Positions 1-64,000 of a stretch of DNA of 64,000 bases are shown piece after piece. How positions within the stretch are numbered: position 1 is the first letter of the stretch; every line of letters starts with the position of its first letter. Where the stretch lies: NCBI GenBank assembly GCA_902584365.1, contig CACHZG010000003.1, forward strand, positions 1 to 64,000. Direction: 5' to 3'. Below the pieces are notes generated by a model. It saw nothing but the letters and a program-made list of their open reading frames with translations, was not told the DNA's origin and searched no databases. The translations under genes and the position numbers were made by a program. The stretch comes from an uncultured Pelagibacteraceae bacterium (GTDB lineage Bacteria > Pseudomonadota > Alphaproteobacteria > Pelagibacterales > Pelagibacteraceae).

Positions 1-1
1 C

Positions 2-151
2 AATATACTTAAAAAAAAGATGAATAAACTGCAGGTAAACAACCTAGAAAGAAGGCTACACAGGCTACTGGATAGAAACATGATGGGAGAATTATTTAAA
101 GTTATATTTGCTTTTAAATCGATTAATGATGATATTTTAGGATTTGACTAA
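2..151 (+). CDS. C-terminal fragment of SAM-dependent methyltransferase (MidA/COG1565-like), truncated by window start
   Basis: Open frame from base 2 to TAA 149-151 giving ...NMMGELFKVIFAFKSINDDILGFD*; MGxLFKV ending and position before pgeF fit the MidA family. Confidence 0.55.
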   Translation, partial: NILKKKMNKLQVNNLERRLHRLLDRNMMGELFKVIFAFKSINDDILGFD

Positions 152-906
152 TGTTCGTCTCAAAAAAGTTAAAAAAACAAAAAAATATAAAACACTTTTT
201 TTTTTCAAGAAAAAAAGGTTTTTCTAGAGGTATTTATAAAAGTCTAAATTGTGGCCTCGGATCTAAAGACTCAAAATTTAAAGTAAAAAAGAATTTAAAT
301 TTTGTATCTAAAAAACTTAAAATCAAAGAAAAAAATTTAAAGTTAATGTATCAAACACACAGTAATAAGGTATCTGTTATTACTAAAAAAAATCTGGGAA
401 AAAAAAGATTTGACTCTGATGCCATGATAACAACACTAAAGGGTATCGGTATAGGTGTTTTGACAGCAGACTGCGTACCAATTTTGTTATACGAAAATAA
501 AAAAAAAATTGTTGGATGTATTCATGCTGGATGGAGAGGTGCTTTTTTGGGAATTATAGAAAATACTATAAAAAAATTTAGTAAAATAAATCCTAATAGT
601 AAGATTATAGCCTGCGTAGGACCATGCATTGGGAAAAAAAATTATGAGGTTGATCTAAAATTTTATAAAAAAATTACCTCTCAATCCAAAAATAATAAAA
701 TTTACTTTTCTCCAGGAAGAATAAACAAAAAATTATTTGATTTAAGAAAGTTTGTTTGCGACAAACTTAAAAAATTAAATGTAGAGATAGACAATTTGAA
801 ATATGATACTTTTCAAGATAAAAACAATTTTTTTAGTTATCGAAGGTCAAAAAAATTAAAGGAATTTGATTTCGGAAGGAATATTTCAGCTATTGTTTTA
901 ATTTAA
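151..906 (+). CDS. pgeF: Polyphenol oxidase/laccase-domain protein (purine nucleoside phosphorylase, YfiH/PgeF)
   Basis: ORF; motifs TADCVPILL, CIHAGWRGA, VGPCIG. Confidence 0.9.
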   Translation: MFVSKKLKKQKNIKHFFFSRKKGFSRGIYKSLNCGLGSKDSKFKVKKNLNFVSKKLKIKEKNLKLMYQTHSNKVSVITKKNLGKKRFDSDAMITTLKGIGIGVLTADCVPILLYENKKKIVGCIHAGWRGAFLGIIENTIKKFSKINPNSKIIACVGPCIGKKNYEVDLKFYKKITSQSKNNKIYFSPGRINKKLFDLRKFVCDKLKKLNVEIDNLKYDTFQDKNNFFSYRRSKKLKEFDFGRNISAIVLI

Positions 907-950
907 TTGTTTGAAAAATTAAAAAAAAACTGTATAAATAGGTATCACCA

Positions 951-1883
951 ATGAAAATTCTTTCTGGTACAAGTAATCTTAAGCTCAGCAAGGATATCTC
1001 TAAACTCTTAAAACTTAAACTTGTTAATACAAATATAAAAAGGTTTGCCGATGGAGAAATTTACATTGAAATTAATGAAAATATAAGAGGGAATAGTGTT
1101 TTTGTAATTCAATCAACTTCAAACCCAGCTAATGATAATTTAATGGAGCTGTTATTGGTAATTGATGCTTTGAAAAGATCATCTGCTAAAAATATTACAG
1201 CTGTCATTCCGTACTATGGTTATGCTAGACAAGATAGAAAAGTTGCTCCTAGAACATCTATATCTGCAAAAGTTGTGGCAAATCTATTAACTAATGCTGG
1301 TGCTAGTAGGGTTGTTACGGTTGATTTACATGCTGGTCAAATTCAAGGTTTTTTTGATATGCCTGTAGACAACTTGTTTACTACACCGCTCTTTGCAAAA
1401 TATATTAAAAGAAAATTAAAAAGTAAAAAATTAATCTGCGTTTCTCCAGATGTTGGTGGTGTTCAAAGAACCAGAGGCCTTGCTACAAGAATTAAAGCTG
1501 ATTTAGCAATTATAGACAAAAGAAGACCGAGACCCGGTCAATCAAAAGTAATGAACATCATCGGTGACGTGAAAGGAAAAACCTGTATTATTGTTGATGA
1601 TATAATTGATAGTGGTGGAACAATTGTAAATGCCGTAGATGCTTTAAAAAAAGAAGGCGCTATAGACGTATATGTTTTTATTACTCATGCTGTTTTAAGC
1701 GGCTCGGCAGTTGACAAAATTAAAAAATCAAAAATAAAAAAATTAATCATTACTGACACTATTAATAATTTGAATAAAATTAAAAATATTAAGAAAATTG
1801 AGCTTTTGTCTATTGCTCCTTTAATGGCTGAGGCAATAAAACGTATATCAAACTCTACTTCAGTGTCAGATTTGTTCAATTAG
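951..1883 (+). CDS. prs: Ribose-phosphate pyrophosphokinase
   Basis: ORF; RFADGEIYIEI, YYGYARQDRK, VDDIIDSGGTI PRPP motif. Confidence 0.97.
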   Translation: MKILSGTSNLKLSKDISKLLKLKLVNTNIKRFADGEIYIEINENIRGNSVFVIQSTSNPANDNLMELLLVIDALKRSSAKNITAVIPYYGYARQDRKVAPRTSISAKVVANLLTNAGASRVVTVDLHAGQIQGFFDMPVDNLFTTPLFAKYIKRKLKSKKLICVSPDVGGVQRTRGLATRIKADLAIIDKRRPRPGQSKVMNIIGDVKGKTCIIVDDIIDSGGTIVNAVDALKKEGAIDVYVFITHAVLSGSAVDKIKKSKIKKLIITDTINNLNKIKNIKKIELLSIAPLMAEAIKRISNSTSVSDLFN

Positions 1884-1927
1884 CGCTTGTTTTATTCATG
1901 CAGTTAAGTTAAATACCCTCAGATTTT

Positions 1928-2692
1928 ATGACAAACATTAAAGCAATTCTTAGAAATGAAACAACTTCTAGCGCTAACAATAAGCTAAGAAAAAATGGCT
2001 TTATCCCGGCTATTCTATATGGAGGAAAAGATCCAAACAAAAAAATTTCTATAGATAAAAACGCGCTGAAAAATATAATTGACTCTGAGTCTTTTTTGTC
2101 AAAAGTTTTTGAATTAGAAATTGATGGAAAAAAAGAGAAAGTTTTACCTAGAGATATAAGTTATAATGTTATTTCTGATGAACCGATACACATTGATTTA
2201 ATGAGAGTTGTATCTGGAGCTAAAGTAGTTTTGGAGATTCCAGTAAAATTTATTAACCAAAATGACTCTCCTGGTTTGAAAAGAGGAGGAGTTTTGAATA
2301 TTGTAAGAAGAAAAATTGAGTTGAGTTGTCCAGCGGAGAAAATTCCAGATGAGTTAACTGTTGACTTGAAAGGAAGTGACATTGGTACAAGTTTAAAAAT
2401 TTCTTCTGTAAAATTAGATGAAAATGTAAAACCTACTATAGTTGGAAGAGATTTTGTTATTGCTACTGTTGCTCCTCCTACAGTAATAAAAGAGCCGGAA
2501 AAACCTGCTGAAGAAACAGCCGAGGGTGCTACAGATGGTGGTGAAACAACAGCGGCAGAAGGTACTGATACTAAGACGGCTCAAGCCAAAGATGGCAAAG
2601 AAGCTGATACAAAAAAAGATGAAAAATCTAAAGATGGGGCAGCAGATAAAAAAGCTCAGTCTTCTGAAAAAAAACCACAAGAGAAAAAATAA
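1928..2692 (+). CDS. rplY: 50S ribosomal protein L25/Ctc with long low-complexity C-terminal tail
   Basis: ORF; L25 N-terminal and TL5 C-terminal domain; E/K/A/T-rich tail. Confidence 0.93.
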   Translation: MTNIKAILRNETTSSANNKLRKNGFIPAILYGGKDPNKKISIDKNALKNIIDSESFLSKVFELEIDGKKEKVLPRDISYNVISDEPIHIDLMRVVSGAKVVLEIPVKFINQNDSPGLKRGGVLNIVRRKIELSCPAEKIPDELTVDLKGSDIGTSLKISSVKLDENVKPTIVGRDFVIATVAPPTVIKEPEKPAEETAEGATDGGETTAAEGTDTKTAQAKDGKEADTKKDEKSKDGAADKKAQSSEKKPQEKK

Positions 2693-2698
2693 TTTAGT

Positions 2699-3271
2699 AT
2701 GCTTTTATTAGTCGGATTAGGAAATCCTGGACCAGCCAGTTCTAACAATAGACATAACATTGGTTTTAAAATTATAGACGCGATTAATTCTGAATTCAAA
2801 CTTACAAAACAGAAACCAAAATTTAAAGGTTTGCTCACAACTGGCAATATCGACTCAAAAAAAGTATACGCCATAAAACCATTAACCTTTATGAACAATT
2901 CGGGCACAGCTGTAAAAGAATTAGTAGATTATTTTAAGATAGATGCAAAAGACGTTATAGTTTTTCATGACGATATGGACATTGATTTTGGAAAAATTAA
3001 AGCAAAATTTGGGGGCTCTAGCGCGGGACACAATGGGATTGAGTCAATTGATAAGTTTATTGGTAAAGATTATTCTAGAGTTCGCGTTGGAATAGGTCAT
3101 CCAAAAGAAAAACAAAAAGTAAATAAACATGTCTTAGAGGACTTCAAAGAAGATGAAGAAGAAAAGATAAAAGAGATAACTGACAATATTGTAAAACTTA
3201 TTCCAACATTAATTGAAAAAAAAATTGACTTATTTTCAAGTAAGGTAAATCAAAATTTGAATGGGCTTTAA
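2699..3271 (+). CDS. pth: Peptidyl-tRNA hydrolase
   Basis: ORF; GLGNPGPxxxxNRHNIGF, FMNNSG, HDDMD, GGSSAGHNGI. Confidence 0.97.
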   Translation: MLLLVGLGNPGPASSNNRHNIGFKIIDAINSEFKLTKQKPKFKGLLTTGNIDSKKVYAIKPLTFMNNSGTAVKELVDYFKIDAKDVIVFHDDMDIDFGKIKAKFGGSSAGHNGIESIDKFIGKDYSRVRVGIGHPKEKQKVNKHVLEDFKEDEEEKIKEITDNIVKLIPTLIEKKIDLFSSKVNQNLNGL

Positions 3272-4328
3272 ATGCGGAATAGTTGGTCTTCCAAATGTTG
3301 GCAAATCGACTTTGTTCAACGCGATAACGGCATCCAAAAACGCTGAAGCTGCAAACTTTCCTTTTTGTACAATTGATCCTAATGTAGGTGTTGTGGATGT
3401 ACCCGATGATAGATTAGATGTTTTATCTAAATTATCTAAATCAGAAAAAAAAATATTTACTAACATTACTTTTGTAGATATTGCTGGTCTTGTAAAAGGT
3501 GCCTCAAAGGGAGAGGGTTTAGGTAATAAGTTTTTATCTCATATAAGAGAAGTCGATGCAATAATACATTTGGTAAGATGTTTTAAATCAGACAAAATTC
3601 AACACGTTAATAATGTAATAGATCCTGTAGCAGATTTGGAAACTATTCAAACTGAGATTTCCTTAGCTGATATTGATTTGATAGAAAAAAAACTTGAAAA
3701 AAATAAAAAAAAAGATTTATCAACCAAAGAAATTGATCTTTTAAATAAGACTTCAAAAATTTTAAGTGACGGGAAAATTAATCATATCGATCAAGAGTCT
3801 TGTGAATTTTTATCAAGAAATGGGATCTTAAGTGTAAAACCTAAAATTATTGTATGTAACGTTGATGAAGGAAGTTTAGTATCAGGAAATGAATACACCA
3901 AAAAAATAAAAGATTTTTACAAAAATGAAAAAATTACTTTTATTTGTGCAGATATAGAAGATCAATTGACAAGTTTAGATAGCTCAGAAAAAGAAGTATT
4001 TATGAAAGAAATAGGATTAGAAAAAACTGGACTGAATAAATTAATAAGAGCTGGATATGAACTATTAAAATTGGATACTTTTTTTACTTCAGGGCCAAAA
4101 GAAAGCAGAGCTTGGACTATAAAAAAAAACACTCCAGCACCAAAAGCTGCAGGTGTAATTCACTCAGATTTTGAGAAAAATTTTATAAGAGCTGAGGCAG
4201 TTTCTTGTGAAGATTTTATTAAATATGGAAGTGCAGAAAAATGTAAAGAAAGAGGTAAACTTAGAATTGAGGGTAAGGATTATATTGTAAAAGACGGTGA
4301 TGTTTTATATTTCAGAGTCAATCCTTGA
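3261..4328 (+). CDS. ychF: Redox-regulated ATPase YchF
   Basis: ORF; CGIVGLPNVGKSTLFNA, NFPFCTIDPN, TGS domain. Confidence 0.97.
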   Translation: MGFKCGIVGLPNVGKSTLFNAITASKNAEAANFPFCTIDPNVGVVDVPDDRLDVLSKLSKSEKKIFTNITFVDIAGLVKGASKGEGLGNKFLSHIREVDAIIHLVRCFKSDKIQHVNNVIDPVADLETIQTEISLADIDLIEKKLEKNKKKDLSTKEIDLLNKTSKILSDGKINHIDQESCEFLSRNGILSVKPKIIVCNVDEGSLVSGNEYTKKIKDFYKNEKITFICADIEDQLTSLDSSEKEVFMKEIGLEKTGLNKLIRAGYELLKLDTFFTSGPKESRAWTIKKNTPAPKAAGVIHSDFEKNFIRAEAVSCEDFIKYGSAEKCKERGKLRIEGKDYIVKDGDVLYFRVNP

Positions 4329-5099
4329 CCATAATTTTTTCATACTTAGGTACACTAAAATCGAGAGTAGTATTAAATAAATGAGAACTTTAACCCCAAG
4401 TTTATGTCTTGCTTCTAATTCTGGTTCTGCAGCCCAACTTAAGAAAGTTGTAACATCTTTTGCCATTTGATCTTCTGTGGAAACCGTTCCATCGGAGTAA
4501 TCAACTAATCCATCACTTAAAACTTTTGGCATTTTGATTTTTTGGCCGGGCATGTATTTATTATAATAAACACCCTCATCCAATATTACACCAGCAGGTT
4601 TGTCCTCATAACCCATAAGAACTGAATAGATATAATTTGCTCCACCTTTTCTTGCCTTGACTAGTACAGACATGTCTGGTGGATAAGCTCCTCCATTTGC
4701 TGCAGCAGCAGCCTGAACATTTGGATATGGATTAACAAATTTATCTGAGGGGCGACCAGGCCTTTTGAACATTTCTCCTTGACTATCAGGTCCATCAGTA
4801 ACTTCTACGCTTGCAGCGATAGCTTTGACTTCTGCTTCGGTAAATTCTGGACCACCTGGCTCACCAAGATTTCTATAACTTAAATACTGCATGGAGTGAC
4901 AAGATGAACATACTTCCTTATAAACTTGAAATCCTCTTTGAAGAGAGGCTCTATCAAATTTACCAGTGTATCCTTTAAAACTCCAATCAATTTTTATCGG
5001 ATCAACTGCTTCTGCGGATAATAATTTTGTAGAATAGAATAAAATTGATAGTGAAAAATAGATTAATAGCTTAAACTTTTTTTTCATCTTTCTTTGCAA
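4305..5099 (-). CDS. petC: Cytochrome c1
   Basis: [18 protein letters not shown] heme motif, C-terminal TM. Confidence 0.95.
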
Positions 5100-6330
5100 T
5101 AGATAAATTGGAAGAACCTGACATTACTGCATCAGAAATATTAATTGGTAGTGGGTCAGTTTTTTCTAAATATCCAACTACTGGTAATATTACCAAAAAG
5201 TGGAGAAAATAATAAATAGTACCAACTCTTGCTAAGACTAAATATATTCCTTCTGCTGGCATAGCACCTACGTATCCTAGAACTAAAATATCTAAAACTA
5301 ATATCCAAAAAAATTGCCTATAAATCGGTCTGAAAACTGCAGATCTAACTTTTGAGGTATCTAGCCAAGGTAAAATAAATAAAATAAAAATAGCAGAAAA
5401 CATAAGTATTACCCCTCCGAGCTTATCTGGCACAGACCTTAATATCGCGTAAAAAGGTAAGAGATACCATTCAGGAACTATATGGGCTGGAGTAACCATT
5501 GGATTCGCGGGTATATAATTGTCCGAGTGTCCTAGAACATTTGGAGCAAAGAATACAAATCCAGCAAAAATAATCATGAAAACTAATAATGCAAAAATAT
5601 CCTTTATTGTTATATAAGGGTGAAATGGCACAGTATCTTTGGACGGTTTTTTTATGTCAATACCAACTGGATTGTTATTTCCTGGCACGTGTAAAGCCCA
5701 AATATGTAAGACAACTAGTCCTAAAATTAAAAAAGGAATTAGATAGTGTAAACTAAAAAATCTGTTAAGTGTTGGATTATCTACTGAATAAGCACCCCAT
5801 AACCAAGTAGTAATACTTTCACCCACCAAGGGAATGGCGCTAAATAAATTTGTTATCACAGTAGCACCCCAAAAGCTCATTTGGCCCCAAGGTAATACAT
5901 AACCCATGAAAGCTGCAGCCATCATTAATAGATAAATTAATATCCCTATAATCCATATAATTTCTCTTGGAGATTTGTACGAACCGTAAAACAAGGATCT
6001 AAAAATATGAATGTATACGGCTAAAAAAAACATAGATGCTCCATTGCTATGAATATATCTTATCAACCAACCATAATTAACATCTCGCATTATATGTTCG
6101 ACACTTCCAAAAGCTAAATCAGCATGAGCAACATAATGCATTGCCAGAACTATTCCTGTAATTATCTGTGTCAGCAAACAAAATGTTAGTATGCCACCAA
6201 ATGTCCACCAATAATTTAAATTTTTTGGCGTCGGATAATCTTTCAGATGAGAAACTAGAGATAATAAAGGCAGTCTATCATTAAACCATTTTCCTGCTTT
6301 TGATGTTGGTTGGTATTCGTGGTCGCTCAT
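5071..6330 (-). CDS. petB: Cytochrome b
   Basis: ORF; multi-[35 protein letters not shown]. Confidence 0.97.
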
Positions 6331-6337
6331 TATTTCA

Positions 6338-6859
6338 TTAACCTATTTTAATAGTATTGTTGTCAACAAATTCATATTTTGGTATCTCCATATTTACTGG
6401 TGCTGGTCCTTTTCTAATTCTTCCAGACACATCATAGTGAGATCCATGGCATGGACAAAACCAGCCACCTTTATAATCTCCTTTATTAGAAAGTGGCACA
6501 CAACCTAGGTGAGTGCATACTCCTAACATAACTAACCATTCATCTTTTCCCTCTTTAACCCTGTCCTCATCTTTTTGAGGGTCTTTTAACTCTTTTAAAT
6601 TAACTGCCCTTGCCTCGTTAATTTCATCTTGAGTTCTTCTTTTTAAAAAAACTGGCTTACCTCTCCATAAAACTGTTATAGTGTTACCAGGTTCAACAGT
6701 GCTAACATCAACTTCTGTTGTTGCTAATGCCTGAACAGATTTATCCGGATTCATCTGATCAATAAACGGCCAAATAGTAGCACCTAGACCTACAGCACCT
6801 ATTGTATATGTCGCTGTATAAAGAAAGTCTCTTCTGGTGGTTTTTTTGTTATCTGCCAT
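6338..6859 (-). CDS. petA: Rieske iron-sulfur subunit of the bc1 complex
   Basis: ORF; RRDFLY Tat-type N-terminus, CTHLGC and CPCHGSHYD. Confidence 0.96.
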
Positions 6860-6941
6860 ATGATACTTTATAATGTATTTATTAAATAAAACTAATTAAT
6901 TTGATTTTCTAGGGTCAGAATGACACATAAACTTGGTGATA

Positions 6942-7391
6942 ATGATTAGCATTGCTTTATATAAACCCGATATCCCTCAAAATACAGCTGCAATAATAAG
7001 ATTTGCATCTTGTTTTGGCATGAAGATTCATATTATTGAGCCTTGTTCTTTTAGTCTGGACGACAAAAGATTTACCAGGGTTGCTATGGACTACATGGAT
7101 ATCAACCATTTACACAGGTATAGCGATTTTAAAAATTTTAAAGACAACAATAAAAAATCAAGGATCATTTTGTTAACGACAAAATCTCCAATTTCTTATT
7201 TAGATTTTAAATTTAAGAAAAATGACATTTTACTTCTTGGAAGAGAAAGTAAGGGGGTGCCTAAGGAATTACATAGCTCTCTAAAATATAAACTTAAAAT
7301 ACCAATTAGTAAAAATACAAGATCATTGAATGTTGCTATATCTGGTGCAGTTGCATCCGCAGAGGCTTTGAGGCAAAATAATTTTTTATGA
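6942..7391 (+). CDS. trmL: tRNA (cytidine(34)-2'-O)-methyltransferase (SPOUT); ATG 6942 preferred over track start 6933 (TTG)
   Basis: ORF; MISIALYKPDIPQNTAAIIR, LLGRESKGVP. Confidence 0.9.
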   Translation: MISIALYKPDIPQNTAAIIRFASCFGMKIHIIEPCSFSLDDKRFTRVAMDYMDINHLHRYSDFKNFKDNNKKSRIILLTTKSPISYLDFKFKKNDILLLGRESKGVPKELHSSLKYKLKIPISKNTRSLNVAISGAVASAEALRQNNFL

Positions 7392-8230
7392 AAATTAACA
7401 ACATTGAGGACAAAAAAAGAATTGTAGATAGTTGGTTCGACTATCTACAAAATCAAATAACCAGCCAATTTTTTGATTTGGAGACTAACTTATCAAAATC
7501 ATCAAAAAAAATTTTTATAAATGAGTGGAAAAAAGATAATCCAAAGCAAGGTGGGGGAAAATCAATTCTTATGAAGGATGGAAAAATTTTTGATAAAGTT
7601 GGTATAAATAAATCTACTGTATCAGGAATTTTTAAAAAAAAATTTCGTAAAAATATTTTAGGTGCTGACAAAAATGGTAAATATTGGGCATCTGGAGTTT
7701 CAGTTGTAGCTCACATGAAAAACCCTCATATTCCAGCTTTGCATTTTAACACGAGGTTTATAGTAACGAGTGCAGAATGGTTTGGTGGTGGAATAGATGC
7801 AACTCCATGTATCCAAGATAAAAATGAAGCAGAGTTTTTTCATAAAAAATTAAAACAATTATGTATCAAAAATAAAAAAAATTACAGAAAATATAAGAAT
7901 TGGTGTGACAAATATTTTTTTTTAGAACACCGAAATGAACCAAGAGGAATCGGTGGAATTTTTTTTGACTATGAAAAAAATAATTGGATAAAAAACTTTT
8001 GTTTTATTCGAGATGTTGGCCTAACATTTATAGAGCTAGCAAGAGATTTAATCTTAAGAAAAAATAAGAGATCCTGGACAAAATATGAAAAGGAAAAACA
8101 ATTATTAAAAAGAGGAAGATACGTTGAATTTAACTTATTGTATGATAGAGGAACTAAGTTCGGTTTAAACTCTGGGGGAAATATAAAATCTATATTAATG
8201 TCATTACCCCCCGAAGCAAAATGGGAGTAG
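7388..8230 (+). CDS. hemF: Oxygen-dependent coproporphyrinogen III oxidase
   Basis: ORF; HFNTRFI, EWFGGGIDATP, HRNEPRGIGGIFFDY. Confidence 0.96.
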   Translation: MKINNIEDKKRIVDSWFDYLQNQITSQFFDLETNLSKSSKKIFINEWKKDNPKQGGGKSILMKDGKIFDKVGINKSTVSGIFKKKFRKNILGADKNGKYWASGVSVVAHMKNPHIPALHFNTRFIVTSAEWFGGGIDATPCIQDKNEAEFFHKKLKQLCIKNKKNYRKYKNWCDKYFFLEHRNEPRGIGGIFFDYEKNNWIKNFCFIRDVGLTFIELARDLILRKNKRSWTKYEKEKQLLKRGRYVEFNLLYDRGTKFGLNSGGNIKSILMSLPPEAKWE

Positions 8231-8231
8231 A

Positions 8232-8708
8232 ATGGATAAGGAACCAATTACAATTTCTGGTCTAGAAAAATTAAAGAAAGAACTAGAAGAATTAAAAAAT
8301 GTCCAAAGACCAAAAATAGTAACAGCTATTGCTGAGGCGAGATCTCATGGTGATCTAAAAGAAAATGCTGAATATCACGCTGCAAAAGAGCAACAATCAC
8401 TTTTGGAAAGCCGAGTACTTGAAATTAATGATACAATAGCAAGAGCTAACGTGATAGACGTTACAAAAATAGAAAATGATGGAAAGGTTGTCTTTGGATC
8501 GTCTGTCTTCTTAAAGAATTTAGATTCATCTCAAAAATTAAATTACAAAATTGTGGGAAAGGATGAAGCAGATATTAAAAATAATTTAATTTATTTTAAA
8601 AGTCCTGTTGGAAAGGGATTGATTGGTAAAAATGTTGGTGACATGGTGACTATTAATACACCTTCAGGAGAAAAAAATTACGAAATTTTAAAAGTTGAAT
8701 ATATTTAA
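8232..8708 (+). CDS. greA: Transcription elongation factor GreA
   Basis: ORF; ARSHGDLKENAEYHAAKEQQ. Confidence 0.96.
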   Translation: MDKEPITISGLEKLKKELEELKNVQRPKIVTAIAEARSHGDLKENAEYHAAKEQQSLLESRVLEINDTIARANVIDVTKIENDGKVVFGSSVFLKNLDSSQKLNYKIVGKDEADIKNNLIYFKSPVGKGLIGKNVGDMVTINTPSGEKNYEILKVEYI

Positions 8709-9964
8709 ATTTTTTTAAATTTTGAGATTACAGAATTTATTTCATTTTCATTAATTTTAAAATTATCGTTAATCCACTTTTCCTCTATGAATTTAAGAAT
8801 AACTCCAAGTTCTTTGCCTTCTTTTAAACCTTTATTCATTAAGTATTCCCCGTTGTAAGGAAATTTTGGAGTTTTAGTTTTTTGAATAATATTTAAAAAT
8901 TCAATATTATTTTTTGCTTTTTCAGATTCCTTAAGTAAAAATAATATAATCATTATTTCTTTTCCGTAAATATAAATATTTTTTTTTAAATCTTTTTGAA
9001 AAAAATTTTTATTTTTTATTGAAGTTTCGTAACTTTTAGCAACTAGATTAAGTTTTTTAACAAAATTATTTGAAGGTCTATATTTATGGACAAAATATTC
9101 ATGATTTTTCTTATCGTCCACAATCAATATTGCGGTTAATAAAAATATATCCTTTTTCAGTAGTTTTTTGAATTTATATAAATTTTCAAGTCTATTGAAG
9201 TATTTGAATTCTTGAAATATTATTTCAAAAATTTCTTTTAGGTTATTATTTTTGCAAATCTCAAAAAAATTACTTAAACTTAATATTTTATTAGCTTCGA
9301 TTAATATTCTTTCTTTTGAAACTTTTGAAATTCCTTTAATATTTAAACGTATAGATCTCATTGTGGTGTTTTCAGGCTTATGATCATAATTAAGAGAAAA
9401 TCTAACAAATCTTAAAATTCTTAAATAATCTTCTTGTATTCTTTTTTCTGGATCACCAATAAATTTGACTATATTATTATTTAAATCTTTAACGCCAAGC
9501 TGTGGGTCAAAAATTTTTCCCTTTTTATTAAGGTATATGGCATTTATAGTAAAATCTCTTCTCTCCGAGTCCTCTGTCCAATCCGTAGAAAATTCTACTT
9601 CTGCATGTCTTCCGTCCGTTTTTATATCTTTTCTTAAAGTGGTAAATTCATAATTTAAATTTTTTCCTTTGATTGTTATGGAACCATGATCAATACCGGT
9701 GTCAATTACTTTGAAATTTGTTTTTTCAAATTTTCGTTTTATTTCATTTGGAGTTAATATTGTAGCTAAATCAATATCATCAATGTCTTTATTTTTTAAA
9801 TAATTTCTTACACAACCTCCTACAAACATAGCTACCTCTTCGGAGTTCTCATGATTTTTTTCAAGAATTTTAAAAATTTCTTTTAGTTCGCTCGACTTAT
9901 AAAAAGGAATAAATTTTGATTTTAAAAATTTAAAAATATTTAATTTCAAAAGCATAATGCTCAA
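8705..9964 (-). CDS. cca: CCA tRNA nucleotidyltransferase / poly(A) polymerase family (TTG 9964 or ATG 9955 start)
   Basis: ORF; VGGCVRNYLKNKDIDDIDLAT, RRDFTINAI. Confidence 0.9.
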   Translation of the reverse strand: MSIMLLKLNIFKFLKSKFIPFYKSSELKEIFKILEKNHENSEEVAMFVGGCVRNYLKNKDIDDIDLATILTPNEIKRKFEKTNFKVIDTGIDHGSITIKGKNLNYEFTTLRKDIKTDGRHAEVEFSTDWTEDSERRDFTINAIYLNKKGKIFDPQLGVKDLNNNIVKFIGDPEKRIQEDYLRILRFVRFSLNYDHKPENTTMRSIRLNIKGISKVSKERILIEANKILSLSNFFEICKNNNLKEIFEIIFQEFKYFNRLENLYKFKKLLKKDIFLLTAILIVDDKKNHEYFVHKYRPSNNFVKKLNLVAKSYETSIKNKNFFQKDLKKNIYIYGKEIMIILFLLKESEKAKNNIEFLNIIQKTKTPKFPYNGEYLMNKGLKEGKELGVILKFIEEKWINDNFKINENEINSVISKFKKI

Positions 9965-9967
9965 TTT

Positions 9968-10040
9968 GGCTGGGGCACTAGGATTCGAACCTAGGATGGC
10001 GGTACCAAAAACCGCTGCCTTACCGCTTGGCTATGCCCCA
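9968..10040 (-). tRNA. tRNA-Gln(TTG), CCA encoded
   Basis: Reverse complement TGGGGCATAGCCAAGCGGTAAGGCAGCGGTTTTTGGTACCGCCATCCTAGGTTCGAATCCTAGTGCCCCAGCCA; TTG in 7-nt loop, GTTCGAATC T-loop. Confidence 0.96.
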
Positions 10041-10073
10041 ATATTTATTTTGATATATCATAATTTTATTAAA

Positions 10074-10913
10074 TTAAATAGTTTTTGTAATTGCATGCCA
10101 ATAATTTGGAAATATTTTGTTTAAGTTTTTTGCCGCAAGGTAAGTTAACCTCTTATTTTGAAAAATTCCATAGCATACGGATCCAGAACCGGTCATTCTT
10201 GAGAAACAGCATCCTTTTTGATGTTGAAGATTTTTTAATATTTTGGTTACTTCAGGGTGCTCGTTTTCAACTATTTCTTGAAGATCATTTTTATCACTGG
10301 AAACATCTTTAAGAAATTTATCAATTTTTTTAAAATTTGAATAATTTAATCTAGAAAATTTGGATACTTTTTTTACTTTTGAATATGTTCTTTTAGTAGA
10401 ACAATTTATATAAGGGTAGATAAGTAGTAAGTATAGATTAAAGTTTTTTTTGTAATTTATTATAGTGTTTAGATTTTTCTGAAATGCTTGTTTAAAGTGA
10501 AAAAGTTTAATATCGCTTCCAATTTTTTTTTCGATATTTTTTAAAATTTTTTTATCAATTTTTTTATTTTTCAAAATTTTCTTTAAAACAAAATATGAAT
10601 TAGATGTACCACCTCCAAGACCTGAAAAAACAGGAATATTTTTTTTTACTTCAATGTCATAATAATTGACGACTTTTTTTGAATTTCTAAGTATTTTAAG
10701 AGTATCTAGAATTGTATTGTTATTTTTTTTTACTGCTTTGGAGAAGGGACCTTTAAAAATAATTTTATCTTTTTTCTTTTTGTTTTTTTTCATCTCAATT
10801 TGATCATGTAAATCTATTAGAATAGAATTTGTTTGAATATTATGTAGTCCAGAATTAAGTATTTTTCCTACATTTAGTGTAAGATTTATTTTCGCAAAAG
10901 ATTTAATTTTCAT
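10074..10913 (-). CDS. ispE: 4-diphosphocytidyl-2-C-methyl-D-erythritol kinase
   Basis: ORF; AKINLTLNVG, PVFSGLGGGTSN, MTGSGSVCYGIF (GHMP kinase). Confidence 0.9.
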   Translation of the reverse strand: MKIKSFAKINLTLNVGKILNSGLHNIQTNSILIDLHDQIEMKKNKKKKDKIIFKGPFSKAVKKNNNTILDTLKILRNSKKVVNYYDIEVKKNIPVFSGLGGGTSNSYFVLKKILKNKKIDKKILKNIEKKIGSDIKLFHFKQAFQKNLNTIINYKKNFNLYLLLIYPYINCSTKRTYSKVKKVSKFSRLNYSNFKKIDKFLKDVSSDKNDLQEIVENEHPEVTKILKNLQHQKGCCFSRMTGSGSVCYGIFQNKRLTYLAAKNLNKIFPNYWHAITKTI

Positions 10914-12628
10914 TGATTAGTAATTGATATATCAGGTCCTGAAATAATTTTTTTATTAATTTTATTTTTCATATCTTTCTCTGTTTCTTCTAAATTTAAA
11001 ACATAATTCCAGTAGTATCTTGCTTGTATTTTTTTATTATTAATCCACAATATATCTGCAAAATGATCATTTACTATTGGGTCTGACGGAAGAAGCTTCA
11101 CTGCTTTTTGTAAATGTATTTCAGCTTCTTTGTAATTTTTTAATTTAAATAGTGCCCACCCTAGCGAGTCAATAATATATGGATCATCTTTCTTTAAGTT
11201 ATCGGCCTTTCTTAACATGTCTAGAGATTTTTCAATTTTTTGATTTTTTTCTATCCAAGAGTATGCAAGGTAATTCAGAACGTATGCTTGGTCAGGTTTA
11301 GCATCTAAAGAATTTAAAAAATCTTTTTCTGCCTTATCCCATAAGCCTGTTCTTTCAAAAGAAATCCCCCTACCATCTGTCGCTTGAGGATAAAGAATAT
11401 GATTTTTGTCAATTATTTTTAAAATTTCTGAATAATACTTTATAGCTTCTTCATACATTTTATTATTCTTGAGATAATTGGCAAATTCAATTTTTTGAAA
11501 AAGATTAGGATGATTAATTTGAGAGAAACTATTTTTTAAAATTTGAATAGCCTCATCTTTTTTACCCTCCTCTATTAAAAGATTAGCTATTTCTTTTGAA
11601 GCAAACCAATTATATGTATCACCTGATTTTTTTAGTTTTTTAAAAAGTTCTTTAGCGACTTTTGTGTTGCCGGTTAAAATATTATTTTCAGCATAAAGTA
11701 CCTCGTGAGATACAAAGTTTGAATTTAAATATTTTGCTAGATTAATATAAAAATTTGAAATTGTGAAAAAATTTTGCGTAGATAAGGCATTGGAAACAAT
11801 GTAAAAAAACTCTGAGAGAATATGAGATTTATTTTGACATTGAAAATTATTTTTAAAATTTGAATTATTTTTTAAATCTAATTGTAATTGGCTGATGAGG
11901 AGGTTTCTTGGTGAATTTTCTAATGATAAATTTATTATTTCATTGGCTTTGTCTATTTTATTTTTATTTATTAAATAATTTGCATAAAAGAAATTATATC
12001 TCAAAAAGTTAACATTATTATCATTAATTAATTTCTCATAAGAGAGATTTGTTGTTTTAGAGTCGTAAAAGCAGTCATAGAGTGTTTTTTGAATCTTTTT
12101 AATATTTTCAAAACGACTATCTATTAAACTTAAATCCTCTAAGGCTTCTTTGTAAGGAATGTTCTCCAAATTAGAGACATTGTAAGATATAATTGAAATG
12201 ATTTTTTGAAGTGGATCTAGGCTTTTTCTTAATGAATTTTCCTGAAATGATTTTTTAGAATTGAGGTAATTTTTATTTTTTAAATGATAAACACCAATCA
12301 AAAGATCACTTTCAAAGTTGTTTAAATTTTTCTTAAGTAATTTTTTTGAATAAAGATATGCTTCTCTAAATTTGCCTAGATTGACTAATGAATAAAGGTA
12401 AATTTGAGAGTAAGTATAATGTTTATCCTCAAGACCATCGACATTTTTTAAATAATTGTAAGTTTTGCTGTAATCATTTTTATTTAAAGATAAAACCCCG
12501 GAGAGATAATTTGAAATATCATATCCATCAAATGACTTTTCTAAACTTTTTACGTGTATATTGAAAAAAATTATTATGAAAAATGTACTAAATAATATAA
12601 ATTTAAGAATATAAAAAAAATTTTTCAT
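10910..12628 (-). CDS. Tetratricopeptide-repeat protein with N-terminal signal/TM
   Basis: ORF; TPR-like repeats near the C-terminus (QAYVLNYLAYSWIEKNQ, PYIIDSLGWALFKLKNYKEAEIHLQKA). Confidence 0.85.
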   Translation of the reverse strand: MKNFFYILKFILFSTFFIIIFFNIHVKSLEKSFDGYDISNYLSGVLSLNKNDYSKTYNYLKNVDGLEDKHYTYSQIYLYSLVNLGKFREAYLYSKKLLKKNLNNFESDLLIGVYHLKNKNYLNSKKSFQENSLRKSLDPLQKIISIISYNVSNLENIPYKEALEDLSLIDSRFENIKKIQKTLYDCFYDSKTTNLSYEKLINDNNVNFLRYNFFYANYLINKNKIDKANEIINLSLENSPRNLLISQLQLDLKNNSNFKNNFQCQNKSHILSEFFYIVSNALSTQNFFTISNFYINLAKYLNSNFVSHEVLYAENNILTGNTKVAKELFKKLKKSGDTYNWFASKEIANLLIEEGKKDEAIQILKNSFSQINHPNLFQKIEFANYLKNNKMYEEAIKYYSEILKIIDKNHILYPQATDGRGISFERTGLWDKAEKDFLNSLDAKPDQAYVLNYLAYSWIEKNQKIEKSLDMLRKADNLKKDDPYIIDSLGWALFKLKNYKEAEIHLQKAVKLLPSDPIVNDHFADILWINNKKIQARYYWNYVLNLEETEKDMKNKINKKIISGPDISITNQ

Positions 12629-13345
12629 ATGAAAGTCAATAACAAGCTCTCTAAATTAATAAAATACTATAATTTAATCAATCATAATTTAATATTTAGT
12701 GAAAATGCTATTAACAGATGCAAAAAAAGAGATTTCAAAAATGAGACAAAAAATCTTACACAGCAATTAAACGACCTTGAAAGATCAATTTCTGAAATTA
12801 AAAATTGTTCTTTAAAAGATTATGCCACAAAAATGGTATTTTCAGATGGCAATCCGAACTCCAAAATTATGATAATAGGTGAAGGGCCTGGGGCAAATGA
12901 AGATAAAGAGGGATTGCCTTTTGTAGGTAGAGCTGGTCAATTGTTAGACAGAATGCTGAAATCTATAGATCTAGACAGAGATAACGTCTATATTACAAAT
13001 GTTGTAAACTATAGACCTCCCGAAAATAGAAAGCCAACTGACGAAGAAATTAATAAATATTTACCATTTTTAAAACGCCATATTAATATTATTAAACCAA
13101 AAATATTACTACTACTAGGTAGCACTGCTTTAAATGCAATTTTAGGAAATGAAGTCGTTATCTCTAAAGCAAGAGGAAAATGGTATGAAAAAAAAATTGA
13201 CAAAATAACTATTTCAATAATCGCTTCTTTTCACCCAGCTTTTTTAATGAGACAGCCTGAGCAGAAAAAACTTGCTTGGATTGATTTAAAAATGATAAGG
13301 CAAAAAATGAAAGATTCAGGTTTAAAAAAAATTGCCCTTAAATAG
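12629..13345 (+). CDS. Uracil-DNA glycosylase, family 4-like
   Basis: ORF; GEGPGANEDKEGLPFVGRAGQLLDRML, NVVNYRPPENRKPT, HPAFLMRQP. Confidence 0.9.
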   Translation: MKVNNKLSKLIKYYNLINHNLIFSENAINRCKKRDFKNETKNLTQQLNDLERSISEIKNCSLKDYATKMVFSDGNPNSKIMIIGEGPGANEDKEGLPFVGRAGQLLDRMLKSIDLDRDNVYITNVVNYRPPENRKPTDEEINKYLPFLKRHINIIKPKILLLLGSTALNAILGNEVVISKARGKWYEKKIDKITISIIASFHPAFLMRQPEQKKLAWIDLKMIRQKMKDSGLKKIALK

Positions 13346-13904
13346 AAAAGTAGCAGGAGTTGATGAAGTTGGAAGAGGATGTATTGCAGGTCCAGTGGTT
13401 GCTGCAGCAGTAATCTTTAGAAAAAATATAAAATTAAACCCAATAAAAGACTCGAAAAAAATTTCATTTAAAAAAAGATTAGAAATTTCAGAATATATCA
13501 AGAAAAACTCTTTTTATGGCATTGGGATAGCTTCTGTAAGGGAGATTTTTCAACTTAATATCCTTAAAGCATCTTTACTAGCAATGAAAAGAGCCATAGT
13601 TAAATTATCCGTAAAACCTAATATAGTTCTTATTGATGGTATTTTTGCTCCTGAAGGTATTAAAAACTTTAAAACAATAGTTAAAGGTGACGAAAAAATT
13701 AAAGTTATTAGCGCGGCCTCAATTATTGCAAAATCATACAGAGACTTACTTATGATCCGTTTGTCAAAAAAATTTAGTGGTTATCATTGGAATAAAAATT
13801 TTGGCTACGGGACTAAACAACATTTGATTGGATTAAAAAAACGTGGAATTACTCCATTTCATAGAAAAAATTTTGGACCAGTATACAAGATGTTGTTAAA
13901 ATAA
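13332..13904 (+). CDS. rnhB: Ribonuclease HII (TTG start in track)
   Basis: ORF; AGVDEVGRGCIAGPVVAAAV, DSKKIS, GYGTKQH. Confidence 0.95.
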   Translation: MPLNRKVAGVDEVGRGCIAGPVVAAAVIFRKNIKLNPIKDSKKISFKKRLEISEYIKKNSFYGIGIASVREIFQLNILKASLLAMKRAIVKLSVKPNIVLIDGIFAPEGIKNFKTIVKGDEKIKVISAASIIAKSYRDLLMIRLSKKFSGYHWNKNFGYGTKQHLIGLKKRGITPFHRKNFGPVYKMLLK

Positions 13905-13953
13905 ATTTTACAGACACTAATTTCACTTTTTTTCACATAAAACAAATTGACTG

Positions 13954-13978
13954 AAGATTCAATTTAGAGTTGAATCTT
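13954..13978. promoter_or_regulatory. 9-bp inverted repeat AAGATTCAA-N7-TTGAATCTT with two GANTC sites upstream of the methylase gene
   Basis: Read directly; arms 13954-13962 and 13970-13978 are exact reverse complements. Confidence 0.7.
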
Positions 13979-13981
13979 AAA

Positions 13982-15052
13982 ATGCAAAAACTTTTAAATA
14001 AAATATTCTATGGAAATTGCATTAAAAAAATAAAAAAAATACCAGATAAATCCTTCGATTTAGTTTTTGCAGATCCACCGTATAATCTTCAAATAGGTGA
14101 AAAGTTGACTAGACCTGACGCAAGCAAAGTGAATGGAGTTAATGATAGATGGGACCAATTTAACAGTTTCGAGCACTATGATAAATTTTGCAAAGAGTGG
14201 TTGATAGAGTGTAAAAGAATTTTGAAAGATAATGGAAGCATTTGGCTAATAGGGTCTTATCATAATATTTTTCGTTTAGGTTACCTTCTTCAGAATTTAA
14301 ATTTCTGGATACTTAACGACATAATATGGCGAAAAAATAACCCAATGCCAAATTTTAAAGGAACTAGATTCACTAACGCTCACGAAACACTAATATGGGC
14401 TTCAAAGTCAAAAAAATCAAAATACACTTTTAACTATCAATCTCTTAAATGTTTTAACGATGATTTACAGATGAGATCTGACTGGCTTTTTCCTATTTGT
14501 AGTGGAAAGGAGAGGTTAAAACAAAAAGGTAAAAAAGTTCATTCGACGCAAAAACCAGAGGCGCTGCTACACAGAATTATTTTAGCTACAACAAATAAAG
14601 GAGATAACATATTTGACCCTTTTTTAGGGACTGGAACTACTGCAGTAGTAGCAAAAAAATTAGGTAGAAATTTTTGTGGAATTGAAAAAGATAAAAGATA
14701 CTTTAAAGCAGCTAGTGAACGTATACGTAATACTCTTAAAATTGAAGATGATTATCTTGATACGATAGAAAATAATAAAAACAAACCTAGAATACCATTT
14801 GGTTCTTTGGTAGAATTAGGTATTTTAAAACCAGGGTCATTATTATTCGATCTTAAAAGGGGGGTTAACGCGAAAGTAATGGTTGATGGAAGTATTAAGC
14901 ACAAAAAAATAGAGGGTTCAATTCACAAAATTGCTGCTAAAATTATCGGTGCTGAAAGTTGCAATGGTTGGACTTACTGGCATTGTAAAATCGGAAACTC
15001 AGTAGTTTTAATTGATGATCTAAGACAAAGATTGATTTCAAAATCAAATTAA
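13982..15052 (+). CDS. ccrM: CcrM-type adenine-N6 DNA methyltransferase (predicted GANTC); ATG 13982 preferred over TTG 13970
   Basis: ORF; DPPYNLQ, WLIGSYHNIFR, NPMPNFKGTRFTNAHETLIWA, DPFLGTGTTAVVAK, C-terminal CcrM domain. Confidence 0.95.
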   Translation: MQKLLNKIFYGNCIKKIKKIPDKSFDLVFADPPYNLQIGEKLTRPDASKVNGVNDRWDQFNSFEHYDKFCKEWLIECKRILKDNGSIWLIGSYHNIFRLGYLLQNLNFWILNDIIWRKNNPMPNFKGTRFTNAHETLIWASKSKKSKYTFNYQSLKCFNDDLQMRSDWLFPICSGKERLKQKGKKVHSTQKPEALLHRIILATTNKGDNIFDPFLGTGTTAVVAKKLGRNFCGIEKDKRYFKAASERIRNTLKIEDDYLDTIENNKNKPRIPFGSLVELGILKPGSLLFDLKRGVNAKVMVDGSIKHKKIEGSIHKIAAKIIGAESCNGWTYWHCKIGNSVVLIDDLRQRLISKSN

Positions 15053-15061
15053 GCTTTTAGA

Positions 15062-16192
15062 TCAATTATAGACTTTTCCAAGATAGGATTTTAGAAACTT
15101 TTCATTTTTGACTAATTTTCTTAGCATAAAATTTCTAATTTTTTTAAAAAAATTACTTGATAAATGAAACGCAAAATAATTTATTTTTGACCTTTTTTTT
15201 ATTGGTTTTATCTTTTTAAACCTTGTTTCATAATAAATGTCCTCAAAGTTTTTTATATTTTTATTCAGAAGGCTATACAATTCATAAGCACCCTCAATTG
15301 ACTGTGCAGCCCCTTGCGCCATCGATGGGAGCATGGCATGGAGTGAGTCTCCTAAATAAAAGATTTTTTTATTAGGTGACTTGAAAAACTTATCATTCAC
15401 ATAAATTGGCCAAACCTCAAGTTGATTTATAAATAAATTTTTTAATTTTTTGCTTTGATTAAAAATATGTTTTTCTAAAAAATCTTTTGGGTCATCAATA
15501 TTTTTTTGATTTGATCTAATTATACAAACTACATTTAATTCACCTTTTTGGTTAATAGGATAAGTTACTACATGTGATTTTGACCCCATAAATAATGATA
15601 TATTATGACTATCGACTTCATTTACGTCTGAAGACTTAACAATTGACCTTATTGCAAAAGCTTTACTAAATTCTGGCAAAGGTGGTTTTTTTTCAATAAT
15701 TTTTTTCGTATTAGAAAAAATTCCATCACAAACAAATAAATAATCAACTAAATCGTTTGTATTGTCTGTAAAATTAATTAATATTTTATCTTTCATCTCT
15801 GAAATTTTTTTTATCTCTTTATTAAATTTTAAATTTTCCTTAAAAAGTTTTTCTCGCAGGAATTCTACTAAAACAGATCTTCTAAGGGTTGTATATTTAT
15901 TATTTTTTGTATTGAACTTGGTCAGGTCTAAGTCACAAATTTTATTATTAGCGATAGAAAAAAAATTTAATTTTTGTGGGTGATACATTTTTTTTTTATC
16001 AATTAAATCGAAATCCAGATCTCTCAAAATTGAGATACAATTTACTGATAATTGAATTCCGTATCCCTCTTTTATTACAAGACCATCTTCTCGTTCATAA
16101 ATCTTAAAACTAATCTGTGAGTTTTTCTTTAGTAAGTTACCTAAAGTTAACCCTGCTATACCAGAACCTATAATTGCAATTTTTTTTTTCAT
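15062..16192 (-). CDS. FAD-dependent monooxygenase (salicylate hydroxylase/UbiH-like)
   Basis: ORF; IIGSGIAGLTLG Rossmann motif, YLGDSLHAMLPSMAQGAAQSIEGA. Confidence 0.85.
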   Translation of the reverse strand: MKKKIAIIGSGIAGLTLGNLLKKNSQISFKIYEREDGLVIKEGYGIQLSVNCISILRDLDFDLIDKKKMYHPQKLNFFSIANNKICDLDLTKFNTKNNKYTTLRRSVLVEFLREKLFKENLKFNKEIKKISEMKDKILINFTDNTNDLVDYLFVCDGIFSNTKKIIEKKPPLPEFSKAFAIRSIVKSSDVNEVDSHNISLFMGSKSHVVTYPINQKGELNVVCIIRSNQKNIDDPKDFLEKHIFNQSKKLKNLFINQLEVWPIYVNDKFFKSPNKKIFYLGDSLHAMLPSMAQGAAQSIEGAYELYSLLNKNIKNFEDIYYETRFKKIKPIKKRSKINYFAFHLSSNFFKKIRNFMLRKLVKNEKFLKSYLGKVYN

Positions 16193-17187
16193 TATAAAAT
16201 TTTCTCAATTTTATTTAAAATTTTTTTTGTAAATGATGGAATCATTTCATTTTTATTATTTATATTATACCATTTAAAATCTCCAGGAATTTTTTTTGTG
16301 AATTTGTAATATAGATTAATATTAAATTTTTTATTAGAAATGTTTTGATTATAGTTTAAAAGTAAATTCCATTCTTTACTTAGATTTTTTTGTCTTATTT
16401 TTATTTCAGGTAAAACAAAATTTTTTAAAAAACCAACATTGCTTTTTTTTGTTAATCCAATTTGTTTTTTTTTATTTAAATAACAGAATACATTAATTTT
16501 TTTGTTTTTAATATTTTTCCTTAAATTTACCTTTTTAAGTTTTTTACTTTTAAAGTAATTACATTTTTTTTTTATTTTACAACTATTACACTCAGGGTTT
16601 TTTGGTTTACAAATAATAGCACCAAACTCCATAAATGCCTCAACAACATCAGAATTTCTTTTTTTTATAAAAATTTTTTTTTTATTCAACTTTATTAATT
16701 TTTCAAAATTAATTTCTGTTTCTTCCGTGTTAAGTATTCTTGAAAATACTCTTCTTACGTTTCCATCTACTGCTAATGTTGGCTTGTCATGGATGAATGC
16801 TAAAAGAGCATTGGCAGTATACGTTCCAACACCAGGCAACTTTTTAACTTCATCTAGTGAGTCGGGTAACTCATATTTTATTTTAGCCAGATGTTTTGAA
16901 GATTTGAGTAAATTTTTTGCTCTACGATAATATCCAAGGCCCTCCCAAAGTTTTAAGATTGCTCTTTCTTGAGCTTGTGACAAAGATTTTAAAGTTGGGT
17001 AATGTTTTAAAAACTTTGAAAAATAAGGTAGCACAGTTTTTACTTGGGTTTGTTGCAACATAAACTCACTCAATAGTCTATAATAAAGCTTATGCTTGTG
17101 GTTTTTATCAACACGCCAAGGTAGCATGCGCTTGTTATTATCATACCAAGCTAAAATGTTTTTTGTTAAATTAAAATTTATATGCAT
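16192..17187 (-). CDS. mutY: A/G-specific adenine glycosylase
   Basis: ORF; MLPWR, SEFMLQQTQVKTVLPYF, LPGVGTYTANA, Cys-rich Fe-S motif CKPKNPECNSCKIKKKC. Confidence 0.95.
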   Translation of the reverse strand: MHINFNLTKNILAWYDNNKRMLPWRVDKNHKHKLYYRLLSEFMLQQTQVKTVLPYFSKFLKHYPTLKSLSQAQERAILKLWEGLGYYRRAKNLLKSSKHLAKIKYELPDSLDEVKKLPGVGTYTANALLAFIHDKPTLAVDGNVRRVFSRILNTEETEINFEKLIKLNKKKIFIKKRNSDVVEAFMEFGAIICKPKNPECNSCKIKKKCNYFKSKKLKKVNLRKNIKNKKINVFCYLNKKKQIGLTKKSNVGFLKNFVLPEIKIRQKNLSKEWNLLLNYNQNISNKKFNINLYYKFTKKIPGDFKWYNINNKNEMIPSFTKKILNKIEKIL

Positions 17188-17661
17188 AAAAAAAAAAATA
17201 TTAAAACTAATAATTACTTACAAGGATTAAGACCTATTTCTAATACTATTCCAAGAGGTCTTCGAGGAATTCTTAAAAAAGGTGGCCATAATTTTTCCAA
17301 CGTTGTTGATAATTGGAACACAATTGTGGGAAAAAAAATTTCAGATAATTGTTACCCAATAAAAATAAATGCTTCAAAACATGTAGAAAATGGAGTTTTA
17401 ACTTTAATGGTAAAGCATGGTAAGGAGACAGAAATTGAGTATGAGAGAATGAATATCATTGATAAAATAAATTCTTTTTTTGGATATAGGTACATAAAAG
17501 CAATCAAGTTAAATATTATAAATCAATTAAACAATAATACAGAAAAGTTTATCAATAAGAAAAATTTAGAGAAAAAATTTGAAATTAACGAAATAAAAGA
17601 TCATGAACTTAAAAAAAACTTACAAACATTGATAAAAGCTTACAATGAAAAGAAAAGTTAA
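17182..17661 (+). CDS. DUF721/DciA-like protein
   Basis: ORF; conserved-looking position between mutY and dsbA/smc; VDNWNTIVGKKISDNCYPIKI. Confidence 0.8.
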   Translation: MHKKKNIKTNNYLQGLRPISNTIPRGLRGILKKGGHNFSNVVDNWNTIVGKKISDNCYPIKINASKHVENGVLTLMVKHGKETEIEYERMNIIDKINSFFGYRYIKAIKLNIINQLNNNTEKFINKKNLEKKFEINEIKDHELKKNLQTLIKAYNEKKS

Positions 17662-18241
17662 ATTTATATTCTCATTTGTTATATTAATCTTGCTCTGTTT
17701 TAAAAATATATATGCTAAGGAGCTAAATATTTTATCAAAAGGTGAAGAAACAGCTAAGGTTACAATAAAAATTTTTTCTTCATTAACTTGCCCTTATTGT
17801 GCTGACTTTCACTTAAATATTTTAAAAAATTTAGAAAAGGACTTTCTTAAAAATAAAACTTTAAAAATCGAACATCATGCTTTTCCTTTGGATTTAGCTG
17901 CTTTGAATGCTGAAAAAATTGTGAGATGTGGAAATAATATGAATACTAAGTTTAAGTTGCTGGATATAATTTATGAAAAACAGAAACAGTGGGCTGTGGG
18001 TACAGATATTAATAAAATAAATGACTCTTTATTGGCAATTGGTAAAAGTTTAAATTTAGAGGAAAACAAATTAAAATCGTGTTTAGCAGACGAAGGTCTA
18101 CAGGATGAAATATTAAATGAGAGAATTAATGCGCAAAAAAAATATAATATAGATTCTACCCCAACAATTTATATAAATGAAAAAAAATATAAAGGTAAAT
18201 TTGATTTTGTTTCAATTAAAAAATATATTGAAAAAATATAA
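17645..18241 (+). CDS. DsbA-family thiol:disulfide oxidoreductase, secreted
   Basis: ORF; signal peptide, SSLTCPYCADFH. Confidence 0.9.
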   Translation: MKRKVKFIFSFVILILLCFKNIYAKELNILSKGEETAKVTIKIFSSLTCPYCADFHLNILKNLEKDFLKNKTLKIEHHAFPLDLAALNAEKIVRCGNNMNTKFKLLDIIYEKQKQWAVGTDINKINDSLLAIGKSLNLEENKLKSCLADEGLQDEILNERINAQKKYNIDSTPTIYINEKKYKGKFDFVSIKKYIEKI

Positions 18242-18246
18242 AATTT

Positions 18247-20685
18247 ATGAAATTTAAAAGATTAGATATAATCGGATTTAAATCCTTTTTTGAAAAAACA
18301 ACCTTTCACATTAAAGAGGGATTAACTGGAATTGTTGGTCCTAATGGTTGTGGGAAATCAAATATCGTTGAAGCTTTAAGATGGTGTATGGGTGAAACAT
18401 CTGCCAAAAGTATGAGAGGTTCAGGAATGGAAGATGTAATATTTTCTGGAACTTCTAATAGACCTGAAAAAAATATTGCTGAAGTTTCTATAGCTGTAGA
18501 AAATGAAGATAGTCATGGTCAGTTCAAAGGTTTCGATGAAATAATTGTCAGAAGGAAAATTGAAAGAGACAAGGGCTCAAAATATTTTATAAATGACAAA
18601 GAGATAAGAGCCAGAGATGCACAAACTTTTTTTGCGGATCTATCAACTGGAGCTCACTCCCCATCACTTATAAGTCAAGGAAAAATTGGGCAACTTGTTA
18701 CTGCCAAACCTGTAGATAGACGATCTGTGCTTGAGGAGGCTGCCGGTATATCTGGAATTCATGCTAGAAGGCATGAAGCAGAAGTTAGATTGAATGCAGC
18801 GGAAAATAATCTTAAAAGAGCAGATGAATTAAAAAGACAACAAGAGAAGCAGCTCGATAATCTAAAAAAACAAGCAGAAGAAGCAACAAAATATAAATTA
18901 ATTTCAAAAGAAATTAGAAAAATTGAAGCTGGATTGTATTACTTAAAATTTAATGAAATTAATAAAGAAGAAAAAATGTTAAAAGAAAAACTTGGTGAGC
19001 AAGAGGATGAGCTAAGTGCTATTAATTTAGACTTAAACCACAACAATACCATTTTAGAAAATGAAAATTTAAAGTTGTCACCATTAAGAGACAAAAAAAT
19101 GGAAAGTTTAGCTAAACTACAAAAAATTAATTTGGAAATGACAAACCTTGAAAATGAGGAGAAAAGACTGGGAGAGACACAAAATAAATTAAAAAAATTA
19201 TTGGATACGGTTAACACAGATTTAGATAGAGAACGTACTATTTCAATGGACTCATCTTTGAACGAAAAGAGAATTCTCCAAGAGAAAGAGGAACTTCTTA
19301 AAACTGAGAAAGAGCTTTACGAAATAGAAAACAAGTCACTCCAAGATCTTAAGTTTAACAAAGAGAAACTTAACAAAAACAAATCAAAATTATATGAGTT
19401 AATAGATTTAATAGAAGATTTTGTTGAAAAAAAAGAGCCAATCTCAAAAAGTTTATTGGGTGATTTAAAATCAATAATTGAAGAAATCACGTTATCACAA
19501 GAAGATTACGCAACATCATTTGGAAAAAATGAGACTATAAAAGGTGATGCTATTAAAAGAAAAGAAAGAATAAAAAATATAGACCTTGAACTCGAGAATT
19601 GGAAAAATTTAAAGATTAATTCAGATAAAATGATAGCCGAACTTAACGACAGAAAAGAAAAAATCCAAATTGAGATAAATGAAAATCAGAGAAACCCACA
19701 GAAAATAGCTACTCAAAAAGGTCAAAATATTCAAAATTTAGAGAATACAAAAAAAAGAAATGAGGAACTTGCAGAAGAGTTAGTAGAGGCAGAGAAAAAA
19801 TACAATTTAATAAATCAAAATATTAAAGAAATAAGCGAAAAACTTTCATTCCTCAGGGAGAATAAAGCAAGGAACGAAGCCACTATTGAAGGAATTGATA
19901 ATAGAAAAAAAGACTTAATATATTCAATGAAGAATGAACTCGGAATTGACAACGAAAATATTCTTCTTTCTATTTCTGATTTGAATGAAGTTAGTGAAAT
20001 TGATTTTCCTAGCGCAGAGGCACAACAAGAAAAAATTATTAAAATAAAAAAAGATAGGGAAGCTCTAGGATCTGTAAATTTGAGAGCAGATGAAGAAACC
20101 AAAAAATATGAAGAGGAAATTAAAAAAATGGAATCTGATAGGGACGATTTATACTCAGCCATAGTAAAACTTAAAACAAGCATAGATGAGCTAAATCAAA
20201 GGGGAAGAGAAAGAATGCTTGAAGCTTTTGAGAAAATAAATAGAAAATTTAATGATGTTTATACAAAGTTATTTAGTGGCGGAAGTGCTAAACTTGAATT
20301 AGTAGACTCTGACGATCCGTTAGAGGCTGGGTTGGAAATGCTAGTCTCCCCTCCAGGAAAAAGACTTCAATCAATATCTTTGCTGTCAGGTGGAGAACAA
20401 GCCTTAACTGCTTTGTCACTAATATTTGCAGTATTTTTAGTTAATCCTTCACCTATTTGCGTATTAGACGAAGTAGATGCACCCCTAGATGATGCTAACG
20501 TAACTAGATTTTGTTCTCTACTTGACGAGCTTACCAAAATTACTCAGACAAAATTCATTATAATAACTCATCACGCTTTAACAATGTCAAAAATGCATCG
20601 ATTGTACGGTATAACAATGCCAGAAAAAGGTATTAGCCAACTTGTTGCTGTAGATTTGCAAAAAGCAGAAGATTTGGTCGCATAA
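18247..20685 (+). CDS. smc: Chromosome segregation SMC protein, short (812 aa)
   Basis: ORF; GPNGCGKSNIVEALRW, LSGGEQALTALSLIFA, VLDEVDAPLDDANV; intervening coiled coil. Confidence 0.95.
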   Translation: MKFKRLDIIGFKSFFEKTTFHIKEGLTGIVGPNGCGKSNIVEALRWCMGETSAKSMRGSGMEDVIFSGTSNRPEKNIAEVSIAVENEDSHGQFKGFDEIIVRRKIERDKGSKYFINDKEIRARDAQTFFADLSTGAHSPSLISQGKIGQLVTAKPVDRRSVLEEAAGISGIHARRHEAEVRLNAAENNLKRADELKRQQEKQLDNLKKQAEEATKYKLISKEIRKIEAGLYYLKFNEINKEEKMLKEKLGEQEDELSAINLDLNHNNTILENENLKLSPLRDKKMESLAKLQKINLEMTNLENEEKRLGETQNKLKKLLDTVNTDLDRERTISMDSSLNEKRILQEKEELLKTEKELYEIENKSLQDLKFNKEKLNKNKSKLYELIDLIEDFVEKKEPISKSLLGDLKSIIEEITLSQEDYATSFGKNETIKGDAIKRKERIKNIDLELENWKNLKINSDKMIAELNDRKEKIQIEINENQRNPQKIATQKGQNIQNLENTKKRNEELAEELVEAEKKYNLINQNIKEISEKLSFLRENKARNEATIEGIDNRKKDLIYSMKNELGIDNENILLSISDLNEVSEIDFPSAEAQQEKIIKIKKDREALGSVNLRADEETKKYEEEIKKMESDRDDLYSAIVKLKTSIDELNQRGRERMLEAFEKINRKFNDVYTKLFSGGSAKLELVDSDDPLEAGLEMLVSPPGKRLQSISLLSGGEQALTALSLIFAVFLVNPSPICVLDEVDAPLDDANVTRFCSLLDELTKITQTKFIIITHHALTMSKMHRLYGITMPEKGISQLVAVDLQKAEDLVA

Positions 20686-20692
20686 ATTATCA

Positions 20693-20971
20693 ATGGGAGA
20701 AAAAAAAGATTTTCAAACTCGCCTAGAAATTGAAAAGGAAAAATTAAATCATAAGGAAGATAAAAATAAGGCAAATAGAGGTTTATTTTTTGGTAATGCA
20801 TTCAGATTGGGCACGGAACTTGTCGCAGCTGTCGCAGTAGGAACAATTATTGGGTTTATTTTAGATAATTGGTTTGATACTAAACCATTATTTATTTTAA
20901 TTTTCTTTTTTGTAGGTTTTGCAGCCGGGATTTTAAATGTTGTAAGAACTGCTAAAGAAATGCAAAAGTAA
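20693..20971 (+). CDS. atpI: ATP synthase subunit I (AtpI)
   Basis: ORF; two TM segments, directly upstream of atpB. Confidence 0.85.
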   Translation: MGEKKDFQTRLEIEKEKLNHKEDKNKANRGLFFGNAFRLGTELVAAVAVGTIIGFILDNWFDTKPLFILIFFFVGFAAGILNVVRTAKEMQK

Positions 20972-20990
20972 AACTACTATCAGGTTTAAT

Positions 20991-21725
20991 ATGGCTGGAA
21001 ATCCAATGACACAATTTAAGGTCTATAAAATAGGCCCGGAAATAAAGTTTGGTAATATTGATTTATCTTTTACAAACTCTAGCCTTTTTATGATAATTAG
21101 CGCAGCGATAATTTGTTTATTTTTATATTTTTCAACCAAAGAGAGGAAAATTATACCAGGAAAACTTCAATTGATTTCAGAAATGCTATTTAATTTTATT
21201 GCTAAAATGATTAGTGATACCGCTGGATCCAAAGCTAAGCCTTATTTTCCTTTTATATTTAGTCTTTTCGTATTTGTTTTAATATGTAACATGGTTGGAA
21301 TGTTGCCTTACTCTTTTACCGTCACAAGTCATATAATCGTAACCTTAATAATGGCTTTATTTATTTTTTTTGCTGTTACAGTGATCGGTTTTTTAAAACA
21401 TGGTTTTAAATATTTATCAATATTTGTACCTAGCGGAGTACCAGTAGTGCTTTTACCTTTAATTACTGTTATAGAAATTATATCTTACTTAAGCAGACCT
21501 GTAAGTTTGTCTGTAAGATTATTTGCAAATATGATGGCTGGTCACACTATGTTAAAAGTATTTGGAGGATTTGTGATTAGTTTAGGTTTATTAGGTGGTT
21601 GGTTACCGCTTAGTTTTTCGGTTGCATTAACAGGCTTAGAAATATTAGTGGCATTTCTTCAAGCTTATGTTTTTGCAATATTAACCTGTATCTACTTAAA
21701 TGATGCATTAAATTTACACCATTAA
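20991..21725 (+). CDS. atpB: F0 ATP synthase subunit a
   Basis: ORF; LSVRLFANMMAGH. Confidence 0.97.
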   Translation: MAGNPMTQFKVYKIGPEIKFGNIDLSFTNSSLFMIISAAIICLFLYFSTKERKIIPGKLQLISEMLFNFIAKMISDTAGSKAKPYFPFIFSLFVFVLICNMVGMLPYSFTVTSHIIVTLIMALFIFFAVTVIGFLKHGFKYLSIFVPSGVPVVLLPLITVIEIISYLSRPVSLSVRLFANMMAGHTMLKVFGGFVISLGLLGGWLPLSFSVALTGLEILVAFLQAYVFAILTCIYLNDALNLHH

Positions 21726-21740
21726 TAAAAAGGAGGAAAA

Positions 21741-21968
21741 ATGGAGTTAGAAGCAGCAAAGATGATAGGAGCAGGACTTGCGGCAATAGCATTAGCTGGT
21801 GCCGGAGTTGGTATCGGAATTATTTTCGGTAATTACCTATCGGGAGCAATGAGAAATCCTTCTGCAGCACAAAAACAATTCCCTAATTTACTATTAGGAT
21901 TTGCATTAGCAGAAGCAACTGGTTTGTTTGGATTGGTTGTGGCTTTAATTATATTATTTGCTTTTTAG
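21741..21968 (+). CDS. atpE: F0 ATP synthase subunit c
   Basis: ORF; GAGVGIGIIFG and FALAEATGLFGLVVALI. Confidence 0.97.
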   Translation: MELEAAKMIGAGLAAIALAGAGVGIGIIFGNYLSGAMRNPSAAQKQFPNLLLGFALAEATGLFGLVVALIILFAF

Positions 21969-21975
21969 ATAATAA

Positions 21976-22554
21976 ATGAAGTTTATAATATTTACGTTGT
22001 CAGCTTATTTAGTTGACGAGACTTATTTGTTAGCAGCTGAGGCTGGTATGCCTCAGCTCGACCCAAAATATTGGTTCTCACAAGGTTTTTGGTTAATTAT
22101 TACCTTTGTAATGCTTTACATTTTAGTTGCAAAATTATTTATACCCAAAATAAAAAATAATATTGATGATCGAGAGCGAAAAATTAAAGACGATTTGGAA
22201 AAAGCAAAATCATACAAAGAAAATTCTGAAATTAAAAATAAAGAATATGAACAGGTTATAGAGAAATCTAAAAAGGAAATTTCAAAAATGATTTATGATA
22301 CGAGAAAAAAATTAGAGAAAGATATTCAAAATAAGAAACAAGTAATTGAAAAACAAATTAACGACGAAATTAAAAAAACAGAAAATGAAATAAAAATTCT
22401 TAAACAAAATTCTCTTTCATCTATTGAAAAAATTTCAGAGGAATTAACATCAAAAATAGTTCACGAAATTACTGGTGAGCAGCTTAATCAAAGTAGTGTT
22501 AAAGCTATGGTTTCTGAAGTAACAAAAAAAAATTTTAACAAAATTATATCATGA
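21976..22554 (+). CDS. F0 ATP synthase subunit b'
   Basis: ORF; N-terminal TM followed by long charged helix, between atpE and atpF. Confidence 0.9.
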   Translation: MKFIIFTLSAYLVDETYLLAAEAGMPQLDPKYWFSQGFWLIITFVMLYILVAKLFIPKIKNNIDDRERKIKDDLEKAKSYKENSEIKNKEYEQVIEKSKKEISKMIYDTRKKLEKDIQNKKQVIEKQINDEIKKTENEIKILKQNSLSSIEKISEELTSKIVHEITGEQLNQSSVKAMVSEVTKKNFNKIIS

Positions 22555-23045
22555 TAGATGCAACATTTTGGGTAGCAGTTTCATTTGTAATTTTTATTGG
22601 TCTATTGTTGTATTTTAACGTACCGGTCAAAATTAAAAATGTTTTAAATGATAGTATTAAAAGAATAAAAATTCAAATTGAAGATGCGGAAAAATTAAAA
22701 GACGAAGCGAACAATCTACTTAGCGATAGCGAGAAAAAGTTAAGTAATGCAAAAACCGAAATAAAAACCATGACTAATAAAGCGAACGATGACATGGAAA
22801 AATTAATTTTAAAAACTAATGCTGAATTTCATAAGATTATGGAAAATAGAAAAAAAGGTGCAGAACAAAGGATCGCTCAAATGAAACAACAAGCTATTAA
22901 AGATATCAAAGCAGCTTCAGTAAAAATATCTATTACTTCGGTAGAGAATTTGCTTAAAAATTCTGTTGACAAAAACAAATTGGATAAAATTTATCAAGAT
23001 AGTATTGAAGAAACAAAGTTAGCCCTAAAACAAAAATCTAGTTAA
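22551..23045 (+). CDS. atpF: F0 ATP synthase subunit b
   Basis: ORF; N-terminal TM plus coiled coil, position. Confidence 0.9.
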   Translation: MIDATFWVAVSFVIFIGLLLYFNVPVKIKNVLNDSIKRIKIQIEDAEKLKDEANNLLSDSEKKLSNAKTEIKTMTNKANDDMEKLILKTNAEFHKIMENRKKGAEQRIAQMKQQAIKDIKAASVKISITSVENLLKNSVDKNKLDKIYQDSIEETKLALKQKSS

Positions 23046-23059
23046 GATAGGCCATAGAA

Positions 23060-24526
23060 ATGGCAAAAAAAATTATTGTTATAGGTTCTGGGTTTGGGGG
23101 ATTGGCTGCATCACTTAGGTTGAAAGCCAAAGATTACGACGTTACTCTATTAGAAAAACATTCAGATTTAGGTGGCAGAGCAAGAGTATTTAAAAAAGGA
23201 AATTTTATCTATGATGGAGGTCCGACTGTAATAACCGCTCCTTATCTTTTTGAAGAATTATTTTCTCTATTTAATAAAAGAATGAATGACTATGTTAAAA
23301 TAGTACCATTAGATTTATGGTACCGTTTTGTGTTCAGCAATGGACAAACTTTTGATTACTCTGGTAATGAAAAGTCTATGGAAAAAGAAGTCAAAAAGTT
23401 TTCAGACAAGGATTTCGAGGGATACAATAATTTAGTAAATTTTACTGAAAAAATTTTTAATAAGGGTTTTACAGATTTATCGGACAAACCGTTTAATAAT
23501 ATTACTTTTATGCTAAAACAGATTCCATCTTTATTAAGTTTAAAAAGTTATAAATCTGTTTATCAATTAGTTTCAAATTATATTTCAAATGAAAAACTAA
23601 GAAGAGTATTTAGCATGCATCCTCTGTTAGTTGGTGGCAATCCTTTTACGACAACCTCAATTTATACCTTGATTTTATTTTTAGAAAAAAAATGGGGTAT
23701 TCATTATTCAATGGGTGGCACAGGAAATGTAGTTTCGGCCTTAGAAAAACTAATGCAAGAAGAAAATATAGAAATTATTAAAGATGCTGAAGTAACTGAA
23801 ATAATTTCAAGCAATAAAAAAGTTAGAGGTGTAAAAATAAATAATTCTAAAGTAATAAATTGTGACTATATTATTTGTAACTCCGATCCTCCAAATGTTT
23901 ATAAAAATTTAATTAAATCAGAAAATAATTACAATTTTTTGTTTAAACAAAAAATGAAAAGAATGGATTATTCAATGGGATTATTTGTTTATTATTTTGG
24001 ATCCAAAAAACAATACAACAATGTGGCGCATCACACTATTTATTTTGGTGAGTCTTATGAAAAACATTTAGATAAGATTTTTGAGAAAAAAGTTCTGTCT
24101 GAGGATATTAGTTATTATTTGCACAGACCTTCAGCTACGGATCCTAATATGTCGCCAAAAAATCAAGATGCGTTTTATGTTTTAGTTCCAGTTCCAAATA
24201 ATTTATCTAATATAAACTGGTCTGAGGAAGGTGAAAAATTTAAAAATCTTATATTAAATAAAATGGATAAGTCAGTGCTTCCAGGGATAAAAGAAAATGT
24301 TGTTAGTGATTTTTATTTAACCCCCGATTACTTCGAAAAAGACTTAGCAACATTACATGGATCAGGATTTTCAATACAACCAAAATTCTCCCAATCAGCT
24401 TATTTTAGGTTTCACAATCAATCAGAGGTTTTTAATAATTTATACTTTGTGGGAGCTGGAACACATCCGGGAGCAGGAATGCCAGGAGTCCTCTCATCTG
24501 CTAAGGTATTGGATAGACTATTCTGA
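23060..24526 (+). CDS. crtI: Phytoene desaturase
   Basis: ORF; IVIGSGFGGLAASLRL, LGGRARVF, FVGAGTHPGAGMPGVLSSAKV. Confidence 0.95.
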   Translation: MAKKIIVIGSGFGGLAASLRLKAKDYDVTLLEKHSDLGGRARVFKKGNFIYDGGPTVITAPYLFEELFSLFNKRMNDYVKIVPLDLWYRFVFSNGQTFDYSGNEKSMEKEVKKFSDKDFEGYNNLVNFTEKIFNKGFTDLSDKPFNNITFMLKQIPSLLSLKSYKSVYQLVSNYISNEKLRRVFSMHPLLVGGNPFTTTSIYTLILFLEKKWGIHYSMGGTGNVVSALEKLMQEENIEIIKDAEVTEIISSNKKVRGVKINNSKVINCDYIICNSDPPNVYKNLIKSENNYNFLFKQKMKRMDYSMGLFVYYFGSKKQYNNVAHHTIYFGESYEKHLDKIFEKKVLSEDISYYLHRPSATDPNMSPKNQDAFYVLVPVPNNLSNINWSEEGEKFKNLILNKMDKSVLPGIKENVVSDFYLTPDYFEKDLATLHGSGFSIQPKFSQSAYFRFHNQSEVFNNLYFVGAGTHPGAGMPGVLSSAKVLDRLF

Positions 24527-25371
24527 TGGAAAATTTAATAAAAAAACATGCAAAATCTTTTTACTGGGCGAGTTTTTTTTTATCTAAACCAGTATTTGAT
24601 AAATGTTCATCTCTATATAATTTTTGTAGAACTTTAGATGATATAGTTGACGACGATAAAAAACTTGAAATTAAAAAAGAAAATTTTTTTAAGTTCAAAA
24701 AAAATTTCATAAATAAAGTTAACGATAACCCCATAACCAAAGAAATGTGGTCTATAATAGATAGAGAGGGAATTTCTAAACAGGTAGTTATGGACTTATT
24801 CGACGGAGTTGAAATGGACTTGGAAGAAAAGGTAAATATTAAATCTAAAAAGGAATTGTTAATATATTCCTATAGAGTAGCAGGAACAGTTGGTTTGATG
24901 ATGTCAAAAATTCTTAAAGTAAATAATAGAGAAGCTTTGAAAGGTGCTATTGATCTTGGAATAGCAATGCAACTTACGAATATCGCACGTGATGTTTGTG
25001 AAGACAAAGCACGCAATAGGCAATATGTTAAACATGAATTTTCTTCAATCAAAGAAATAATTTATGAGTCTCAGATATTTTATGACAAATCATTTCGCTC
25101 AATTGGTAGTATTCCTATAAAATCTAGATTTTCAGTAATTGTAGCTAGGCGTGTTTACAGAAAAATTGGAGATAATATCCTCAAACAAAAAAATATTGAG
25201 AACTATAATAAAGCAGGAAAAATATATGTACCAGTTTATGAAAAGATTATTCAGACTTTTTTGTCCTTTTTTGACTTTATTAAATTATTATTTATTAAAG
25301 AATTAAGTTACGAAAATCATGCAAATCATACTATTCTTGAAAAGGAAATAAATATAAATGAAAAAATTTGA
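24526..25371 (+). CDS. crtB: Phytoene synthase
   Basis: ORF; CRTLDDIVDD, MQLTNIARDVCED. Confidence 0.95.
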   Translation: MENLIKKHAKSFYWASFFLSKPVFDKCSSLYNFCRTLDDIVDDDKKLEIKKENFFKFKKNFINKVNDNPITKEMWSIIDREGISKQVVMDLFDGVEMDLEEKVNIKSKKELLIYSYRVAGTVGLMMSKILKVNNREALKGAIDLGIAMQLTNIARDVCEDKARNRQYVKHEFSSIKEIIYESQIFYDKSFRSIGSIPIKSRFSVIVARRVYRKIGDNILKQKNIENYNKAGKIYVPVYEKIIQTFLSFFDFIKLLFIKELSYENHANHTILEKEININEKI

Positions 25372-26428
25372 CTTCGTGATAGTTGGTGGTGGATGTGCTG
25401 GATTGTCTCTAGCATATGAACTCGAAATAAATTACAGGTTAAAAAACAAAACTCTTGCAATTATTGAAAGTCGTAAAGAATATAAAAGAGATAAAACATG
25501 GTCCTTCTGGAAAGTTTTTGATCATAATTTTGATGATTGTGTAATTAAAAGTTGGAACAATTTTTCAATCAATACTTCAGAAAATTCTCACAAATTGACA
25601 AATAAAAAATTTCCTTATCAAAGTGTCGATAGTGGTAAATTTTATAATAAAATAAAATCTAAGCTTTCTGCAAATTCAAATATAAGTTTTTATAAAAATC
25701 TAAAAGAAATCAACTCAGAAAATTCAATAATTTTTAATAGTGTTTTTGAAAAAGAAATTGATAAATCTAAACTGTGGCAACACTTTCAAGGTATTGAGAT
25801 AGAGACACCGGAGAAAATTTTTGATGAGGAAATAATAAATTTAATGGATTTTAATTGTGATCAGAGAAAAGAAGTACATTTTTTCTACACATTGCCATTT
25901 AGTAAAAACAAAGCTTTAGTTGAAACAACTTGGTTATCGGATTTAGAAGATCAGAGTCTTATGGACTATGACAGACAATTAGAAAATTACATTAAAAATA
26001 ATCTAGGTATTAAAAACTATAAAATAAATTTTACTGAAAAAGGCGCTATTCCACTTTTTTACCCTTCTTTAAAAAATAAAAATGGTAAAGTGATTAATAT
26101 TGGATCAGCTGGAGGGATGACCCGGCTAAGTACAGGATATACTTTTTTAAATATTCAAGAGCATAGTAAGTATATTGTAAAAAATATTGATAAAATTGAT
26201 GAAATAAAAAAATTTAACTTAGGAAAAAAATATAAATTTTTAGATAAAGTGTTCCTTAAAGTCTTAAGGAAACATCCTGATAAGATGCCTAAAATATTTT
26301 TCAATATGTTCAAAACTTCCTCAAATACAATTATAAAATTTTTGTCGAATAAAAGTAATATAATTGAAGATATTAACATTATAAGCAAAATGCCAAAATT
26401 TATTTTTTTTAAGGCATTATTTAATTAA
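25358..26428 (+). CDS. crtY: Lycopene beta-cyclase (CrtY)
   Basis: ORF; FVIVGGGCAGLSLAYEL, KTWSFW, GGMTRLSTGYTF; position. Confidence 0.92.
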   Translation: MKKFDFVIVGGGCAGLSLAYELEINYRLKNKTLAIIESRKEYKRDKTWSFWKVFDHNFDDCVIKSWNNFSINTSENSHKLTNKKFPYQSVDSGKFYNKIKSKLSANSNISFYKNLKEINSENSIIFNSVFEKEIDKSKLWQHFQGIEIETPEKIFDEEIINLMDFNCDQRKEVHFFYTLPFSKNKALVETTWLSDLEDQSLMDYDRQLENYIKNNLGIKNYKINFTEKGAIPLFYPSLKNKNGKVINIGSAGGMTRLSTGYTFLNIQEHSKYIVKNIDKIDEIKKFNLGKKYKFLDKVFLKVLRKHPDKMPKIFFNMFKTSSNTIIKFLSNKSNIIEDINIISKMPKFIFFKALFN

Positions 26429-27333
26429 TGGAAAAAATAAACTTTAAACATTCAATTATTTTTTTTAATTTTTGTATTTTGGTAAGTCCAATTTATCTTA
26501 TAATAAATTTCGAACCAGTAATTTATTGTTTGATTTTGATTTTAATTTTAGGGATTTCCCATGGAGCGTTAGATAATATCAAAGGGGCAAAACTTTTAAA
26601 ATTGTTTGGATATAGAAGTACAATTTCTTTTTATCTTAGTTACATATTAATTTCATCATCAATTATAATATTCTGGTTAATTTTTCCAAATACAGTTTTA
26701 CTATTATTTTTAGTTGTCGCAGCCTACCATTTTGGAAAAGAAGACACGGTATTTTCTTTTAAAGGAAAATTTCTTATATCAGAGTTTTTATTCTTCTTAA
26801 AAGGTTCAGCCGTAATTATAGCGCCATTATTGTTAAAGAGAGAGGAAACAAATGAAATATTTAAAATTCTTAATTTTAATGTCTTTGAAGCACAATTTTT
26901 TAAAAACGAATTTTTAATTTCTATGTTGTGTTTAAGTTTTTTGTCCTCTTTGTATATTTCGAAAAAAGAAACATTAGACCTAAAAGGTATCATGATTATG
27001 GACTTTTTTTCTTTAATAATATTAAATCTTTTTTTGTCACCTATTTTAGCTTTCACACTTTATTTTTGTTTTCTTCACTCTATAAGGCATTCGATTTCTC
27101 TTATTTTTGAACTTGATAAATCTTTCAAATCAGGGCTTAGAAAATTCATAAAAAAAGCCATTCCATTAACTATTATTACTGTAGTAATATTTTTATTAGC
27201 AGTATTTTTTTTAAATAATTTTTATATGCTTGATGAGGCTATTTATAAGGTCATTTTTATTGGTTTGGCGTCGCTTACTTTTCCGCATATATTGTTAGAA
27301 TATCTTTTAGAAAAAAATGAAAAAAGAACTTAA
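26428..27333 (+). CDS. blh: Brp/Blh-family beta-carotene 15,15'-dioxygenase (retinal-forming)
   Basis: ORF; multi-TM, GISHGALDNIKG, AAYHFGKEDTVF, LHSIRHS; follows crtY. Confidence 0.92.
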   Translation: MEKINFKHSIIFFNFCILVSPIYLIINFEPVIYCLILILILGISHGALDNIKGAKLLKLFGYRSTISFYLSYILISSSIIIFWLIFPNTVLLLFLVVAAYHFGKEDTVFSFKGKFLISEFLFFLKGSAVIIAPLLLKREETNEIFKILNFNVFEAQFFKNEFLISMLCLSFLSSLYISKKETLDLKGIMIMDFFSLIILNLFLSPILAFTLYFCFLHSIRHSISLIFELDKSFKSGLRKFIKKAIPLTIITVVIFLLAVFFLNNFYMLDEAIYKVIFIGLASLTFPHILLEYLLEKNEKRT

Positions 27334-28261
27334 AATTTATTTAGCATCGCCAAGGGGGTTCTGTGCTGGAGTTAAAAGAGCAATAGATATTGTTGAAAAA
27401 TCAATCAGTAAATTTGGATCTCCAGTATATGTTAGGCACGAAATAGTTCATAATAAACAAGTTGTAGAGGAGTTAAAACAAAAAGGAGCAATTTTTGTAG
27501 ATGAATTATCTGATATCAAGGATGGAAAAAGACCAGTAATTTTCTCAGCTCATGGAGTTCCGAAATCTGTGCCAGAGGAAGCCAAACTAAAAAATTTATC
27601 CTTTGTAGACGCTACTTGTCCACTTGTATCTAAAGTCCATAGAGAGTCTGAGCAATTAAATAAAAATGGTTTTGAAATATTACTTATTGGCCACAAGAAC
27701 CATCCTGAAGTGGTAGGTACTATGGGTCAACTCCCTAAGGACTCTATCAAATTAATCGAAACCAAAAAAGACGCTGAAGCTTTGAATGTTAATGACTTTA
27801 AAAAACCTTTAGCCTATATTACTCAAACTACGCTCTCAGTAGATGATACAGCGGAAATTATTAATTGCCTTAAGAGGAAATTTCCAAAAATTAAAGGTCC
27901 AGTTAAAGAGGATATTTGTTATGCGACAACCAATAGGCAATTGGCTGTGAAAAAGATAGCCTCAAAGTGTGATATGTTTTTTGTCGTTGGAAGCCGAAAT
28001 TCTTCTAACTCAGTAAGGTTGGTTGAAGTTGCAAAAAAAGCAGGATGTAAGAATTCTCAATTAATGCACTCAGAAAAGGAGATACCCCTCAAAGACATTG
28101 ATAAATCTGATACGATTGGAATATCGTCTGGTGCATCTGCTCCTGAAAAATTAGTGCAAACATTGCTTAATAATATAAAAAAAGATAGGAAAGTTTCCAT
28201 TGAAGAAGTGGTAGTCGCAGAAGAGAAAGTTGTTTTTAAATTACCAAAAGAGCTTAACTAA
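27317..28261 (+). CDS. ispH: 4-hydroxy-3-methylbut-2-enyl diphosphate reductase
   Basis: ORF; SPRGFCAGVKRAI, VDATCPLVSKVH, SSNSVRL. Confidence 0.97.
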   Translation: MKKELKIYLASPRGFCAGVKRAIDIVEKSISKFGSPVYVRHEIVHNKQVVEELKQKGAIFVDELSDIKDGKRPVIFSAHGVPKSVPEEAKLKNLSFVDATCPLVSKVHRESEQLNKNGFEILLIGHKNHPEVVGTMGQLPKDSIKLIETKKDAEALNVNDFKKPLAYITQTTLSVDDTAEIINCLKRKFPKIKGPVKEDICYATTNRQLAVKKIASKCDMFFVVGSRNSSNSVRLVEVAKKAGCKNSQLMHSEKEIPLKDIDKSDTIGISSGASAPEKLVQTLLNNIKKDRKVSIEEVVVAEEKVVFKLPKELN

Positions 28262-29229
28262 TGGCTGTCTATACAAAGTTAAACCATAACAAAATAGAAG
28301 AAATTCTATCTAATTATAGTTTGGGAAAATTAAATCAGTTTAAAGGTATTGAGGAAGGAATAGAAAATTCAAACTATTTTTTATCGGTTGGGAAGAAAAA
28401 ATTTATCCTCACTGTCTATGAAAAAAGAGTAAAATCAGAAGATCTTCCTTTTTTTTCAAACTTAATGTCTTCACTTAATAAATCAAATTTTAAATGTCCT
28501 GCTCCAATAATCAATAATCAAAACGAAACAATTACGGATTTTGAAGGAAAAAAATTAATGATAGTCTCTTTTCTTGAAGGCAAAGCAAAACAAAGTTTGT
28601 CTCCCCTTAATTGTAAATCTGTCGGTATTGAAGTTGCAAATATGCATAAAATTACAAGTAATTTTAAGTTTAAAAGGGATAACGATCTTTCTGTAAAGTC
28701 ATGGAGAACTTTGTTTAACAGTGTAAAAGATAAATGTTCAAAAATTCATAAAGATCTTCCAAAATTAATAGAGGAAAATCTTGGTGATGTAGAAAAAAAT
28801 TGGCCGGTAAATTTACCTCGAGGAATTATCCACGCTGATCTTTTTCATGATAATATCTTTTTCATAAAAGATAAATTTAGTGGCATTATCGATTTTTATT
28901 TCTCTTGTGAAGATTTTTTGGCTTTTGAAATAGCAATTTGTTTTAACGCTCTTTGTTTTGATGGATTAAAAGAAAATTTAAGTTTTAACGTTACAAAAGC
29001 AAAAAATTTTATTGATGGATATACTTCAATAAGAAAACTTAGTGATGAGGAAAAAAATAATATAAAGGTATTATCTCAAGGAGCCGCATTAAGGTTTTTG
29101 CTAACAAGAGTGTTTGATGCGATTAACAAAGTTGAGGGGGCAATTGTTAAAATTAAAGATCCAGTAGAATATTTAAAAAGGCTAGAATTTCATAAGAATT
29201 CAAAAAATTATGAGGATTATTTTTTTTAA
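28261..29229 (+). CDS. thrB: Homoserine kinase (aminoglycoside-phosphotransferase fold)
   Basis: ORF; GIENSNYFLSV, GIIHADLFHDNIFF. Confidence 0.93.
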   Translation: MAVYTKLNHNKIEEILSNYSLGKLNQFKGIEEGIENSNYFLSVGKKKFILTVYEKRVKSEDLPFFSNLMSSLNKSNFKCPAPIINNQNETITDFEGKKLMIVSFLEGKAKQSLSPLNCKSVGIEVANMHKITSNFKFKRDNDLSVKSWRTLFNSVKDKCSKIHKDLPKLIEENLGDVEKNWPVNLPRGIIHADLFHDNIFFIKDKFSGIIDFYFSCEDFLAFEIAICFNALCFDGLKENLSFNVTKAKNFIDGYTSIRKLSDEEKNNIKVLSQGAALRFLLTRVFDAINKVEGAIVKIKDPVEYLKRLEFHKNSKNYEDYFF

Positions 29230-29651
29230 TGAAATTAAAAATTTATACTGATGGTGCTTGCTCAGGAAATCCTGGAAAAGGAGGTTGGGCTGCAATCATA
29301 TTAGACGACTCAAATCAATCAAGCATCTCTGGAAGTGAAAGTAATACAACTAACAATAGGATGGAATTAATGGCTCCAATTATGGCATTAAAAAAAATTA
29401 AAAAGAAATCTGAGATTACAATCTTTACAGACTCAAAATACGTAAAAAATGGAATTACTGATTGGATAAAAAAATGGAAAAAAAATAATTGGAAAAACTC
29501 AAATAAGAAACCAGTAAAAAATAAAGATCTTTGGATTAAATTGGACAATTCTTGTTTAAAACATAAAATTATTTGGAAATGGGTTAAAGCTCATGCTGGA
29601 AATAAATATAATAATCTGGCTGATGAATTGGCAGTATCAGAAACTAAATAG
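29229..29651 (+). CDS. rnhA: Ribonuclease HI
   Basis: ORF; YTDGACSGNPGKGGWA, TNNRMELMA, TDSKYVKNG. Confidence 0.97.
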   Translation: MKLKIYTDGACSGNPGKGGWAAIILDDSNQSSISGSESNTTNNRMELMAPIMALKKIKKKSEITIFTDSKYVKNGITDWIKKWKKNNWKNSNKKPVKNKDLWIKLDNSCLKHKIIWKWVKAHAGNKYNNLADELAVSETK

Positions 29652-30129
29652 ACTTTAAAAAGTTCTCTGCAGCAGATAGCTCGCAAGTAGCAGTTTCTTT
29701 TTCTTCCTCTACTTTTTTAACTTCACCATCCTCTACAAGCATAGTGTATCTATTTGATCTTATTCCTAATCCTTTTTCAGATTTGTCCACCTCCGCTCCA
29801 ATAGCTTTTGTAAATTTTAGAAAAGGGTCGCCAGCCATAAAAATTTTTGTTCCAGAATTTTGATTTTCTCCCCAAGCCTTCATAACATTAGGATCATTCA
29901 CAGCAATACATACGATTTTTGAAATTCCTTTTTTAATAGCTAGTTCATAATTTTTTATGTACCCAGGCAAATGAAGAGCCGAACAAGTTTTGGTAAAGGC
30001 TCCCGGCATACCTAAAATTATAGTCTTATTTTCACACAAATCTAAAATATCAATTTTTTTAACATTGTTACTTTGATCAAGATAAAATAGTTCAGAACTA
30101 GGTAATTTGTCTCCAGCTTTTATTTTCAT
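29644..30129 (-). CDS. Peroxiredoxin (Prx5 type)
   Basis: ORF; PGAFTKTCSALHLPGY. Confidence 0.92.
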   Translation of the reverse strand: MKIKAGDKLPSSELFYLDQSNNVKKIDILDLCENKTIILGMPGAFTKTCSALHLPGYIKNYELAIKKGISKIVCIAVNDPNVMKAWGENQNSGTKIFMAGDPFLKFTKAIGAEVDKSEKGLGIRSNRYTMLVEDGEVKKVEEEKETATCELSAAENFLKSI

Positions 30130-31496
30130 TATATTTTTTCCCTAATATATTTTTTTAAATCTTCAAGTTTATTATCAATTATTTCGAATTTTTCAATTTT
30201 TTTAGACAAATCTGAAAACTGTTTTGGTGGAACAACATTTTTTCCTATTGCTAATTTAATTGTTTCTAAAAATTTGTAAGGATGGGCTGTGCCCAATACT
30301 ACCGTTTTTGAATTATTTTTAACTTTGTATGCAGCGCCTAAAGCTGTCGCTGTGTGTGGGTCTAAGATAAATCCATAATTTATAAAAAAATCTTTAATGA
30401 CTCTTAAAGTATCTGCATCATTTATTTTTTCTGCAGAAAAATTTTCTCTAATTTTTTTCAATTCATCTTTTTCTAATTTAAAAAAACCATTTTCTTTTAG
30501 ATTTTGCATTGATTTTGCAACTTTTTGATCATCATTGCTCAGCACATCAAACAATAGTCTTTCAAAATTACTTGCAACTTGAATATCCATGCTCGGAGAA
30601 AGAGACGGTTTGACTTTGGAAGGTCGATATTCTCCTGAATTTATAACTCTACATAAAATATCATTTTCATTAGTGGCTACTATTAGCTTGTCTACGGGTA
30701 ACCCCATTTTTTTTGCAATATAACCCGCATATACATCTCCGAAATTTCCAGTTGGAACAGAAAAATTTACTTTTGAAGAAATTTTAAAATATGCGTAAAA
30801 ATAATAAACAATCTGACAAATAATTCTTGCCCAATTTATTGAATTGACACCTGACATATTTATTTTTTCTCTAAATTGTTCATCATTAAACATTTGTTTA
30901 ACAATATTTTGACAATCATCAAAATTACCTTTCACAGCTATATTAAAAATATTATTTGAGTCACATGTGGTCATTATTTTTCGTTGAATATTAGAAATTT
31001 TTTTATGAGGGTGTAGGACAAATAAATTTATATTTTTTTTATCTCGTAAAGCAGCTATTGCTGCTGAGCCAGTATCTCCTGAAGTTGCTACAACTATATT
31101 AATAGTTTTTTGGTTTAAGCCAAGTTCACTATACATTAGACCTAAAACTTGCATGGCTATATCTTTAAAAGCTAAAGTTGGCCCGTGGTAAAGTTCAAGT
31201 AAATTTATATCGTCTATTTTTTTCATCTCAACCACATCTGATATTTCAAAATTTGAGTAAGCTTTTTCTACAATTGATTTGACTTTATTTTTATCCAGGT
31301 TTGGGTAACAAAAAATTGAAATAATTTCTGTAGCAAGTTCGTTATATTTTAGTTTGCCTAATTTATTTAATTCATCTTTGCTAAATTTTTTAATTTTCTC
31401 AGGTAAAAACAAACCACCATCTGGAGCTAATCCTCTTAAAAAAATACTACCAAAATCAAGATTCAATTGTTTATTTCTTGTGCTTATATAATTCAT
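30129..31496 (-). CDS. thrC: Threonine synthase
   Basis: ORF; GPTLAFKDIAMQ, ATSGDTGSAAI, VPTGNFGDVYAG. Confidence 0.96.
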   Translation of the reverse strand: MNYISTRNKQLNLDFGSIFLRGLAPDGGLFLPEKIKKFSKDELNKLGKLKYNELATEIISIFCYPNLDKNKVKSIVEKAYSNFEISDVVEMKKIDDINLLELYHGPTLAFKDIAMQVLGLMYSELGLNQKTINIVVATSGDTGSAAIAALRDKKNINLFVLHPHKKISNIQRKIMTTCDSNNIFNIAVKGNFDDCQNIVKQMFNDEQFREKINMSGVNSINWARIICQIVYYFYAYFKISSKVNFSVPTGNFGDVYAGYIAKKMGLPVDKLIVATNENDILCRVINSGEYRPSKVKPSLSPSMDIQVASNFERLLFDVLSNDDQKVAKSMQNLKENGFFKLEKDELKKIRENFSAEKINDADTLRVIKDFFINYGFILDPHTATALGAAYKVKNNSKTVVLGTAHPYKFLETIKLAIGKNVVPPKQFSDLSKKIEKFEIIDNKLEDLKKYIREKI

Positions 31497-32146
31497 TGTT
31501 TTTTTCTAAAGTATAAAAAATATAATAAAATAGTAAGTGCTAGAGAATACCATGTTAAAGCGTATTTGAGGTGATTGTTTGACAAATTGGCTTTAATTTT
31601 TTTTGGAAGTGGAGAATTTTCAATGTTTCCCTCTAAAATCACAGTGTGATTGCTAAAGATCAAACCTGTGTACTGTTTCAGATCATTCAGATTTACTGAA
31701 AACCAAATATTGTTTTTAATATCATTATTTGGTTTAAAAATATTTGGTTTAGATATCTTTTTTATAATTCCTTTTATTTGATTTTCTTTGAAATTATTTA
31801 TCTTAAGATCATTCTTAAACTTTTTTTCAATCCATCCTCTATTTATTAAAACATATTCGTTTGCTGTAGTTAACATAGGTGTAACTACGTCATAACCTGG
31901 TTTTCCTTTATCGTTTAAACTATAGAGAAAAATTTGTTTGTCGTAGAGGAATTTACCTTGAAGTTTTACTCTTTGGTAATTTACATCAATTGATTTTGAG
32001 TAATTTACTGGAGTAGATTTCAAACCAATTTCAATTTTACTAATTAAATCAAGTTTCCACTGTAATCTGTATAATTGCCAAGTACCAAGAGAGCAAAGCA
32101 GAGTGATAAAAAAAATTACAAATAAATTAAATAAAGTCTTTTTCAA
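31493..32146 (-). CDS. SURF1-family oxidase assembly protein
   Basis: ORF; LGTWQLYRLQWK, VLINRGWI, two TM helices. Confidence 0.92.
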   Translation of the reverse strand: MKKTLFNLFVIFFITLLCSLGTWQLYRLQWKLDLISKIEIGLKSTPVNYSKSIDVNYQRVKLQGKFLYDKQIFLYSLNDKGKPGYDVVTPMLTTANEYVLINRGWIEKKFKNDLKINNFKENQIKGIIKKISKPNIFKPNNDIKNNIWFSVNLNDLKQYTGLIFSNHTVILEGNIENSPLPKKIKANLSNNHLKYALTWYSLALTILLYFLYFRKKQ

Positions 32147-32152
32147 CTTTTT

Positions 32153-32941
32153 TTAACTTCCCCAAATGTAAATTGCTGCAAATAAAAATAACCATACAAC
32201 ATCAACAAAATGCCAATACCATGCAGCCGCTTCAAAACCAAAGTGGTGGTCAGGTTTAAAATGACCTTTCATTGATCGATACAAACATACTGCTAGGAAA
32301 ATTGTGCCTATTATAACATGAAATCCATGAAACCCAGTGGCCATATAAAAAGTAGATCCGTATATGTTTTGAGAAATAGTAAAAGTTGCATGATGATATT
32401 CGTATGCTTGAAAACATGAAAAAATAAATCCTAAAAACACAGTAGCTATTAATCCATTTACTAAACCTTTTCTGTCATTTTCTAACATAGCGTGATGCGC
32501 CCATGTGACAGTGGTTCCTGACAAAAGCAAGATTAATGTATTAATTAGAGGTATGTCCCAGGGATCAAAAGTTTGTATATCTGCAGGTGGCCAAATTTTT
32601 CCAACTGCTTCTGTTGGAAATAAACTGGCATTAAAGAAAGCCCAGAACCAGGCAACAAAAAACATCACCTCTGAAGCAATAAATAAAGTCATACCATATC
32701 TATGACCTATTTGAACAACCATGGTATGATGGCCTTGTTTTTCTGCTTCATCAATCACATCTCTAAACCACATAAATGATCCATAGATCAGAAGTGCGGA
32801 GCCAACTAATAACAACCATAATGTTTTTGTATGAAAATAATAAACTGCTCCAAACGCTAAAATTAGTGATGCGAATGATGTAAATATTGGCCAAGGACTT
32901 GGGTCAACTAAATGAAAATCATGTTTTTTCTGTGTTGCCAT
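32153..32941 (-). CDS. ctaE: Cytochrome c oxidase subunit III
   Basis: ORF; multi-TM, FYMATGFHGFHVIIGTIFL, WYWHFVDVVWLFLF. Confidence 0.97.
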   Translation of the reverse strand: MATQKKHDFHLVDPSPWPIFTSFASLILAFGAVYYFHTKTLWLLLVGSALLIYGSFMWFRDVIDEAEKQGHHTMVVQIGHRYGMTLFIASEVMFFVAWFWAFFNASLFPTEAVGKIWPPADIQTFDPWDIPLINTLILLLSGTTVTWAHHAMLENDRKGLVNGLIATVFLGFIFSCFQAYEYHHATFTISQNIYGSTFYMATGFHGFHVIIGTIFLAVCLYRSMKGHFKPDHHFGFEAAAWYWHFVDVVWLFLFAAIYIWGS

Positions 32942-32943
32942 TT

Positions 32944-33492
32944 TTAAACTTTATCCTTTTTAAAGTAATCTGATGAAAAGAAAGTAAAAGAGAGTGTCAC
33001 ATCAGAAATTTTACTAGTTTTTTTATCATCAACTACTTCCGGGTCTAGAAAAAAAGTTAAAATAAATTCTTTTTTTTCTCCAACTTTTAGGGTTTGTTTC
33101 TCAAAACAAAAACATCCAACCTTGTTTAAGTAGACTCCGAAAGGTGCTGGTGAAACATTAAATGTGGCAGATCCTGAGGTTATTTGATTGCTCTCATTTT
33201 CAACAAAAAATTTAACATTATGAACCTGACCGGGTTTAAGATCCAAAGTATTTTTTTCTGGATAAAATTTCCAAGCTAAATCCCCATTAGAATTAGTGTC
33301 AAATCGAACTTTGTAATCTTGATTTATAACTATTTTTGGTAACTCTTTTTGTGACGCGTTTTGTGTAGTTCCTCCAAATCCTGTAACTCTACAAAATAAG
33401 TCATATAATGGAACTGCAGCAAAAGATAAACCGAGCATTAAGAAAAATATTGATACTAATGCAATAGGTGTTAATTTTTTTTTATCTAACAT
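32944..33492 (-). CDS. ctaG: Cytochrome c oxidase assembly protein CtaG/Cox11
   Basis: ORF; AAVPLYDLFCRVTGFGGTTQ, GCFCFEKQTL. Confidence 0.96.
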   Translation of the reverse strand: MLDKKKLTPIALVSIFFLMLGLSFAAVPLYDLFCRVTGFGGTTQNASQKELPKIVINQDYKVRFDTNSNGDLAWKFYPEKNTLDLKPGQVHNVKFFVENESNQITSGSATFNVSPAPFGVYLNKVGCFCFEKQTLKVGEKKEFILTFFLDPEVVDDKKTSKISDVTLSFTFFSSDYFKKDKV

Positions 33493-33494
33493 TG

Positions 33495-33605
33495 CTAAAT
33501 TTCCCTGTTGTATATACCAATGTTATAAAAAGTCATCAAAAATAAAAAAATCATAAATATTATTAAAGCTAACGCGGTAATTAAATTTTTCTTTTTTTTA
33601 TCCAT
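33495..33605 (-). CDS. 36-aa single-TM small protein MDKKKKNLITALALIIFMIFLFLMTFYNIGIYNREI, possible CoxF-like factor; absent from ORF track
   Basis: ATG 33605-33603, TAG 33497-33495; overlaps ctaB end by 8 bp and stops 2 nt before ctaG ATG; Lys-rich N-terminus then hydrophobic helix. Confidence 0.7.
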   Translation of the reverse strand: MDKKKKNLITALALIIFMIFLFLMTFYNIGIYNREI

Positions 33606-34524
33606 AATAAATACCTATGAATCTATCAATTAAAATTAGTAAAAATATTAAAAATAAATAGAAAATAGAATATACAAATACTTTTTTGGCTAAAATGTTA
33701 CTTTTTACTAATGATTGAGATTTAAGTAATAAAAAACAAAGAAAAACATAATATAAAGTAAGAATTAAATTTAATGACGAAATAAACAAACCACTTAAAT
33801 TAAAGTAATATGTAGAAGCCACTGCTGGTATCATTAAAAGTGAGTAAATAAAAATATTTTTTTTTGTTACATCAGCTCCAGATATTAAAGGAAGCATAGG
33901 TATTTTTGCTTTTTTATAATCGTCCGCTTTGTATAAACTCAAGGCCCAAAAATGTGAAGGTGTCCAAAAAAAAATAATAAGAAAAAGTATTAATGGAGCG
34001 ATAGAAATATTTCCAGTTGAAATAGTCCAGCCAATTACCGGTGGAAGAGCTCCTGCGGCACCTCCAATAACGATATTTTGAGATGTTTTTCTTTTTAACC
34101 AAACTGTATACACAAAAAAATAAAAACTAATTGTTACTGCTAATAGTAAAGCAGACAATAAATTTGAGCTTAAATACAAAAGACAGATTGATATAATACT
34201 CAACATTATACCAAAAATTAAAGCTTGTTTTTTTTTAACCTTTCCAACAGGTATAGGTCTTAAACATGTTCTCGACATCACTGCATCTAAATCAGCCTCA
34301 TACCACATATTTAATGTACCTGCTGCGCCTGCACCTAAAGCTACTGCAAATAGTGAAATTAATGATGATGCAAAGCTAATTTTATTTGGAGCAACTAGCA
34401 TTCCTACCATGCAAGTAAATAAAACTAAGGACATTACTCTTGGTTTCATAAGTTTTATAAAAGGTTTTAAACTTACTGAATAGAAAGATGAAAAAAATTT
34501 TGTTTTTACAGTTGTTGGTATCAA
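33598..34524 (-). CDS. ctaB: Protoheme IX farnesyltransferase (heme O synthase)
   Basis: ORF; LKPRVMSLVLFT, NMWYEADLDAVMSRTCLRPIP. Confidence 0.96.
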   Translation of the reverse strand: MIPTTVKTKFFSSFYSVSLKPFIKLMKPRVMSLVLFTCMVGMLVAPNKISFASSLISLFAVALGAGAAGTLNMWYEADLDAVMSRTCLRPIPVGKVKKKQALIFGIMLSIISICLLYLSSNLLSALLLAVTISFYFFVYTVWLKRKTSQNIVIGGAAGALPPVIGWTISTGNISIAPLILFLIIFFWTPSHFWALSLYKADDYKKAKIPMLPLISGADVTKKNIFIYSLLMIPAVASTYYFNLSGLFISSLNLILTLYYVFLCFLLLKSQSLVKSNILAKKVFVYSIFYLFLIFLLILIDRFIGIYYG

Positions 34525-34525
34525 T

Positions 34526-36972
<2,447 letters not shown>

Positions 36973-37006
36973 TTTTATAATTTCACAATTTCAATAAATG
37001 CGACAA

Positions 37007-37720
37007 TTAATGTTCATTAAGAACAAATTTAACCAGGGAAATAGCGCTTATAACAGCGGTATCTGTTCTTAGTATATTTTTGGAAAGGGAAAATGAATAA
37101 GTATTGCTCTTCGAATTTATCAATTCTCTCTCGTTAGGTGAAAAATCTCCCTCTGGGCCAATTAGCACAGAAAAAAAATTTGCTTCTTTAAGAATTTCTT
37201 TTTTTAAATTATTTTTTGAATTCACGTCTGCAAATAATAACTTTGTAGAGCCATCTAAATTTTTCAAAAAATCTTTTAGGTTAGTTACTTTAGATATTTC
37301 TGGAGGAAACAATTGATTAGATTGTTCAGAGGCTCCGATAGCAATTTTTTTTGCTCTTTCTAAATTTAATTCTTTTACCTCTGTTCTCTCCGATAAAATT
37401 GGTATTATTTTATGTACACCAAGCTCTGTTGCTTTTTGTAAAATATTATCCATTGGCCCTTTTTTAACCAAACAGATTGCTATTTCAATATTTGATGGTT
37501 TAAAGGAGTCTTTGATCTTTTTTAAATATTTTACTTCTACCCTATCTTTGTTTAAAAAGATTATCTCACACAACCACTCCCCTTCTTTGTTAAACAAATT
37601 TAAATTGGAACCCCTTTTTAATCTCATTACATTCACAACATAATGGGTGTGCTCTTTTGATAATAAACAAGTTGTATTTTCAATTATATTTTCTGGGTGG
37701 AATAATCTTATATTACTCAT
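37007..37720 (-). CDS. rsmE: 16S rRNA (uracil(1498)-N(3))-methyltransferase
   Basis: ORF; QKATELGVHKIIPILSERTE, IGPEGDFSPNE, LRTDTAVISAI. Confidence 0.93.
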   Translation of the reverse strand: MSNIRLFHPENIIENTTCLLSKEHTHYVVNVMRLKRGSNLNLFNKEGEWLCEIIFLNKDRVEVKYLKKIKDSFKPSNIEIAICLVKKGPMDNILQKATELGVHKIIPILSERTEVKELNLERAKKIAIGASEQSNQLFPPEISKVTNLKDFLKNLDGSTKLLFADVNSKNNLKKEILKEANFFSVLIGPEGDFSPNERELINSKSNTYSFSLSKNILRTDTAVISAISLVKFVLNEH

Positions 37721-37737
37721 TAATATTAATTTAAATT

Positions 37738-38400
37738 ATGAAAAATATTAAAGCAATAATTTTTGATGCTTACGGTACTCTTTTTGATGTCAATTCAGCT
37801 GCTGAAAAATGTAAAGATAAAATAGGTAATAAGTGGGAAGGTTTTGCTAATTACTGGAGAACGACACAACTAGAATATACTTGGCTTAGAAGTTTAATGA
37901 ATAGACATAAAGATTTTTGGCAAGTGACAGAAGAGAGTTTAGATAAATCAATGAAGGCTTTCGATATAAATACTTCGATGAGGAGTGAATTGTTAGACCT
38001 TTACAAAGTACTTTCACCTTTTAAAGAAGTTCCTAAAGTTTTAAAAACTCTAAAAGAAAAAAATTATAAACTTGGTATTCTTTCAAACGGTACACCTGCC
38101 CTTCTCAATGAATTAATTAATAGCAATAACTTAAAAAATATTTTTGATGACATATTTTCAATTGAAGAAGTCGGAATTTATAAACCTAGCTCAAAGGTTT
38201 ATGACATGCCAATTAAAAAATATAATGTACAAAAAGAAGAAGTGGCATTTTTAAGTGCAAATACCTGGGATGTATCTGGTGGTGGAAACTACGGTTACAA
38301 TTCTATTTGGGTAAATAGAAATAATAATATTTTTGATAATCTTGATTATAAACCTAGAAATGAAATAAATAATTTGAAACAATTATTAGATATAGTATAA
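37738..38400 (+). CDS. HAD-family L-2-haloacid dehalogenase (type II)-like
   Basis: ORF; FDAYGTLFDV, YWRTTQLEYTWLRSLM, LSNG, YKPSSKVY, SANTWDVSGG. Confidence 0.85.
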   Translation: MKNIKAIIFDAYGTLFDVNSAAEKCKDKIGNKWEGFANYWRTTQLEYTWLRSLMNRHKDFWQVTEESLDKSMKAFDINTSMRSELLDLYKVLSPFKEVPKVLKTLKEKNYKLGILSNGTPALLNELINSNNLKNIFDDIFSIEEVGIYKPSSKVYDMPIKKYNVQKEEVAFLSANTWDVSGGGNYGYNSIWVNRNNNIFDNLDYKPRNEINNLKQLLDIV

Positions 38401-38422
38401 GCTGAAAATATGGAGAATTTAA

Positions 38423-38662
38423 ATGACTAAAGGACAAAGAGCTGGAGAGACACCGATCGGAGTTGACGTAGTAGAGGGTAAATCTTATTACTGGTGCACT
38501 TGTGGAAAAAGTTTAAAACAACCTTTTTGTGATGGATCGCACAAGGGTACAACTTTTAAGCCTTTTGTATTTAAAGCAGACCAGTCAAAAAAAGTTTTTT
38601 TCTGCACATGTAAACAGACAAATGATAAGCCAATGTGCGATGGTTCGCATAATATAATGTAA
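38423..38662 (+). CDS. Tandem CDGSH iron-sulfur domain protein
   Basis: ORF; CTCGKSLKQPFCDGSH and CTCKQTNDKPMCDGSH. Confidence 0.95.
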   Translation: MTKGQRAGETPIGVDVVEGKSYYWCTCGKSLKQPFCDGSHKGTTFKPFVFKADQSKKVFFCTCKQTNDKPMCDGSHNIM

Positions 38663-38664
38663 AG

Positions 38665-39507
38665 ATGAAAAATATTGAAATTAAAAAAATTGTAAAAGCT
38701 TTAAACGCATCAGATGGAGCTGGCGTAAAACTAAAGAGAAGTATTGGAACCCCTGAGGCAGATTATATTGATCCTTTCTTAATGCTCGATGAATTCGGAT
38801 CTGAAAATAAAGATGATTACGTTGCAGGTTTTCCTCCTCATCCTCATAGAGGAATAGAAACTGTAACTTATATGTTGAATGGAGAGTTTGAACATCAAGA
38901 TAGCACTGGAGCTAAAGGTATAATGACATCAGGAGATGTGCAATGGATGAAAACTGGTAGAGGGATAATACATTCTGAAATGCCTGTAATGAAAGAAGGA
39001 AAATTATTAGGTTTTCAACTTTGGATTAACATGCCGGCAAAAATGAAAAAGAATAAACCTAAATATCTTTATATAAAAGGAAATGAACTTGGAGAGCACA
39101 AGGATAATGAAAAAATTGTAAAAGTAATTGCAGGAAAATATGAAAAAGCTGAGGGACCCGAAAAAAATCACAATGTAGATCCGATATATTTTCATATTAT
39201 TTTAAATGAGGGAAAGGAGTTTCATTGTGACGTTCCTGCAGGACACAATTCTTTTATATACTTGCTTAAAGGTGAATTAAAAATTGGAAAAAAAAACCAT
39301 AATAAAACAACTGATTCAAACTTAATTTTACTTGAGCGGGGAAATAATCTTAAAGTAAAAGCTGAAAAAAAATCTGAATTTTTATTTATAGCTGGAAAGC
39401 CAATTGGTGAACCAATCGCTAGAGGTGGTCCGTTTGTGATGAATACGAAATCTGAAATTCTAGAAGCAATTCAAGATTATAATAACGGAACATTTGCTAA
39501 ATATTAA
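38665..39507 (+). CDS. Pirin-family protein
   Basis: ORF; PHPHRGIETVTYMLNGEFEHQDS, GDVQWMKTGRGIIHSEMP. Confidence 0.95.
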   Translation: MKNIEIKKIVKALNASDGAGVKLKRSIGTPEADYIDPFLMLDEFGSENKDDYVAGFPPHPHRGIETVTYMLNGEFEHQDSTGAKGIMTSGDVQWMKTGRGIIHSEMPVMKEGKLLGFQLWINMPAKMKKNKPKYLYIKGNELGEHKDNEKIVKVIAGKYEKAEGPEKNHNVDPIYFHIILNEGKEFHCDVPAGHNSFIYLLKGELKIGKKNHNKTTDSNLILLERGNNLKVKAEKKSEFLFIAGKPIGEPIARGGPFVMNTKSEILEAIQDYNNGTFAKY

Positions 39508-39529
39508 AAGGTAAAGTACGTTTCGCTAA

Positions 39530-40504
39530 ATGCCAAAATCAATTATTATAAAAAAAAATGGTGGACCTGAGGTTTTAGAACTTCATGATGTTAAAATTGG
39601 ATCTCCCGGTCCCAATGAAATTAAAGTTACAAATCATGCGATAGGATTAAATTATATTGATACTTACCATAGATCTGGATTATATCCGCTCAAGCTACCA
39701 ATTGGTATTGGCTTAGAAGCTGCTGGAAAAATTGATGAGGTAGGTTCTAATGTCACGGAATTTAATAAAGGAGACAACATAGCTTATGCTTCTCCTCCGC
39801 TTGGGGCGTACTCGCAACAAAGAATCATTCCTGCAAATGTTGCAGTAAAAGTTCCTAATGGTATTTCTCATGAAATAGCAGCAACATTAATGACTAAAGG
39901 ATTAACAACAAATTATTTGTTAACAAAAACATATAAATTGAGGGCAGGAGAAACTGTTTTATTTCATGCAGCTGCTGGTGGTGTTGGTCAAATTTTTGCA
40001 CAGTGGGCAAATAGTATTGGCGCAAAAGTAATTGGGACAGTCGGATCAGATGAAAAAATTAAAGTTGCCAGAGAAAATGGTTATGCTCATGTAATAAATT
40101 ACTCAAAGGTTGACTTTGCAAAAGAAGTTTTGAATTTAACAAATAATAAGGGTGTGCCAGCTGTTTTTGATGGCGTTGGGAAAAAAACATTTCAAGGATC
40201 AATTTCCTGTTTAAAAGTAAGAGGTATGTTAATAAGTTTTGGCAATGCTTCTGGACCTCTCGATCCTGTAAACGTGCCTAAAGATATTCAGCCACGAGGT
40301 CTTTATTTAACGCGACCATCAATTGGTCAATATTTTACTAATAGAAAAGAATTGCAAGCTGGTGCTGATCAAATTTTTGAAAAAGTAAAATTTGGTAAGA
40401 TTAAAATTAGAATTTTTAAAAGATATAAACTTTCTGATGCTAAGTATGCTCATGCAGATCTTGAGGCTAGAAAATTAACTGGTCCATCTATTCTTATTCC
40501 TTAA
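39530..40504 (+). CDS. Quinone oxidoreductase (zinc-less MDR, Qor-like)
   Basis: ORF; AIGLNYIDTYHRSGLYPLKLP, HAAAGGVGQIFAQWA. Confidence 0.93.
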   Translation: MPKSIIIKKNGGPEVLELHDVKIGSPGPNEIKVTNHAIGLNYIDTYHRSGLYPLKLPIGIGLEAAGKIDEVGSNVTEFNKGDNIAYASPPLGAYSQQRIIPANVAVKVPNGISHEIAATLMTKGLTTNYLLTKTYKLRAGETVLFHAAAGGVGQIFAQWANSIGAKVIGTVGSDEKIKVARENGYAHVINYSKVDFAKEVLNLTNNKGVPAVFDGVGKKTFQGSISCLKVRGMLISFGNASGPLDPVNVPKDIQPRGLYLTRPSIGQYFTNRKELQAGADQIFEKVKFGKIKIRIFKRYKLSDAKYAHADLEARKLTGPSILIP

Positions 40505-40770
40505 TGAGTAGTAAAATTATATCCCCTTGTATAAGTATATGTAAAACTGAGCCAATAACAGGTTATTGTTATGGTTGTGCTAGGACTAATGAAGAGAAAA
40601 AGATTTGGAAAGATGAAAAAACTAGTGACGCCTGGAAAAAAGAAAACCTTAATTTGATTAAAGCTAGAATGAAGGGCTGGCAACTAGACACTTTCAATGA
40701 GTCTTACAAAAATAAAGAGAAAGAAGGAATATCATTATACAAAAAAAATAACTTGCAAAAAAAAATTTAA
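40504..40770 (+). CDS. DUF1289 family protein
   Basis: ORF; SPCISICKTEPITGYCYGCARTNEE. Confidence 0.9.
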   Translation: MSSKIISPCISICKTEPITGYCYGCARTNEEKKIWKDEKTSDAWKKENLNLIKARMKGWQLDTFNESYKNKEKEGISLYKKNNLQKKI

Positions 40771-41177
40771 AGATCTTTTTTCATAGAGTCCATGTCGCTT
40801 AAGTGATATTTTAAAGCCTCATTTGACATTCTAACTTCTTGTAAAAACAAAAAAATAGAAATTATCATACATACACAACATAAGGCAAAACTTAATCTGG
40901 CGTAAAAAGTTAAATCCAAATATAATAGTAGCACTGTCAGCATATTAAAAAGAAATCCAAAAGAAGAAAATCCCATTACATATTTTAAGTAATTAGTTCT
41001 TTTATTTAAAACATGTAATTGATTTTCTAACTCAGGTGGAACTTTTTTTTCAAAAGTGTATTTATCATGTAATTGTCTAATTAAAGCGCTTAGGGTATGA
41101 AAACGGTTACTATACATTGTCATCATAAGAGGAATTGCCGGGAACATTAAAGCTGCGACTGTATAATCTATATCCAT
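40767..41177 (-). CDS. DUF2721-like membrane protein
   Basis: ORF; three hydrophobic segments, PAIPLMMTMYSNRFHTLSALIRQLH. Confidence 0.75.
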   Translation of the reverse strand: MDIDYTVAALMFPAIPLMMTMYSNRFHTLSALIRQLHDKYTFEKKVPPELENQLHVLNKRTNYLKYVMGFSSFGFLFNMLTVLLLYLDLTFYARLSFALCCVCMIISIFLFLQEVRMSNEALKYHLSDMDSMKKDL

Positions 41178-41228
41178 CGAATCAAATTGATTATGAAGTT
41201 AGTGTTTGATATTTACAAGTAATAATTG

Positions 41229-42080
41229 ATGCATCATTTAAATATTTTCATAAATTTGACTAGATTAAATAAACCTATTGGTTTTATGCTTTTATTTTGG
41301 CCTTGTTCTTGGGGATTAGCTTATGCATTTAAATACAATCAAAACTTGGAGTTATTTATTTATTATCTTGTTCTTTTTTTTCTAGGATCAGTTTTAATGA
41401 GAAGCGCGGGTTGTATAGTTAATGATATTGTTGACAAAAATTTTGATAGACAAGTTGAAAGAACGAAAAATAGACCTATTGCCTCTGGTGTAATTTCGTT
41501 AAAGAGATCATTTTTTTATGTTCTGACTCTATGTTCGCTAGCTTTTGTGATACTTATCCAATTTAATTTTTTTACAATTATACTTGGAATGAGTTCAATG
41601 ATATTAGCTTTCATATACCCATTCATGAAAAGAATAACTTATTGGCCACAATTATTTTTAGGATTAACTTTTAATTGGGGTATCATCATGGCTTGGGCTG
41701 CGATGGACATGAACTTTAATCTAGAGATTATATTGCTTTATTTCGCAGCCATATTTTGGACATTGGGTTATGACACTATTTATGGGGTTCAGGATATGTC
41801 AGATGATGAAATAATAGGATTAAAGTCAACGGCTATTAAATTTAAAAATAATATTAAATTATTTGTTGGTACCAGTTACGCCATTACAATATTTTTCTTA
41901 TTTTTAATTTTATATAACAAAATAGGTGTTAATATTATATCTATTTTATTTATTTTATTTATTTCTTTAAAAATTTTTCAAATTTTTTATTTCGATAAGA
42001 AAACCCCCCAAAAATGTTTAAATGCTTTCAAACTAAATAACTTATCAGGTTTAGTCTTATTTTTGGTATTTGTGATATAA
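41229..42080 (+). CDS. ubiA: 4-hydroxybenzoate polyprenyltransferase
   Basis: ORF; RSAGCIVNDIVDKNFDRQVERTKNRPIASG, DTIYGVQDMSDD. Confidence 0.95.
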   Translation: MHHLNIFINLTRLNKPIGFMLLFWPCSWGLAYAFKYNQNLELFIYYLVLFFLGSVLMRSAGCIVNDIVDKNFDRQVERTKNRPIASGVISLKRSFFYVLTLCSLAFVILIQFNFFTIILGMSSMILAFIYPFMKRITYWPQLFLGLTFNWGIIMAWAAMDMNFNLEIILLYFAAIFWTLGYDTIYGVQDMSDDEIIGLKSTAIKFKNNIKLFVGTSYAITIFFLFLILYNKIGVNIISILFILFISLKIFQIFYFDKKTPQKCLNAFKLNNLSGLVLFLVFVI

Positions 42081-42083
42081 GTT

Positions 42084-43826
42084 ATGGAAAAAGGTGAATT
42101 AATAAAAATATTAAGAAGATTATACGAAGAAAATATAAAAAAATATTTGAAGGTTATTTTTCTTGCATTATTTTTATCAGTGATAGTTGCTATAAGTACT
42201 TCAAGTACCGCATGGTTGTTAGATCCTGCAGTAAAGAAAATTTTTTTAGACAAAGATAATAATTTAGCAATATTAATTCCCTTAGCAATCGTATTAGCTT
42301 TTACTGCAAAAGGATTGTCTCTTTATTTTGCTCGAACTTTAATTTTTACAGTTGGAAACAAGATTTCAGGAGAATTACAGAAAAAAATAGCTGGACATAT
42401 TTTAGTTTCAGATGTGCAAACTTTAGATAATAGACACTCTGGTAAATACGTGGGAAATATTATGTACGATTGTACTCAAGTTCAATCTTTTGTAAGTGCT
42501 GGAGTACTTAATTTAATGAAAGACAGTTTAACTTTGTTAGGACTCACATGTTTAATGTTCTATCAAAATTGGAAGTTAGCTATATTTGCATTATTAATAA
42601 TGCCTGTAGCAGCTGCTTTAGTAAAATCATTAGGAAAAAGAATGGGTAAAGCAACTGGCGAAGCAGGTTCAGTTGCGGGAATAGTAGCTACTTTTTTAAA
42701 TGAAATTATCAAAGGCTCAAGAATGATTAAAATTTATCAAAGAGAAAAAGATGAATTAAAAAATGCCAATGAAAAAATTGACTCTTTAGTTGATAAGAAT
42801 ATCAAAATTGCAAAAATTCTAGTTAGAACTACTCCGATCATGGAAGCTCTTACTGGTGTTATGATTGCAGGATTTATTTATTATTCAGGTATTTTAATTT
42901 CATCAGGTGAATTGGAAATAAATCAATTTTTTTCATTTTTAGCAGCTATGATGTTAGCTTATCAACCAGTTAGATCTTTGGCTACTATAAATATGGCAGC
43001 TCATCAGGGAGCTGCAGCAGCAAAGAGAATTTACTCTGTAATTGATAAACCCATTCAAATTAAAAATGAAAACAATTTTCCAGATTTAAAAATTAAAAAT
43101 TGTAATATAATTTTTAAAAATGTTTCTTTTAACTACCAAAAGACTGAAGAAAAAGCTGTAAAGAATATTAACCTAAATATTAAAGGAGGAGAAATGACAG
43201 CTTTTGTAGGACATAGCGGTGCAGGTAAAAGTACAATTATAAATTTATTACCTAGATTCTATGATCCCCAAAATGGTGAGATCTTGATAGATAATCAAAA
43301 TATCGTTAATGTAAATTTAAATTCACTTAGAAAAAACATTTCATTAGTCAGCCAAGACGTCATTTTATTCGATGACACCATTATAGCTAATATTGCTTAT
43401 GCAAAATTAGACGCAACAAAAGAGGAAATAGAAAACGCGTGTAAATTTGCTGCTGCTAATGAATTTATTGAAAAATTGCCTAATGGCTATGAGACAATTA
43501 TTGGTGAAAATGGTATAAGATTGTCTGGGGGGCAAAAGCAAAGATTGTCGATTGCAAGAGCTATTTTAAAACAATCCCCTATTATTTTGTTAGATGAGGC
43601 CACATCGTCCTTGGACTCGGAGTCTGAAAGAATAGTTCAAAATGCAATAAATAATTTAACAAAAAATCGAACAACTTTAGTGATCGCGCATAGATTATCT
43701 ACCATACATGATGCAAATAAAATATTTGTTATAAAAGATGGAACTATTATTGACTCAGGTTCTCATGAACATTTAATTGGGGGATGTAATGAGTATAAAA
43801 CTTTATATAAAAATCAATTAAAATAA
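42084..43826 (+). CDS. msbA: Lipid A export ABC transporter (MsbA-like)
   Basis: ORF; TM domain plus GHSGAGKST, LSGGQKQRLSIARA, LDEATSSLD; followed by lipid A genes. Confidence 0.92.
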   Translation: MEKGELIKILRRLYEENIKKYLKVIFLALFLSVIVAISTSSTAWLLDPAVKKIFLDKDNNLAILIPLAIVLAFTAKGLSLYFARTLIFTVGNKISGELQKKIAGHILVSDVQTLDNRHSGKYVGNIMYDCTQVQSFVSAGVLNLMKDSLTLLGLTCLMFYQNWKLAIFALLIMPVAAALVKSLGKRMGKATGEAGSVAGIVATFLNEIIKGSRMIKIYQREKDELKNANEKIDSLVDKNIKIAKILVRTTPIMEALTGVMIAGFIYYSGILISSGELEINQFFSFLAAMMLAYQPVRSLATINMAAHQGAAAAKRIYSVIDKPIQIKNENNFPDLKIKNCNIIFKNVSFNYQKTEEKAVKNINLNIKGGEMTAFVGHSGAGKSTIINLLPRFYDPQNGEILIDNQNIVNVNLNSLRKNISLVSQDVILFDDTIIANIAYAKLDATKEEIENACKFAAANEFIEKLPNGYETIIGENGIRLSGGQKQRLSIARAILKQSPIILLDEATSSLDSESERIVQNAINNLTKNRTTLVIAHRLSTIHDANKIFVIKDGTIIDSGSHEHLIGGCNEYKTLYKNQLK

Positions 43827-43830
43827 ATTG

Positions 43831-45093
43831 ATGTTTCTAGTATATAAGATTTCAACTTACTTGGTATTTCCTATATTTTTTTTAATATTATGCCTAAGGA
43901 TAATTTTAAAAAAAGAAACTTTTGAAAGTTTATATCAAAAAACTTTTCCACAAAAAAATTTCAATTTTAAAAGCGACAGCTGTATTTGGTTTCATGCGGC
44001 AAGTATTGGAGAAGTTTTAAGTATATTTCCTATTATTAATGACATTAAGAAAAGGAGAGAGAATACATTTATACTTATAACAACAAATACTTTGAGCTCT
44101 GCAAAAATAGTTAGAGAAAAAATGAAAAATTATGAAGATATTGATCACAAATTTTTTCCATTAGATAATCCAATAATTATTAGAAGATTCTTGAATATTT
44201 GGAAGCCTAAATTAGCAATATTTGTAGACTCAGAAATATGGCCAAATTTTCTCTCTATTTTAAAAGAGAAGAATACTAAACTAGTTTTATTGAATGCAAG
44301 AATAACAAATAAGACTTTGAACAGATGGAGACACGTAAAGTTTTCAGCCAAAAAAATTTTTAATTATTTTGATCTCTGCCTACCTTGCAGTAATGAGTCT
44401 GAAAAAAATTTAAAACAAATTGGCGTAAATAAAATCAAGTATATTGGAAACATTAAATTTTCCCAAGACTATGATTTTAAAAAATTCGATAGGATCAACA
44501 AAACAATTATGAGTCAATCAAAATTTTGGTGTGCAGCAAGCATTCATGACGGTGAAGATGAATTTGTTTTGAATGCTCATTTAAAATTGAAAGAAAAATT
44601 TAAAAATTTAATAACTTTTATAATTCCACGACATATTATAAATACGCAAAAAATATACCAAAAATCAATTAGTAAGGGTTTAAGCTCTCAGATCTTGAGT
44701 CAGGATGATGTTGTTTTTGAGAATAAAGAAATAATAATTGTAAATTCATTTGGTTTATTGCCTGAATTTTTTAATTATTGTAAAAATGTTTTTATTGGGA
44801 AATCATTGATAAATAAATTTAAAAAAGATGGAGGTCAAAATCCCATTGAGGCAGCTAAGAATGGATGTAAAATTTTCTATGGTCCAAACATATCTAATTT
44901 TACTGAAATATATAACTATCTAGATAGTCTTCAAATATCGAAGGGAGTCAAGAATGAGGCTGATCTTGTAAAATATTTGACAAAAAATTTAGAATCTTCC
45001 GAACCAAAAAACTTTAAGAATATAGAAATATTAAATCAAAATGGTAATGATATTTTGAACAAAACCTTAAATGAACTATATAGATTTATATAA
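43831..45093 (+). CDS. kdtA: 3-deoxy-D-manno-octulosonic acid transferase
   Basis: ORF; IWFHAASIGEVLS, VDSEIWPNFL, NPIEAAKNGCKIFYGPN. Confidence 0.94.
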   Translation: MFLVYKISTYLVFPIFFLILCLRIILKKETFESLYQKTFPQKNFNFKSDSCIWFHAASIGEVLSIFPIINDIKKRRENTFILITTNTLSSAKIVREKMKNYEDIDHKFFPLDNPIIIRRFLNIWKPKLAIFVDSEIWPNFLSILKEKNTKLVLLNARITNKTLNRWRHVKFSAKKIFNYFDLCLPCSNESEKNLKQIGVNKIKYIGNIKFSQDYDFKKFDRINKTIMSQSKFWCAASIHDGEDEFVLNAHLKLKEKFKNLITFIIPRHIINTQKIYQKSISKGLSSQILSQDDVVFENKEIIIVNSFGLLPEFFNYCKNVFIGKSLINKFKKDGGQNPIEAAKNGCKIFYGPNISNFTEIYNYLDSLQISKGVKNEADLVKYLTKNLESSEPKNFKNIEILNQNGNDILNKTLNELYRFI

Positions 45094-46022
45094 TGAATTT
45101 TAATAAACCAAAATTTTGGAATAATCAATTTAGTCTGTTAAGTTTCGTTCTTTACCCCTTTTCACTAATCTATACACTTTTGTTTAACTTGAAGAGAATT
45201 TTATCAAAAAAGATAAGTTTCTCAAAACCAGTAATTTGTATAGGAAATATATACTTAGGAGGATCTGGGAAGACACCCCTGGCTATTACAATTTCAAAGA
45301 TGCTATTACAAAATAGTTTTAATCCCGCAATAATAAGAAAAAAATATGACTCTCAATTTGATGAGGTTGACATGATCAAAGAACACTTCAGTAAAATATT
45401 TGAACACAAAAAAAGGAAGCTTGCCATAGAAACAGCAATTACCAAAGGTCATGACTTTCTTGTTATGGATGATGGCATGCAAGACTTTAGTATAAAGACA
45501 AACTTAAATATTGTGTGTTTTAATACTGAACAACTAGAGGGAAACGGTTTTGTATTACCGGCTGGCCCTCTCAGAGAAAAATTAAATGGTCTTAAGCGTT
45601 GTAAAATAGCAGTTCTTAATGGAGAAAAAAATGAAAAATTCGAAAGAAAATTAAAAAGGGAGTCAAATTCAATAAAAATATTTTATTCAAAATACAGACT
45701 GGAAAATTTTGATCATTTAAGAAATAAAAAAATTCTTTGCTTTGCGGGAATTGGAAGTCCTTCAAATTTTTTTAAAATTTTAGAGAAGAACGGCATTAAA
45801 GTTAATAAAAAGATATCTTTTCCAGATCACTATAACTATAAAAAAAAGGATTTGGATTTTATAAATGAATTGGCAAAAAAGCATGATTTAGAGGTGATTA
45901 CAACTGAAAAAGATTTTTTTAGATTAAAAAAAATAGGCTATGAAAATATTAAATTTGTTAGAGTAAATCTTGTTATAGAAAAAGAAAAAGAATTATTGAA
46001 TTACATAATTAATAGCAAATGA
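45093..46022 (+). CDS. lpxK: Tetraacyldisaccharide 4'-kinase
   Basis: ORF; IGNIYLGGSGKTPLAI, MDDGMQDFSI. Confidence 0.95.
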   Translation: MNFNKPKFWNNQFSLLSFVLYPFSLIYTLLFNLKRILSKKISFSKPVICIGNIYLGGSGKTPLAITISKMLLQNSFNPAIIRKKYDSQFDEVDMIKEHFSKIFEHKKRKLAIETAITKGHDFLVMDDGMQDFSIKTNLNIVCFNTEQLEGNGFVLPAGPLREKLNGLKRCKIAVLNGEKNEKFERKLKRESNSIKIFYSKYRLENFDHLRNKKILCFAGIGSPSNFFKILEKNGIKVNKKISFPDHYNYKKKDLDFINELAKKHDLEVITTEKDFFRLKKIGYENIKFVRVNLVIEKEKELLNYIINSK

Positions 46023-46876
46023 TTAAGATATTAAAATATTTTCTACAATCGATTTTAATTTATTTAATATTTTCTTTAATTAAAATTTTTGGTTTAAAAA
46101 TAAGCAGAATAGTTTTTGCCCATGTTTTTCAAAAAATTGGACCAATGATAAAATCAAAAAAAATTATAGAAAAAAATTTAGAAATATTCAAAAATGACAG
46201 AAAATTTATCAAAGATGATATTATTAAATTGATGTGGTCTAATTATGGAAAAACTTTTATTGAATATATGTTTTTAAAAAAATTTTCAAAAACAAGTGAC
46301 CATATTAAAATTAAAGGCAAAGAAATTCTTAATGATATCATTAGTCAAAAAAAACAAGTAATTTTTGTTTCAGGTCATTTTGCTAACTTTGAGTTAATGT
46401 CAATGGAATTAACAAAAAGAAATGTCAAATTAGCCACTATCTATAGACCATTAAATAATATTTTTTTAAATCCCTTAATGGAGTATCTTAGAAAAAAATA
46501 TATTTGTAGAAACCAGGTTCAGAAAGGAATAAAGGGATTAAAGGAAACAATAAATTATATTAAAAATGGTTTCAATATTGCCCTTATGATTGATCAGAGA
46601 TTGAGTGAGGGTATAAAGTCAAAATTTTTTGGTAAAGATGCTCTTACAACTACATTACCTGCCCAGCTAATCAATAGATTCAACTTAGAAATAGTTCCAA
46701 TTTATATTTGTAGATTAAATAATAATAACTTTGAAATGGAAATAATGAAGCCAATTTCTTTTAAAGAGTCTTTAAATACCAAGGAGCAGATTACCAATAG
46801 ACTTAACGTATTAATAGAAGATTTAATATTGCGTGATCCATCTCAATGGATTTGGACTCATAACAGATGGAAATGA
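46019..46876 (+). CDS. lpxL: Lipid A late acyltransferase (LpxL family)
   Basis: ORF; SGHFANFELM, IDQRLSEGIKSKFFGKDALTTTLPA, WIWTHNRWK. Confidence 0.92.
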   Translation: MIKILKYFLQSILIYLIFSLIKIFGLKISRIVFAHVFQKIGPMIKSKKIIEKNLEIFKNDRKFIKDDIIKLMWSNYGKTFIEYMFLKKFSKTSDHIKIKGKEILNDIISQKKQVIFVSGHFANFELMSMELTKRNVKLATIYRPLNNIFLNPLMEYLRKKYICRNQVQKGIKGLKETINYIKNGFNIALMIDQRLSEGIKSKFFGKDALTTTLPAQLINRFNLEIVPIYICRLNNNNFEMEIMKPISFKESLNTKEQITNRLNVLIEDLILRDPSQWIWTHNRWK

Positions 46877-47077
46877 TCATTCTGATTTCTTAATTTGATC
46901 AAAACGAATTTTAACTTCTTTTGGAGAATAGTAAGCCTCTTGTAATTCAATGTTCCAATAATTAAGATTATTTAGAGGAATTTTCTTATTACTTACAGCG
47001 CATATGACATGGTCTCCAGGTTCCAATACATCAAATGAATTAGCTTTAAATTTTAGTTTTGCTTTAGTTTTAAACAT
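46877..47077 (-). CDS. DUF2093 family protein (ATG 47077 preferred over 47143)
   Basis: MFKTKAKLKFKANSFDVLEPGDHVICAVSNKKIPLNNLNYWNIELQEAYYSP resembles DUF2093. Confidence 0.8.
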   Translation of the reverse strand: MFKTKAKLKFKANSFDVLEPGDHVICAVSNKKIPLNNLNYWNIELQEAYYSPKEVKIRFDQIKKSE

Positions 47078-47104
47078 ATAATAATTGTATATTATAAATT
47101 CTTT

Positions 47105-48370
47105 ATGAATATTGCAATTATAGGAAGTGGTGGAAGAGAACATGCATTATGTCAAAAATTTTCTGAGTCAAAAAAAATAAATAAGATTTTTTGTATACCA
47201 GGAAACGCAGGAACAAGCACTATTGCTACAAATTTAGAGACAAATCTTCTTAATTTTAAAAGTATAAAAAAAATAATTATCAAAAATAAAATTGATCTGG
47301 TAGTTGTTGGGCCAGAAATGCCTTTGGTTAACGGCATAGCAGATTATTTGAAAAAAGAAAAAATCAAAGTATTTGGTCCCACAAAATTTGCATCAAGATT
47401 AGAAGGATCAAAAGCATTTGTTAAAAGATTGTGCAGTAAGTTCAAAATTCCAACAGCAAAATATAAAGTATGTAAAAATTTTAAAGATGTTAAATTATTT
47501 TTAAAAAAAAATAATTTTCCAGTGGTGGTGAAGGCCGATGGTTTAGCTGCAGGTAAAGGTGTAAAAATTTGTAATAATAAGAGTGAATTAGACTCATTTT
47601 GTAAAAAAATTTTTTCAGGTAAATTTAAAACATCTAATAAGCTGGTTTTAGAAGAATTTATAAAAGGAGAGGAATTAAGTTATTTTGTTATTGTAGATAA
47701 AAAAACATTTATCTTTTTTGGATCTGCGCAAGACCATAAGAGAGTTGGTGAAAAAGATACAGGGCCAAATACTGGTGGTATGGGTGCTTACTCGCCTTCC
47801 CCTCTTTTGAACAAACATATTGAAAAAAAAATAATTAGTAGAATTATTAGACCGACCATAAAGGCGCTTAAAACTAAAAAAAATCCGTATACCGGTTTTT
47901 TATACGCTGGATTAATGATTAAAGACGATAATCCATATTTAATTGAATATAACGTAAGGATGGGAGATCCTGAGTGTCAAGTTATTCTACCGAGGTTAAA
48001 GACTGATTTAACTACAATAGTTTTAGCAGCTCTAAATAATAATCTATCAAAATTAAAAATAAAGTGGTCTACGCTGAAATGTATGACGATTGTATTATGC
48101 GCTAAAGGCTATCCAGGGAAGTACCAACAATCTAAGCCAATTAAAAATTTAAGAGGATTAAACTTAAAGAAAAATTTATTCGTCTTTCATGCTGGTACTA
48201 AACTAGTTGACTCAAATATAGTATCGAATGGTGGCAGAGTTCTTAATGTAGCGAGTATTGGAGCTTCATTCAAAAAAGTGAGATTAAATTTATTTAAATT
48301 ATTAAAAAAGATAAATTGGAAAAATGGATTTTTTAGAAAAGATATTGGATGGAGAGTAATTAAAAAATGA
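47105..48370 (+). CDS. purD: Phosphoribosylamine--glycine ligase
   Basis: ORF; IIGSGGREHALCQK, KADGLAAGKGV, NTGGMGAYSPSP. Confidence 0.97.
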   Translation: MNIAIIGSGGREHALCQKFSESKKINKIFCIPGNAGTSTIATNLETNLLNFKSIKKIIIKNKIDLVVVGPEMPLVNGIADYLKKEKIKVFGPTKFASRLEGSKAFVKRLCSKFKIPTAKYKVCKNFKDVKLFLKKNNFPVVVKADGLAAGKGVKICNNKSELDSFCKKIFSGKFKTSNKLVLEEFIKGEELSYFVIVDKKTFIFFGSAQDHKRVGEKDTGPNTGGMGAYSPSPLLNKHIEKKIISRIIRPTIKALKTKKNPYTGFLYAGLMIKDDNPYLIEYNVRMGDPECQVILPRLKTDLTTIVLAALNNNLSKLKIKWSTLKCMTIVLCAKGYPGKYQQSKPIKNLRGLNLKKNLFVFHAGTKLVDSNIVSNGGRVLNVASIGASFKKVRLNLFKLLKKINWKNGFFRKDIGWRVIKK

Positions 48371-48924
48371 GAATAGTAAGTGGTAATTTAAAAGGAAAAA
48401 AAATTTTTTACAAAAAATCTATTAATACTCGCCCTCTCAGGGATCAGGTAAAGGAAAGTATATTTAATATAATAGATCACTCAAAACTAACCGAAGTAAA
48501 AATCAGGGAGTCTGAAGTTTTAGACTTATACTCTGGAACAGGATCTTTTGGACTAGAATGTTTATCTCGAGGATCAAAAAAAATTTACTTTATTGAAAAG
48601 GACAATTTTTCTTATAATATCTTAAAAAAGAACATTAAATTAACTCAGATGGAAAATAAGTCTGTCTGTTTTAATCTTGATGTAAACACTTTTTTAAAAA
48701 AAAACAAAAAAAAATTTGATATTATTTTTTTTGATCCGCCTTTTAAAAGTTTTGATTTTTTAGATATTATCAGAGTGATAAAAAAATTTTTAATGTATAA
48801 AGAAAATAATCTTGTGATAATTCATAGAGACACAAAAATAAAAGACACTTTCCCTGATTGCATTAAAATTTTTAAAACAAGTATATACGGGAGATCAAAA
48901 GTAATTTTTGGTACGATTATTTAG
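48367..48924 (+). CDS. rsmD: 16S rRNA (guanine(966)-N(2))-methyltransferase
   Basis: ORF; RIVSGNLKGKKI, TRPLRDQVKESIFNI, LDLYSGTGSFGLECLSRG, FFDPPF. Confidence 0.95.
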   Translation: MRIVSGNLKGKKIFYKKSINTRPLRDQVKESIFNIIDHSKLTEVKIRESEVLDLYSGTGSFGLECLSRGSKKIYFIEKDNFSYNILKKNIKLTQMENKSVCFNLDVNTFLKKNKKKFDIIFFDPPFKSFDFLDIIRVIKKFLMYKENNLVIIHRDTKIKDTFPDCIKIFKTSIYGRSKVIFGTII

Positions 48925-50088
48925 TTTTTTCAAAGTTATTTTTTTAACTTCTTCGACTGCAGGTTGATCGAATGGATTTATTTTCATTTTACTTCCAATC
49001 AGAAATGTTTCTAGCATAAAATATGAAAATAATTCACTTAAAGTTTCCTCATTGATTGCACTAATCCTCAACTCTCTAAAGGGAATTTTTTTTCTTTTAA
49101 ATACATCAATTAAAGAGTCTTTTTGAATATAAGCAATTTCATTAATGCTTTTTTTGTTTAAATTTTTAAATTTATTACCAAAAAAATTTTTTTTTAGTTT
49201 TTCCTTTCCCTCTTTTTTATAACTAAAAATGTAAAATAGCTTATCTTTTGGACCGTCTAAATAAAGTTGTAGTAAACTATGGTGATCTCTTGGGGCGGGA
49301 GAAACTACAGGCAATAATCCTTTTCCTTTTTTGCCAAGACTTTCAGCAACAAGTTGTTGATACCAATAAAGAAATTCATTTAAAACTGGACAATAATTCA
49401 ATAATATTAAAGACCTATATTTACTATTTTTAAATTTATTTGCCATATCATTTGCCATTGAAATAAGATTCAATTTATTTTTTTTTGTCAGTGATATTTT
49501 GCCTTTATGAAAAGAATTTAGTTTTAGTCCCAGGAGGTATGATGGAAACATACCAACTTCTGAAAGAACTGAGTATCTGCCCCCAATTGAATCGTTGTGC
49601 TTAATGAATTCAATACCTTTCTTTTTTGAAAAAAAATTTAAAGGGTTATTATTCTTTCCTGAAATAATAATAGTATTATTTTTTTTTAAAAATCTTGAAC
49701 TTAATAAATTAGAAATTGATAATGTCTCTAATGTATTTCCAGATTTTGATATTAAAATAAATAAAATTTTTCTTTGCGATAATTTTTTTTTTATCTTATT
49801 TATTTTGAAATCATCAAGATTATCCAAAAAAATTACATCTTTCTTAATTTTGAATTGTAAAAAACTGTTTATTGCTTTTGTGCCTTGAACAGATCCCCCC
49901 ATACCAACTACTACGAGAGTTTTAAATTTTCTAAACTTTTTAAATTTTTCAAAGTTTAAATTATAATCTTTATTAAAATACTGAAAAAAATTAATATTTT
50001 TTTTTAAATTATTTGATAGAATTTTTTCTAAAAGCTTATCTGATTTTATAGATTTACAAAAATTATTGATATCTTTTATGTTTTTCAC
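48895..50088 (-). CDS. pgi: Glucose-6-phosphate isomerase, short form (397 aa)
   Basis: ORF; VVVGMGGSVQGTKAI, SKSGNTLETLS, GGRYSVLSEVGMFPS. Confidence 0.9.
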   Translation of the reverse strand: MKNIKDINNFCKSIKSDKLLEKILSNNLKKNINFFQYFNKDYNLNFEKFKKFRKFKTLVVVGMGGSVQGTKAINSFLQFKIKKDVIFLDNLDDFKINKIKKKLSQRKILFILISKSGNTLETLSISNLLSSRFLKKNNTIIISGKNNNPLNFFSKKKGIEFIKHNDSIGGRYSVLSEVGMFPSYLLGLKLNSFHKGKISLTKKNKLNLISMANDMANKFKNSKYRSLILLNYCPVLNEFLYWYQQLVAESLGKKGKGLLPVVSPAPRDHHSLLQLYLDGPKDKLFYIFSYKKEGKEKLKKNFFGNKFKNLNKKSINEIAYIQKDSLIDVFKRKKIPFRELRISAINEETLSELFSYFMLETFLIGSKMKINPFDQPAVEEVKKITLKKLNNRTKNYF

Positions 50089-50405
50089 TTTTTAATATTT
50101 TTTAAAATTGTTTCCTCTGCAGAACTTTTAGTTCCACTATCTTTTACTTCACTTTCGCCAGAATTAAGAATACTTTGAATTTTGTTTTTGGTTTTGGTTT
50201 TATTATTTTTTTTCAATTCATCTGGCTCTGGTAATTCAAAAATTTCTGGAGGAGTTGTAAGAGGTTCCTTTTTTTCAACTAAAAATTCATCTGTTGATTT
50301 TATTTTTTCATTCCTCAATACTTTTCCTGCTTCCTCAAAAGTTCCGCAACTTATAAGAAAGAAATAAAAAGGCAAACTTATAATCAAAATTTTTTTAATT
50401 TTCAT
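50085..50405 (-). CDS. Small lipoprotein, DUF3035-like
   Basis: ORF; lipobox LISCGTFEEAGKVLR, DEFLVEKKEPLTTPPEIFELPEP. Confidence 0.7.
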   Translation of the reverse strand: MKIKKILIISLPFYFFLISCGTFEEAGKVLRNEKIKSTDEFLVEKKEPLTTPPEIFELPEPDELKKNNKTKTKNKIQSILNSGESEVKDSGTKSSAEETILKNIKK

Positions 50406-50877
50406 TTTTTTTAAAAATGTTAGACAAAATTAATAATAAAACCCCTAAAGTTATAAATATATCTGCAAAATTAAAAGTAAACCAATGAAAATTCTTATAA
50501 TGTAAATCTATAAAATCAGGTACCGCATTCAGATCAACCCTATCATAAAAATTACCAACTGCACCCCCTAAGATTAATGAAAAATAATATTTTTCACTCA
50601 TCGATAGCTTTTTGAACATAAATACAATGAAAATAATAATAATAAAAATTAAAATTGTTATTAGGTTGTAAAAAAAAGCATTACTTAAACTTAAAAGCCC
50701 AAAACCGATCCCGGTGTTCCAGACCAAATCAAAATTTAAAAAATCATTTATATAAATAGCATTATGTATTTCTGAATTTCTTAAGATCAAATTTTTTGTA
50801 ATTCTGTCAATTGAGAAAGAAATTAAAATAATTAAAAATGGACCGTAATTTTTTTTTAGTATTTCAATTATATTCAT
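50395..50877 (-). CDS. lspA: Lipoprotein signal peptidase
   Basis: ORF; SIDRITKNLI, GGAVGNFYDRV, FNFADIFITLGV. Confidence 0.96.
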   Translation of the reverse strand: MNIIEILKKNYGPFLIILISFSIDRITKNLILRNSEIHNAIYINDFLNFDLVWNTGIGFGLLSLSNAFFYNLITILIFIIIIFIVFMFKKLSMSEKYYFSLILGGAVGNFYDRVDLNAVPDFIDLHYKNFHWFTFNFADIFITLGVLLLILSNIFKKNEN

Positions 50878-50878
50878 T

Positions 50879-53608
50879 TTAAATAATTGGACAATCTTCT
50901 CTACTGCATCCTTTTTCCAATATTTTCCAACATCTTTGGCACTTATTGCCTTTAGCTTTATTTACCTCAATCTTAAACTCTACACCATTTGATAGTGCTC
51001 TTTCAGCTTTAGACGTTATGAAATATTCTGCTAAGTCAAGATTATCTAGTAGTTCATACTTTTCTCTACTTAATGTTAATTTAATTTCCGCTTCTAGACT
51101 TGAACCTATAACTTTTCTCGCTCTTTTTTCTTCGATAGCGACATTAACTTCTTGTTTTATTCTGAAAAGTTCAGCCCACTTTTTACTTAAAGTTTGATTA
51201 TTCCAACTTTTTGGTATCTTTGCAAAAAGACTTTCATGAACACTTTTTTTATCGTCTTTACTTATTAAACTAAAAATTTCTTCGGAAGTGAAAACTAAAA
51301 TTGGTGTAAACCATTTTAACAAACTTTCTAAAATAATATTTAAAACAACTATACAATTTTTTCTTTTCTTGGAGTTTAAATCATCGCAGTAAAGAACATC
51401 TTTTCTTATATCGAAATAAAAAGAAGATAGATCAACTGTACAAAAATTAAGTAATTCCTTGTATAATTTATGAAAATTATAATTTTGAAGATTTTTTTCA
51501 AAATCTTCACTTATTATAAAGAGTCTATATAAAATATATTGCTCTAGTTCCTCTAGTTCACTTATCTTGATTTTTTCAAAATCCTGCTTAACGAAATTAT
51601 CTTTTAAATTACCCAACATGTATCTAAAAGTATTTCTTATTTTTCTATATGACTCAGCATGTTGTGCTAAAATATCTTTATCTATTCTAAGATCTTCCGC
51701 GTAATCTGACGACACTACCCAAACTCTTAAAATATCTGCCCCGTAATTTTTTAAGATATCTTCAGGAGAAATTACGTTGCCCATTGATTTAGACATTTTC
51801 ATTCCTTTTCCGTCTACAACAAAACCATGTGAAAGTATGCTGTCAAAGGGAGCTTTCCCTCTTGTTCCACAGGACTCTAATAACGATGAGTGAAACCAAC
51901 CTCTATGCTGATCTGAGCCTTCTAAATACATATCTGCAGGCCATTTTAAATCTTTTCTTTTTTCTAAAACAAAACTATGAGTTGAACCACTATCAAACCA
52001 AACTTCAACGATGTCATTTAATTTTTCATAATCTTTAGTGTTATATTCGTCTCCTAAAAATATTTTTGAGTCATCAGTAAACCAACAATCTGAACCTTGT
52101 TTTTCATAAATTGAAGCTATTCTATCTATAACTTTTTGATCTCTTAAAGGTTCTTTAGTTTTTTTGTTTATAAATATTGGAAGTGGCACTCCCCAAACTC
52201 TTTGCCTGGAGACACACCAATCTGGTCTCCCTTCTACCATTGATAATAATCGGTCTTTTCCTTTTTTTGGATAAAATGTTGTTTCATTAATTGCCTTTAT
52301 TGCTTTATCTCTCAAATCTTTTTTTTGCATCGATATAAACCATTGAGGGGTAGCTCTATATATAAGTGGAGCTTTTGACCTCCAAGAATGGGGGTAACTA
52401 TGTTTTAATTTATCATCTTTAAGCAATTTTTTTTCTTCTTTTAATTTTTTTATAACAACAGGATCTGCTTTGAAAATATGTGTATTGGTAAAATATGGTA
52501 TTTCCTCTGTATATAACCCAGCATTATTAACGGTATAAAGTGAGGGAATATTATTTTTTAGACACAAATTAAAATCATCGGGTCCATGGCTCGGAGCGCA
52601 ATGAACAATGCCTGTGCCTTGTTCTAAATTTACAAATTCAGCATTAAGCATGGGTACGTCATAATTAAAATTCATTTTTAGAAAAGGATGGGAACATATT
52701 GTGTCAGAAAACGATAAACCTTTAAATTTTTTTATTATTTTATAGTTTTCAATTCCACAAGATTCAGTTATCTGACTTATAAGGTTACTTGCTACAACTA
52801 TTTTTTTTTCATTAAAATTCTCTAATTCATTTATCTCTAAAAGAGCGTACTCAATATTTTCATTGAATGCCAATGCTCTATTTGCCGGGATGGTCCAGGG
52901 AGTAGTTGTCCAGATAACAATATTAGCATCCTTTAAAAAATCCTCTTTAGTTTTTTTTACTTTGAAAGCAACATAGATAGTATTTGAAGTATGATCCAAA
53001 TATTCAACCTCAGCATCAGCTAACGCGGTTTTTTCAACAGTTGACCACAAGACCGGTTTAAATCCTTGATACAAGCTTCCGTCCATTAAGAATTTTCCAA
53101 GCTCTCTGACAATCTGGGCCTCGGCTTCAAAACTCATTGTGGAATAATAGTTATCAAAATCTCCAGTGACACCGAGTCTTTTGAATTCTTTGATATGTAC
53201 TTGTATCCATTTCTCAGCAAAATCTCTGCACTCTTTTCTAAAATCTTTAATTGGAACTTGATCTTTATTTTTTTTTCTCTTTTTATATTCTTCCTCAATT
53301 TTCCATTCGATTGGCAGTCCGTGACAATCCCATCCAGGAACATAAACTGAGTCTTTCCCATCCATTTGATGAAAGCGTGTAATCATGTCTTTTAAAATTT
53401 TATTATACGCTGTTCCCATATGAATATGTCCATTTGCATAGGGCGGCCCATCATGTAAAATAAATTTTTCCTTACCTTTAGATTTTTTTCTTAATTTATT
53501 GAAAATTTTACTTTTCTCCCATTTTTCTAAAATCTGAGGCTCTCTCATCGGTAGATTTGCCTTCATTGAGAACTTAGTTTGAGGTAATTGTATTTTTTCT
53601 TTAGACAT
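50879..53608 (-). CDS. ileS: Isoleucyl-tRNA synthetase
   Basis: ORF; HDGPPYANGHIHMGTAYNKILKD, KMSKSMGNV, C-terminal zinc motif CQRCW. Confidence 0.98.
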   Translation of the reverse strand: MSKEKIQLPQTKFSMKANLPMREPQILEKWEKSKIFNKLRKKSKGKEKFILHDGPPYANGHIHMGTAYNKILKDMITRFHQMDGKDSVYVPGWDCHGLPIEWKIEEEYKKRKKNKDQVPIKDFRKECRDFAEKWIQVHIKEFKRLGVTGDFDNYYSTMSFEAEAQIVRELGKFLMDGSLYQGFKPVLWSTVEKTALADAEVEYLDHTSNTIYVAFKVKKTKEDFLKDANIVIWTTTPWTIPANRALAFNENIEYALLEINELENFNEKKIVVASNLISQITESCGIENYKIIKKFKGLSFSDTICSHPFLKMNFNYDVPMLNAEFVNLEQGTGIVHCAPSHGPDDFNLCLKNNIPSLYTVNNAGLYTEEIPYFTNTHIFKADPVVIKKLKEEKKLLKDDKLKHSYPHSWRSKAPLIYRATPQWFISMQKKDLRDKAIKAINETTFYPKKGKDRLLSMVEGRPDWCVSRQRVWGVPLPIFINKKTKEPLRDQKVIDRIASIYEKQGSDCWFTDDSKIFLGDEYNTKDYEKLNDIVEVWFDSGSTHSFVLEKRKDLKWPADMYLEGSDQHRGWFHSSLLESCGTRGKAPFDSILSHGFVVDGKGMKMSKSMGNVISPEDILKNYGADILRVWVVSSDYAEDLRIDKDILAQHAESYRKIRNTFRYMLGNLKDNFVKQDFEKIKISELEELEQYILYRLFIISEDFEKNLQNYNFHKLYKELLNFCTVDLSSFYFDIRKDVLYCDDLNSKKRKNCIVVLNIILESLLKWFTPILVFTSEEIFSLISKDDKKSVHESLFAKIPKSWNNQTLSKKWAELFRIKQEVNVAIEEKRARKVIGSSLEAEIKLTLSREKYELLDNLDLAEYFITSKAERALSNGVEFKIEVNKAKGNKCQRCWKILEKGCSREDCPII

Positions 53609-54512
53609 TTATAGCTTTTATTATATCAATTTTTATTTGTTTTTTTAATTCTTCGATACCCTTAAATTTTTTTTCAGCTCTTAAAAATTTTAAAAAGCTT
53701 ATTTCAATTACCTTATTATATAAGTTTTTTTTTATTCCAAATATATTTACTTCTAATAATAAATTTTGACCATTAAATGTCGGCCGATATCCTATATTGG
53801 CTATTCCTTTTCTTTTTAGATCACCAAATTTAGCAATTACAGCATAAACTCCTAATTTGGGTGTTACATAATTTTTCATGCTTATATTGCAAGTTGGGAA
53901 ACCTATTTTTCTTCCCCGTTGTTTTCCCTTAATTACTTTTCCTTCTACAGACCAATTTCTTTTTAATAACAAATTAGCTTCTGTTATTTTTCCTGAGGAG
54001 ATTTTATGTCTTATAAGTGTGGAGGAAATAACTCTTCCATTCCTTTTTAAAGGAGCGGTAATAATTGTTTTATAATTAAATTTCTTTTCATTATTTTTGA
54101 GAGTTTTTAAATTACCCAATCTTTTTTTTCCAAATCTAAAGTTTTTACTAACAAAAACATACTTTGCATTAAAAGAATTAAATATAATTTTTTCTATAAA
54201 TTTTTCTGCTGAAGTATTTGAAAATTTCTTAGAAAACTTTATTATTTTTAAAAAATCTAAATTAAGTTTTTTTAATTGTTCTTTTTTTTGCTTAAGAATG
54301 TTAATACGATGGTTTTTTAGGTTCTTATTAAAAAACATTGAAGGTATTGGTTCAAAACTTATCAAACCAAAAGATGTTTTATTTTTTTTAGCTTTTTTTC
54401 TTGCTTGATCTATTACTCTTTGATGACCTAAATGTAATCCATCAAAATTGCCAATAGCTATTACAGAATTCTTAAACTTTTTTTTTATTTTGGATTTGTT
54501 TAAAATTTTCAT
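53601..54512 (-). CDS. ribF: Bifunctional riboflavin kinase/FAD synthetase
   Basis: ORF; AIGNFDGLHLGHQRVI, VIKGKQRGRKIGFPTCNI, GVYAV. Confidence 0.95.
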   Translation of the reverse strand: MKILNKSKIKKKFKNSVIAIGNFDGLHLGHQRVIDQARKKAKKNKTSFGLISFEPIPSMFFNKNLKNHRINILKQKKEQLKKLNLDFLKIIKFSKKFSNTSAEKFIEKIIFNSFNAKYVFVSKNFRFGKKRLGNLKTLKNNEKKFNYKTIITAPLKRNGRVISSTLIRHKISSGKITEANLLLKRNWSVEGKVIKGKQRGRKIGFPTCNISMKNYVTPKLGVYAVIAKFGDLKRKGIANIGYRPTFNGQNLLLEVNIFGIKKNLYNKVIEISFLKFLRAEKKFKGIEELKKQIKIDIIKAINV

Positions 54513-55318
54513 TACCAGTTTAATTCAAATTGAAAATAATTAATGAGAACATCATAATTTTTGATAACTTTCAGAATGTCGTTTTCATTATTAATTTCAT
54601 CCCTGTGAACGCCATGATATATAAATAATGAGTCTATGCCTAAATTATTTGCTCCTTTAATATCAGTTCTCAAATTGTCTCCAATTGCTAAAACTTTTTC
54701 TTTTTTATCAAAACACATTTTGTAAACTTCTTCGTATGGTTTACCGAAATATATAACTTCCCCTCCTAAACTTTCAAAAACTTCTGCGATTTTTCCTGCA
54801 CAATACTCTTCTTTTTTTCCTCGATGAACAATTAAATCTGGATTAGTACAAATCATTTTTTTTGAACTGAATTTTTTTAATAAGTTATGATAAAATTCTA
54901 AATTATTTTCATATTCATCGAAGAGTCCCGTGCAAAGAATATAGTCACAACTTTCTAGATTTGTCCTATTTTCTTTTACTTTTTCATAAATTGATCCATC
55001 TCTTTTAGGACCTAAGTGATAAAATTTTTTACCGTATGTATTTTTTGAAACTGCTATCATTGCAGCCTCACCAGAGGTAATTACATTTTTTAATAAATCA
55101 TCTTTCATTTTTATTTTTTTTAAAAAGTTAACTACCTTTAAACTTGGTCTAGGTGCATTTGAAAGAAACACGATTTTTTTTTTCATACTAATTAAATGAT
55201 CTACAGCCTTAGTAGCATTAGGATATAATTTTATTCCATCGTGCATCACTCCCCATAGATCGATAACAAAAGTATCGTAGAACAAAGCTATTTTTTCTAA
55301 ATGATCTAATTTTTTCAA
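54512..55318 (-). CDS. HAD-superfamily hydrolase (NagD-like, TIGR01459 type)
   Basis: ORF; FVIDLWGVMHDGIKLYPNA, LSNAPRP, GDNLRTDIKGANNLGID. Confidence 0.88.
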   Translation of the reverse strand: MKKLDHLEKIALFYDTFVIDLWGVMHDGIKLYPNATKAVDHLISMKKKIVFLSNAPRPSLKVVNFLKKIKMKDDLLKNVITSGEAAMIAVSKNTYGKKFYHLGPKRDGSIYEKVKENRTNLESCDYILCTGLFDEYENNLEFYHNLLKKFSSKKMICTNPDLIVHRGKKEEYCAGKIAEVFESLGGEVIYFGKPYEEVYKMCFDKKEKVLAIGDNLRTDIKGANNLGIDSLFIYHGVHRDEINNENDILKVIKNYDVLINYFQFELNW

Positions 55319-55399
55319 ATAATTTACCTCTGGATCTATATATATAAGAAAAAAACCTCAAAAATACAGCATTTGGGTATAATAAGTTTTATATTATCT

Positions 55400-55427
55400 C
55401 TTGAAATTTTCCAAAAATATACCATAT
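55400..55427 (+). promoter_or_regulatory. Candidate RpoH (sigma32)-type promoter of groESL, CTTGAA-N14-taCCATAT
   Basis: CTTGAA 55400-55405, TACCATAT 55420-55427 against the E. coli sigma32 consensus CTTGAA/CCCCATNT. Confidence 0.5.
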
Positions 55428-55459
55428 CAAGCCTACAAAGAACTTTATAGGAGAAAAAT

Positions 55460-55756
55460 ATGAAATTTAGACCTTTACATGATCGAGTTTTGATCAAAGT
55501 ATTAGATAGTGAAGAGAAAACAGCTGGAGGAATTATTATCCCAGATACTGCCAAAGAAAAACCCCAAGAAGGTGAAGTAGTGGCTGTAGGCTCTGGCTCT
55601 CGAAATGAAGATGGAAAAATCACACCAATGGATGTCAAAATTGGAGACATAGTTTTATTCGGTAAATGGTCGGGAACTGAAGTAAAAATAGACGGTAAAG
55701 AATATAGTATTATGAAAGAGTCTGACATAATGGGAATTTCAAAAAGTAAAAAATAA
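55460..55756 (+). CDS. groES: Co-chaperonin GroES
   Basis: [33 protein letters not shown]. Confidence 0.98.
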
Positions 55757-57433
<1,677 letters not shown>

Positions 57434-57439
57434 TTTCAC

Positions 57440-58117
57440 CTAAACAAAAGATTTTAAAAAAGGCTGTAGTTTTGCAGCCTTTTTTTTTGCAATAAATAAA
57501 CATGCATTTGAGCTTAATATCAAACCATCTTTAAGAACTCTTAAATTATTATCAGCCAAAGTTTTGCCTGTAGAAGTTATATCTGTAATGATTTCAGAAG
57601 AACCTATAAATGGATAAGTTTCAGTAGCACCAAGACTGGTTATTAATTTATATTGGGTAACGCCTTTAGAAATCAAAAAATCATTAGTTAAATTTGGATA
57701 TTTAGTCGCTACTCTCAATCTTGCATTTCTTTTAGATCTAATATCAAAAGATACCTCTTCAAGATCAGCGATCGTCTGCACATCTATCCAATCATCTGGC
57801 ACTGCGATAACTAAGTTAGCATTACCAAAATCAAGTTTTTTTTGAATATTTATTTTATTCTGTAAGTTTATATCAGACTCTTTTAAGAGATCTAACCCAG
57901 ATACGCCCATATCAAGAGTTCCGTCTCCTAATCTTTGAATAATTTCTTTAGCGTGAAGAAAAATAACCTTGATGTTACTTTCATTTTCAATTGTCCCAAA
58001 ATAATTTCTTTCTTTTTCACTTTGCAGGATCTTTAGTCCTCTATCATTGAAAAATGATATTGCTTTATCTTTTAATCGCCCTTTACTTGGTAAACCTATA
58101 GTAATTTGATCTTTCAT
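57440..58117 (-). CDS. hisG: ATP phosphoribosyltransferase, short form
   Basis: ORF; LPSKGRLKDKAI, LGDGTLDMGVSGLDLL. Confidence 0.95.
   Translation of the reverse strand: MKDQITIGLPSKGRLKDKAISFFNDRGLKILQSEKERNYFGTIENESNIKVIFLHAKEIIQRLGDGTLDMGVSGLDLLKESDINLQNKINIQKKLDFGNANLVIAVPDDWIDVQTIADLEEVSFDIRSKRNARLRVATKYPNLTNDFLISKGVTQYKLITSLGATETYPFIGSSEIITDITSTGKTLADNNLRVLKDGLILSSNACLFIAKKKAAKLQPFLKSFV
57460..57488 (+). terminator. Intrinsic terminator of groESL located inside hisG
   Basis: AGGCTG-tagttttg-CAGCCT followed by an uninterrupted T-tract, 27 nt after groEL stop. Confidence 0.85.
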
Positions 58118-59151
58118 ATATTCTTTAAGTTAATTGCAGCACCAACCGCTGGGATTTTCTTTTTAGCTCCTAAACTTTTAAGTAAGTCATCATAACGGCC
58201 TCCCCTAGCAATTTCCTTTTTACCTGAGAATACCTCAAACACTATGCCAGTATAATATTCTACATCTCTCCCAAAATTTGCGATGAAATTGATATCCTGA
58301 TTTAGTTTTTTTAAATTAAGAATGGATTTAAAGTCTTTAAATATATTTTTTTTGAGATTATTTTTCTTAGTAAAATCAAACAATTTTTGATCAAGTTCTG
58401 AAAGTTTACATTTTATTTTTAAAAAAGATTTAATAATCTTTACGATTTTTTTTCCATCAACAAAAGATCTTGGGTCTTTAATCTTTTTGTCAAATCTTTT
58501 TAATATTTCTGATATCGACCTACCGGCAACCACTTTGTCTTGTTCTTTTTTTTTCATTTCATGAAATCTTTTTTTGTCTGTATCAAAAGTAACTGCATCA
58601 ATATCAGTACTTTTTTCCAATCTTTTTAAAAGCTCCTCGAAATAACTTGGTCTCCAAAAATGTCTTGTTAGTCTAAGCTTCCATCTTTCGGGCATATCTA
58701 GAGCATTAATTAGACTTTTAAATAAACCAATATCTCCAACTTTGATTAAAATTTTTTTTCTCTTTATCTTTTTTGCGGAGCTTAAAATTGTACTTATAAT
58801 TTTAAAATCATCTTGAATTTGATTTTTTGAGCCTAGAATCTCAATCCCTAACTGGTCATTGATGAAATTCGTACCTTTATTACCTGATCTTCTATATGCT
58901 TGACCGGAATAATAAATTTTTGAGGAAGATTTTTTTTGCAAGAAACTGATACATGAAGCTACGGTTAAATCGGGTCTTAAGCACATCGTTTTTCCATCTT
59001 CTCTATCAAATGTGAGCATTGAACTTCTAAATTTTTCTCCTGATCTCTCAATAATATAATCTGAGTCTAGAAGAACATCAGGTTCTAATAAAACAAAACC
59101 ATTGTTTTTAAAATTTTGAATAATGGTTTTAGATAATTTTTTTGATTTCAT
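58114..59151 (-). CDS. hisZ: ATP phosphoribosyltransferase regulatory subunit
   Basis: ORF; HisRS-like MCLRPDLT, YYSGQAYRR, adjacent to short hisG. Confidence 0.92.
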   Translation of the reverse strand: MKSKKLSKTIIQNFKNNGFVLLEPDVLLDSDYIIERSGEKFRSSMLTFDREDGKTMCLRPDLTVASCISFLQKKSSSKIYYSGQAYRRSGNKGTNFINDQLGIEILGSKNQIQDDFKIISTILSSAKKIKRKKILIKVGDIGLFKSLINALDMPERWKLRLTRHFWRPSYFEELLKRLEKSTDIDAVTFDTDKKRFHEMKKKEQDKVVAGRSISEILKRFDKKIKDPRSFVDGKKIVKIIKSFLKIKCKLSELDQKLFDFTKKNNLKKNIFKDFKSILNLKKLNQDINFIANFGRDVEYYTGIVFEVFSGKKEIARGGRYDDLLKSLGAKKKIPAVGAAINLKNI

Positions 59152-60463
59152 TAACTAATTCTTTTATTTTGATTGATTTTTCTTTACCACTACTTAAATT
59201 TCTTAGTGTTAGTTTGCCTAATTTAATCTCATCTTCTCCATATAAAATGACAGCAGGAGATTTTATTTTATTCGCATATTCCATTTGTTTTTTTAACTTA
59301 TTTTCTCCAGGATAAATTTCTGCACTTATACCGGATTTTCTTAATATCATTTGAACGTTAATGTATTCTTTCATTAAATTTTTATCGAAAACACAGATTA
59401 CGACAGGTTTTGATTGTTTTATTTTAAATTCCTTTTTCTGCATCAATGCATAAACCAATCGATCTAATCCTATTGATATACCCGTAGCAGGTGCATCAAA
59501 GTTGCCAAAATTATTTACTAAATTATCGTATCTCCCTCCACCGCCTATGGAGCCAAATTGAATTACTTGTCCTTTGTTATTTTTTACATCAAACTTTAAA
59601 TTTACTTCAAAAATTGCTCCAGTATAATATTCTAAACCTCTAACAACTGATGGATCAAATTGAAAATTAGTAAAATTATAATCTTTGAAAATTTTTAATA
59701 TTTCAGTAAGATCCTCGGTTTCGGGTGAATTTTTGTTTAGCGTTTTTTTTATTATTTCAATATCCTCAGGTTTTAAATTTGCGCCTTTTGTGAAATCTCC
59801 AGATTTGTCTTTTCGACCAGTACCTAACAATTCTTTTACCCCATCCCAACCAAGTCTATCAATTTTGTCTAGAGCTCTTAAAGCTGTGAGTTTTTGCTGA
59901 TTTTCGTTAATATTAATTTTTTTAAATAATTCGTCAGTTATTTTTCGCGATGAAATTTTTATAATATATTCTGATTTAGTGAGTCCACAATTTTCAAGAA
60001 TTTCTGAAATCATGACACATAACTCAGCATCTGCTTGTAAACTTTTAGTGCCTACAAAGTCAGCATCGAATTGTAAAAATTCTCTAAATCTTCCTGGCCC
60101 AGGCTTTTCATTTCTCCATACAGTCCCAAGTTGATACCTTTTAAATGGTTTTGGAATTTCTAAATAATTTTTTGCAACATACCTTGCTAGAGGTGCCGTA
60201 AGATCATATCTCAGAGACAACCACTTATTTTCATCTTTAAAAGAAAATACACCTTCATCAGGTCTATCTTTGTCTGGTAAAAATTTTCCAATACTGTCCG
60301 AGTATTCAAAACTTGGAGTTTCAAGATATCGGAAACCGTATTTGATCATAACTTCTTTAATATTAGAAATTATAAAATCACGTACGAGTAATTCTTTTTC
60401 TTGTCTATCTACAAACCCTAATGGAAGCTCTTTAGAAGGTTTGTTCTTTTTTTCTTTTGTCAT
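59129..60463 (-). CDS. hisS: Histidyl-tRNA synthetase (start corrected to ATG 60463)
   Basis: ORF; RYDLTAPLARYVA, VWRNEKPGPGRFREFLQFDADF, GLEYYTGAIFEV; track N-terminus lies in the tRNA. Confidence 0.96.
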   Translation of the reverse strand: MTKEKKNKPSKELPLGFVDRQEKELLVRDFIISNIKEVMIKYGFRYLETPSFEYSDSIGKFLPDKDRPDEGVFSFKDENKWLSLRYDLTAPLARYVAKNYLEIPKPFKRYQLGTVWRNEKPGPGRFREFLQFDADFVGTKSLQADAELCVMISEILENCGLTKSEYIIKISSRKITDELFKKININENQQKLTALRALDKIDRLGWDGVKELLGTGRKDKSGDFTKGANLKPEDIEIIKKTLNKNSPETEDLTEILKIFKDYNFTNFQFDPSVVRGLEYYTGAIFEVNLKFDVKNNKGQVIQFGSIGGGGRYDNLVNNFGNFDAPATGISIGLDRLVYALMQKKEFKIKQSKPVVICVFDKNLMKEYINVQMILRKSGISAEIYPGENKLKKQMEYANKIKSPAVILYGEDEIKLGKLTLRNLSSGKEKSIKIKELVNEIKKII

Positions 60464-60467
60464 TTTT

Positions 60468-60544
60468 TGGTACAGCAGGGTGGATTCGAACCACCGACCC
60501 CTAGTTCCACAAACTAGTGCTCTAACCAACTGAGCTACTGCTGC
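60468..60544 (-). tRNA. tRNA-His(GTG), CCA encoded; A73 and no G-1
   Basis: Reverse complement GCAGCAGTAGCTCAGTTGGTTAGAGCACTAGTTTGTGGAACTAGGGGTCGGTGGTTCGAATCCACCCTGCTGTACCA. Confidence 0.97.
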
Positions 60545-60586
60545 ATAACTCCTTTTTATATTAATTATTAATAAATTTGTATTTTA

Positions 60587-60708
60587 AAATATATAATGAT
60601 TTAGCTAAGCAATAGCCTAGCGTGCATTCTGTGAGAATGGAATTTGTAAAACGATGTTACTTTTCTTATCATTATCTAATATTTAGGAAAAAATTGTGTC
60701 TTTTTCAA
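60587..60708 (-). promoter_or_regulatory. Candidate structured leader upstream of tRNA-His-hisS-hisZ-hisG with possible leaderless 23-aa ORF (60601..60672) MIRKVTSFYKFHSHRMHARLLLS
   Basis: TTGAAA (60708-60703) - 17 nt - TAAATA (60685-60680), ATG at 60672; three internal hairpins enclosed by an ATAATGAT/ATCATTAT stem. Confidence 0.4.
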
Positions 60709-60713
60709 GGTTA

Positions 60714-60753
60714 AATTAACGGGACTTATGCTAGAACATTTGTCCCGCTAATT
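60714..60753 (-). other. Strong hairpin downstream of cspA, candidate 3'-UTR end or terminator-like structure
   Basis: Minus strand AATTAGCGGGAC / GTCCCGTTAATT, 12 bp with one G.U, 16-nt loop; no clean T-tract. Confidence 0.55.
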
Positions 60754-60774
60754 AATGATTTGGAAAATTTAGAA

Positions 60775-60987
60775 TTAAGATGTTTTCTGCAATTTAACTG
60801 CAGCAGGACCTTTTTCCGTGCTCTCCACTTCAAACGTTAATTCATCACCTTCGTTTAAATATTTTAAACCAGCTTCTCTTACTGCAGAAGAGTGAACGAA
60901 CACGTCTTTTTCTTTGTCTTCTCTTTCAATGAAACCATAACCTTTGGTACCATTGAACCACTTTACTTTACCTTTTAGTGTACTCAT
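60775..60987 (-). CDS. Cold-shock domain protein
   Basis: [30 protein letters not shown]. Confidence 0.97.
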
Positions 60988-61016
60988 TATTTACTTATCC
61001 TTGTTATTATTAACTT

Positions 61017-61068
61017 GTGCTAGCAAAGCTAACACGGCTCTTTAATAGATTTGTTAAATGAATGTCAA
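61017..61068 (-). promoter_or_regulatory. Promoter (-35 TTGACA 61068-61063) and 5'-UTR hairpin GTGTTAGC-TTT-GCTAGCAC of the cold-shock gene
   Basis: Read directly on the minus strand; hairpin 61035-61017. Confidence 0.6.
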
Positions 61069-61128
61069 GTTAACAATTATGCTTATTAAAAAAAACTTTA
61101 AAAATGACCTAAAAGTGACGCTTTTTTT

Positions 61129-62223
61129 CTAAAAAAATTTATAAAATGCAGCAATAATTAAAACTGCAGCTGCAATGTAAATAAATTTAAACTTGTTCAC
61201 ATTCCTCTTGATTTTAATAAAATTAGTCTCTTTAGATCCCAATTCAGAGACTGTTGTGCTTGTAAACCCTTTTTCTCTTCCGATTTTAAGGAATTTAGTT
61301 TTCCTATGGTCATAAATCTCAGCCCCAGACATGTTTTCAAAGAAATTAAGATTTTTTATTAATGAGGCCTTTATGTTTTGAGAAACCACTACATGATCTC
61401 TATGTGCTCCTCCAATAGGTTCATCTATAATTTCATCAATTATACCGAGAGATAAAAGATCTTTTGCTGTAAGCTTCATAGCTTCTGCTGCTTGAAGTGA
61501 TTTACCTGGGTCTCGCCAAAGAATGGAAGCGCATCCCTCGGGTGAGATAACAGAATAAATTGAGTTCTCTAACATTATAACTTTATTCGATGATGCCAGA
61601 GCAATCGCACCACCTGATCCACCCTCTCCGATGATTACTGATATATTGGGAACCTTAAGTGACATGCAGCACTCGATCGAATGAGCAATAGCTGAAGCTT
61701 GCCCTCTTTGCTCAGCACCAAGACCTGGGTATGCTCCTGGTGTATCTACAAAAGTAATGACAGGGATTTTAAATCTGCTAGCAAGTTGCATCAACCTCAC
61801 ACACTTCCTATAACCTTCAGGTCTCATCATTCCAAAATTTCTTTCAATTCTACTATTCAAGTCTTCACCCTTTTCCTGACCAATAACCAAAACAGATTTT
61901 TTATCAATTAATCCAAATCCGGCTATAACTGATTTATCGTCTCCAAATAATCGATCTCCAGATAGCTGGGTAAAACTATCAAAAATATTCTTAATATAAT
62001 AATTAGCTCTTGGTCTATCTTCGTGCCTTGCTACAAGAGTTTTTTGCCAGCTATTAAGATTTCCATAAGTGCTTTCTAATTTTTCGTTTATCTCATTTTG
62101 TAAATTTTTAATTTTTTCAGTGTCTACCTGAGAGAGACCGCCAGAACCGAATGGACTTTTTAAAGAGTCTAAATCTTCTTCTAAACTTTTAATTTCTTTT
62201 TCAAATTCTAAGTAATTTTTCAT
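61129..62223 (-). CDS. accA: Acetyl-CoA carboxylase carboxyltransferase alpha subunit with C-terminal TM extension
   Basis: ORF; GQEKGED, NFGMMRPEGYRK, DTPGAYPGLGAEQRGQ, GEGGSGGAIAL; C-terminal FKFIYIAAAVLIIAAFYKFF. Confidence 0.95.
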   Translation of the reverse strand: MKNYLEFEKEIKSLEEDLDSLKSPFGSGGLSQVDTEKIKNLQNEINEKLESTYGNLNSWQKTLVARHEDRPRANYYIKNIFDSFTQLSGDRLFGDDKSVIAGFGLIDKKSVLVIGQEKGEDLNSRIERNFGMMRPEGYRKCVRLMQLASRFKIPVITFVDTPGAYPGLGAEQRGQASAIAHSIECCMSLKVPNISVIIGEGGSGGAIALASSNKVIMLENSIYSVISPEGCASILWRDPGKSLQAAEAMKLTAKDLLSLGIIDEIIDEPIGGAHRDHVVVSQNIKASLIKNLNFFENMSGAEIYDHRKTKFLKIGREKGFTSTTVSELGSKETNFIKIKRNVNKFKFIYIAAAVLIIAAFYKFF

Positions 62224-62294
62224 TTAATTTCTATTAACATATTTACAAATCCAATAGAATCTCAATTTAACGATTTTTATTACTTTTTGAAACA

Positions 62295-62322
62295 TTGACT
62301 CTAAATTTGGCATAAGTAAGAT
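62295..62322 (+). promoter_or_regulatory. Candidate sigma70 promoter of glcB, TTGACT-N16-TAAGAT
   Basis: -35 62295-62300, -10 62317-62322, ATG at 62350. Confidence 0.5.
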
Positions 62323-62349
62323 TTATCAACATTAATAATAATGAATTAA

Positions 62350-64000
62350 ATGAAGACTATAGACAAAAACAACTTGAAAATAAGTGTACTTTTATACGAT
62401 TTCATTAATGATGAAGTGATTCCTGGTACAAATATTGAAAGTAGTAAATTTTGGGAAGGTTTCTCAAATGTAGTTCACGAGCTTGCACCAATAAATAAGC
62501 AGTTGCTTAAAAAAAGAGAAGATATACAAAATAAAATTAACGAATGGCATAAAGCAAATGCTGAGAAAGACTTCGATAGTAAGGAATATTTTCAATTTTT
62601 AAAATCTATCTCTTACATTGTAGAACCCGGCGAAGATTTTGAAATATCAACAACTAATGTAGATGAGGAAATATCAAAAATAGCTGGTCCGCAACTTGTG
62701 GTCCCAGTAGATAACGCAAGATACGCTTTAAATGCAGCGAATGCCCGATGGGGAAGTTTATATGACTCTTTATATGGTACAGATGCGCTTGGGAAAATTC
62801 AAAAAACCAGTTTTGATAAAGATAGAGCAAAAAAAGTAGTAATGTATGTCAGAAAGTTTCTCGACGAGATTTTTCCATTAACTGATGAGAGTTGGAATAA
62901 TATCAATAAAATTAAAGTTGAAGGAGATAAATTAGTTTTTTTCACTGATGAAAAAAAATTTCAATTAAAAGATAATCTTAAATTTGTTGGCTTTAGTGGT
63001 GAAAAAGATAATCTTTCATCAATTTTATTAAAAAATAATAATTTACACATTGATATTTTAATCGATCCGAATAATGAGGTTGGTAAAAATGATAAAGCTA
63101 ACATATCAGATATAATTATTGAGTCAGCATTATCTACAATAGTTGATAATGAGGATTCTGTAGCAGCTGTCGATGATACGGATAAAGTAAAATGTTATAG
63201 AAATTGGTTAGGTTTAATGAAAGGTGATTTAAAAACAACTTTTATTAAGAATGGAAAAAAAGTACTAAGAAAATTAAGTAAAGACAGATTTTATACATCA
63301 AAAGATGGTTCTAAATTACAACTACATGGAAGAGCCTTATTGCTTAACAGAAATGTTGGTCATTTGATGACGAGCCCGGCAATTAAATTAAAAGATAAGA
63401 GTGAAATTCCTGAAGGCATCATGGATGCTTTTTTTTCAACCTTATGTGCATTGCATGATTTTAAAAATAAGAATAATTCAAGAACTAAATCGTTCTATAT
63501 CGTTAAACCAAAAATGCATGGACCTGAGGAAGTTGCATTTACAAACAAACTATTTGGAAAAGTAGAAAGTGTATTGGGCATTGAGAAGAATTCAATCAAA
63601 GTGGGAATAATGGATGAGGAAAGAAGAACTACTGTAAATTTAAAAGAATGTATTAGACAAGTAAAGGAAAGAATAGTTTTTATAAATACCGGGTTCTTAG
63701 ATAGAACTGGAGATGAAATGCATACCTCGTTTGAAGCGGGGCCAATGATATTCAAAGGAGAAATGAAAAAATCTGTTTGGTTAAACACTTATGAAAATTG
63801 GAACGTAGATGTTGGTTTGAGCTGTGGTTTTTCCGGTAAAGCTCAAATAGGAAAAGGTATGTGGGCGATGCCTGACAAAATGGAAGATATGTTGGAACAG
63901 AAAATAAGTCATCCCAAATCTGGTGCTAACTGTGCATGGGTTCCGTCTCCAACGGCTGCGACTTTGCACGCTACCCATTATCATAAAATTGATGTGTTTA
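62350..64000 (+). CDS. glcB: Malate synthase G, 5' part, open at window end; not in ORF track
   Basis: Continuous frame from ATG 62350: MKTIDKNNLKISVLLYDFINDEVIPGT...VVPVDNARYALNAANARWGSLYDSLYGTDAL... Confidence 0.95.
   Translation, partial: MKTIDKNNLKISVLLYDFINDEVIPGTNIESSKFWEGFSNVVHELAPINKQLLKKREDIQNKINEWHKANAEKDFDSKEYFQFLKSISYIVEPGEDFEISTTNVDEEISKIAGPQLVVPVDNARYALNAANARWGSLYDSLYGTDALGKIQKTSFDKDRAKKVVMYVRKFLDEIFPLTDESWNNINKIKVEGDKLVFFTDEKKFQLKDNLKFVGFSGEKDNLSSILLKNNNLHIDILIDPNNEVGKNDKANISDIIIESALSTIVDNEDSVAAVDDTDKVKCYRNWLGLMKGDLKTTFIKNGKKVLRKLSKDRFYTSKDGSKLQLHGRALLLNRNVGHLMTSPAIKLKDKSEIPEGIMDAFFSTLCALHDFKNKNNSRTKSFYIVKPKMHGPEEVAFTNKLFGKVESVLGIEKNSIKVGIMDEERRTTVNLKECIRQVKERIVFINTGFLDRTGDEMHTSFEAGPMIFKGEMKKSVWLNTYENWNVDVGLSCGFSGKAQIGKGMWAMPDKMEDMLEQKISHPKSGANCAWVPSPTAATLHATHYHKIDVF

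Follow-up and report, generated by a model that had tools for sequence, protein, structure and literature searches.

A leader peptide with clustered His codons upstream of tRNA-His-hisS-hisZ-hisG in SAR11 bacteria, a probable sensor of charged tRNA-His

Results

A short leader precedes the tRNA-His-hisS-hisZ-hisG genes

The window analysed here is a stretch of 64,000 nucleotides from an uncultured Pelagibacteraceae bacterium, and its nearest hisS relatives are Pelagibacteraceae single-cell genomes, including those of Ca. Pelagibacter ubique HIMB058 and SCGC AAA795-E07. On the minus strand, the cold-shock gene csp is followed by a short leader, tRNA-His, hisS, hisZ and hisG, and the region contains the following features:

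60703-60708, minus strand: -35 box TTGAAA, from its sequence and its spacing to the ATG in relatives
60680-60685, minus strand: -10 box TAAATA, from its sequence, kept in the leader alignment; predicted +1 at or beside the ATG
60668-60675, minus strand: 5' arm of helix P1, ATAATGAT, over the start codon; pairs with 60600-60593
60601-60672, minus strand: His leader ORF, 23 codons, MIRKVTSFYKFHSHRMHARLLLS*; intact in 110/110 leaders, with frame-specific synonymous bias and homologues in the family
60637-60639, minus strand: His codon 1 (CAT)
60631-60633, minus strand: His codon 2 (CAC), in the loop of hairpin A
60625-60639, minus strand: hairpin A, CATTCT-CAC-AGAATG, which holds the putative regulatory codons; double-sided changes in 8 cells of the alignment
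60622-60624, minus strand: His codon 3 (CAC), unpaired, abutting hairpin B
60604-60621, minus strand: hairpin B, GCTAGGC-TATT-GCTTAGC, overlapping the end of the ORF; within the genus, every cell (100%) is paired
60593-60600, minus strand: 3' arm of helix P1, ATCATTAT; pairs with 60668-60675
60468-60544, minus strand: tRNA-His (GTG), by ARAGORN and the Rfam tRNA model
59129-60463, minus strand: hisS, from the ORF and a whole-genome match (59132-60463); ATG 4 nt after the tRNA CCA
58114-59151, minus strand: hisZ, from the ORF and its position after hisS
57440-58117, minus strand: hisG, from the ORF and its position after hisZ

The names hisZ and hisG come from a first-pass annotation of the sequence and from conserved synteny rather than from a family search. 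That annotation held that everything downstream concerns histidine, and hisZ and hisG indeed follow hisS, in this order, in 67/67 complete loci. The genes are tightly packed: hisS and hisZ overlap by 23 bases (59129-59151), as is typical in relatives, and hisZ and hisG by 4 (58114-58117), which suggests translational coupling. The start of hisS lies 3-9 nt after the tRNA-His CCA in relatives (loci L145-L174 and L228-L240; 60461-60468, minus strand, in the window), with no room for a Shine-Dalgarno sequence of hisS outside the tRNA. Excision of the tRNA would therefore leave a nearly leaderless hisS message.

Two further elements flank the leader. Between csp and the leader stands a GC-rich inverted repeat, AGCGGGAC/GTCCCGTT (60719-60748, minus strand), whose 3' arm GTCCCG is kept, without a U-tract, in most same-genus leaders; it probably marks the 3' end of csp. 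An ATATAAA-like element lies some 10-18 nt upstream of the tRNA-His 5' end in every genus, also where tRNA-His is of another type (60562-60555, minus strand, in the window); it is a possible processing site or second promoter, for which no -35 partner was seen by eye.

The His codons are conserved as codons

The first-pass annotation had described a 23-codon ORF with three His codons within six residues. The ORF is present as described, ending at TAA 60603-60601, and a DNA search recovered the tRNA-His and leader block in most of 169 same-genus genomes, typically at 79-94% identity. When 110 same-genus leaders were read by the reading frame of hairpin B alone, with no use of His content, the in-frame ORF was intact in every one (23-26 codons, consensus MIIKxxxxSTLRSHSHRMHARLLLS(L)*). 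Leader length changed in multiples of three among them, so that indels preserve the frame, and the ORF was also intact in 80/80 named loci.

The His codons on which the annotation had built its proposal are conserved in related genomes: among 108 distinct leaders, the first, second and third positions are CAY in 106, 102 and 107, respectively. His codon 3 varies almost only between C and T (one A) and, because it sits in an unpaired linker, base pairing does not explain its conservation. Over the HSHRMH segment, the synonymous fraction of single-base codon differences is 0.729 in frame, compared to 0.287 expected, and the out-of-frame values (0.099 and 0.010) both fall below expectation. The peptide itself has no family match in NCBIfam or Pfam.

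Transcription probably starts at the leader ATG

TTGAAA (60708-60703), a 17-nt spacer, TAAATA (60685-60680) and, after another 7 nt, ATG 60672 all lie where the annotation had placed them. From the start of the -35 box to the leader ATG, the distance is 35-36 nt in 104/114 relatives. Because this distance is fixed and the promoter spacing is standard, transcription probably starts at or next to the ATG and the ORF would be read leaderless; the annotation's proposal of a leaderless ORF is thus favoured by the constraint on spacing. A generic sigma-70 scan of the region did not list the leader promoter, so the promoter call is based on conserved sequence and spacing. In some genera, a 13-bp inverted repeat, TGTTGCAAAGTAA...TTACTTTGCAACA, spans the promoter about 36 nt before the leader ATG (leaders L149-L152 and L162-L164, perfect in L163), a possible operator for some regulator.

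The leader RNA contains two hairpins with pairing conserved in the genus

The predicted fold of the 94-nt leader RNA has an energy of -19.7 kcal/mol (z = -3.49), which 1 of 200 shuffles reached. Three hairpins and an enclosing helix had been proposed by the annotation. Hairpins A (CATTCT/AGAATG) and B (GCTAGGC/GCTTAGC) stand: across 108 sequences, their pairs persist in 97.6% of cells, with 8 double-sided changes versus 0.5 in shuffles, and covariation is seen in the sister family as well (see below). The GTAA/TTAC hairpin is not conserved and was dropped from the element. The arms of the enclosing helix, P1, pair better within groups than between them (mean -4.86 versus -3.58 kcal/mol, fraction 0.0075), which lends moderate support to P1 as a predicted enclosing helix. 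As an invariant helix P1 fails, being broken in subclades of genus g1 and no better than swapped arms in genera g5 and g8.

Hairpin B has a stability of -9.4 kcal/mol in the window, and each of the 149 family leaders has a hairpin at the corresponding position, beginning 0 nt after the last His codon in 146 of them. One of its pairs toggles between G.U (88 sequences) and A-U (20), which would give C.A mismatches on the other strand; thus, the minus strand is the RNA, as the annotation had argued from a single G.U pair. The sequence of hairpin A differs wholly between genera, and the stem can re-form in several (CATTCT/AGAATG, CACTCT/AGAGTG, and GCAAAA/TTTTGC, as GCAAAA-CACCA-TTTTGC, in other genera).

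Could this RNA act as a riboswitch- or T-box-like structure that binds histidine or tRNA-His, with the ORF incidental? Its compact fold and the conservation of hairpin B would fit such a reading, which we nevertheless consider very improbable in view of the frame-specific synonymous evolution, the frame-preserving indels and the unconserved sequence of hairpin A. In addition, only the tRNA reaches the Rfam gathering score in the region, no Rfam match lies inside the leader itself even at a permissive threshold, and the element is kept over other tRNA-His types and shows no specific pairing with the tRNA.

The leader is found throughout Pelagibacteraceae and in a sister family

Leaders with 2-6 His codons lie upstream of tRNA-His-hisS in 149/149 Pelagibacteraceae leaders found, from 11 genera, and His makes up 12.5% of their residues overall; because the script picked the most His-rich ORF, a shuffled control is the fair comparison. 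By that comparison, the 27 hisS loci sampled from other Alphaproteobacteria do not rise above the shuffled level (1.15 versus 1.29). A covariance model found the leader as a single copy per genome, both within the genus and in most of the genera sampled from the family, and paralogous leader copies before other genes were discarded on this ground. The model (R1) had no match in the class sample outside the order, and a class-level pattern search gave three matches there. Ten same-genus genomes lack a model match, but they are 71-88% complete and are thus not evidence of absence. Even where the model fails, the tRNA-His/hisS upstream regions of other genera encode leaders such as MLTRINIAISHTHSHRVHAKLLLS, MIENLKIINLLNAKHHFAHARLLLS and MIKKYISTHRHHPHAGHALS, and further peptides of this kind are MKKIVFRHSHHLMHAKHMLG, MKNIVLNHTHHHTHAKHGLGN and MIKNNKLIVINYRHHFHAGCTLAI. 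Many of the genomes compared are incomplete single-cell or metagenome assemblies. As sequences within a genus are related, within-genus counts are not independent events, and the comparisons across genera and families carry the argument.

The strongest case for persistence of the leader over divergent HisRS and tRNA-His is genus g4. There, HisRS is only 44-47% identical to that of the window in most sampled members (74-75% in two), several unlike tRNA-His sequences occupy the same operon position, and the leader is kept. The upstream neighbour of the leader also differs in other genera, being tRNA-Phe in several.

In the sister family, 26/26 hisS loci have leaders of the M...HHHYHI* type with 3-4 His codons, about 90-100 nt before hisS and with no tRNA-His directly before it. 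Each leader is followed by a hairpin, for which several different, fully paired stem sequences occur, so that the stems covary. The leaders of the two families share their architecture, and may be either homologous or convergent. After the hairpin, sister-family leaders (L230-L232, L338-L360) carry a C-rich, G-poor block, in most of them AACCCC(C/T)TTTTTATA, possibly a Rho site, and a second hairpin of the GTATC/GATAC type lies before hisS.

A chance ORF over a conserved hairpin without regulatory role, for instance at the end of the cold-shock transcript, might be suspected because the ORF and the hairpins are short and the region is AT-rich. The clustered His codons in 149/149 and 26/26 leaders, compared to the shuffled level elsewhere, already contradict this explanation, as does a leader that stays while its upstream neighbour varies, and we give it practically no weight. 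Alternatively, the product could be a functional small peptide that acts in trans, like peTrpL in Sinorhizobium, and not a codon sensor. The small ORF is predicted to be leaderless and HARLLLS is strongly conserved within genus g1, where, however, this C-terminal conservation overlaps hairpin B. Across genera the peptide shrinks to ...HAG* or ...HHHYHI*, and nothing persists but the His codons and their position beside the hairpin, which makes a trans-acting peptide improbable.

Ribosome position would decide whether hairpin B forms

What would a ribosome on the leader do to hairpin B? We computed the geometry with a ribosome footprint of 29 nt (A site -17 to +11). When the A site holds the first His codon, the hairpin is free in 148/149 family leaders and 21/21 distinct sister-family leaders; with the ribosome at the stop codon, it is covered in 149/149 and 21/21. 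The stop codon itself is downstream of the hairpin in some groups, within it in others and upstream of it in others again. A computed outcome that stays the same over all three layouts would be expected under selection on ribosome position and matches the logic of an attenuator. Since hairpin B is covered as well when the ribosome stalls at the last His codon, the geometry does not fix the sign of the switch; taking hairpin B as the 'on' state assumes that starvation halts ribosomes mostly at the first His codons.

Comparison between genomes supports the ORF with its His codons, hairpin B, the geometry of these elements and the order of the genes, and together they make it very likely that the leader senses charged tRNA-His. 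We propose the following mechanism. From the promoter, transcription would begin at the ATG or beside it, and the ORF would be translated leaderless. With ample His-tRNA, the ribosome would reach the stop codon and cover hairpin B; under shortage, it would stall at the first His codons, which would let hairpin B form. This choice would set the amount of RNA that continues into tRNA-His, hisS, hisZ and hisG, such that a shortage raises the whole His-tRNA supply chain. The output would most likely be premature arrest of transcription, perhaps with Rho, and RNA processing or decay are close alternatives; coupling to RNA polymerase is presumed here, like the 'on' sign of hairpin B. Our preferred reading is thus a hisL-like His leader peptide that senses charged tRNA-His and exerts transcriptional control over the genes downstream (probability about 0.6).

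The output may operate without an intrinsic terminator

No terminator-like site was found in a scan of 60300-61200, and neither a U-tract nor a conserved competing hairpin was seen in the leader alignments of either family. A canonical terminator or antiterminator after the ORF was therefore rejected, in agreement with the annotation, whose caution that any mechanism is speculative also stands; nor did we find a terminator that would release the leader as a small RNA. Pairing of the 3' arm of hairpin B with tRNA-His as a competing structure was discarded too, being no more stable (mean -8.9) than pairing with other tRNAs (-9.5). Since neither an intrinsic terminator nor a competing hairpin was found, we infer the output step. 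A Rho domain is present in 19/21 relatives.

The missing terminator also suits a post-transcriptional output, in which His would be sensed as proposed and ribosome position would alter the access of nucleases, and thereby either the processing of the pre-tRNA or the decay of the hisS-hisZ-hisG message, with no termination. With tRNA-His between the leader and a hisS that starts 4 nt after CCA, expression passes through tRNA excision, and the AT-rich spacer with its TATAAA-like element precedes the tRNA in all genera. The sister family, however, has the leader with no intervening tRNA, so tRNA processing cannot be the general output, and we regard this alternative as rather unlikely next to transcriptional control. 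More speculative still is a combination in which a terminator-free His leader governs a tRNA gene, a synthetase and the first biosynthetic enzymes: hairpin B and P1 would choose between a Rho stop and processing, excision of tRNA-His would yield the nearly leaderless hisS, and sensing, tRNA supply and synthetase translation would form one coupled device.

Discussion

How does the SAR11 leader compare with known systems? A short ORF with clustered His codons precedes the relevant operon, the codons are kept as codons and, by computation, ribosomes at the first His codon and at the stop codon have opposite effects on the hairpin, all as in an attenuator. We looked for the defining Rho-independent terminator, mutually exclusive with an antiterminator, and found none by scan or in alignments; we therefore do not class the leader as a classical transcription attenuator.

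pheM, the leader of E. coli pheST, likewise places a synthetase operon under ribosome-mediated control, but with Phe codons, a canonical terminator and no intervening tRNA gene. The hisL attenuator belongs to the enterobacterial his operon and has a tandem run of His codons and an intrinsic terminator. The SAR11 leader resembles it in its short ORF with clustered His codons, in the hisG-containing operon downstream and in a hairpin whose formation would depend on ribosome position. Unlike hisL (summarised in PMC9413887), it has three separated His codons, is predicted to be leaderless, would also govern tRNA-His and hisS, and shows no intrinsic terminator or competing hairpin. Closer in phylogeny is uORFC-8-2, a cysteine uORF upstream of cysS in Rhodobacterales, which is also an alphaproteobacterial ribosome-mediated leader on an aminoacyl-tRNA synthetase gene with its regulatory codons within the first of two stems (PMC8632094). 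It differs in its amino acid and in a U-run end consistent with an intrinsic terminator, and its description mentions no tRNA gene that would separate leader and synthetase (PMC8632094). In bacilli, a His leader peptide lies upstream of hisS* and hisZ; these His-codon leaders on hisS-family genes are from Firmicutes and were found via Rho-independent terminators, with no tRNA-His described on the transcript (PMC2965389). Finally, the leaderless trpL of Sinorhizobium meliloti (rnTrpL/peTrpL) is an attenuator RNA of Alphaproteobacteria that begins with its ATG, as predicted in SAR11, but it concerns Trp, has a terminator and releases a small RNA, and trans roles were shown experimentally for it (PMC7298713). 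The annotation had named hisL and leaderless trpL as precedents, which both hold, and knew of none on a tRNA-His-hisS transcript; we found none either, but the bacillar leaders on hisS-family genes do exist (PMC2965389).

In the open-access literature, we found no report of the SAR11 leader element and no description of an attenuator over a tRNA gene, which the SAR11 leader appears to be. A published structured-RNA screen of Ca. P. ubique dropped intergenic regions containing tRNAs, which would explain why the leader was missed before (PMC2704228). Its order-wide spread, its persistence over divergent tRNA-His and HisRS and the sister-family leader directly before hisS all go beyond the first-pass annotation. 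SAR11 bacteria are among the ocean's most abundant cells and are believed to rely on few transcription factors, and the leader is therefore a likely example of regulation in a streamlined genome: it would sense one charged tRNA and control that tRNA, its synthetase and the committed step of histidine synthesis. Its persistence over divergent tRNA-His and HisRS types offers a natural experiment on regulatory wiring and, as no terminator is visible, attenuation without one becomes testable.

Gene ends elsewhere in the window are similar in this respect. A hairpin occurs at 3 of 21 gene ends examined, and only that of groL resembles a classic terminator. Most convergent gene pairs in the window are without a terminator-like hairpin, groL at 57433 being an exception, which raises the question of how SAR11 ends its transcripts.
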